A stretch of 37,946 bases of DNA, taken from positions 155,182-193,127 of the forward strand of contig JAHDID010000006.1 in NCBI GenBank assembly GCA_020630975.1, given 5' to 3'. The notes below the pieces were generated by a model. It worked only from the letters and a program-made list of their open reading frames with translations. It had not been told where the DNA came from and ran no database searches. The position numbers and the translations under genes are program-made. Positions 1-37,946 of this stretch are shown one piece after another. Numbering within the stretch: the stretch's first letter is position 1; every line of letters starts with the position of its first letter. The DNA comes from Verrucomicrobiota bacterium. GTDB lineage: Bacteria; Verrucomicrobiota; Verrucomicrobiia; Verrucomicrobiales; DEV007.

Positions 1-1
1 C

Positions 2-1171
2 ATGAAATTCCTAGCTAAGGAAAACTGCGATGCTGTCTACATTTTCTCCGACTTCGAAGACTTTGTCGACGAGGAGCTCGCCCTAGAGCATGGTCGCTAC
101 CTCGCCCAGAGCAAAGTCCGAGCCTACATTCAGCCGGCTGCGCAGGAGTCCGAGTTTATCGACATCGTCGCCAAAAAGATCGCCAACCGCACCAAAGGAC
201 GCCAATTGCCGACGTTAGCCTCATTCCTAGGCAAAGAGGGCGGTGACGGACCCAAGCCGATCGCACCACCTCGTCCGACTGAGATGACCAATGTACCCGG
301 CACTGACTACGCCCGGCCTCGCGATGAGATCTATGGATCCGACTGGTGGATCGACAAACCCAACAAAGGCTGGCAGGAGATTCATCGTCTAGAAGAGCCC
401 GAATTCACCGCTGTCTTTTACGGTCCCGAAGCCCGCGCCTTCATCTATCTAAAGGACAACAAGGGCAAGTACATCCAGAGCCCCATTCAATTCGGCTATC
501 ACAGCCGTAAAGATGTGCCAGACTCACCTGACAATGCCTTTCGCTGGAGAAACCGCAAATTCCTCAGAAACGAAGAGCCTCCTTCATTCGATGGCAAGGA
601 GATCGTCTGGAAAATGGTTCTCGAAGATGAACTTAAATTCCGGGTACACTTATACCTCGGTCGCAAAGGCATGAATGCCACCTACGTCGCTGATCCACCT
701 ACCGATGGCACTTACGACCACCCTTATATTTACTTCCGCGTGCCGGCTCTGGCCAAAGAGCGTCAGGACAAATACTATGGCCCAGATCTACCGAAAGATG
801 GAATCACCCTCGATGAGGTCCGTCAGTATGCTCACCCTAACGAACTCGTCATCAACCTGCCTCGCCAAGAGCGCGATCGCTACGCGGACAGCTGGAAAAA
901 ACTAGGCTTCGAGCCTGGCTACAACACTCGGAAATTCGATGAGCTGATCACTTCTTTCCCTAGTGCTATCCGCGACATGAAGATCTCCGGTAAAAGCTTT
1001 GGCACACGCGTGGTCAATGCGCGCACGACCAGTTCCAAGATTCTGCTACACGGTGGAGCTTGGCGTGGGGATACCGAGCCTTGGGAGGCTTTCCACGCTC
1101 GCCTACGTCGTATCGAGGATAAGCGCACTCGCTTCACCAAGACCGAGGCGATCGAGATCTTTATCGAATAA
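2..1171 (+). CDS. C-terminal part of a VWA-like protein (5' truncated by window edge)
   Basis: The reading frame is open at the window edge, so the first ATG is probably internal and the real start lies upstream. The first 70 residues look like the last strands and helices of a von Willebrand factor A fold: a buried strand ending in YIFSDFED, then an amphipathic helix, a short strand and a closing helix. A Pro-rich linker follows at about residues 75-105. A roughly 280-residue C-terminal region rich in Trp, Tyr and Arg follows, which I do not recognise. The gene ends in TAA and is followed by a strong hairpin shared with the convergent oxidoreductase gene. The VWA assignment is an inference from the fold pattern, because the metal-binding DxSxS segment would lie outside the window. 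The function of the C-terminal region is unknown. Confidence 0.6.
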   Translation: MKFLAKENCDAVYIFSDFEDFVDEELALEHGRYLAQSKVRAYIQPAAQESEFIDIVAKKIANRTKGRQLPTLASFLGKEGGDGPKPIAPPRPTEMTNVPGTDYARPRDEIYGSDWWIDKPNKGWQEIHRLEEPEFTAVFYGPEARAFIYLKDNKGKYIQSPIQFGYHSRKDVPDSPDNAFRWRNRKFLRNEEPPSFDGKEIVWKMVLEDELKFRVHLYLGRKGMNATYVADPPTDGTYDHPYIYFRVPALAKERQDKYYGPDLPKDGITLDEVRQYAHPNELVINLPRQERDRYADSWKKLGFEPGYNTRKFDELITSFPSAIRDMKISGKSFGTRVVNARTTSSKILLHGGAWRGDTEPWEAFHARLRRIEDKRTRFTKTEAIEIFIE

Positions 1172-1230
1172 TGACAGGGGCCATGAGTGGCCCGAGTCAT
1201 CACATCTTATTCCTTTTACGATTCAAAACA

Positions 1231-1258
1231 AAATGGGCGGCATTTCTGCCGCCCATTT
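1231..1258. terminator. Bidirectional hairpin terminator between convergent genes
   Basis: A perfect 12-bp stem (1231-1242 with 1247-1258) closes a TTTC loop. It lies between the stop of the VWA-like gene on the plus strand and the stop of the oxidoreductase gene on the minus strand. On the minus strand the stem runs into a T-rich stretch (TTTTGTTTTG), as expected for an intrinsic terminator. On the plus strand the T-rich tail is weaker. Confidence 0.85.
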
Positions 1259-1291
1259 GCTTTAGTTGAAAGAACAATCTTCAAGCTCGCA

Positions 1292-2689
1292 CTACGCTTT
1301 CCACGGTAGTGGGCGCTTTCCAGGAATCGCCACATCGTAGATCCCTTCGCCATTCGGCAAGACGGGTGGCTCAGCATCCCAAGCGAACTCCTCTGGCAGC
1401 AGAGAGAAATTCGAAGCCACAGCTTCATCCCATTTCACATTCTGTCCGGTGTAGCTCGCCAGACGACCCAGCACTGCTGTGAAGGAGCTCTTCGCGCCGA
1501 AATAAGCGTCATTCTGCGGCTTATCATTCAAGATCGCATCATAGAGCTTATCGTGCTCCGCCTGCTTCGGATTCACCGCACCCGACCGAGGTTTACGATA
1601 TTGCCAGATCGGCTTGCCTTTCAGATCAGTCACCATGCCTTTACCCGGGTCCATGATACCCTCGGTACCGATGATCTCCTCACCGACTCGGCGCCACGTA
1701 CCCTTGGTCTGTCGCGCTTGGCTATTCATGATCACATTATTGTGCTCGGGACCATAGCGATACTCAATCCAGTGCGAATTGAAGATCTCGCCGATCTTGG
1801 GCGACTCATCAGTTCTAGAGCCAGTACCTTGCGCCGATATCGGGTTTCCACCCATGATCGGATCGCCACTGACGAACCAATTGATCACGTCCAAATTGTG
1901 CACGTGCTGCTCGGTATTGTGATCACCACTAAGCCACTGAAACTGCTGCCAGTTGCGCACCTGGAATTCCATCTCAGTCCAACCGGCCTGGCGCTCGATC
2001 GTCCATGGTCGCGAACCTACCCAGTAAGCCTGAGCCGAACGGATCTCACCGATCATCCCCTCTTGGTACTTGGCGTAGGACTGTAGGTAAGAGTCCTGAC
2101 AATGGCGCTGCAGTCCCACTACCACCTTCAGATTCTTTTGATCTGCCTCTTTTGCGGCTGCGATCACTTTATTAAAGCCCTCAGCATCGACACACACCGG
2201 CTTCTCCATGAACACATGCTTCCCTGCCTTCACCGCGTAGTCGAAGTGGATCGGGCGAAAACCCGGAGGTGTCGCGATACAGATCAGATCGGCCTGATCT
2301 ACGACATGCTTATACGCATCTAGCCCAGCAAACTGGCGACTCTCCGGCACATCGATTTGCTTTCCCTTACCCGCCTTCTCCAGATTTTTCTGGATCACCG
2401 GCAGTCCAGAGCCACGAGGGCCTGTGCCATCGATCTTGTCGGCAAACGCCTCTGCCACAGCCACCAGACGAGCACTGTCATTCGCATTCAGATTCTGGAT
2501 AATGGCACCCGAGTTTCGGCCACCACAGCCGATCATGCCCACCTTTATCTCATCGCTACCCGCCACATTGGCAAACAGCTCCACCGGCATCTGACTAGCA
2601 GCCGTAGCAGCACCAGCTGCAGCCGTCGTGCTCGCCACGAACCTGCGACGAGAAGTCAGTTTATCAGAAGTATGTTTGGAATCTTCCAT
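1292..2689 (-). CDS. Tat-exported Gfo/Idh/MocA-family oxidoreductase
   Basis: The product is a 465-residue NAD(P)-dependent dehydrogenase of the Gfo/Idh/MocA family, which acts mostly on sugars and sugar derivatives. The N-terminus has a twin-arginine signal (SRRRFVAS, residues 13-20) and an Ala-rich hydrophobic stretch, so the folded enzyme is probably exported with its cofactor. The Rossmann signature GCGGRN is at residues 54-59. The family EKP motif (HVFMEKPVCVD) lies near residue 160. The C-terminal alpha/beta domain completes the usual length of secreted PVC homologues. The ATG at 2689 has a purine-rich AGGAG directly in front of it with almost no spacer, and no better ATG occurs before the Tat motif. 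The substrate cannot be told from the sequence. The nearby glycosidase suggests carbohydrate use, but that is only inference. Confidence 0.92.
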   Translation of the reverse strand: MEDSKHTSDKLTSRRRFVASTTAAAGAATAASQMPVELFANVAGSDEIKVGMIGCGGRNSGAIIQNLNANDSARLVAVAEAFADKIDGTGPRGSGLPVIQKNLEKAGKGKQIDVPESRQFAGLDAYKHVVDQADLICIATPPGFRPIHFDYAVKAGKHVFMEKPVCVDAEGFNKVIAAAKEADQKNLKVVVGLQRHCQDSYLQSYAKYQEGMIGEIRSAQAYWVGSRPWTIERQAGWTEMEFQVRNWQQFQWLSGDHNTEQHVHNLDVINWFVSGDPIMGGNPISAQGTGSRTDESPKIGEIFNSHWIEYRYGPEHNNVIMNSQARQTKGTWRRVGEEIIGTEGIMDPGKGMVTDLKGKPIWQYRKPRSGAVNPKQAEHDKLYDAILNDKPQNDAYFGAKSSFTAVLGRLASYTGQNVKWDEAVASNFSLLPEEFAWDAEPPVLPNGEGIYDVAIPGKRPLPWKA

Positions 2690-2713
2690 CTCCTAGCGTC
2701 GCCCGCCCCGCCC

Positions 2714-2742
2714 TCACGGCCAACCTCTTTATCGGGCCGTGA
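2714..2742 (-). promoter_or_regulatory. Hairpin in the leader of the oxidoreductase gene
   Basis: An 8-bp perfect inverted repeat (TCACGGCC / GGCCGTGA) encloses 13 nt and lies 25 nt upstream of the oxidoreductase ATG. On the minus strand it would form a leader hairpin. It could be an operator, a leader structure or the terminator of the upstream 2854-3336 gene, although no T-run follows it. No known riboswitch is recognised. Confidence 0.3.
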
Positions 2743-2853
2743 ATGCGGCAGATACTGTGGGCAACAACCTTTAAGACTAAGCGACGACCTAAACATGCCC
2801 TCCACCCGGACCATTCGAGAGCAAATCGACCCGCTCTTCATCTGGGACTCGAT

Positions 2854-3336
2854 CTACTCTGGAGGCTCCGCCAACTCGATACGCGCTTGGCCAATACCCA
2901 GATTCTTCATCAAGTCGAGAAGAAGGTGGGCCTTCTTTCTCGGTGCCCACAACGCCCAGTACACTTTTTCACCATCTTCATTCGTATAGGCAGAGGCGGC
3001 GATCAGAGTATCATCAATCTTCAATTTATCCCGGTGGACCCTCAGCAGAATATCCTTGCTCAACCCTCCTAGGACCCAATAACCGATACCTGGATTAGGC
3101 AAATATATTAATCGCGACTCTTCAGCCGACTTCCTATCATTGTACACCGGAACATGATTACTAGATAGATCCTTCCAATACTTAGATGCCTGCTGGTTAG
3201 TTGACCAAGGAGTGAACACCCGGTCACGTCTATCAGCTAATTCCGGATCTAGTGAGCTCAACTCGATAAGATCACCAGCGAAGCACAAAGAAGAAAAGAA
3301 AACGGCTAAAAATAGAATAAAACTGAGACGATTCAT
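2854..3336 (-). CDS. Small exported protein of unknown function
   Basis: The chosen start gives a classical signal peptide: a short charged n-region, a 14-residue hydrophobic core (FILFLAVFFSSLCF) and an A-G-D cleavage area. The same frame is open for 18 more codons to an ATG at 3390 and includes another ATG at 3348, but these only add residues before the signal peptide. No start has a clear ribosome binding site. The mature part is about 140 residues and rich in charged and aromatic residues, with a YWALWAPRKKA segment. I do not recognise a family. The gene lies upstream of the oxidoreductase on the same strand, with a 164-bp gap that contains a hairpin, so co-transcription is possible but not shown. 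Confidence 0.65.
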   Translation of the reverse strand: MNRLSFILFLAVFFSSLCFAGDLIELSSLDPELADRRDRVFTPWSTNQQASKYWKDLSSNHVPVYNDRKSAEESRLIYLPNPGIGYWVLGGLSKDILLRVHRDKLKIDDTLIAASAYTNEDGEKVYWALWAPRKKAHLLLDLMKNLGIGQARIELAEPPE

Positions 3337-3390
3337 CGGGATGATCATTGCTAAATGACTGGCACTAGTAAAGTTAGTAAACGTCTCCAA

Positions 3391-3691
3391 AGAAGGTTAA
3401 ATCATTCCAAAGGTTTTGTGAAGACCATAGCCGACGAGTGGTGAAAAGCCGCCTGCCATGCCCTTAAATTGACGAAATTCAGCTATGGTTGCCAATCACT
3501 CTTAAAAAATCAATCAAGCATTGGGATATGATGCCACTACAGTAGATCTGAGATGCCTCGGCTAGCATGTCCAGCAAGCCACCACCCAGCAAGCGTTCCA
3601 TAGCACAATGGCAGCGTAAAATGAGGGGCGTTCGGTCAAATCTCAGCAGAGAATAGCTTGTAATAGAGCGTAGAGCTCATTAGTTTCGTGC
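3391..3691. other. Intergenic region without recognised genes
   Basis: This 300-base stretch separates two divergently transcribed genes for exported proteins, so it should hold both promoters. I see no ORF, repeat, RNA gene or convincing promoter boxes in it. Confidence 0.5.
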
Positions 3692-4282
3692 ATGACATTA
3701 AGACCTGCTTTCGGCAGTATCTTGCTCTCCTGGTGCACGTTCACCTTGACAGCGTGTAACGACAACAGGAATACAGCCGAGAACCGAGAATCTGCTAATA
3801 AGGAAACAAGCCAACAAGCGAGCCGAAGCCTATCGGCTGAGCAAGTGGCTGAAGCCCTCGGCTACGGCTGGTCGGTGATCACATTGCCCGAGACTAAGCC
3901 GGGAGAATTGTTAGAGGTCGGACCAATTATCGAGTTTGGCGATGGCTCCGAAACGATCGAATACGGGAGCCTCCAAGGCGTCAAAGGTGGGAGCCGAGTG
4001 GACTACTTCCTAAAGCCAGAGGAAGATTCAATCGACTGTGTGATTCGCACCCAGAAAAATAGTGGCATTTTAAAATTGGAGCAAAAAATACAGTATGATG
4101 AATTAGCTGATACCGACACCTTAGTGACGCTAAACGGAGTTTATGACTATGATCAAAATATCCACAACCTAAAATACTCAAGAAAGTCCGATGCCCCGAT
4201 CGGTAGTCACAAGCCACTGCTGCCCCATGAGTTTGGCGTGCGACTGAGCGTCAAATCATTCACTCGAAGCGACACTCAGTAA
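3692..4282 (+). CDS. Putative lipoprotein of unknown function
   Basis: The 196-residue product begins with a hydrophobic signal ending in the lipobox-like LTAC. Cys22 would be lipidated and anchor the protein in a membrane. A Glu/Asn/Ser-rich tether follows (about residues 23-50), then a compact domain of about 140 residues with alternating beta-strand patterns. I do not recognise a family. The gene is on the same strand as the glycosidase that begins 70 bp downstream, so the two may be co-transcribed. Confidence 0.65.
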   Translation: MTLRPAFGSILLSWCTFTLTACNDNRNTAENRESANKETSQQASRSLSAEQVAEALGYGWSVITLPETKPGELLEVGPIIEFGDGSETIEYGSLQGVKGGSRVDYFLKPEEDSIDCVIRTQKNSGILKLEQKIQYDELADTDTLVTLNGVYDYDQNIHNLKYSRKSDAPIGSHKPLLPHEFGVRLSVKSFTRSDTQ

Positions 4283-4352
4283 GTGGGATTAAATTGAACA
4301 ATAAATCATTCCTGAGCGCACCTCGCGCCCTTTTCGAACACTCCACCTACCT

Positions 4353-5477
4353 ATGAAAAAAATTCCAACGCTTCGCTGGGCGTGCTTCCAGGTTACTAGA
4401 CTGAGTCTGTTACTTTTAGGTACGCCCCTATTGCCAACCGCATACTTGCCAGCACAAGAATCACTAAACATCAACTCAGAGACACTAAGAGAGTGGTCCG
4501 CTCCTTATCGAGCCTGGCATTACCACGCTGACTATATCATTCCAGCCAATCCTAATATCAAAGGTTTTGAGGATGTCATCTCGATCGATGTCCCCACCGT
4601 ATTCAAACTGCCAGGAGACGAAAAATGGTACATGACATTCATCGGCTTCAATGGTCGTGGCTACCAGTCCTTTGTGACCGAAAGCGACGACTTGCTGAAT
4701 TGGGGAAATGCGCGCCTGGCTATGGGCTTTGGCAAGAAGGGTGAGTTTGACTATGGCGGCTGTGTTCTGGGAGCCTACCTCTACGAGGATTATGATATCA
4801 AGTCTTCGCGAACGCTGAAGAAACGCGACGGCAAATACTGGTCGCTCTACGGGGCGTATGCTAAGCAAGGTGGCTACGAACTAGATCCTGGTTACGAAGG
4901 AGTGGCCAGCAGTCAAAACGGCCTACAATGGACCCGAGCCAAGAAAGACTACATCCTCTCCATCCATGAGCCAGATGTCGGTGATTGGGAAAAAGACTGC
5001 ATCTATCAGCCTTGGTTGGTCGAGCATGATGGACAGTTTTACAACTTCTACAACGCAAAAAAAATGCCCGAATGGGTCGAACAGATCGGACTCGCCACCT
5101 CAAGTAATCTCTTGGACTGGAAGCGCCACACCGAAAACCCGGTATTAAGAGTACGCCCACGGGGATACGATTCCCAATTCTGTGCCGACGGAAAAGTGTT
5201 TCGCGATGGCGACCATTGGGTGATGTTTTACTTTGGCGTTAGCAAAGGCCATGCCCATATCATGGCGGCCTTCTCCCGCGACCTCAAACATTGGGTGGCG
5301 GATCCAGAGCCGCTCTACAAAGCAGGCGGCAATCCATCTGGCCTAGATAAAAAACACGCCCACAAGATTTCGCTAGTTTGGAATCCCGAGAACGAGACCT
5401 ACTACATGTTCTACAACGCGGTTGGAAATAAAGGCAGAGGCATCGGCTTAATCACAAGCAAACCACTACGGCGATAG
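4353..5477 (+). CDS. Secreted five-bladed beta-propeller glycosidase (GH43/GH32-like)
   Basis: The 374-residue product has a basic n-region and a long hydrophobic signal peptide ending near LPAQES. The mature part shows the repeated blade pattern of GH43/GH32/GH130-type propellers: strands such as KWYMTFIGFN, QFYNFYNAKK, HWVMFYFGVSK and TYYMFYNAVGN, each followed by phrases like DLLNWG, LLDWKRH and DLKHWV. Acidic residues in the segment after FEDVISIDVPTVF and in HEPDVGDWEKDC are candidates for the catalytic pair. The family and substrate cannot be fixed by eye. The enzyme probably releases or trims sugars from polysaccharide outside the cytoplasm, which would suit the secreted oxidoreductase nearby. 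It converges with the kinase gene. Confidence 0.75.
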   Translation: MKKIPTLRWACFQVTRLSLLLLGTPLLPTAYLPAQESLNINSETLREWSAPYRAWHYHADYIIPANPNIKGFEDVISIDVPTVFKLPGDEKWYMTFIGFNGRGYQSFVTESDDLLNWGNARLAMGFGKKGEFDYGGCVLGAYLYEDYDIKSSRTLKKRDGKYWSLYGAYAKQGGYELDPGYEGVASSQNGLQWTRAKKDYILSIHEPDVGDWEKDCIYQPWLVEHDGQFYNFYNAKKMPEWVEQIGLATSSNLLDWKRHTENPVLRVRPRGYDSQFCADGKVFRDGDHWVMFYFGVSKGHAHIMAAFSRDLKHWVADPEPLYKAGGNPSGLDKKHAHKISLVWNPENETYYMFYNAVGNKGRGIGLITSKPLRR

Positions 5478-5555
5478 ATTAACCAAAACGGCTCCTTGTT
5501 CGGGCCGAACTCCCGCACTACGCTACACAATCTGTGAAGATTTCATTTAAGCCCT

Positions 5556-8500
5556 TCAAGGTGCATAGTCATCAGGTATCAGCTGAAATGCCTCCTCCAC
5601 TCGCTCAGTAGGCCACTCGATAATGGCTACTAGAAAATTCTCTGCACCGAACTGATCCCAACCTCCAAATCGCGCCGCCTCTGGTTGATCAAGTGCTACC
5701 TTAGCGACTAGCCAATTACCATCTACCATGCGGCTGACCTTCTGCGGTTCGTACCACTTACGATACTCAGATTTCTCTCCTGACAGCCACTGCACATCGC
5801 CGTCGACGATGCGTCCACCGAGAAAGACGCTGCGCTGGTTACTTTTTCGAAAGTAGCCAAGATTCCTTTTCAACAGCAGGCGCAGTACTTGGTCTTGCTC
5901 CTCCTCAGTCGTTATAGTCGCCAGATGGCCTCCTACCATTTTACTGAATGAACTGATACCCGCAGCACTCTTTGGCAAGGCGACAAAGGCGTAGTATCGG
6001 CCACCGTAGTTCTGACGATCGATGACACACTCGCCCAGGTAGCCAGACCCATCTCTTAGATAGACATCGACACTTTTCTGCAGATAGGTGGACCATGGTC
6101 CCAGCTCAGTGTAGGCAGGGTGGGTTTCGATGATTTTCTGCACGCGAGCTAGCTCCTGGCGCATGGCCTTAGCATCGTCAAAGACTGCCGATAGAAATAG
6201 TCTGGGTGTGAGGAGTAACGGGGGCAAAGAATTGTTTATCTGGATCGACTCTAGGGCTGGGAAATGCCTCGGCTCCGGAAAAAATCGAGGGTGCCCGCCA
6301 TGCACTTTCAATCGCTCTAGTTGGTCCATCGGCGGCAGGCAGCTAACGGGGTATCCTTGGGTCGAGTAGTTCTCCTCTTGCACAAGCTCCCGCACCCTCA
6401 TCTGGCCAAGCGGCTCGACACCATCAAGATTCGACACTCCGGCAACCCGTAGGTAGTCAAGACTGGCTCCTATTAGCGGACTCAGCGAATCCACTCCCGA
6501 GCCATACAGATTTAACCTCTTTAGCCGGGTGATTGGGATATGCTGAGAAGAAAATGGCTTTTCGACGATTAGGTCTAGCTCTTCCAATGGTAGAGTTTTC
6601 AGTACCTCTGGATTGCTGACTTCATTGCGATAGATCGGCAGCTGTAGCTTTTTCATCGGCATCCCTCGGAATACACTGATATCCATAGTGCCTTCGATAT
6701 CCTCATGGTTGGCGATAGGTAACACTAGAGACTCCAGTGGACAGCCTCGGATGTGCTGTAGCTCATCAAAGTGCACAGGCTTGATCTGGAGGTGTTTTAG
6801 CTGACGCAGACTAGCCAAGGCCGAGAAATCCTCGATTGGTACAGCACCATGTATTCGCAGCTCTTCAATAGGCAAGTCCCGCAGGGACTCTAGATCTGTG
6901 ATCTTTACGGCATGAGACAAAAGCACCTTTCGTATAGAGGTAGAGCCCCTCAGAGGTGATAGATCGCTGATCGGCCCATCGAGAGATAGTTCGTGAAATG
7001 GGATACCCTTTAGCGGCTTGATATCGGTCACCGCATTTTTTCCAGATGTGTAAAAATATAGCGGCCGAGTGGCACCAAACATCACTCCATAGTTGGCCTC
7101 GCCAGCACCAGCTGCCTCATAGGCATTCTGGATAGACTGCCGATAGGCTTTGTAGCGTTCTTGTTCATTCTGGAGAAACTGCGCCGCTATCTCAGGATAG
7201 CCGAGATCCATGAAGCCCTGTGCAACTTGACTGTAGTCAGGTTCATCAGAGTTCAGTTGCTCGACTAGCCGATCCAGTTCAGGTCTGTCGGTCTGAGTCG
7301 ATAGCCTATCCAGCGGCTGTGGGTCGAAATCACCAGTCACCATGCTACGTGCGACCGCCTGCTGCAGCCGAGCACTATCGTCATCGGGCATATAGTCGAG
7401 TACGGTACTCGCTACCGATGCCGCCTCGGAGTAATCACCCGAGCGAATCAGATCGCGCGATATCTTTAGTAGCGCCGGAGCAGCAGTCTGACGCTCGGCT
7501 GCACGAGCTTTTTGTTCCTCTCGGAGCATTGCTAAACTCGATGTGGCTTCATTTTTAGCGGCGGTGGTCATCGTCAGAGCCACGGCTGCGCCTGCAAAGA
7601 GAGTGACCAATGCAGCAGCCACCGTCAGACAGATAGCTTTATTTCGCGAGACGAATAGGACTGCCTCGCGGACAAAACCTGCATTTTCCGCACTGGTGGA
7701 AAAGCCATTCAGGTATGCCTCGATATCAGTATTCAGCTCTGCTACCTGCCGATATCGTAAACTGGGGGATTTCTGCATCGCCTTCATCGCCACAGCCGCC
7801 AGCGAATCAGGGATCTTGCCATCGGCGAAGTGGGGGCGCTCGGGAAATGTCTCTTCCGCACTCTTCACACCGGAGATCTGGCGCAGATCTACCAGCTGCA
7901 CGGTCTCGGCCTTGCCGAGTACTTCGTAGAGCGTGCTGCCCGTGTACGGTGGGCGTAGCGCGAGGATTTCGTAAAGTATCGCCCCTAGGGCAAAGATATC
8001 CGTGCTCTCGCTGATCTGGTCGGTCTGGCCTGCCGCCTGCTCGGGAGCCATATATTGCGGCGAGCCGCAGATCGATCCTGCTAGGGTGACGAGCTCGGAC
8101 TGCCCATCGTCGTGCCGGATCGAAGAGACAAAAGCCTCTTCATCCTGAAATCCCCGATCCGGCATACCTTTTACCTTGGCGATGCCCCAGTCGAGCACCA
8201 GAACTTCGCCATAAGCTCCGAGCATGATATTCTCCGGCTTCAGATCGCGGTGAATGACGCCCTTCGAATGCGCAAAGGCGACGGCATCGCAGACTTGTAA
8301 GAAGACTCGCAGGAGTTTGGGTAGCGGCCAGGTCTCTAGGTAATGAGCATCCTTGGCGCGGATCGCCCCTAGGACATCACGCAAATTATCCCCAACGATC
8401 TTCTTCATCGAGTAATAGACCTGGCCATTCTGATCCAACCCTAGATCATAGACTGGTACGATCGATGGATGCTCGAGCTGTCCGGTCACCTGAGCCTCCT

Positions 8501-8912
8501 CGACAAACCGGAGAACAGTGCCAGTGTCGACTTCCCCTGCATTTAGCAATCGCTTGATCGCCACCTGCCGGCGGATATTCACATCTAGAGCCAGCAGAAT
8601 AGCCCCCATACCACCCCGCGCGAGCTCCTCGCCCATCTGGTAGCGTGTGGCGGTATCTACAGCTGCCAGTGTCGTGGTTGACGAAAGATCTTCTAGATCA
8701 ACCACTGACACACCATCAGCCCCCAGCGTTTGGAGATAGTTCGCCAGAGTCTGCTCAGAGCCACTGATCGCCCGTGTCGCAACCGCCTCGATCTCCATTT
8801 CAGGCAGCAACACATTTTGCTCACAGCTAGGGCACTGCACCTCCATACCAGCATACTGGTCCGAAGCCGAGAGTTTTTGGCCACAGCCTTCATGAGGACA
8901 GATCACTTTCAT
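5556..8912 (-). CDS. Membrane Ser/Thr protein kinase with zinc ribbon, repeat region and C-type-lectin-like domain
   Basis: The ATG at 8912 is preferred over an in-frame TTG two codons upstream. Domains in order: a zinc ribbon (C5, C10, C27, C30); a Hanks-type kinase domain at about residues 85-390 with a GEELARGGMG loop, VAIKRL lysine, HRDLKPEN catalytic loop, DWG in place of DFG, and SPQYMAPEQ activation segment; one transmembrane segment at about 425-447 (LTVAAALVTLFAGAAVALTM); a helical region with TPR-like phrases; a leucine-rich-repeat-like region at about 630-890; and a C-terminal domain with the C-type lectin pattern (GGHLATITTEEEQD, then FLGGRI, then VAIIEWP). The kinase is cytoplasmic and the repeats and lectin-like domain would be outside the inner membrane. 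This suggests a receptor kinase, but ligand and targets are unknown. Confidence 0.9.
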   Translation of the reverse strand: MKVICPHEGCGQKLSASDQYAGMEVQCPSCEQNVLLPEMEIEAVATRAISGSEQTLANYLQTLGADGVSVVDLEDLSSTTTLAAVDTATRYQMGEELARGGMGAILLALDVNIRRQVAIKRLLNAGEVDTGTVLRFVEEAQVTGQLEHPSIVPVYDLGLDQNGQVYYSMKKIVGDNLRDVLGAIRAKDAHYLETWPLPKLLRVFLQVCDAVAFAHSKGVIHRDLKPENIMLGAYGEVLVLDWGIAKVKGMPDRGFQDEEAFVSSIRHDDGQSELVTLAGSICGSPQYMAPEQAAGQTDQISESTDIFALGAILYEILALRPPYTGSTLYEVLGKAETVQLVDLRQISGVKSAEETFPERPHFADGKIPDSLAAVAMKAMQKSPSLRYRQVAELNTDIEAYLNGFSTSAENAGFVREAVLFVSRNKAICLTVAAALVTLFAGAAVALTMTTAAKNEATSSLAMLREEQKARAAERQTAAPALLKISRDLIRSGDYSEAASVASTVLDYMPDDDSARLQQAVARSMVTGDFDPQPLDRLSTQTDRPELDRLVEQLNSDEPDYSQVAQGFMDLGYPEIAAQFLQNEQERYKAYRQSIQNAYEAAGAGEANYGVMFGATRPLYFYTSGKNAVTDIKPLKGIPFHELSLDGPISDLSPLRGSTSIRKVLLSHAVKITDLESLRDLPIEELRIHGAVPIEDFSALASLRQLKHLQIKPVHFDELQHIRGCPLESLVLPIANHEDIEGTMDISVFRGMPMKKLQLPIYRNEVSNPEVLKTLPLEELDLIVEKPFSSQHIPITRLKRLNLYGSGVDSLSPLIGASLDYLRVAGVSNLDGVEPLGQMRVRELVQEENYSTQGYPVSCLPPMDQLERLKVHGGHPRFFPEPRHFPALESIQINNSLPPLLLTPRLFLSAVFDDAKAMRQELARVQKIIETHPAYTELGPWSTYLQKSVDVYLRDGSGYLGECVIDRQNYGGRYYAFVALPKSAAGISSFSKMVGGHLATITTEEEQDQVLRLLLKRNLGYFRKSNQRSVFLGGRIVDGDVQWLSGEKSEYRKWYEPQKVSRMVDGNWLVAKVALDQPEAARFGGWDQFGAENFLVAIIEWPTERVEEAFQLIPDDYAP

Positions 8913-9404
8913 TGCCAATCTACAGTCTAGAAACTTGTCGGAAGAAGGGAGGAAGAGTTTTGTGATTAAACCAAAGAACGTCCGATAAAACGAGTTAATT
9001 CCCGAAATTTACTCATTCAATTCCTAACCGCCCACAGCTGAAAATTTACACGCCTAAGCGCTAACCGACCAAAAAAGCGAACTGATCAAGCTTAACACGA
9101 TCTTCAACAGGGCGCCCTAAGCAAGGCTGTCGAGGGCATCGTACCAACGAGGATCATTACGAATCTTATCAACCAAAATCAATTGATAAGGGGAAGGATT
9201 TCCTTTGGGATCTTTACCAGCATCCAAGTCCCGCACAAACTCTAAAGAACTTACGATAGAGCAAGGCCAAGGGCTATTTCTGCACCAACATCCCCACCCC
9301 CTGCACCGGCCACGGCTATTATGGTTAGGCAACAAGAAGCCAAACAATCCGAACAGGTCAACATCCCCAAGTTGAGCAGCTGCGCACAGGGCAAAAAACT
9401 GATT
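8913..9404. other. Intergenic stretch with little coding potential
   Basis: The segment upstream of the kinase gene is AT-rich and should hold its promoter. The middle contains the short doubtful ORF described at 9117-9347. I see no repeat, RNA gene or clear terminator here. Confidence 0.4.
9117..9347 (-). pseudogene. Possible C-terminal gene remnant
   Basis: This frame can start only at a TTG. Its last 43 residues look like ordinary protein (VDKIRNDPRWYDALDSLA at the end), while the first 30 are Cys/Trp/Arg-rich and unlike a coding start. It may be the surviving tail of a lost gene. It lies directly downstream of the helical-repeat gene on the same strand. I do not recognise the family, and it may be a chance ORF. 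Confidence 0.25.
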
Positions 9405-10277
9405 TTAAAGGCCCAAAGTTTCTCGCACATCGACTAACAAACGCTTCGAAGATTCTACTGGATTCGTAGCAACAGCTTCGAAGGTAGCCTCTGCAAAATC
9501 GAGCGAAAATGTAGCATAGGGCTCAACGCAACCCTTGATATCTAGTGAAAAATTGATACATCTTTGCAAAATCTCATCAAAATGACCGTGGTCTTGACCT
9601 GCTGCTGATTCGATCAGAATAAGCAAATGACGTGCCTCTGCCTCATCAAGCGTTTTACCATCCTCCATATCATAAATCTTTTCAGACAGCGCTTCTAAAA
9701 TAGTTTGAGATAATCCCATGTTTGGTGCATAGGCAATTGAGAGCTGAGGAAAACCACTCCCGTGGATCAACTTTTCTCCCAAAAAATTTTGAACCGATTT
9801 TTCTGAAATCCCATGCAGAGCCCGATATGCAGCACCAGAAATCTCATTTACACGGCTAGCAGTACGCCCCATTAACAATTCTGAATCTAGTGCAGAACCT
9901 GACAAAATATTAATACACTCGACTGAAAGCCCTCTGTGCTTGGCCTCAGCATACCTCCGAGCAACGTTTTCAGCAGCACTCAAATCGAGTTTCCGAATAA
10001 CTCTAAGCCTCCTAAACACGACAGGATCCGGTAATCCTGTAAGATTCGCCAATAATTGTTCTAAAAGTGGTTCTCCAATATCTGGAAGAACATCGTCCGC
10101 GATAGTGTCTGCGAAAACCGCCGATTTATCTGACAGCGCATTCACCAAAGGTTCATGAAGAGCTGGATCAAATAAGAGACCTGAAAAAAGCGCTTCCTTT
10201 ACAACTTTGACTCTTCCCCGACCTGTAGATTTAAGGGCGGTCAGACATTTTTCTTTAGGATCAACTATTGCAGACAT
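9405..10277 (-). CDS. Alpha-helical (HEAT-like) repeat protein of unknown function
   Basis: The 290-residue product is nearly all helical, with repeating amphipathic helices of 12-18 residues (for example EPLLEQLLANLTGLPDPVVF and AENVARRYAEAKHRG), the pattern of HEAT or ARM solenoids. It has no signal peptide or membrane segment, so it is probably cytoplasmic. The ATG at 10277 has one of the few good ribosome binding sites in the window (GAAGGA about 9 nt upstream). The gene stands alone between the kinase region and the cytochrome operon and is separated from the latter by 150 bp. Such scaffolds often mediate protein-protein contacts. No specific function can be given. Confidence 0.65.
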   Translation of the reverse strand: MSAIVDPKEKCLTALKSTGRGRVKVVKEALFSGLLFDPALHEPLVNALSDKSAVFADTIADDVLPDIGEPLLEQLLANLTGLPDPVVFRRLRVIRKLDLSAAENVARRYAEAKHRGLSVECINILSGSALDSELLMGRTASRVNEISGAAYRALHGISEKSVQNFLGEKLIHGSGFPQLSIAYAPNMGLSQTILEALSEKIYDMEDGKTLDEAEARHLLILIESAAGQDHGHFDEILQRCINFSLDIKGCVEPYATFSLDFAEATFEAVATNPVESSKRLLVDVRETLGL

Positions 10278-10427
10278 CTTATCTAATCCTTCTCACATCT
10301 AGCTCTTCACTTATAACATCTCTAGCGGATATGAATCAATTCCTGACTCCGTTCCCGTCCGGACTGACCAAACAACTTTCGTCGAACCGAAAATTACATA
10401 CAATGGCACATAGATATGCGACAACTT

Positions 10428-11891
10428 TCATTCTCTAGCAGATTCATAAAAGAATCCTTGTCGAATCTCAAGCTTATCCTTACTCAAAATGAATACATCC
10501 CCCTTAGCACTCCCAACCACTAGGTAATCACTACCAGACCGATTCACGACTTGAGTTGGTAGAAGGTCTAGGGATTGACTGGAGGCGCGATTGCCGTCGG
10601 GTTTCCACTTGGTGAGCACTCGGTTTCTACCGATGGAGTAGATCATGCCATCTTCGTCGTCGATAGTCGTGCCTAGCACGCCGGTGTGTCGGGTGTAGCG
10701 AGTTTCGGACTTTTCGTCGTGGGCTTTGATGGAGCGGCTGGGCCAACCGTCTTTCATGTCCCAGAGAACTAGTTTGCCGTCGTCTCCGCCGGACAAGAGC
10801 ACTTTGCTGTCGGCACGCCAGCTTAAGGAGTGGATCTGACTGTTGTGCTCAGATAGGGTGTAGGCGATACCGCCGGTGGCGACCTCCCACACGTAGATGG
10901 TGCCGTTGCGATCGCCGGAAGCTAACCACTTGCCATCTGGGCTGAAAGCGACAGCTGTGACCCAATCGGTATGCTTGTCGATTTCGTGGAGAAGAGCACC
11001 TGTATCCACGGAGTAAATTTTCACTCGCTTCAGCGGTGTGCCTACGCCGATATGTTTGTTGTCTGGACTGATGTCGGCGCTCAACACCACATCGTCCTCT
11101 TTAGCCAGTTTCTTTAGTAGCTTGCCAGAGACCACGTCGTAGAGAACCACACCGCCGAAGTAACCGCCGCCGCCACCAGCGGCCAACAGATAGCGTCCGT
11201 CTGGCGAAAAGCGTAGATCGTGTATCTCCTCTTCGGTGTAGGGTAGGTTGCCGAGATGCTGGAATTGACTGCTTGGCTCTGTGCGGCCGTAAATGGCGAT
11301 CTGATCGAGGCGGTTCACGGCTATCACATCGCTCCAGGGATTCACGGCTAGAGCCATGACAGGTAAAGGATTAAGCACCTGCGTCGCTGGGACTTCGGGG
11401 AGATTCGAGGGATAAATCGCCTCAGTAGGGCGATCGACCGTAGGACCATCCTCGCCCTTGGTGTAGCCAGACATCTCGCGTAGAAGAGACTTGCCACCTG
11501 GCTTATCGATCAGACCACCAGCGATCCACTCTTGGATCAGAGAGATCTCATCATCGGCGAGCTTTTCGCCTTCGTCCGGCATAGGCTTGACGCCTTCGGC
11601 ATGAGTGATCGCTAGGTATAGGGCGCTGGTATCGGGTAGCCCAGGCCGCACCACCTCGCCACCTGAGCTGCCCTTCATGACTGAGGCAAAGGAAGACAAA
11701 TCTAGACCGGCGCTTTGTTTACCGGCATTGTGACACTCAGTACACACGCTTTCGAATATAGGAGCAATGTGCTCCTGGTAATTGGGAGCTGCAAAAGCGC
11801 AGCCAATTAATGCCATGGAGAAGACAAGGAGTCGGGAGAAGAGGAGGCTTATAGCTGATTGCCCAAACCGACTGATACCAAAAATGTTCAT
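10428..11891 (-). CDS. Planctomycete-type cytochrome c / WD40 repeat protein
   Basis: Translation from the ATG at 11891 gives a signal peptide with the core [15 protein letters not shown] PSCyt1-type cytochrome domain follows at about residues 40-130 with one haem motif, CTECH. A seven-bladed WD40 propeller fills the rest, with phrases such as [20 protein letters not shown] and [20 protein letters not shown]. An in-frame TTG at 11903 would only add four residues. The gene starts 13 bp after the DUF1549/DUF1553 gene ends, so the two form an operon. Members of this PVC-specific group are exported and presumed to take part in periplasmic redox or protein-complex functions, but their biochemical role is not established. 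Confidence 0.9.
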
Positions 11892-11904
11892 AAAATCTCT
11901 CAAA

Positions 11905-14130
11905 CTAGTGGTTGAACATAAACTCGGAGGAATTCAGGATACCCCAGAGCACTCCATGTAGGTAATTTTTGATGATACCGGTATGCCCGGTGTTGGGAAA
12001 GTCAGCCAGGATAGCGGTTAGCTCCTCTTCGGTTGGTTTACGGCAGAGGCCTCGGATGTAGAGTTGTTCTATGATCGCAGCTTTGTCATCTGGATACTGG
12101 CGCTGCAGCTCTGGGACGATCGACTGATTGCGAGACAACGCGTAATCAATCGTTCCCCCGTTGATCATGTGTAGCGCTTGCGAAAGCTGAGTATCGTAGC
12201 TCGTTTCAGATACATTCACACTACCGCGGGGAGCTTGGCCGAAGGTGCTGTAAAAGTATTCATTATAATTATCCCCCTTTCCTCCCTGGAATAGATCTAT
12301 CGCTTTAGTCTTATCCGAACGACGGATGCGTGGGGTATGGCCCATGGCGATGTTGATACAATCAAAGAGCACATCCGCCCTCGGTCGACGCAGCTGGGCG
12401 TGGGAGAAAAACTCGTTATCGCGCTGGTTACTCTCGTTAGTAGCAGCCGATAGTTGGTAGGTAGATGAGTTGCAAATATCGCGAGCCAGATTGCGTATGC
12501 TGTACTGATGGTCTACAGCAAACCTCCTACCCAACTCCTCGAGTAGCGGCTCATTACTAGGAGGATTGCTGATGCGGACATCATCCACTGGCTCTACGAT
12601 ACCTCGGCCAAAGAAGTGCAACCACACGCGGTCGGCCATGTGCCGCCGAAACAGACGATTATCGGCATCTGTGAGCCAGTCGGCCAACACCCGGCGAGGA
12701 TCTTTTCCTGTGACGTCCGGAGCCACCTGGCCGAGAAATTGGTGAGGCATTTCCCGATCGTCGAGCAGGTGTTTGGCCAAAGGAGCCTCGATATCGTAGG
12801 AGAATAAATTCTCTGCGACTTCCCTACCACGCTTACGTTTCAGCCCAGTGAAGAATGAGGTCCAGCCGTAATAATCATCCATCGTCCAGCGATCGAAGGG
12901 GTGGTTGTGACACTCGGCACAACCGGTGCGAATACCTAATGTGACCTGCGCCACATCCATACCGACCACATGAGCTGGCTTAGGCCCCTGGGTGAGCATA
13001 TTGAAGAAATTCGACGGCGGGTTACGCATATTCGATCCGGAAGAGGTGAGCAGCTCATGAAAGATCTCACCCACCGAGCGATCTTCGATAAATTGGTCGC
13101 GTAGCCAGTGAAAATACACCCAGCCAGCCTTGGGCGCGAAACCACCACCGACATTGGTATCGGTATTTAGCCGCAGCCATTCGCCCCACTTAGCAGTCCA
13201 TAGTTCGGCGAAGTCTTCACGTGCGATCAGCTCATCGATTTTCTTGGCACGCTTGTCGGGCTCGGTCGATGTGGTAAAGGCGTGGTATTCCTCCACTGTC
13301 GGCAACTCCCCTACTAGATCGATGGTGACACGGCGCAGAAAGTCCTCGTCGGAGCTCAGCTCAGAGGGATGAATACGCAGCTTTTGCAGTTTGGCGTAAA
13401 CCAGCTCATCGATGTAGTTATTGGCTTTAGGTGGGTTCCACGAAAACTCAGCATCGTCCCCTGGCAGTACAAATACTTCAGAACCCTGGGTAAATCGAGC
13501 AAAGCGGGCAAACACGTGCGCACCACCTGCCCGCGCAGCCTGCACTTTGCCTCCTTTTTCAGATATCTGCACGACACCATCATTACTCGACATATAGAGG
13601 CACCAGCGCGTCACATCGCGAGTCGACCCATCGGAGTAGCTGGCGATCACCTTGGTCTGCGCCGTCTGGCTTGGATCACCCAGCTCGATCACCTCCGGCT
13701 CCATACGAATCCCTGTCACCTCGGGAGTCGCCTCTTCATCTCGTGGGGCACCAGCCGCTATCCAGTCGTAAATGATCTGATACGCCTCCGAGTCCTCATC
13801 GAAACACATCTTGCCGGAGTGCGGCACATTGTCGATCGCTTTCTCCAATAACAAGCTCCGCTCCGGAGCCGCTACATTGATACGGCGTCCAAACTGCTCC
13901 TCAGTTAGTCGATAGTAATCGCCTTCAGGATCGTAGCCAAAAAGCGAGAGCATAAAGCCATCTTTACCCCTAGCTGCACCGTGGCAGTCGCCTGCGTTAC
14001 AGCCAGCGCTCATAAAGACGGGGAGGACGTCGTTCTTGAAACTGGGTGTTATTTTAGGGGAGGAGTGGAGGAGGGGGGAGGAGAGGAGGCTTAGGCATAT
14101 GATCCCCACTAAATTACTTCTATCCTGCAT
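11905..14130 (-). CDS. DUF1549/DUF1553 protein with cytochrome-type and Ig-like domains
   Basis: The ATG at 14130 is preferred because it begins the signal peptide (VGIICLSLLSSPLLHSS) and avoids overlap with the preceding gene; an in-frame start at 14178 exists. Domains in order: a planctomycete cytochrome-like N-terminal region with a CNAGDCH haem-type motif near residue 45; a bacterial Ig-like domain at about 135-225 (VIASYSDGSTRDVT); DUF1549 at about 240-440 with a CAECHNHPFDRWT motif; and DUF1553 at about 485-735 (NRLFRRHMADRVWLHFFGRG, LRRPRADVL). This is the standard partner of DUF1501 proteins in Planctomycetota and Verrucomicrobiota. It is exported. Its reaction is unknown. Confidence 0.93.
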   Translation of the reverse strand: MQDRSNLVGIICLSLLSSPLLHSSPKITPSFKNDVLPVFMSAGCNAGDCHGAARGKDGFMLSLFGYDPEGDYYRLTEEQFGRRINVAAPERSLLLEKAIDNVPHSGKMCFDEDSEAYQIIYDWIAAGAPRDEEATPEVTGIRMEPEVIELGDPSQTAQTKVIASYSDGSTRDVTRWCLYMSSNDGVVQISEKGGKVQAARAGGAHVFARFARFTQGSEVFVLPGDDAEFSWNPPKANNYIDELVYAKLQKLRIHPSELSSDEDFLRRVTIDLVGELPTVEEYHAFTTSTEPDKRAKKIDELIAREDFAELWTAKWGEWLRLNTDTNVGGGFAPKAGWVYFHWLRDQFIEDRSVGEIFHELLTSSGSNMRNPPSNFFNMLTQGPKPAHVVGMDVAQVTLGIRTGCAECHNHPFDRWTMDDYYGWTSFFTGLKRKRGREVAENLFSYDIEAPLAKHLLDDREMPHQFLGQVAPDVTGKDPRRVLADWLTDADNRLFRRHMADRVWLHFFGRGIVEPVDDVRISNPPSNEPLLEELGRRFAVDHQYSIRNLARDICNSSTYQLSAATNESNQRDNEFFSHAQLRRPRADVLFDCINIAMGHTPRIRRSDKTKAIDLFQGGKGDNYNEYFYSTFGQAPRGSVNVSETSYDTQLSQALHMINGGTIDYALSRNQSIVPELQRQYPDDKAAIIEQLYIRGLCRKPTEEELTAILADFPNTGHTGIIKNYLHGVLWGILNSSEFMFNH

Positions 14131-14562
14131 AATATTTCTATTTCTTGTCGGTAGAAATTGTCCATTTTTCTGAATCACGAATCATTGCGACTAGCATGCT
14201 AATCACTTCATCGTATTCTTTGTAAATACTAGCAGCAACCTCTCGTTCCATATATTCACACTCCACAGCGTATTGCAGCCAAACTTGTGTCTCCGCTGCT
14301 TCCGCCTCTGAGTCTGAAAGTTTGCTGCGAAAATGAGCCTCATACCTTCTTTTCCTCCATGCCTCTGCAATATTGGCGCTCACAGAGCGGGACGATCTTC
14401 GCACCTGATCGGTAAGCGAATAAGTCTCTTCTTTAGGAAAACTTTTTGAGTAACGAAAAAGTTCCATCGACACCGCGAACGCTTTCTTAAACACTTCGAG
14501 TTCTGTATGCTTTGTGACCATATCAAGCCTCCTCCACTCGCTACTCCTCCCCTCCTCCACTC
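14063..14562. repeat. 14-bp inverted purine/pyrimidine repeats flanking the four-helix-bundle gene
   Basis: GAGTGGAGGAGGGG at 14063-14076 is the exact reverse complement of the sequence at 14549-14562. The pair bounds a 500-bp segment that contains the four-helix-bundle gene and little else. The left copy codes for part of the DUF1549 signal peptide and the right copy for the last residues of the PPC-domain protein. Both lie in wider purine-rich (minus strand: pyrimidine-rich) tracts, so low complexity may explain the match. Confidence 0.4.
14138..14521 (-). CDS. Four-helix bundle protein (S23 / 23S rRNA intervening-sequence family)
   Basis: The 127-residue product matches the free-standing four-helix bundle proteins related to those encoded in 23S rRNA intervening sequences. 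It opens with an ELEVFKKAFAVSMELF helix, then SLTDQVRRSSRSVSANIAEAW, the hallmark segment of the family, then two further helices. The ATG at 14521 is chosen because a strong GGAGG lies 7-8 nt upstream; the frame continues to 14560 without a better start. The gene begins inside the 3' region of the PPC-domain gene and ends 7 bp before the DUF1549 start, so it is embedded in the cytochrome operon. It has no signal peptide, unlike its exported neighbours, which suggests a later insertion. Its molecular role is unknown. Confidence 0.88.
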   Translation of the reverse strand: MVTKHTELEVFKKAFAVSMELFRYSKSFPKEETYSLTDQVRRSSRSVSANIAEAWRKRRYEAHFRSKLSDSEAEAAETQVWLQYAVECEYMEREVAASIYKEYDEVISMLVAMIRDSEKWTISTDKK

Positions 14563-17156
14563 AAACGCCTTTCCTCATCCACCCTCAAAACACCATTCCC
14601 AGTCACCTGCGTCACCTGCTGCCCCTTGTCGGAGATTGTTACTTCGCAGCGGATATCTTTATATTGACCGAGTAGACAGTCCCTAGTGACTTTTATAGGG
14701 AATGATACCGATGTATCGGCGGGCTGGATCTTGACTTCTCCAGCCTGCTCTACACCTGGCGGCAGGCCGACAAGCTTCGCTGTTGCTGTGCTTGGGAGAG
14801 GTTTTAGCGTTTTGATAGTGGCTTCGATTCGGCCTGTTTTTTGGCGTTCGATGGCTGTTCGTGCCAGGCTGAGCTCTAGGTAGGGATCGGCTACCTCTAC
14901 CCATACCGGTGGGGATGCGACATAGTGGTAGCCAGTAGCTGTCTGCAGATAGGCTTCTCTTTCCTTTGATCCCGTGTAGTGAAGATCCTCGTGCAGGGTT
15001 AGTGATACCGGAAACTTGCCTAGCCCGGCACTTTGATTAGCCGCGATGGTGTAGGTCACCTTGGTCTCCCCGGAGGGGATGGATAGTGGTGGTGCGCCGC
15101 TCACGTGAGTCGGTAACCAAGCAGCTTGCAGGCGCAACTCGTGATCGTAGCCGAGGCGCTCGATCTCGACTTCTAGTTCGAGCTGAGCATTGCGGACTAG
15201 AGGGATCTTTGGCTCTACCACTTTGATTCGGAAAGGAGCTGCTGGCACGACGGATAGCGCACACTGCCGCGTCATATAAAATTGATCGATAAAACCACCA
15301 CGCGCTCCTTTGGCCATTGAGTTTCGATGAAAACCGCCGACAAAATCAACACCGGGGTCAGTCGGGCGTAGGGAAATATCGATCAGACCAGTCCATGGCT
15401 TAGCATCGGCATCGGCCTGCACGATGAGCTGCAGACTGCGACTACCGACTTTGGTCGGGCCACAGAAAAGCGACACCCCAGGTGGCAGGCCTTCAGCGAC
15501 GACCTCTAGTTCACCTTGATACTTATTTCCCTGCACTTGGATGTACTCAAAGCGCCGTTCGATGGTATTGCCGATCGGCACCACGAAGCTATCACGCTTG
15601 CGTCCATCCTCGCGGTAGTCTTGGTAGGATTTGATAAAGGTCCGATCTACGAAGGGCTGAAACTCGACCCTATAGGCATAGTCGGGGCCATACATACGCT
15701 GACTATCTGAGATACCGATGAAGTACTCGCCATCTTTATCCGGCTCGAACATCACGATGGGGTCGAGATTCTCACGCGTCGACCACTTGCCACCGACACT
15801 CTGGTCTCGATCGCGAAAGTAAGAGTCCTCTGCCTCGATATTAATACGACTCCCCAATCCGTCAGCGGCTTTGATGACCAGCTGAGCATCGATCGGTGAG
15901 CCCAGTGTGGCGGCGTAGGTAGTCACACGATAGCGCTCGCCAGCCCGTGCGTAGAAACGAAACCAATCCTGCTGCCCCTCGCTATCGATGATACCATTGA
16001 ATGCAATCGGCAGTTCACCCTGGTACACCTGCGCCTTGTCCAGGGTGCTGTGATCGCTGCCATCTTCCAATACATTATCGAAATCCGCGACCTGCACTAG
16101 ATTCGCCCCTACCGCGGGCTGATCACTAGGCGCCCAATACTCGACCATTGACTCTTCAAAGGCGCCCACCTCCTCGGGCAAAACGATCTGATGCTGAATG
16201 TCTCCGCTAGGATCTCCGATCAATCGTGTCGATAGCGTGGTGCCTGCCCTTCCCCCGAGCGGATAGCACACAGTAGGCTTAGCCCCACTGGTAAAATGTG
16301 CCACGTAGTGCATGTGATGCGACTCCATATCCATCGCCTCGCGGATGTGGATGTAGTAGGTCCCTGTCTCCGGCGCCATCAGGCTCAACCACGGGTCTTG
16401 CCCGCCCATCACCGAGTCATCATTGAAAGCGATTTGCTTTCGCTGCGAATCATAAACCCGCAGCGCCAAATCATGATCGCGGAGCTTAAAGCCCATCACA
16501 TCTGCCCAAATCTCGACCGTGAGTCGATGCCCTTTTACCAACTCCACTTTGAAGAATTCATTATCCACCACATTGTAGCTGGGCATGTAGCCATACACTG
16601 TCGTGCCCAGCTCGATCGACTGTGCATGATCGAAATCGTCGTTGATATTTTCCGCCTTATCCAGCCACCAGTGATCCTCGGCCACTACCTGATAGGGGGT
16701 GATCCAAAAACTACTCATCTCGGATAAAGTCTCATCCGTCTGCACGCGGAATAGATGTCTACCTGTCGGGCAATCTTTGGCCACCCGCAGTTTCACTTTC
16801 GCACAGTGCCCAGGGCCGATCTGCTGCATCTGCCCCGTACAGCCATCGGCATACCACTCGGAGACAGGCTCCGAGCCAATGAACTCGATACCCTCTCGGT
16901 AAAACAAAAAATCCTCGATCTGATACAGACGAGTGCCAAATAGCAGCACCTCGACCTCAGTCCCCTGCTGAGCGACTTTCGGCTCGATATGCCCATAGGT
17001 GGGCCCTGGACGAAGCGGAGGCTCTTTAGCCATACTAGGCCACACCGGTGCCAGCAAAACAATCAGTAGCGGTATATGCCAAAATCGCGGCAACCTATAC
17101 CCAAGAAAACCGAAAGATCGGGATCTTCCACCACCTGATATACCTCTCCACACCAT
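14541..17156 (-). CDS. Exported PPC-domain (pre-peptidase C-terminal) protein
   Basis: The 871-residue product has a signal segment at about residues 28-43 (IPLLIVLLAPVWPSMA). An IPT-like or Ig-like domain follows, starting with a Pro/Gly-rich stretch (PGPTYGHIEPKVAQQGTEVEV). Two PPC domains follow at about 175-285 and 385-495, recognisable by YVVDNEFFKVELVKGHRLTVE and IDSEGQQDWFRFYARAGERY and their closing YYIHIRE and YFIGISD strands. The remainder is beta-rich, with further Ig-like modules. Such proteins accompany DUF1501 and DUF1549 proteins in PVC bacteria and are exported. The start codon directly abuts the 21-bp-period repeat array at 17157-17213, with no Shine-Dalgarno sequence. Confidence 0.85.
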   Translation of the reverse strand: MVWRGISGGGRSRSFGFLGYRLPRFWHIPLLIVLLAPVWPSMAKEPPLRPGPTYGHIEPKVAQQGTEVEVLLFGTRLYQIEDFLFYREGIEFIGSEPVSEWYADGCTGQMQQIGPGHCAKVKLRVAKDCPTGRHLFRVQTDETLSEMSSFWITPYQVVAEDHWWLDKAENINDDFDHAQSIELGTTVYGYMPSYNVVDNEFFKVELVKGHRLTVEIWADVMGFKLRDHDLALRVYDSQRKQIAFNDDSVMGGQDPWLSLMAPETGTYYIHIREAMDMESHHMHYVAHFTSGAKPTVCYPLGGRAGTTLSTRLIGDPSGDIQHQIVLPEEVGAFEESMVEYWAPSDQPAVGANLVQVADFDNVLEDGSDHSTLDKAQVYQGELPIAFNGIIDSEGQQDWFRFYARAGERYRVTTYAATLGSPIDAQLVIKAADGLGSRINIEAEDSYFRDRDQSVGGKWSTRENLDPIVMFEPDKDGEYFIGISDSQRMYGPDYAYRVEFQPFVDRTFIKSYQDYREDGRKRDSFVVPIGNTIERRFEYIQVQGNKYQGELEVVAEGLPPGVSLFCGPTKVGSRSLQLIVQADADAKPWTGLIDISLRPTDPGVDFVGGFHRNSMAKGARGGFIDQFYMTRQCALSVVPAAPFRIKVVEPKIPLVRNAQLELEVEIERLGYDHELRLQAAWLPTHVSGAPPLSIPSGETKVTYTIAANQSAGLGKFPVSLTLHEDLHYTGSKEREAYLQTATGYHYVASPPVWVEVADPYLELSLARTAIERQKTGRIEATIKTLKPLPSTATAKLVGLPPGVEQAGEVKIQPADTSVSFPIKVTRDCLLGQYKDIRCEVTISDKGQQVTQVTGNGVLRVDEERRLSGGGEE

Positions 17157-17213
17157 TGTACCCTATTGAATAAAAATTGTACCCTATTCAATCTTTTCTG
17201 TACCCTATTGAAT
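17157..17213 (-). repeat. Three direct repeats of TGTACCCTATTSAAT with a 21-bp period
   Basis: Copies lie at 17157-17171, 17178-17192 and 17199-17213, each 15 bp followed by a 6-bp variable spacer. They fill the gap between the DUF1501 stop and the PPC-domain ATG, and the last copy touches that ATG. In the transcript they read ATTSAATAGGGTACA. The same unit with the same 21-bp period occurs at 34074-34109, also just after a stop codon and in the same orientation relative to transcription. Confidence 0.9.
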
Positions 17214-17217
17214 TAGG

Positions 17218-18555
17218 CTAAGCGATCAGATCCAGCACCGGTTTGCCCCCATCGATGATCTCCATAGGGCGTGAGCCATCGGCCATCAGCTCTTTATCTG
17301 AGTTGATACCGATCAGCTTGTAGATGGTCGAGTGCAGATCAGCCAGTGGCACCCCATCGGTCGCCACCTCGGAGGAGGTGATATCTGAGTCGCCGTAAAA
17401 TAGCCCGCGCTTCAGTCCGCCGCCTGCCATACCTATAGAAAAGACTCGGGACCAGTGGTCGCGCCCGGCTACGTTATTTACCTTGGGAGTGCGGCCCATC
17501 TCGGAGACCACCCACACGAGGGTATTATCGAGCAAACCACGCTCGTCGAGATCGTTAATCAGAGTGGCATAGGCTTTATCAAAAGCCGGCATCTGCTCCT
17601 CAAAACCGCGTTTGATATTCTGGTGGTGATCCCAGCCTGCGTAGTCGAGCGAAATGAACCGAGCCCCAGCCTCGACCAAGCGACGAGCTAGTAGCATGCG
17701 CATACCTGCCTGACCGCCAAATTGCCCGAAAGATCCTAGACCATAGCGCTTCTTGATCTCATCACTCTCCTGCGATAGGTCGAATGCCTCACGCACCGAC
17801 TCGGAGCTGATCATCTCGTAAGCCTGCTGGTAGTAGGCATCCATGGTATCTAGCGGAGCGGAGCTGGCCTCCAGCTTGCGGAACTGGCCATTGATCAGCT
17901 CGCGGACTCGCTGGCGCGCCTCAAACTGAGCCACATCCAGCCCATTGGGTAGCACCATATCCTTTACCTGAAAGTGCCCACTGGCAGGATCTGCCCCTGT
18001 GGTAAATGGACCATACTGGGTGCTCAGGTAGCCAGTCTCGCCTTTGCTACTACCGATTTTGATGTAGTTCGGCAAGGCACCTCGGCGCTCGTACTCGTGG
18101 TTTACCACTGTGCCGATGGTCGGGTGCTTCAGCGCTGGGCTAGACTCGTAGCCACGCATGATGTGATAGTCGGCCAGACCGTGATCGGGCACTGCACCGA
18201 CTACCGAGCGCACCACAGTGAGCTTGTCGGCTATCTTCGCCGTCTCGGGCATCATCTCGCCCAGCACGATGCCTGGGATCGGCGTCTTATTCACGCCGAA
18301 TGGCCCGCGATACTCTAGCGGTGCATCGGGCTTGGGATTCCAACTCTCCTGAGCAGCCACTCCACCTGGAAGGCGGATCTGGATGACGCTCCGAGCTGTG
18401 CCCTCGACACTCTCGTATTGTTTTTGAGCCGCCTCCACTTTCAGCATCTGGCCCAGCGATAGGCCGAGCGTGCCGATAGAGCCTAGGCGCAGGGCATCGC
18501 GCCGGGTGTGGAGACTTCTACGATATCCGTGACAACCAAAACTTGAGCGCTTCAT
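17218..18555 (-). CDS. DUF1501 family exported protein
   Basis: The 445-residue product has the twin-arginine-like leader TRRDALRLGSIGTLGLSLGQM at about residues 17-37, typical of the family. The DUF1501 body follows, with its conserved phrases: GGVAAQESWNPKPDAP near residue 65, PIPGIVLGEMMPETAKIADKL, GADPASGHFQ, and WVVSEMGRTPKVN with the downstream GRDHWSR. The family is related in fold to sulfatase/alkaline-phosphatase-like proteins, but its reaction is not known. The ATG at 18555 has an AGGA 4-5 nt upstream. It is the first gene of the operon that continues with the PPC, four-helix-bundle, DUF1549/1553 and cytochrome/WD40 genes. Confidence 0.93.
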   Translation of the reverse strand: MKRSSFGCHGYRRSLHTRRDALRLGSIGTLGLSLGQMLKVEAAQKQYESVEGTARSVIQIRLPGGVAAQESWNPKPDAPLEYRGPFGVNKTPIPGIVLGEMMPETAKIADKLTVVRSVVGAVPDHGLADYHIMRGYESSPALKHPTIGTVVNHEYERRGALPNYIKIGSSKGETGYLSTQYGPFTTGADPASGHFQVKDMVLPNGLDVAQFEARQRVRELINGQFRKLEASSAPLDTMDAYYQQAYEMISSESVREAFDLSQESDEIKKRYGLGSFGQFGGQAGMRMLLARRLVEAGARFISLDYAGWDHHQNIKRGFEEQMPAFDKAYATLINDLDERGLLDNTLVWVVSEMGRTPKVNNVAGRDHWSRVFSIGMAGGGLKRGLFYGDSDITSSEVATDGVPLADLHSTIYKLIGINSDKELMADGSRPMEIIDGGKPVLDLIA

Positions 18556-18653
18556 AACTTCCTAAGACCACTGCGGTAAATAAAGCTTACCTGAATGATC
18601 TAGGAAGTCATTGGCGCATTTCTTCTCGGAATCGGTCGCTAAGGTACTCGGCT

Positions 18654-20018
18654 CTAGAAGCGGACACCCATGGTCACTCCAAAAGTATCGACCTCGCCCA
18701 CTCCCCACCAGACGACACCAGCGGATAGATGATCATTGATCTGGCGGCTGCCGACTAAGTGAAAGTAGTCACCACTCCACATACCCATCAGCGAGTTTTT
18801 TCCAGCTCTCAGCGTACCACCACCGATCAGAGTCAGGCGCTCCTCGCTAGCGATGTACATCGGTCCTGCGTAGGGTGAAAAACTGACTCCGCCGAGCTCT
18901 GCCACCCGCTTACTCAACACGAGGTGGTAGGTCTGACTGATGGTTTTATTAAACTCATCCGCACTGGTCCCGAGGATCACGGCAGGATTGTCTTCTGTCT
19001 CGTCAAACAGGCGATACGACGCGAGAGGCGTGAGATCGTCTGAGAGCGGACGGTAGTCCAAACCTAAGGTGAATCTATCGGTAGCAGCGTAGCTAAGTGT
19101 CATCGCATACTTCCCATGAGGACCCTTTTCCGGCATGTATCGACCTGACCAGGCCACACCACGCCATACTTTGGATTTCCCAGCATTCGAACCGCTCACG
19201 GCGGCTCCAGAGCCTGGTCATGTCGGCATAGCTGGCACCTCACTCGAGACTTGAGAACCCCGCACGGGGGCTCCTGAGCCCGGTCATGTCGGCATAGCTG
19301 GCACCTCGCTCGATACACCCGATGATCTTGAGCCCCGCACGGGAGCTCCAGAGCCCGGTCATGTCGGCATGGCTGGCACCTCACTCGATACGCCTTGGGA
19401 TCTACCACCGGTAGATCGGTTGGTGGAGCCTCATGTCGGTGCAGCTGGAGTGCCACAGCTGGAATTGCTACTGGACCTGCCGTTGCCGATACTAGGCGCG
19501 GGTGTCGCCCTAAATGATCTCGTCTGCGGCGCACTGGCTACCGGCTGCTTTGCTCTCCAGTTAGGATTGCCTTCCCTACGATCGCGAGCTCTTCCTGCAG
19601 AACTAGAGCTCACAGCCTGTCCACTCGGAGCCGACCAACTGCGATTGCTTCCGCTGCTACTGCTATTGTATGAGCTAGAGGGCTTCGACCAGTTGCTGTT
19701 GCTGCTGCTAGACGAGCCAGACCAGCTGTTACTACCTCTGCTATTGGACGAACCCGACCAACTGCTGTTGTTGCTACTATTACTGCTACTTCCTGAGCTC
19801 GAACGACTCGTAGACGCCGAAGGAGTAGGCGGTGGTGGAATAGGACTTGGTTTACTTGCGCCGCCAACTGCGACAGGGATCGAATCTTTCTTATCTCATG
19901 TCGTACACTCAGGATCTGCCAGAGTCCTATCGGCGGCGAGGAGCAAGCCACAGGACACCAAGAGCGCTGTGTGACGACGAAACGACCGCCGTGCAGTGGA
20001 AGGAAAATACGTCTGCAT
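18654..20018 (-). CDS. Exported beta-barrel protein with five in-frame TGA codons (possible multi-selenocysteine protein)
   Basis: From the ATG at 20018 to the TAG at 18654 there are 454 codons with no TAA or TAG but five TGA (codons 41, 196, 220, 245, 267). Everything before, between and after them makes sense as one protein: an Arg-rich n-region and hydrophobic signal (ALLVSCGLLLAA, residues 18-29); a Pro stretch; a long Ser/Asn/Gly linker with spaced Trp (about 60-130); four repeats ending PAMPT or PAAPT before a TGA; and from about 275 a beta-barrel ending in VTMGVRF, the C-terminal Phe typical of outer-membrane barrels. Each TGA is preceded by ACA (Thr) and followed by a hairpin. Selenocysteine insertion, programmed readthrough or a decayed gene are the options. 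No selenium-machinery gene is in the window. The bare barrel could also start at a GTG at 19199. Confidence 0.6.
19189..19417 (-). promoter_or_regulatory. Four hairpins directly after in-frame TGA codons (bSECIS-like)
   Basis: Hairpins lie at 19399-19417 (8-bp stem, GGT loop, 21 nt after its TGA), 19330-19348 (7 bp, CGTGC loop), 19255-19273 (7 bp, CGTGC loop) and 19189-19207 (7 bp, CGTGA loop), the last three each 17 nt after their TGA. Every apical loop has G at position one or two. This fits the published bacterial SECIS pattern as I recall it (stem of 4-16 bp, loop of 3-14 nt, 16-37 nt from UGA). Stem pair C16-G24 in the third-repeat hairpin is G16-C24 in the last one, a compensatory change. 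Whether SelB would bind is not known. Confidence 0.5.
19205..19433 (-). repeat. Tandem coding repeats of 66, 75 and 72 bp, each holding a TGA
   Basis: Near-identical units begin at 19205, 19271 and 19346 on the plus strand (66 and 75 bp apart), with a diverged fourth unit up to 19433. All unit lengths are multiples of three, so the minus-strand frame is kept. Each encodes about PGSGAPVRGS, a variable stretch, VSSEVPAMPT and then TGA. Confidence 0.85.
19859..19875 (-). promoter_or_regulatory. Hairpin after the first in-frame TGA (bSECIS-like, weaker)
   Basis: After the TGA at 19898-19896, a 6-bp stem containing two G-U pairs closes an AGTTG loop 26 nt downstream. It fits the same loose pattern as the other four hairpins but is less stable and could be chance. 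Confidence 0.3.
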
Positions 20019-20073
20019 TGTAACTTTTTAAAATTTATTAGAGAATACGGCTTTCTCAATGATAAAGTTTTAT

Positions 20074-20099
20074 AAAATATTAAGTTTTTTTAATATTTT
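20074..20099. promoter_or_regulatory. AT-only inverted repeat in divergent promoter region
   Basis: AAAATATTA (20074-20082) pairs perfectly with TAATATTTT (20091-20099) around an 8-nt loop rich in T. It lies between the five-TGA gene and the TPR gene, which diverge here. It may be an operator or part of an AT-rich promoter. On either strand it has no GC stem, so it is a poor terminator. Confidence 0.35.
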
Positions 20100-20273
20100 C
20101 GCTTCAAGCCCAGCTCGGCAGAAACACCAAGAACGTGGAGGTGAGAGTGAGCGAGCTTCACCAGAGACTATTGGCTCAGCGTAAAATCTCGTAAACAGGC
20201 TGAAAATTAGAAACTTAGACCGCCTCCCCCCTTCTCGACTTGCACAACCCTTCAGCAATCCGTACACTCAAAG

Positions 20274-21434
20274 ATGCCGTGTCACTTTGTGAAATGTTTC
20301 CTGACTATTCTATTAGCAGTGTCCAATGCCGAAGCCTGTATTTGGGACCGAGACACGCTAGCCACGGAAGCAAAGGGCATCCCAAATGTGATCTCGACGA
20401 TCACTGGAAGATTTGATCGTTACCCGGCTCGTTACTACGAAATGAGGCGCGACAGAGTCTTGGTCCAGATCCAACAGGAGCCAGACAAACTCGATCTCTA
20501 CGATGACCTAGCAGTCTGCTACGATCGCCTAGGGGACGCCACGACGGCAATCGAATGGATGGCAAAAAAGCGCCTCCAACTGAACAAGATCCCCCAAGAC
20601 CTCGACCACGAGTATCGATACTTGGCTAATCTTGGAACCTTTCATGCCCACCGCTGGCTAAAATTTGGAGCCGACTTTGAAGACCTGTCCGATATCAATG
20701 AAGCCTGCCGTTTGATTACAGAAGCCATCAACTTGAACCCTGATGCCCACTTTGGACGAGAGCTATACCAGTTAAAAGCCCTACAATGGCTGCGCAAGAT
20801 CCCAAGTATCGTTTCTGAAGACGAGTCAGAAGAAACCGTTCACCCTTTGGGAACAAAACCAGAAGGTCGCTACCAAATCCAGCTCAATAGTAGCCCAGAA
20901 AGTACCGACAGTGTTCTAGGATATAGCGGATTAATCACGCTTGGAGCTGCCTGGCAGAGCTACGATATCTTTCACGCTCTGTTACATGCCCTACGAGACG
21001 ATGGCCGCCACGCGGTCGCTCATCTGACCCTTCTAAGGTTGAGAGAACTCGAGGCCAACGGAAACACCTCGCTAGTAGCCAAGTTCAATTCCATCATCGA
21101 GCCCAGATCACTGCTGTTACCGCGCTCAAAGAAGCACGTCCAAAAATTTTACCTCAAGGCTAGGAAAGAAGCGCAACACTGGCAGGCAAACCGGCTTGGG
21201 TACATGGAGTCTCAATTTGATAAAGGTTACCACCCTGATACCCATCCCCATTTCTGGGACGATTACTCAGAGCGGTCCAAAGCTCCTCGACCACCCGGAT
21301 TACTAGCAACAGATCCTGTCTACATTTTGGCACGACTCCCAATTATCGCTTTCATTGCCTGCTTAGGCATCGCGGGAATTCTGGTATTCCGATTTATCAA
21401 AGAATGTATCAACCACCGGAAATCGCTCAGATAA
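20274..21434 (+). CDS. Exported TPR-repeat protein with C-terminal membrane anchor
   Basis: The 386-residue product starts with a signal peptide (FLTILLAVSNAEA, cleavage before CIWDRDTL). TPR-like helices follow: LDLYDDLAVCYDRLGDATTAIEWMAKK at about 80-106 and a second set at about 115-175 with INLNPDAH. Near the C-terminus a hydrophobic segment (LPIIAFIACLGIAGILVF) followed by basic residues anchors it in the membrane, leaving the TPR part in the periplasm. The motif CIWDRDTLATEAKG at the mature N-terminus suggests a family shared among PVC bacteria, but I know no function. There is no clear ribosome binding site. It converges with the PKS operon. Confidence 0.75.
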   Translation: MPCHFVKCFLTILLAVSNAEACIWDRDTLATEAKGIPNVISTITGRFDRYPARYYEMRRDRVLVQIQQEPDKLDLYDDLAVCYDRLGDATTAIEWMAKKRLQLNKIPQDLDHEYRYLANLGTFHAHRWLKFGADFEDLSDINEACRLITEAINLNPDAHFGRELYQLKALQWLRKIPSIVSEDESEETVHPLGTKPEGRYQIQLNSSPESTDSVLGYSGLITLGAAWQSYDIFHALLHALRDDGRHAVAHLTLLRLRELEANGNTSLVAKFNSIIEPRSLLLPRSKKHVQKFYLKARKEAQHWQANRLGYMESQFDKGYHPDTHPHFWDDYSERSKAPRPPGLLATDPVYILARLPIIAFIACLGIAGILVFRFIKECINHRKSLR

Positions 21435-21454
21435 GCCCTTTGATGGCCTAGCGA

Positions 21455-21472
21455 GCCGACGAGGACGTCGGC
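21455..21472. terminator. Possible weak hairpin between convergent genes
   Basis: GCCGAC (21455-21460) pairs with GTCGGC (21467-21472) around a GAGGAC loop. It lies between the TPR gene stop and the ACP gene stop, where a terminator is expected, but no T-run follows on either strand. Confidence 0.3.
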
Positions 21473-21486
21473 GGTCCCAGCATATC

Positions 21487-21756
21487 CTAGATCCGATCCG
21501 CCAAAAATCTCGCCAACACACCGATCGGCACATCCTGCAGACCCTGATCGCGCAGCTGGGTGATCAGCTCGCCGAAAGGTAGCTCGACATCATATTTGTC
21601 CTCCAGCGCTTCGCCTAGCACGACGACGTCGATGGAGGTGAAGCCCAGATCTTGCATGAATAGCGTGGTACCTGTGATGGTGCCGGAGTATTGTCTGCCG
21701 TTGAAATCGGAAAGGATCTCGGATAGGTCGGTGATGATCTCGTTTGCTGTAGCCAT
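21487..21756 (-). CDS. Free-standing acyl carrier protein
   Basis: The 89-residue product is a typical acyl carrier protein. The phosphopantetheine site is Ser41 in DLGFTSIDVV, followed by the acidic recognition helix (LGEALEDKYDVELPFGELI). It carries acyl or polyketide intermediates as thioesters. It is the last gene of the PKS operon, 27 bp after the AT-DH-PPTase gene, whose C-terminal transferase domain probably activates it. It may deliver starter or extender units, or act as a second carrier for the single-ACP synthase. There is no clear ribosome binding site before the ATG. Confidence 0.9.
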   Translation of the reverse strand: MATANEIITDLSEILSDFNGRQYSGTITGTTLFMQDLGFTSIDVVVLGEALEDKYDVELPFGELITQLRDQGLQDVPIGVLARFLADRI

Positions 21757-21783
21757 GTCGTTAGGAATTCGTCTGCTGAGAGT

Positions 21784-24700
21784 CTACACCACACCTGCCG
21801 TCGCTAAAACCTGAGTCTCAGCTATCGTCGTGGCGACGGCGTGTTTGCCCTCGATATCGGTTTGCACTTTTATCCCCTTATCCCGATAAGCGGGAAACTC
21901 GCGGAGCATCGCGTTGGCGAGGCGGGCGACCACTTCGCCTGTCTCAGGATTCGCCTGAACGATCTCGACACCACGTGGCCCATCGATCAGTCCCTGCCCT
22001 AGGGCTTTGCCGATCGCTTCTTTGGCACACCAGTAGCGTGTGATCCACTCTGCGGAGTCAGGATCGATCACCTTGAGGCTTTCGAGCTCAGCAGCGCTGA
22101 ATGCGATCTTGAGAAAGCTATCCTCTCGTGGAGCTATTTTTTCGATATCGACTCCGACTGTCTCGGTAGTCGATGCCATCGCCAGCATACGCGTGCCGCA
22201 GTGGCTCAGCGATACATAGGGAAAATCCTCGGGTGTATCGCCAGCACGCAGGTACGCTCTGGGCCGACCGTGCTCGTCGTGGTCTACCTCGATATCCGCC
22301 ATGAAGTTGCGCTGCCCCGTCATGCGGTAATAGAGCGTGCGTGCTGCGTCTTTGATCGCCTGTCGGCCAAACATCCACTGCGTGCGCCGCTCGGCAGTGC
22401 CCTCTAGCTTGGTAAACTCGCTATACTCGCGCTCACTCAGACTGACTCGGGCACCGATCGGCTGCATCGATGGATTGCGCAGATCATTCGGCACATCGAG
22501 CAGCACGGCCAGGCTCTCGGGCTGCGGGCTCACCTCGTCCCACTCTAGACTGAGCATGTAGATATCCTTCGGCCCGAAGAAATTGTACTCACGGAACGGT
22601 AGGTAAAAGCGCCAATACTGACAGCCATGCATCTGGCACCACATGCGCTCATTGGCGTCGACGATCTGTACCTCGTGCGCTACCTGGCGTGTGGTTTCCT
22701 TGCTGATGTAGGCTCTAGTGTAAAATCCCGCTCCCACATCGGGGCGCGGCCCATAAAAATCGATACGATCGACGCCGATCGGTAGCAGAATACGCCCCGA
22801 CTGATCCTCCTGCTCCAGATGCCAAGCACACATCGGGTGGAGCGATACATCTAGTAGCACTGGATCAAAAATAAACTGTGGATCGGGATTACTGGTAAAC
22901 AGTCGCTCTCTAGGCAGCACCGTCATCGTCGACTCGACACCATCGTCGCCGAAACGACCAAACTCCCCTACCCCGTGGAATTCCTCGCCATGAAATAGGT
23001 TTTTGTACAAACGCTCTCGCGATACCGAGATCGGGCGGCAATTGATCGGAGCATACTCTGGTGCGACCGGTGCCTCAGGATAAGCAACTGCGAGCTCGAT
23101 AGTAGCTGTACATGCAGGACGCTCAGGATTTCGCTCCTGCGATCCCCACCAGTGGAAAAGCTGTGCCTTTACCACCACCTTTTCACTATCCGATGCTTCG
23201 TAGTCGACCTCGGCCTCCACCTGAGCAAAAGCCTCGCCGCCATCCTCGTAGTCGAGCCACTTGTATAGCTTGATATCGCACATACCGGTGACCAGCCAGC
23301 CAGGCACCAGAGTCTGCGCGACTTCGCTAAACATTTCTATACTGAAAGTCATCGGTACCACCGGCAGTCCATACTGCTCAGGATCGACACGACTCAACTC
23401 TCGGCCACCCACCGTGTGCTGGGCGGAAAAGTAGTCCTCCTCCAGCGTCATCCGACGGCGCGCCACGATCGACTGCTGCGGCGCTAGCTCGAGGATCTCA
23501 TCGATCATCGGGTAGGCAGCAGGAGCAGGCTCAGCGATTAGCTCTGGCTCCGGCACAGGGAGCACCGTGTGGCCATGCTGCTGGGCGACATACTGCTGCA
23601 TCACCGACTGCTGCAGCGCCAAAAACTCCGCCATGGTATGCTGGTGTGCCAGCATGACCGCATCGCGATTGGATAGATCGGTCGGATAAGACTGATCAGA
23701 CTGATCCGGTACCTGCAATAGGCCACGCACACCGTAGAGATAAGTCGGATCCACGCCAAAGTGATGTACATGCAGCTGTGCCACTAGGTGTAGTAGCTGC
23801 TCTAGCCCTCCGCTGCGCTCGGTATTGGCAGGCATCACCAGCACATCTGGCTTGCCGCGTAGGATGTCGTCGACAAAAGCGCTCAGGTGATTGCGGGGGC
23901 CTACCTCGATGAAGCAACGCACCCCATCTCGATACTGATTTTCGATCAACTCGATGAACCGCACTGGGCGCTCCCAGTGAGCGAGAGTCAGTTCGCGTAT
24001 GCTGTCGGCATCTTGCGGGAAAAGCTCGCCAGTCGTGCAGCTATAGGTAGGCACCTGTGCGGGAGAGAAATCCATCTTCTCAAACATATCGCGTAGCACC
24101 ACCATGTAAGGCTCGAATAGCTCGGTGTGATAGGGCTGTTCCAGATCCAGAGGTTGGCAGAATTTACCTTTCTTGACGATCCACGCCTCGACGATTTCGA
24201 TATCGGCTTTCGCACCCACGACTACTGTCTGGTGGGGGCAGTTGAGCATAGCCACGTGCGCTGCTAGCTCGCGACCACAGTCTTCCATAGCACCATCGAT
24301 CAGCTTTTGCGCTTTCTTCGCCGACATACCGAGCGCCAGCATCCGACTATCGACAGCCCCCTCGGGTGCGAATCGGCCCAGCGCACGGAAACTCTCACCG
24401 AGCATCTGGTAGCGCTCGTCCGAGCCACTCAGAGCACCGGCTGCCATCAGGGCGAATAGCTCACCACCACTATGGCCCGCTATCGTATCCTGCTGCACGT
24501 GCAGGTGCTCGAGCATCGACATCATCACCCAATCGGCGACGATCGCAGCGAACATCGCATTATCCAATCGGCGTAGCTCCTCCTCCCGCTCATCGAGCTG
24601 CGCCTGACTGAGACCGGCCCGCTGGCGGAAGAAACGAGTCACGTAAGGCTCATCGACATCCTCCGCATTATCATGCAGCTGATCACAGTGATCGAGGATC

Positions 24701-25131
24701 GCTTTCACATTGGGGAAAAGCTCCGCCAGATCGGCAAACATCCCCTGATACTGCGATCCCTCTCCGGGGAACAAAAAACCTACCTTAGTGGCCTGGCCGC
24801 TTTCATCGATGCCAGCCGGACTAGCCGTGTAGTAGATACCGCTCACGTCACGGATCTGCTCCGCTCCATCGATTAGCTTTTCCAGAGCCGTGTTTAGCTT
24901 GGCAGATAAATCACTACTATCCTTGGCCACGATCGCCAAGCGATGCTGGTAGTGATAGTCACCCGCGCAGAAACTTTCCACCGCTAGCTGTGCCAGATCC
25001 TGCCCACTCGACTGAGCTAGCAATACCTGCGCACGCTCCACAAGATCATCGCGGTAGGCGGCTCCCAGTAGGAATACCTCGGCATCCCAAGAGGTGGGTG
25101 CAGGGGTGTTATCTTTACTCAAATCAATCAT
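21784..25131 (-). CDS. PKS subunit: acyltransferase - dehydratase - phosphopantetheinyl transferase fusion
   Basis: The 1115-residue protein has three parts. The N-terminal acyltransferase spans about residues 110-430, with FLFPGEGSQYQGM and the nucleophile motif GHSGGE near 218. A linker carries FLALQQSVMQQYVAQ near 505, a phrase also present after the AT of the first PKS protein. The central dehydratase-like double-hotdog region spans about 560-870, with HTVGG near 570 as the likely catalytic His and FDPVLLDVSLHP near 755 as the likely Asp-containing strand. The C-terminal Sfp-type phosphopantetheinyl transferase has GVDIEKI near 992 and WCAKEAIGKALG near 1035. It would load, dehydrate and activate its own carrier proteins. 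Its ATG overlaps the ketoreductase stop by 4 nt (ATGA), indicating translational coupling. It resembles PfaB/PfaC/PfaE functions joined in one chain. Confidence 0.88.
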   Translation of the reverse strand: MIDLSKDNTPAPTSWDAEVFLLGAAYRDDLVERAQVLLAQSSGQDLAQLAVESFCAGDYHYQHRLAIVAKDSSDLSAKLNTALEKLIDGAEQIRDVSGIYYTASPAGIDESGQATKVGFLFPGEGSQYQGMFADLAELFPNVKAILDHCDQLHDNAEDVDEPYVTRFFRQRAGLSQAQLDEREEELRRLDNAMFAAIVADWVMMSMLEHLHVQQDTIAGHSGGELFALMAAGALSGSDERYQMLGESFRALGRFAPEGAVDSRMLALGMSAKKAQKLIDGAMEDCGRELAAHVAMLNCPHQTVVVGAKADIEIVEAWIVKKGKFCQPLDLEQPYHTELFEPYMVVLRDMFEKMDFSPAQVPTYSCTTGELFPQDADSIRELTLAHWERPVRFIELIENQYRDGVRCFIEVGPRNHLSAFVDDILRGKPDVLVMPANTERSGGLEQLLHLVAQLHVHHFGVDPTYLYGVRGLLQVPDQSDQSYPTDLSNRDAVMLAHQHTMAEFLALQQSVMQQYVAQQHGHTVLPVPEPELIAEPAPAAYPMIDEILELAPQQSIVARRRMTLEEDYFSAQHTVGGRELSRVDPEQYGLPVVPMTFSIEMFSEVAQTLVPGWLVTGMCDIKLYKWLDYEDGGEAFAQVEAEVDYEASDSEKVVVKAQLFHWWGSQERNPERPACTATIELAVAYPEAPVAPEYAPINCRPISVSRERLYKNLFHGEEFHGVGEFGRFGDDGVESTMTVLPRERLFTSNPDPQFIFDPVLLDVSLHPMCAWHLEQEDQSGRILLPIGVDRIDFYGPRPDVGAGFYTRAYISKETTRQVAHEVQIVDANERMWCQMHGCQYWRFYLPFREYNFFGPKDIYMLSLEWDEVSPQPESLAVLLDVPNDLRNPSMQPIGARVSLSEREYSEFTKLEGTAERRTQWMFGRQAIKDAARTLYYRMTGQRNFMADIEVDHDEHGRPRAYLRAGDTPEDFPYVSLSHCGTRMLAMASTTETVGVDIEKIAPREDSFLKIAFSAAELESLKVIDPDSAEWITRYWCAKEAIGKALGQGLIDGPRGVEIVQANPETGEVVARLANAMLREFPAYRDKGIKVQTDIEGKHAVATTIAETQVLATAGVV

Positions 25132-26672
25132 GCGACACTATGGGCTGCAGCTTGGTTAGTGGATGGGGTTACCAGATTATCTGCGCCACCTGCGATGATC
25201 ACTTCGCTGGCGCCTTTCGGGCCATGGACGACCTCATCGACAAACATGCGACAACCAACCTCTGGCGAGATCAAGGCAATGCCTCGTGCGCTGAGATGTT
25301 TCTCTAGATCGGAGACCATGCCGATGCTACCCCACGGTCCCCACGCCACAGCAAAGGTCCTAGCTGCCCATTGGCGATCTAGCTCGGTTGCTAGTTTGCA
25401 TAGCACGTCGTTGGCCGCAGCGTAGTCGGACTGACCTCGGTTGCCATAGCGGCTGGCGATCGAGGCAAATAAAGAAACAAACTGTAGCGACTCGGGACGT
25501 AGCGCATCGATCAGTGCATAAGTGCTATCGACTTTGGTTTTGAAAACTCGGTCAAACGACTCGGGAGTCTTATCTTTCACCAGCTTATCATCGATCACAC
25601 CAGCACCGTGGATCACCCCGTCTAGCTTGCCATGGCTGGCGTAGATAGATTCACATGCAGCAGCGAGTGCTTCACGATTCGATACATCGACACTGTAGTA
25701 CTCCACAACCGATCCGGTGGCACGTATGCTTTCGATGTTTGCCCGCACCTCGCGCTCGGTCATGATTTTATTGAAAGCTTTCTCTACCACTGCTGGCGCA
25801 GGCTGCTCGCCGCGAGATTTGAGATCTTCGATGATGGCGCGCTTTAGCTCGGCTGGCTCGACGCAGTCGATGGTCGATTCGTCTTCCACCTCTGATGGTA
25901 GTGGAGAGCGTCCCATCAGGATCAGGGTCGACTGGTAGCGCTCGCCTATCTGCTCTGCGATAGCGGCTGTGATGCCTCGCGCTCCACCGGTGATCAAGAT
26001 CACGCTATCTCTGTCTAGCTGCACCGTCTGCTCACCGCTCGCGCCGAGCACAGCCGTATCGACCTGCCAGGTGACTCGCTGCCCATCGCGGTAACCTACC
26101 TCATAAGGACCCGCGGGATCCGCCAGCTCGCGCTCGATACACTCGATGACTTCGCTACTATCCGTAGTGGGAGCGTAATCGATGGTGCGCACCAGCACAT
26201 CCGGCCACTCCATACCGAGACACTTCAGATAGCCGCTGATACCGCCGCTACCGGCTCTAGCTAGAGACTCCAGAGACTCTGCCCCAAAGCCTAGCTGCCC
26301 ACCTAGTGTGGTGGCACTGAGCACAAAGGCGACCTCGGCTTCGACCACTTTGGTCAGTAGGTAAATGGACTTCACCTCCAGTGAGGCACGCTCGGCACTA
26401 TCACCATCGATACTAGCGAATGGTAGTAGATGGATGATCCCGCCGATCGGCCCCATCTGAGCGCGGATATCGGCAATCAGTTTGCTCACCGCATCGATAT
26501 CTGTCAGGTCCGCCCGAAAATCTTCGCCATTGGCGCCCGCTGCGTGCTGAACCACTACTACCTGCTGGCCTAAATCCGCTAGGCGATCGGCGCAGGCATT
26601 GGCGATGCCGCGACCATCATCGGTGAGGATGACGACACCCTCTGGCAGAACCAGCGATCCCAGCTGAGGCAT
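25128..26672 (-). CDS. PKS ketoreductase (PfaA-type KR), possibly expressed as a fusion by slippage
   Basis: From the ATG at 26672 the product has 514 residues with the two-part build of large PKS ketoreductases. A structural half begins with GVVILTDDGRGIANA. The catalytic Rossmann half has LITGGARGITAAIAE near residue 228, and the Ser-Tyr-Lys-type active site lies in ASIASRYGNRGQSDYAAAND near 400-420. It reduces beta-ketoacyl chains to beta-hydroxy chains. The frame is open upstream of the ATG for 25 more codons, right up to the A10 tract in the preceding gene, and no ribosome binding site precedes the ATG. A -1 shift at the tract would join this domain to the ACP of the preceding protein, giving the domain order of PfaA. 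The next gene overlaps its stop by 4 nt. Confidence 0.9.
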   Translation of the reverse strand: MPQLGSLVLPEGVVILTDDGRGIANACADRLADLGQQVVVVQHAAGANGEDFRADLTDIDAVSKLIADIRAQMGPIGGIIHLLPFASIDGDSAERASLEVKSIYLLTKVVEAEVAFVLSATTLGGQLGFGAESLESLARAGSGGISGYLKCLGMEWPDVLVRTIDYAPTTDSSEVIECIERELADPAGPYEVGYRDGQRVTWQVDTAVLGASGEQTVQLDRDSVILITGGARGITAAIAEQIGERYQSTLILMGRSPLPSEVEDESTIDCVEPAELKRAIIEDLKSRGEQPAPAVVEKAFNKIMTEREVRANIESIRATGSVVEYYSVDVSNREALAAACESIYASHGKLDGVIHGAGVIDDKLVKDKTPESFDRVFKTKVDSTYALIDALRPESLQFVSLFASIASRYGNRGQSDYAAANDVLCKLATELDRQWAARTFAVAWGPWGSIGMVSDLEKHLSARGIALISPEVGCRMFVDEVVHGPKGASEVIIAGGADNLVTPSTNQAAAHSVA

Positions 26673-26734
26673 CGGCAGCGACTTGAGCGATACTAGGCCG
26701 CGCTGAATCTGCGAGGCAGTATCGCTATCAGTAT

Positions 26735-29700
26735 CTACACGCTCAGTTTTTTTTTTGCACCGTCTGTAGCAACGGCCTGACTATCGAGAAATTCCTCTAG
26801 GTAGTCGAGTATCTGCTGCAGCGTCCGCAGTCCGGAGAGTTTCTCCAAGTCGAGGCCACCGTCATCATCGGCGGAGCCATCCATACTAGCGGAGCCTGGC
26901 ATGATGAACTCTGCCAACTCCCCAAGAATCTCGACGCGCTTGATCGAATCGATACCCAGATCGGCCTCTAGATCGAGATCCACGTCGAGCATCTCCTCTG
27001 GATAGCCGGTGCGTTCACCGACGATACTGAGCAAATGAGCCTTGATCTCGTCTATCGATACATCGGCCCCACCAGCGGGTGCCGTGGGCTCTGTGCTAGC
27101 AGTCTTCTCGGCTTTGGGAGCGCTGCTACCATTTCCGTTACTGCTGCCATTAGATTTTGCCTCAGTGAAAGCTTCGACACGATTGGTGCTACCATTACCG
27201 TTACCATTACTCTGCACAGCATCTGGAGTGATCGCTCCATTGCCATTGCCATTCCCGTTACCATTGGCACGATGATTGCCATTGCTAGCTGGAGGAGCCA
27301 CAGGTGCTGGAGCTGCTGCCACTGGAGCCGGCGCTGGGATCGCTACAGGAGCGATAGGCGCTGGTAACGGCGGCAGGGACATAGCTGGTAGATTTGCTAC
27401 TGGCACATCGCTACCGAGATAGGCATTCATCACCGAGCGCTGAGTCTCTAGAAATTGCGACATCAGGCTTTGGAATCCCATCATCACCTGATCAGCTCCT
27501 GCTGCAGGAATCATAGTGGGACGAGGCAGGCTCGGCACACTCGGTGCGTGACCATTTCCGTTGCCATTGCCATTACTGTGGCCGTTGCCATTTCCGTTGG
27601 TTGATACTGGCGCTGCAGCCGGTGCGGGTTTGCTTTCCATCTGTTGCTTGGTGGTGTTGCTGGTAGTTTTTGAAAGTGGTTGTTGAGCTTTCCCTTCGCT
27701 AGCCCCCTGCTGCTTCGCAGGCTTCTTCTCAGCGAAGTTTTTGCTATTGGTCTGAATGATTTGCTCCATCCGCTCGGGATCTGCCTCGATCGATGGATGA
27801 GGCTGGCCTAGCAGTAGTGGCTCAGGTGCCGACTCAGGTTTAGCCCGCACCGCATTCACGACCCACTGATTGGGCTTGGCCTCGACTTTAGGTGCGGCCA
27901 ATACGGTGGCGAGCTTTTCTGCAGACAGATCACGCACGCTATAGAGATAGTCTAGGTCGACAGGGTAACCGGCTGCGATCAGTCGCCCGAGCACGGTCTG
28001 TAGTTGTGTGATGCCGTGCTTACCTTTTTGGTCGGTAGCAAGCGATAGAGAATCAGGCGCGATCTCTCGGCTCAGCTGGCTGAGCACGGAACTCGGTCCT
28101 ACTTCGATAAAGGTATCGATACCATCGGCAGTCATCGACTCGATCATACCGACAAAATCGACTGAGCTAGTCAGATGATCCTTGAGCAGAGTCCGCTGAC
28201 GCGCCGCCCCAGCAGGGTATTTCTTGCCGCGGCTATTGGAGTAGACCGGCTTCTCAGCCTTGCCAAAATCGATACCATCGAGCTGTTCTGCAAAAGCGGC
28301 ACCGGCCTGCTCGACGAATGGCGAATGGAATCCGCAGGATACTGGAATCTGACGGCAATCGAGCTCAGCTTTTTCGAAAATGGCTTTCACCGCATCGACT
28401 TCAGTATCAGGTAGCGAAATCACCGTTTGAGACGGCGAATTGATATTCGCTAAATATACGCTGTCCTGCCCTGCGATCAGTTTCTTTACCTGAGCCGCAT
28501 CAGCCTTCACCGCGATCATAGTCGAACCACTCGTGGCATGCTCTCTGACGATTCGGCCACGCTGCAGTGATACCTCGTAGAGATCGCTCTCGGAGATCGT
28601 ACCTGCTGCGTAGTGAGCTAGGTATTCGCCATAGCTGTGCCCTGCAAAGGCATCCCCAGCCAGACCAAACTGCTGTAGCAAATGATACATCGCCGCTCCA
28701 CACGCACCTAGCGCAGGCTGAGCGACATCCGTACTCGCGAGACTGCTGCGCTGCTCGGCACGCTGCTCATCGGTAAACGCAGACGGTGGATACATGTAGT
28801 GCGCCAACGGACGCTGCAGACGATCACCGACATGGGCTGCTGCACGATCTAGGGTATCGCGCACCTCTGGGAAGGCGATAGCTAGGTCGGTGAGCATATC
28901 GGTATACTGCGAGCCCTGCCCCGGGAATAACATACCGATACGGCCTGCCTCTGTAGGCGCGGCTGATTGGTAAGCAATCCCACTAGGGTGCGCCCACTCG
29001 GCACTATCGAGACGCTCCGATACCTTTTCGATCTTTTTCACCAGATCCTCAGGATCGCTAGCGACGATCGAGAGTACTACGGCTCCCTCTTTTGAACTAG
29101 CCGCTGCGACTGCTGCGGCCAATTTAGAAAACGCATAAGCATGACTGACGGCCTGAAGCGAGCTGACCAGCTGGCTCAGTTCTTTCTTCAGCTCATCGCG
29201 GCTATCGGCGCGCCAGACAAACAGTTCAGTCGGCCATTGGCCACTGGCGGGCTCGCTACCGCCATCGAAGCCACCTCGGTACTCAGATAGCACTGTGTGA
29301 TAGTTCGTGCCACCAAAGCCAAACGCACTCACACCAGCGACTCGCGACTCGTCGCCCTCGCGCACCCAGGGTCGGGTGTCTTGGTTTAGATAAAGAGCAC
29401 TCTCGTCAAATTTTGCATTCGGATTAGGTGTCTCCACCAGGGTCGGTGGTAGCACCTTGTGGTGCAGCGCTAGCGAGGTCTTGATGACGCCGGCGATACC
29501 TGCGGCACATTTGCTGTGGCCGATCATCGACTTCACCGAACCCAGTGCGCAGGACTGCACATCGGCCCCCGACTCGCGTAGCACCGTGGATAGAGCGGTA
29601 GCCTCTGTCTGGTCACCGACGACGGTGCCGGTGCCGTGCGCCTCGATCAGGCGAACTTTCTTGGGAGCTATGTTAGCCTTCTCGTAGGCGCGATTCACTG

Positions 29701-32695
29701 CCCTGGCCTGGCCAGTCGCATTCGGTGCCGTCAGGCCCTTGGCTTTGCCATCGCTGGATGAGCCGACACCTTTGATCACAGAGTAAATCTTATCACCATC
29801 GCGCTCCGCATCGGCGAGACGCTTGAGCACCACCACTCCGACACCCTCTGATAGCACGATACCATCGCCCTCGGCATCGAATGGACGGCTGCGTCCTTTG
29901 CGCGATAGCGCGTGAGTTTTGCTAAAGGCCACATAGGCATACGGGGTCTGCACCGCATCCGCCCCCATAGCGATCGCCATATCGGCAGAGCCGCTCTCCA
30001 GCTCGCGCACACAGGCATCGAGCGACGCTAGGCTAGAGGCACAGGCAGCATCGATAGCGTAGTTCGATCCGCCGAAGTCGAATCGGTTGGCGACTCGGCC
30101 GGAGCAGATATTCGACAACACACCGGGGAAAGAATCCTCATTCCAGTCTGGGATGATGTCCTTGGCCTTTTCCAGCACCTCGTCGGAGCTGATCGGCATA
30201 TCCTCAAAGAAATCAGTCAAGCGCATGCAGGTGCGGAAGCCGTAGGACACCGACTTGGGTCCTGCGCCACCACCGATACCTACGATACAAGCCGTGCGAT
30301 CGCGATCGAATGGGCGATCTTGGTAGCCGGCATCGCGCAGCGCATCATTCACCGCCTCCAGACTGAGCAGCTGCAGCGGCTCGATGACCTCCATGCTCTT
30401 CGGCGTGATGCCATACTTGAGCGGGTCGAATGGGATATCTTTGATGAAGCCACCCCACTTGGAGTAGATGCGGTCCTTCGCCTTCGGGTCTTCATCGAAG
30501 TAGAGGCGCCAGTCCCAGTGGGTCTTGGGCACTTCCTGCACGGCGTAGTGCTTGTCTAAAATATTTTGCCAATACTCGTCGAGCCCAGAGGCATCGGGGT
30601 AGTAGCACGACATACCGATGATCGCGATGTCGCTCGGCTCCTGATCCGGCTCGCTCAGCACTTTGGCGACTGGGCGCTCAGACTGAGCTTTGAGGAAATC
30701 CCAGCCCCCATCGGTCACCCGCTGGTGGAGCTCGGCCATGGTCAGCACCGAGTCATTGAGCGCAGCGACTTGGCCGATCATATACATGCCCTGATCATAC
30801 TGCTCGTCCTCGGCTACCTCGACTAGCTCGCGGGTCTTCGAGCCCGGCTTGCGATCGACACCCTTCGATGCGACGCGGAGTCGACCGATATTCATCCCCT
30901 CGAGGTGGCGGACGATCTCCTCGTGGCTGGCGCCCTCTGCCATCAGGCGATTCTTTTCGCTCTCAAATAGCTCAGCATACGGCGTATCGATGCAGCGTAT
31001 CGCATGGCCTGGGCCGGTCTCCAGCACGACGGTCTTTTCGCACTCGACAGCCTCTTCCTGAAATTTCGAAACGATCGCGCCTCCCTCGACTGCCTCCTGA
31101 GTGAACAGGTAGGCCGTGCCCATCAGCAGACCGATCTTTACCCCGCGTGCAGCGAGTGGCGCCGTCATCGCAGCAACCATGGCCGAAGATGCCTCATCGT
31201 GGATGCCGCCGGCGAAGACCAAGTGCAGATCCTTGATCGGCTTTTTCTCGATCTGCGCCAAGATCTGATCGCAGGCACTCTGCCAGAGCACAAAACTCGA
31301 GCGAGGCCCGACGTGGCCGCCACACTCGCGCCCCTCAAAGATGAATCGACGCGCTCCTTGTTTCAGAAAGTTCTCCAACAGACCTGGTGATGGTACGTGC
31401 AGGTAAGTGGTGATGCCCTGGTCCTCAAATTGCTTCGCCTGATCCGGACGACCACCGGCGATGATGGCGAAAGGCGGCTTGTGCTTAAAGACCTCTTTGG
31501 TCTGCTCGTCGCGGATCGCCTGCGGCAAAAAACCCAGCATCCCGACACCCCAAGGCATGCCATCGAGCCGCGGCTTGGCCTCGCTGAGCAGCTGCCCGAT
31601 CTCCTGACCTCGCATGACGGCCAGCGCTAGGAAAGATAAACCACCGTGGCTGGACACTGCATCGGCGAAATCAACGGTATCGCTGACCCGAGTCATCGGT
31701 CCCTGCAGCAGAGGGTAGCGGGTGCCGTGGCTAGCTGCTAGGTCCGAACCCTCAGCCAGATGCCCCAGCTCTGCAGCGAGAGGTAGACTGGTCGTGATCG
31801 AGCGCTGCACAGCTGTCACGATACCGCCCACGGTCACATGCGTATCCGCCAGAGACTTGGCTAGGCACACATCCTGTCCTAGCGGCAGGCAGTCCTCGCT
31901 ACCTGCGATCAGAGTCGCTAGCTTCGCGCTCCAGCCCGACTTTTCAGCAGCCTCGCTGACCGCTTTGAAAGCTTCGCTATTTCTGCGATGGAAAAGGTGG
32001 CATGCCTCATCTGTGCCACTGCCGACGAGCGACACCTCGCTACCATCGGCACTGCGCAGCCACTGCCCGAGCGCCGTTTTTGCCAAGCCCAGCTCTCGGC
32101 TGAGGAGGAGCTGGCTATCCAGCACCACGCCTGCCGCACCAGCTGCGACCACTGCCGCTGCGGTATTCACACCGATACCACCCTGCACCAGGTAGGGTAT
32201 CTTCAGCCCCTGCTCTGTAGCTGCCTGCTGCCATTTCTGGGCTAAGATAAAGGCAGCCTCCGAGCCGACGAAGCCGCCACTCTCTGAGCCTTTCAGTATA
32301 AGCCGCTCGGCGCCTAATGCGGCCGCCTCGATCCCCTGCTCTGCACTCGTCACCTGCACGGTGAAGGACAGATTTTTCGTCTTCAGTGCTTTAGCCAGAT
32401 CCTGCCAGTCACCACTGACCGGGCTGGTGCTCAATATCGGATGCACCTCGACAGGCTGCTGAGCGCACCAATCGAGAAAAGTCTTTTTGGTTACCTGAGG
32501 CACGCGAAGCGCAATTTGGTCGACTCCAAAGGCCGATACCGCCTCCAACTCCGCGGAAAGCGCCTGCCAATCGACACTCTCCGAAGGCAGCTCGATAGCT
32601 GCCTGAGCACCAGCTCGATAGGCGGCTACTATGCCTCTCTGGTGAGCACCAATAGCAGGTGCAAATAGGGCGATGACCTCAGTAGGCTTGTGCAT
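26735..32695 (-). CDS. PUFA-synthase-like PKS: ER-ER-KS-AT-ACP
   Basis: From the ATG at 32695 (preferred over a TTG at 32746) the protein has 1986 residues. Domains: a FabK/nitronate-monooxygenase-like domain (about 1-320) in which the flavin-site motif reads GSESGGFVG, so the usual His is Phe; a second such domain (about 330-680) with intact GRECGGHVG near 455; a ketosynthase (about 690-1125) with DAACASS Cys near 885, EAHGTGT and IGHSKCAAG; an acyltransferase (about 1250-1560) with LFPGQGSQ and GHSYGEY; a long Asn-Gly-rich linker with FLETQRSVMNAYL; and one ACP with Ser near 1917 in GIDSIKRVEI. It should extend chains iteratively and reduce enoyl intermediates. It is first in the operon. 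PfaA proteins usually carry several ACPs; here one is seen. Confidence 0.93.
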   Translation of the reverse strand: MHKPTEVIALFAPAIGAHQRGIVAAYRAGAQAAIELPSESVDWQALSAELEAVSAFGVDQIALRVPQVTKKTFLDWCAQQPVEVHPILSTSPVSGDWQDLAKALKTKNLSFTVQVTSAEQGIEAAALGAERLILKGSESGGFVGSEAAFILAQKWQQAATEQGLKIPYLVQGGIGVNTAAAVVAAGAAGVVLDSQLLLSRELGLAKTALGQWLRSADGSEVSLVGSGTDEACHLFHRRNSEAFKAVSEAAEKSGWSAKLATLIAGSEDCLPLGQDVCLAKSLADTHVTVGGIVTAVQRSITTSLPLAAELGHLAEGSDLAASHGTRYPLLQGPMTRVSDTVDFADAVSSHGGLSFLALAVMRGQEIGQLLSEAKPRLDGMPWGVGMLGFLPQAIRDEQTKEVFKHKPPFAIIAGGRPDQAKQFEDQGITTYLHVPSPGLLENFLKQGARRFIFEGRECGGHVGPRSSFVLWQSACDQILAQIEKKPIKDLHLVFAGGIHDEASSAMVAAMTAPLAARGVKIGLLMGTAYLFTQEAVEGGAIVSKFQEEAVECEKTVVLETGPGHAIRCIDTPYAELFESEKNRLMAEGASHEEIVRHLEGMNIGRLRVASKGVDRKPGSKTRELVEVAEDEQYDQGMYMIGQVAALNDSVLTMAELHQRVTDGGWDFLKAQSERPVAKVLSEPDQEPSDIAIIGMSCYYPDASGLDEYWQNILDKHYAVQEVPKTHWDWRLYFDEDPKAKDRIYSKWGGFIKDIPFDPLKYGITPKSMEVIEPLQLLSLEAVNDALRDAGYQDRPFDRDRTACIVGIGGGAGPKSVSYGFRTCMRLTDFFEDMPISSDEVLEKAKDIIPDWNEDSFPGVLSNICSGRVANRFDFGGSNYAIDAACASSLASLDACVRELESGSADMAIAMGADAVQTPYAYVAFSKTHALSRKGRSRPFDAEGDGIVLSEGVGVVVLKRLADAERDGDKIYSVIKGVGSSSDGKAKGLTAPNATGQARAVNRAYEKANIAPKKVRLIEAHGTGTVVGDQTEATALSTVLRESGADVQSCALGSVKSMIGHSKCAAGIAGVIKTSLALHHKVLPPTLVETPNPNAKFDESALYLNQDTRPWVREGDESRVAGVSAFGFGGTNYHTVLSEYRGGFDGGSEPASGQWPTELFVWRADSRDELKKELSQLVSSLQAVSHAYAFSKLAAAVAAASSKEGAVVLSIVASDPEDLVKKIEKVSERLDSAEWAHPSGIAYQSAAPTEAGRIGMLFPGQGSQYTDMLTDLAIAFPEVRDTLDRAAAHVGDRLQRPLAHYMYPPSAFTDEQRAEQRSSLASTDVAQPALGACGAAMYHLLQQFGLAGDAFAGHSYGEYLAHYAAGTISESDLYEVSLQRGRIVREHATSGSTMIAVKADAAQVKKLIAGQDSVYLANINSPSQTVISLPDTEVDAVKAIFEKAELDCRQIPVSCGFHSPFVEQAGAAFAEQLDGIDFGKAEKPVYSNSRGKKYPAGAARQRTLLKDHLTSSVDFVGMIESMTADGIDTFIEVGPSSVLSQLSREIAPDSLSLATDQKGKHGITQLQTVLGRLIAAGYPVDLDYLYSVRDLSAEKLATVLAAPKVEAKPNQWVVNAVRAKPESAPEPLLLGQPHPSIEADPERMEQIIQTNSKNFAEKKPAKQQGASEGKAQQPLSKTTSNTTKQQMESKPAPAAAPVSTNGNGNGHSNGNGNGNGHAPSVPSLPRPTMIPAAGADQVMMGFQSLMSQFLETQRSVMNAYLGSDVPVANLPAMSLPPLPAPIAPVAIPAPAPVAAAPAPVAPPASNGNHRANGNGNGNGNGAITPDAVQSNGNGNGSTNRVEAFTEAKSNGSSNGNGSSAPKAEKTASTEPTAPAGGADVSIDEIKAHLLSIVGERTGYPEEMLDVDLDLEADLGIDSIKRVEILGELAEFIMPGSASMDGSADDDGGLDLEKLSGLRTLQQILDYLEEFLDSQAVATDGAKKKLSV
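26747..26756 (-). promoter_or_regulatory. A10 slippery tract at the PKS-ketoreductase junction
   Basis: Ten consecutive A on the coding (minus) strand encode KKK three codons before the last residues of the first PKS protein. In the zero frame translation ends at the TAG at 26735. In the -1 frame there is no stop, and reading passes through 25 codons into the ketoreductase ATG frame. Runs of nine or more A are known sites of RNA polymerase slippage. A sequencing or assembly error in the homopolymer would look the same. Confidence 0.65.
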
Positions 32696-32928
32696 GATGT
32701 GGTAACGGGCTTGGCAGGAATTCGAGAGAGGAATGGGTTTCGACAACGGCGCGATAATAAGTTGCTTAAAAATTAATAATTAACAAGCTGAGATACGCCT
32801 TAAAAGTTCATATATTTACAAATATTATGAATAATATATACCATTTCTCAAAATCGTCGATTATTTTTGCGGCGTTTTTCAATTTTTTTGAAAATTTTCA
32901 GGCTAACTTTTTATTTTTCTCAAAATAA
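32696..32928. promoter_or_regulatory. AT-rich divergent promoter region of the PKS operon
   Basis: This 233-bp stretch separates the PKS operon from the divergent 32929 gene, and positions 32760-32928 are far more AT-rich than the rest of the window. It holds a perfect palindromic element, ATATTAT-GA-ATAATAT (32822-32837), and an inverted repeat TTTTCAA / TTGAAAA (32876-32882 with 32888-32894). Either may be an operator. No gene is seen. Exact promoter boxes cannot be assigned because nearly any window here is TA-rich. Confidence 0.5.
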
Positions 32929-34071
32929 ATGACCACACGCCTCCTGCCATTTTCACTACTGACCGGCCTCGCATGGTTGATTTCCTTCGCTGAATGCCGT
33001 GGGGAAGAGCAGCCTTACATCTTTACCCACTACTTCCATGCTTCACCTGAGACGATTGGCTGCACGGCCGACATCTCGGCCCGACAGGCACTAGAAGATG
33101 CCGGGATCTCCTTCCCCAAAGGAACTGACGTGGCTTATGCCAAAGAAGCGAATGCTCTACTGGTGCAAAATACCCCAGCACAGATCGAGCGTATCAAACA
33201 ACTGCTGAGCACCAATTCACATCAGCAGACTGACGATCTGCGTGCTTTGATCCATGTGATCCATATCGAATCTGCATCACCACTGCTAGACACTCGCCGA
33301 ATCAATCGAAGAACTGTCAGCTCGAAACAGACGCCAGCCCAAAAACGCGTCGCCGTCTATCCGGCCGATCACAAAGCAGAGATGTACCGCTATCTCACCG
33401 CACCAGACCTAGACCAGGCCAAGACCGAACAACTGCTGCCGCGGATGGTAGCAACGACTCTGACCGTCGATGCCTACAAGACGCTGCTGCGGTCCTCAGC
33501 CGACAAAAAGCCCAGCGGTATGGTGGAGGCCCCGCATTTTTTCCTAAAAGACGGCGAGTCATCGATATCCCGAGTCGGCGACTACGCACTAGGCATCACC
33601 GGTCATCTAGCACCCGAGCTAGGCGGCATGGAGCTGGAGATCTACTTCCGCGAGCCAAAGGGCATCAAAAACCGCAGTCGCCCCGTCTCGCAGTGCAAAG
33701 CCAGCCTCCGAGACGGCTCCATGCTGGTGATGATCGACGAGATCTCTCCGGGGCGCTACCTATCCACCTTCATCAAAGGCGATCTGGTGACTGCCGAGGG
33801 CACCCTACTACGCGACAGCACTCCAGCAGTCATGGCCGAGACCGACCAGGCTTCCAGCCACCCTACCTTCTCTCTAGCCGATATCGAAACTGCCGACCAA
33901 GCCGATCGACTAGCACTGGCAGCGATCAAGCTGCTCAATTCCAAGAAAATAGCTCAGGCAAAAAAGAAGCTAAAGGCCTGCCTCGAGACTCTACCTACCC
34001 ACCCTCGTACCGAATCTCGGAGGACTGTCTATCAGAGCCTCTTGGACCACTCGTACGACGCGAAACCTTGA
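32929..34071 (+). CDS. Exported protein with secretin-N-like domain
   Basis: The 380-residue product has a signal peptide (LLPFSLLTGLAWLISFAEC). Residues of about 30-110 show the pattern of the short N-domains of secretins: a strand, a helix (ARQALEDAGI), FPKGTDVAYAKEANALLVQNT, then the helix PAQIERIKQLL. Similar periplasmic proteins are common in Verrucomicrobiota and are often linked to secretin or pilus-like systems. The rest is a beta-rich domain and a helical C-terminus that looks like one TPR pair (ALAAIKLLNSKKIAQAKKKLKAC). It has no secretin pore domain. It diverges from the PKS operon and ends in TGA two bases before a 21-bp-period repeat. Function unknown. Confidence 0.6.
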   Translation: MTTRLLPFSLLTGLAWLISFAECRGEEQPYIFTHYFHASPETIGCTADISARQALEDAGISFPKGTDVAYAKEANALLVQNTPAQIERIKQLLSTNSHQQTDDLRALIHVIHIESASPLLDTRRINRRTVSSKQTPAQKRVAVYPADHKAEMYRYLTAPDLDQAKTEQLLPRMVATTLTVDAYKTLLRSSADKKPSGMVEAPHFFLKDGESSISRVGDYALGITGHLAPELGGMELEIYFREPKGIKNRSRPVSQCKASLRDGSMLVMIDEISPGRYLSTFIKGDLVTAEGTLLRDSTPAVMAETDQASSHPTFSLADIETADQADRLALAAIKLLNSKKIAQAKKKLKACLETLPTHPRTESRRTVYQSLLDHSYDAKP

Positions 34072-34073
34072 AA

Positions 34074-34109
34074 ATTCAATAGGGTACAGTTTTGACTGAA
34101 TAGGGTACA
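34074..34109 (+). repeat. Two direct repeats of ATTSARTAGGGTACA-type with a 21-bp period
   Basis: Copies lie at 34074-34088 (ATTCAATAGGGTACA) and 34095-34109 (ACTGAATAGGGTACA), separated by 6 bp. They begin two bases after a TGA stop codon. The unit, the 21-bp period and the orientation relative to transcription equal those of the array at 17157-17213, 17 kb away on the other strand. Confidence 0.88.
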
Positions 34110-34244
34110 ATTTTCCGTACTCCTCATATGCGTAAGCCGTTGATGCGCCAGCGGCTGCTACCGTCTACGCGTCTGGAATTTTGTTAGGCAAAGTCAAATG
34201 TCTGTGACACGGTCGGCTACAGTGCTTCTCAGTGCTGTCTCGGC

Positions 34245-35951
34245 ATGCCTGCACCTCCCTACACCTATCTATTTCTTACTCTCTCCTGCCCACTCCTCTG
34301 GGTAGGCTGCTCTGCCGACTTTTATCGACAGAAAGCAGATATCGAGACTCACGCCGTGCTGTTTGGGAAAACTGCCGAAGTCGAAAACGTCGAGAACGAC
34401 TCAGTAGATATCGAGCCACCACCTACCTGGAGCGCGGCCAGTCTAGACGGCCTGCCCACTGCCAAGCAGGAATCATTCCTCGGCAGTGGAAAGACCAAAG
34501 CTAACGCAAAGATGCTCAGCCTAGACGAGGCGCTGAGCACAGGGATCACTCACAACCGCAGCTACCTCACCCGCAAAGAGGCCGTCTTCCTCGAGGCCCT
34601 AGATCTCACACTAGCCCAGCATAGGCTGAGCCCCATCTTCGGCGGCGGAGCCGATGCCACCCGGCAGAGCGACTCTCGGCGGGCTGCAGCTCAGGCAGGG
34701 CTCAACAGCTTGGTCGCCACCAATACCTTCACGCGTAATCAGAGCGCCAGCTTTGACTACCTCTATAAAACCGGCGCGCGGCTATCGGCCGACTTCACTC
34801 AAGACTTCCTCAACTTTCTGGCGGGCAGCCGCGATGTGAACAATTCGAAGCTCGCCTTCACCCTAGTCCAGCCTCTGCTCAAAGGCGGAGGCCAAAAGAC
34901 CACACTGGAGGCGCTGACACAGGCCGACCGCGATGTGCTATACGCCCTGCGAGACTTTGCTGATTTTCGCAGAGACTTCGTCGTCGATCTAGTGTCCGAC
35001 TACTACCGCACGCTGCAGGCTCGAGACAATGCTCGAAATGCCTATCTAGCCTACCAGGGCTTTTTCACCAGTGTCGAGCGCGAAGAAGCGCTAGCCGAGG
35101 AAGATCGCCGCACTCAGGCCCAGCTAGGCCAGCTAAAGCAGGCTACCCTACTATCGAAAAGCCGCTGGCTACGCTCGATACGGAGCTACGAGAGTCAGCT
35201 CGACGAGCTCAAACTAACCCTGGGTATCCCAGTCGATACACCACTGGCACTCGACTCGGCAGAGCTCGATAGCCTGCGCATCCGCCAACCCGACATCACT
35301 CCCGAAGAGGCCATCCAAATCGCGCTCGCCTCTCGCCCCGATCTAGCGACCAGCCGCGATCGCATCGACGATGCCGCCCGCAAGATACTAGTAGCCGAGC
35401 AGGATCTAAAGCCTGGCCTCGATCTAGTAGTCGACTATGAGACGCGCAGCGATCCTGGCGATCTCAGCCCTGATCTGAATCTCGATCGCCGCAATATCGC
35501 GACCGGCATCGATCTAGATCTACCACTCGATCGCAAAGCCGAACGAAATCGCTACCGCTCCAGCCTGATCACCCGGCAGGCTCGTGAGCGTCAGCATGAG
35601 GAAGCCGTCGACCGTGCGCGCATCCAGATCAATGATGACTGGCGTGCCCTCGAGCTGGCTGAGCAAAACTACGAAATCGCTCTGCAGGGTATCTCTCTAG
35701 CGCAGCGGCGCCTCGAGGAGCAGCTGCTGCTCGCCGAGATCGGCGGTGGTAGAGCCAGAGATCTCGTCGATGCTCAAGAGGACCTACTCGATGCCCAAAA
35801 CCAGCGCACCTCGACACTGATCGATCACACTTTGGCCCGTCTACGCCTGTGGCGCGACCTGGGCATCCTATACATCAAAGACGATGGTAGCTGGGTCGAG
35901 CGCATCCAGCAGGAGCCATCCGTCATCGCTCGCCCAGTGCCCTCTGCATGA
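34245..35951 (+). CDS. TolC-family outer-membrane efflux protein
   Basis: The 568-residue product begins with a hydrophobic signal ending in LLWVGCSAD. Cys is a possible lipidation site, although the -3 residue is atypical. The body has the two-fold TolC pattern: LSLDEALSTGITHNRSYLTRKEAV, long helices with heptad spacing, short strands such as FTLVQPLLKGGGQKT, then a second half with ITPEEAIQIALASRPDL and the closing LVDAQEDLLDAQNQRTSTL coiled coil. It would form a trimeric outer-membrane channel for an export pump. Its stop overlaps the start of the adaptor gene by 4 nt (ATGA), so the two are translationally coupled. The inner-membrane pump is not in the window and is probably encoded downstream. 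Confidence 0.93.
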   Translation: MPAPPYTYLFLTLSCPLLWVGCSADFYRQKADIETHAVLFGKTAEVENVENDSVDIEPPPTWSAASLDGLPTAKQESFLGSGKTKANAKMLSLDEALSTGITHNRSYLTRKEAVFLEALDLTLAQHRLSPIFGGGADATRQSDSRRAAAQAGLNSLVATNTFTRNQSASFDYLYKTGARLSADFTQDFLNFLAGSRDVNNSKLAFTLVQPLLKGGGQKTTLEALTQADRDVLYALRDFADFRRDFVVDLVSDYYRTLQARDNARNAYLAYQGFFTSVEREEALAEEDRRTQAQLGQLKQATLLSKSRWLRSIRSYESQLDELKLTLGIPVDTPLALDSAELDSLRIRQPDITPEEAIQIALASRPDLATSRDRIDDAARKILVAEQDLKPGLDLVVDYETRSDPGDLSPDLNLDRRNIATGIDLDLPLDRKAERNRYRSSLITRQARERQHEEAVDRARIQINDDWRALELAEQNYEIALQGISLAQRRLEEQLLLAEIGGGRARDLVDAQEDLLDAQNQRTSTLIDHTLARLRLWRDLGILYIKDDGSWVERIQQEPSVIARPVPSA

Positions 35952-37744
35952 AGAAGAAATTTTTCACTCTCCTATTCCTAGCAGGCATCGCTGCCGTCGT
36001 GTGGTATATCGTAGATCCGCTCAAGGTCAATGTGAAGACTACTACCGAGGACTTACCCGAGTACACGGTGAAGCGAGGCGATCTAGCGATCAATGTCCTC
36101 GAAGGGGGCAATATCCAAGCTTTAGAGTACCTCCAAATCAAAAATCAGGTAAAGAGTACAGCTGGGGTAAAGATACTGAAAGTCATCGAAGAAGGCTACC
36201 AAGTGACCCAGGAGGATATCGACAATGGACTGGTGCTAGTAGAGCTCGATGCCTCGACGATCGAAGAAAAACTGGTCGATCACGATGTGGCCTTTCAGCA
36301 GACTGAGTCCCTATTCGCCGATGCCCGGCAAGATATCGCTATCGCTGAGAGCAATGCTATCAGCAATCTGAAATCTGAGCGCCAACAGTTGCGATTTGCC
36401 CTGCTCGATTTTGAAAAATTCGTCGGCAAAGAAGCCAGTCGTGAGATCCTCATCTCTCTAGGACTCCCCTATGATAATGATACACTAAACCGCTACGAAG
36501 AATCTGCCACCGAGGTGATCGCTGCTTCCTTCGATACCGCCAAGCTCAAGAAATTCGCCGAAGAGGAGAATGAAGATTTCGATGGCCCACCTAGCTTGGA
36601 CGAGACGGAGGACAGTCTCGCTCAAGGAGTCAACTTCAGCGATTTCCTCAAACAAAACAAACTCAGCGAAGGCGAAGCGGAGCAGATGATCCGCAAGATG
36701 AAAGACGAGGCTCTCGTCGCATCCTCCCAACTAGCCGTAGTCGAGCAATCTGTAGAAGGCGCCAAACGCCTACGTGAGCGCGACTTCATAACTCGCCAAA
36801 CTCTGGATAACGAACTGGTCAACCTCGACAAGGCCAAACTCTCACTGCAGACCAAAGAAACCGAACTCGACCTATTCCTCGACTACGAATTCCCCAAAGA
36901 AGCCCAAAAGATGCTCTCCAAGTACGAGGACGCTCTGCTCGATCTGATTCGCTCCAAACGCTCAGCCATGGCGACGCTGTCCAAAGCCTTCGCCAAATAC
37001 CGATCGTATAAGCGTCGCTACGAGCTGGAACTGAAAAAACGCCAAGACCTGGAAGACCAGATGAAAAGCTGCATCATCCGTGCCGAACAAGTCGGCCTAG
37101 TCGCCTACGGTGGCACCTCGAACAACTACTACACCTCGCGCTACTACGAAGCGATCTCGGAAGGCGCGACACTCAAGCTCGGCCAACCGATCATCACCAT
37201 ACCCGATATGTCGAAGCTGGGTGTCGAAGTGAACATCCACGAGTCGAACATCAAGAAAGTCTCACTCGACCAAGCAGTACGGATCACAGCTGAATCATTC
37301 CCCGATAAGGTCCTAGATGGTCGAGTCTCCAAAGTAGCAGTCCTACCCGACAGCAATGCCTCGCGCTACAACCCATCGCTCAAAGTCTACCCCGCGACGA
37401 TCGAAATCTCTGGCACCAACGACTTCCTCAAGCCTGGTATGTCGGCGAAGGTAGAGATCCTCGTCAACGAGCTCAGCGATGTCGCCTTTGTGCCGGTGCA
37501 GGCAGTTTTCACTGAGGATGACGAGCACTTCGTGTTTCTAAAAAGAGGCTCCAATTTTAACCGCCACCCTGTGAAGATCGGTCAAAACAACGACCAGTAT
37601 ATCGAGATCAAATCCGGCCTCAACGATGATCAAGTCGTGTCTCTAGCCATGCCTGAGGGGTATGAACCACCTCAAAAAGCGAAGGGCAAAGGCAAGTCTG
37701 GCAAAACTAAGCCGAGCGGTAAGAAACTGGCTCAGAAGAAGTAG
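35948..37744 (+). CDS. HlyD/MacA-type periplasmic adaptor protein
   Basis: The 598-residue product has an N-terminal membrane anchor (FFTLLFLAGIAAVVWYIV). It has the split lipoyl half-motif (YTVKRGDLAINVLEGGNIQ, then IIRAEQVGLVAYG near 378). Between them is an unusually long helical hairpin with a Glu/Asp-rich insert at about 175-250. A beta-barrel domain follows (VEVNIHESNIKKVSLDQAVRI) and a membrane-proximal domain (VFLKRGSNFNRHPVKIG). The C-terminus is a Lys-rich tail of about 25 residues (KGKGKSGKTK). It would link an inner-membrane ABC transporter of the MacB type to the TolC protein. The substrate is unknown. The PKS product is one possibility from proximity only, because the two units are divergent and separated by another gene. 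Confidence 0.92.
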   Translation: MKKKFFTLLFLAGIAAVVWYIVDPLKVNVKTTTEDLPEYTVKRGDLAINVLEGGNIQALEYLQIKNQVKSTAGVKILKVIEEGYQVTQEDIDNGLVLVELDASTIEEKLVDHDVAFQQTESLFADARQDIAIAESNAISNLKSERQQLRFALLDFEKFVGKEASREILISLGLPYDNDTLNRYEESATEVIAASFDTAKLKKFAEEENEDFDGPPSLDETEDSLAQGVNFSDFLKQNKLSEGEAEQMIRKMKDEALVASSQLAVVEQSVEGAKRLRERDFITRQTLDNELVNLDKAKLSLQTKETELDLFLDYEFPKEAQKMLSKYEDALLDLIRSKRSAMATLSKAFAKYRSYKRRYELELKKRQDLEDQMKSCIIRAEQVGLVAYGGTSNNYYTSRYYEAISEGATLKLGQPIITIPDMSKLGVEVNIHESNIKKVSLDQAVRITAESFPDKVLDGRVSKVAVLPDSNASRYNPSLKVYPATIEISGTNDFLKPGMSAKVEILVNELSDVAFVPVQAVFTEDDEHFVFLKRGSNFNRHPVKIGQNNDQYIEIKSGLNDDQVVSLAMPEGYEPPQKAKGKGKSGKTKPSGKKLAQKK

Positions 37745-37776
37745 TATCTGTCATACGAAACCGCCTGCCAACCTCG

Positions 37777-37946
37777 GGAAGATTGGGATCTTCCTCTACC
37801 CATTACTCAGCCTCTCAGCACTAATATCTGAGGCTCCGTAGAGGAATTCCCCAGAATTCCCACGCCTTTCCTGCAGTCCCTCCTTACCAACGGAAGATTG
37901 GGATCTTCCTCTACCCATTACTCAGCCTCTCAGCACTAATATCTGA
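37777..37946. repeat. Multi-hairpin intergenic element repeated at 115 bp
   Basis: A 55-bp unit at 37777-37831 is repeated exactly at 37892-37946, where the window ends. It opens with a 7-bp hairpin, GGAAGAT-TGGG-ATCTTCC. Between the copies are a 9-bp stem (37791-37799 with 37838-37846) and a 7-bp hairpin, GGAATTC-CCCA-GAATTCC (37843-37860). It follows the adaptor gene and may act as its terminator or be a REP-like mobile repeat. More copies may lie beyond the window. Confidence 0.85.

Follow-up and report, generated by a model that had tools for sequence, protein, structure and literature searches.

The window, a stretch of 37,946 nucleotides from a Verrucomicrobiota genome (GenBank assembly GCA_020630975.1, contig JAHDID010000006.1), contains on its minus strand a single frame of 454 codons, running from an ATG at 20018 to a TAG at 18654 with no internal TAA or TAG. 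This frame has in-frame TGA at codons 41, 196, 220, 245 and 267. At the composition of the frame about 11.1 TAA or TAG codons are expected in 454, and the probability of finding none is 1.3e-5. None of 2000 mononucleotide shuffles was equally free of them, and the two other frames of the same strand contain 3 and 27. The frame and its five TGAs had been noticed in an earlier sequence-only reading and were seen again directly, as were the TGA spacings of 465, 72, 75 and 66 bp. That these spacings are multiples of three is true, but restates the shared frame. The triplet ACA lies directly 5′ of all five TGAs, as that reading also said, partly because of duplication, three of the TGAs sitting in near-identical modules.

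The features of the gene are given in Table 1. The earlier reading placed a signal peptide, a linker and a beta-barrel in this one frame; the barrel is borne out by a structure model, and the signal peptide and linker are assigned by eye. A lipoprotein reading of the N-terminus (L-V-S-C) was rejected by eye, the hydrophobic stretch running on past the cysteine, and a Cas1 profile match of the protein (E 0.42) is noise. The three modules around UGA 3 to 5 have 49–51 of 57 bases in common, and to judge from the sequence the module of selenocysteine (Sec) and SECIS-like hairpin is duplicated in tandem. The modules have Met (MPTU) at the first motif position, where the family described below has Sec. 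No second copy of the five-TGA protein was found in the window's genome. Elsewhere in the window, positions 21784–32746 of the minus strand hold large polyketide/fatty-acid synthase-like genes, which by eye look like a PfaABC-type cluster.

Table 1. Features of the five-UGA gene in the window and other Sec-like genes of the same genome (U, predicted Sec).
Feature	Position	Strand	Basis or detail
Coding frame of the predicted five-Sec protein, 454 codons + TAG	18654..20018	-	sequence
Signal peptide, residues 1-34, cleavage probably after TLA-34	19917..20018	-	translation, by eye
UGA 1, codon 41, E-C-T-T-U-D = CxxU motif	19896..19898	-	sequence
Hairpin of UGA 1, CTGTCGC-AGTTG-GCGGCGC, 6/7 pairs	19858..19876	-	hairpin scoring; weakest of five
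Ser/Asn/Gly-rich linker	19599..19823	-	translation, by eye
UGA 2, codon 196, A-P-T-U-G	19431..19433	-	sequence
Hairpin of UGA 2, GATCTAC-CGGTG-GTAGATC, 7/7 pairs	19399..19417	-	hairpin scoring
Putative Sec+SECIS module copy 1, SEVPAMPT-U-PGSGAPVRGS	19329..19385	-	UGA 3 19361-19359; hairpin 19348-19330
Putative Sec+SECIS module copy 2	19254..19310	-	UGA 4 19286-19284; hairpin 19273-19255
Putative Sec+SECIS module copy 3, aligned to family UxxU-PGEG motif	19188..19244	-	UGA 5 19220-19218; hairpin 19207-19189
Predicted outer-membrane beta-barrel domain, ~12 strands, terminal Phe	18657..19157	-	AlphaFold2 model, fold comparison
Peroxiredoxin-like Sec-like frame, TGGUTKQC	L156 (G000:C84)		
Redoxin-like Sec-like frame, WUPFC	L160 (G000:C101)		
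FdhA Sec-like frame, SRAUHAPT	L163 (G000:C93)		

Selenocysteine machinery in the genome

The genome that contains the window (G000; 7.14 Mb, 158 contigs) has the complete Sec machinery. Its tRNA-Sec scores 58.6 bits against an Rfam cut-off of 47 and has the anticodon TCA (ARAGORN). SelA (522.4, cut-off 267.9), SelD (301.1, cut-off 125) and SelB (296.5 bits including the neighbouring segment, cut-off 242.25) are also present. The search for selA, selB, selC and selD that the earlier reading had proposed thus finds all four. TGA is a normal stop in the window, as that reading claimed; the one at 34071 was checked directly, and those at 35951 and 25128 are known from ORF ends, which overlap the next ATG as ATGA.

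Three further Sec-like frames are found in this genome, for an FdhA, a peroxiredoxin-like and a redoxin-like protein. A hairpin with 7/7 pairs lies behind the UGA in two of these genes, and the third has 6/7 at 32 nt. TGAs upstream of the FdhA match score 5–7 pairs too, so a simple hairpin score is not specific when used alone.

Hairpins downstream of the UGA codons

According to an excerpt of PMC1088965, bacterial SECIS elements have in common a small apical loop that contains a guanosine and lies shortly after the UGA. Hairpins were scored over a stem of seven positions with a G among the first two loop bases, and such a SECIS-like hairpin follows each of the five UGAs. Those of UGA 3, 4 and 5 have 7/7 pairs each and the loops CGTGC, CGTGC and CGTGA, starting 17 nt after the UGA; that of UGA 2 also has 7/7 pairs, with the loop CGGTG starting at 20 nt. 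UGA 1 has 6/7 pairs and the loop AGTTG, which starts at 26 nt. The window has 1219 other TGAs. With a 5-nt loop, 7/7 pairs are found behind 8 of them and at least 6 behind 167; with loops of 4–6 these numbers are 41 and 400. A hairpin like that of UGA 1 is therefore found behind 14% of other TGAs (33% with loops of 4–6), and UGA 1 taken alone is not above background. UGA 3 to 5 are copies rather than three independent cases, given the bases that their modules have in common. Their arms vary with the pairing kept (GAGCTCC/GGGGCTC, GAGCCCC/GGGGTTC and GAGCCGC/GCGGTTC).

The folding energies of whole 61–65-nt segments after the window UGAs are ordinary (z −0.89 to +1.02) and did not single out the hairpins; the fixed geometry and the covariation did. 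The Rfam search gave no SECIS match, and its single match was chance-level.

A family of homologues with conserved UGA codons

A first scan of genome contigs, with the whole window protein as query, found no relative. A second scan with a family alignment, covering 84,980 species genomes, gave 79 loci, whose record titles name Verrucomicrobiales, Akkermansiaceae, Planctomycetota, Acidobacteria (many of them Pyrinomonadaceae), Armatimonadetes, Zixiibacteriota, Binatia and others. A search of 141 genomes, including that of the window, with the window protein matched 26 of them at E 0.01, and reading the frames of these 26 left 21 with the domain or motif. The selA gene is present in 18 of these 21 carrier genomes versus 41 of the 120 others (Fisher 1.5e-5), and the three carriers in which it was not found are 53–59% complete. 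A profile search of 387 genomes across the phylum, with at most eight candidates per genome among the matches listed, returned only the window's own copy. A degenerate double-UGA DNA pattern, which hits 31 of these 387 genomes, was rejected; its sites are chance-like and it misses the motif of the centre genome, G034. No relatives were found on viral contigs or, with the barrel of one homologue as query, on plasmids.

The usual motif of the family is V-P-[SA]-U-P-[LVM]-U-P-G-E-G, before the same domain; a Verrucomicrobiales group has the variant U-V-M-U. The second Sec site is UGA in all 76 homologues that reach the motif, and the first is UGA in 73, Cys in three and Trp in none. The check on homologues that the earlier reading had called for therefore shows the frame and the UGAs kept, in separately assembled relatives from several phyla, or exchanged with Cys; at the first site the window modules have Met. 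No all-Cys form is found among the confirmed relatives, where one of the two scan patterns spelled an all-Cys motif (C presumably back-translated as TGT/TGC), and none appeared in the 387 phylum genomes, the plasmids or the viral contigs. The homologous sequences suggest that the second motif site may have to be Sec.

The 76 sequences comprise 75 deduplicated motif-reaching rows and L033, which was counted by hand. L038, L041, L042, L045, L097 and L104 were dropped from the counts as being from the same contig or near-identical; L043, L044, L046 and L048–L058 were not entered, being taken as already in the set. L031, L035, L036 and L037 were left out after reading (half of the broken copy in G018, or no motif), L032 and L034 have no motif in any frame, and L026, L030, L079, L112 and L118 are cut before the motif.

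The window copy of the barrel is 30–40% identical to those of its relatives. Within the genus of the window organism one of the 32 other genomes (G018) has a verified member, and the five-UGA form is present in one genome only.

Covariation and selection in the family

With the second UGA as the anchor of the alignment, at least 6/7 pairs form in 76 of 80 rows. These hairpins fall into two registers: the loop begins 17 nt after this UGA in class A and 21 nt after it in class B. The four rows outside both registers are window UGA 1, window UGA 2, L020 and L028; the hairpins of window UGA 1 and UGA 2, which have other spacing, were excluded from the covariation counts. Class A (58 rows) has 86.2% of its cells paired versus 22.7–63.3% when one arm is slid by 1–3 positions, and double-change cells number 93 versus 4–18. 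In class B (20 rows) 95.7% of cells are paired versus 25–55% when slid, with 20 versus 2–9 double-change cells; in all these covariation figures relatedness is removed only in part. On a quick barrel tree the register switches about seven times between A and B (17 and 21 nt), with the hairpin intact throughout.

In 52 of 54 class A rows, the third base of the Gly codon that closes PGEG pairs with its partner base six codons downstream (C-G 23, T-A 18, A-T 10 and G-C 1); the other two rows have C-C. In the RAV subset all 17 GGT codons are accompanied by A and all 13 GGC codons by G (Fisher 8e-9, with no correction for relatedness). On the same quick tree, from which the motif was left out, the Gly base and its partner change five times each; the three independent pairs on supported branches are all concordant, a number that cannot reach significance alone (sign test p 0.25). 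The two UGAs of a typical member lie 9 nt apart, start to start, which puts the beginning of the loop 26 or 30 nt from the first, and one hairpin may therefore serve both.

Twelve homologue pairs were tried for dN/dS and the nine with equal-length barrels were computed. The dN/dS after the UGAs is 0.07–0.16 in eight of the nine pairs; it is 0.29 in the ninth, which has very few differences. The part behind the UGAs is therefore translated and functional in the relatives, an indirect indication of translation past the UGA. A decayed gene, one of the options that the earlier reading had kept, is not supported.

Structure and domain content

The last module and the C-terminal domain of the window protein (200 residues) were modelled with AlphaFold2 from a 55-row alignment. 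The model has a pLDDT of 92.9 and a pTM of 0.86, with twelve long strands and one of three residues, and the domain models as an outer-membrane barrel of roughly 12 strands. The solved folds that rank highest among those listed by VIA-align are FapF (Z 16.2, 175 aligned, rmsd 3.0), KdgM (16.1) and EstA (15.4), followed in the list by the COG4313 channel (15.2) and a designed 12-strand barrel (13.2). Foldseek against the PDB gives weak matches, one of them with E < 0.001, at a TM of about 0.2–0.5, and a PDB sequence search at E 0.1 found no solved relative. The signal peptide and the terminal Phe, both seen by eye, are consistent with an outer-membrane barrel, and the fold matches suggest that the modelled barrel is closed.

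None of 55 family members matches a profile in NCBIfam 20.0 at E 0.01. The Pfam family YjbH (PF06082) matches two of the 55 at E 0.01, weakly (best 8e-4), and does not match the window member; L066 scores 16.3 bits against its cut-off of 24.

In 35 of 75 homologues the Sec segment is preceded in frame by a TlpA-like WxTxCxPC motif. Three of these fusions were run against Pfam and have Redoxin and AhpC-TSA matches at this domain. The window protein has no match to a TlpA/ResA-like thioredoxin profile. In L109 a YHS domain (Pfam) takes the place of the TlpA-like domain. A separate protein, YHS/TlpA-like by eye, is found just upstream of the family gene at L109:2173-2886 (Armatimonadetes) and L119:5027-5713 ('Bacterium isolate'); these upstream proteins were grouped by blastp clustering.

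Gene neighbours

A metal transporter is found near 19 of the 79 homologue loci (all of L041–L119, 802 kb), with RND proteins at 8, CDF-type at 9 and P-type ATPases at 7, in overlapping sets. Of five control proteins taken from the window, DUF1501 is found at 5 of the same 79 loci and the other four at 2, 1, 0 and 0. Pfam matches of sample neighbours include ACR_tran, Cation_efflux, E1-E2 ATPase (one with HMA) and a CusB-like protein with heavy-metal binding domains; 4 of 10 neighbour proteins have no Pfam match. The RND background in 11 carrier genomes is 74 matches in about 61 Mb, some in pieces, or about 1.2 per Mb. This gives 8 RND loci against about 1.0 expected in 802 kb, for a background from Verrucomicrobiota only and loci that are related. 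No metal genes were recognised by eye beside the window gene, and at least four His in the 50 residues before the motif are present in only 4 of 75 homologues.

A small exported-looking PCYCHC protein lies upstream of the family gene at L089:4282-4881, with matching ORFs in L068 and L093. By eye it resembles the CYCXC family (PF13798), which is Sec-containing in the 2026 inventory.

Proposed function and alternative explanations

The window gene very probably encodes an exported selenoprotein with five Sec residues; the strength of this conclusion, drawn from sequence, follows from family conservation, covariation and the Sec machinery. The proposal of a multi-selenocysteine protein in the earlier reading is thus upheld by machinery, homologues and selection. 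That reading did not include the SECIS-like hairpins, the family, or a two-Sec UxxU as the typical form, which in the window gene is reduced to xxxU and multiplied.

The usual family member consists of a signal peptide, often followed by a TlpA-like thioredoxin, a short U-P-x-U-P-G-E-G segment and a predicted outer-membrane barrel of about 12 strands. In the window member the segment with its hairpin has been duplicated in tandem, its first Sec is changed to Met, and two more predicted Sec sites are found upstream. We infer that the Sec segment lies at or in the periplasmic mouth of the barrel, where it may form a soft-metal site (of the Cu, Ag or Hg type) or a selenol redox site at the outer membrane. 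The TlpA-like domain, where present, would keep the selenols reduced.

A role of the Sec segment with soft metals of the Cu, Ag or Hg type is proposed tentatively, at somewhat under an even chance. Met, Cys and Sec are all soft-metal ligands and Met cannot form a diselenide. The Met in the window modules, where the family has Sec, would therefore keep a soft-metal ligand and lose the diselenide, and gives a slight lean to soft-metal handling. The whole proposal, of an unlisted, widespread and obligately Sec-containing outer-membrane family with a five-Sec member arisen by tandem cassette duplication, the selenols of which bind or reduce soft metals at the pore, seems to us evenly balanced between right and wrong.

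The same family could instead have a purely redox Sec site, a UxxU diselenide or CxxU fed by the TlpA-like domain, with no role for metals. We consider this a serious possibility, a little short of even; the protein would then act at the cell surface as a reductase of peroxides or disulfides. Both UxxU and CxxU are motifs typical of redox sites, the TlpA-like CxPC is in frame in nearly half of the homologues and confirmed by Pfam in the fusions scanned, and Cys takes the place of the first Sec in a few. Against it are the Met of MPTU, a non-redox residue, and the metal-efflux genes that adjoin 19 of the 79 loci. Overall a purely redox role appears as likely as soft-metal handling.

It is less probable, and on balance unlikely, that the family is real and the window member mostly truncated, with the weak hairpin of UGA 1 limiting expression and the extra Sec sites drifting. 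The 6-pair hairpin of UGA 1 lies in an unremarkable fold, the first-position Sec is gone from all three modules, and G018 is the only other genome of the genus with a verified member. The hairpins of the duplicated modules differ, however, by changes that preserve pairing.

A decaying pseudogene with a frame open by chance save for TGA, or a sequencing error, is very unlikely. Five stops in one frame and a five-UGA form confined to one genome would fit it, but 454 codons lack TAA and TAG, UGA is fixed in relatives from several phyla whose genomes were assembled separately, and the barrel is under purifying selection in relatives, the window copy being 30–40% identical and modelling confidently.

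Least probable of all, with hardly any weight, is that UGA is read as tryptophan or by unspecific read-through, without selenium: the linker has many TGG Trp codons and a PTW sequence would be nothing unusual chemically, but TGA is a normal stop in the window and, in relatives such as L025 and L028, closes the frame directly behind the barrel, the homologous first site is Cys in three sequences and never Trp, and the full Sec machinery and SECIS-like hairpins are present.

Relation to known selenoproteins

The 2026 review (PMC13188914) lists, in the portion available, 119 selenoprotein families, most with one Sec and a small subset with two or three; three is the most that this portion gives for one protein. 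The available part of its table has no entry with the motif and domain of the UxxU-barrel family, and none is found in the accessible text of a 2022 review (PMC9312934). For candidate selenoproteins of planctomycetes, PMC4807772 refers to a supplementary table. The open-licence literature searched, preprints aside, gave no description of the UxxU-barrel family. We conclude with high confidence that the family is unlisted within the libraries searched. Homology-based selenoprotein searches lean on Cys homologues and can easily overlook a family that has none; excerpts of the deep-Sep paper (PMC12013277) say that its own method may miss such families.

The window gene resembles the bacterial SelB/bSECIS selenoproteins, such as FdhA and the Sec peroxiredoxins, in having an in-frame UGA, a G-loop hairpin downstream and a genome with SelA/B/C/D. 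A 7-pair hairpin, also with the loop CGTGA, is present in the Sec peroxiredoxin-like gene of the same genome. The window protein differs from these in having a predicted five Sec in one chain and an exported barrel, and belongs to another family. The MtrB/PioB-type GSU2204 family (NF041027) and the TonB-dependent receptor FCYXU (NF049945) are also Sec-containing outer-membrane barrels, but have one Sec each in the available inventory entries, and none of the 55 UxxU-barrel members matches NCBIfam. Three UxxU proteins in that part of the inventory, the Prx-like thiol:disulfide oxidoreductase (PF00578), NF041115 and an FmdB-type regulator, have the same two-Sec spacing and are set apart by domain identity. 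In the fused UxxU-barrel members CxPC is retained within the TlpA-like domain, and UxxU lies between this domain and the barrel.

FapF, the KdgM porin, the EstA autotransporter barrel and the COG4313 channel share the outer-membrane barrel fold, with no PDB sequence match; to our knowledge none of them contains Sec. Vertebrate Selenoprotein P is unrelated and has its SECIS in the 3′-UTR, not as hairpins behind each UGA. It is likewise described as a secreted protein with many Sec residues.

An obligately Sec-containing family, if true, would be contrary to the statement, in the excerpts of PMC12013277, that Cys homologues now seem to exist for all known selenoproteins. Standard gene calling cuts the genes of this family at every UGA, the window gene included. 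With two UGAs 9 nt apart in the typical member and five in one message in the window gene, the UxxU-barrel family is a natural test of how one or several SECIS drive close or repeated UGA decoding in bacteria, and it makes selenium chemistry at the outer membrane worth looking for.
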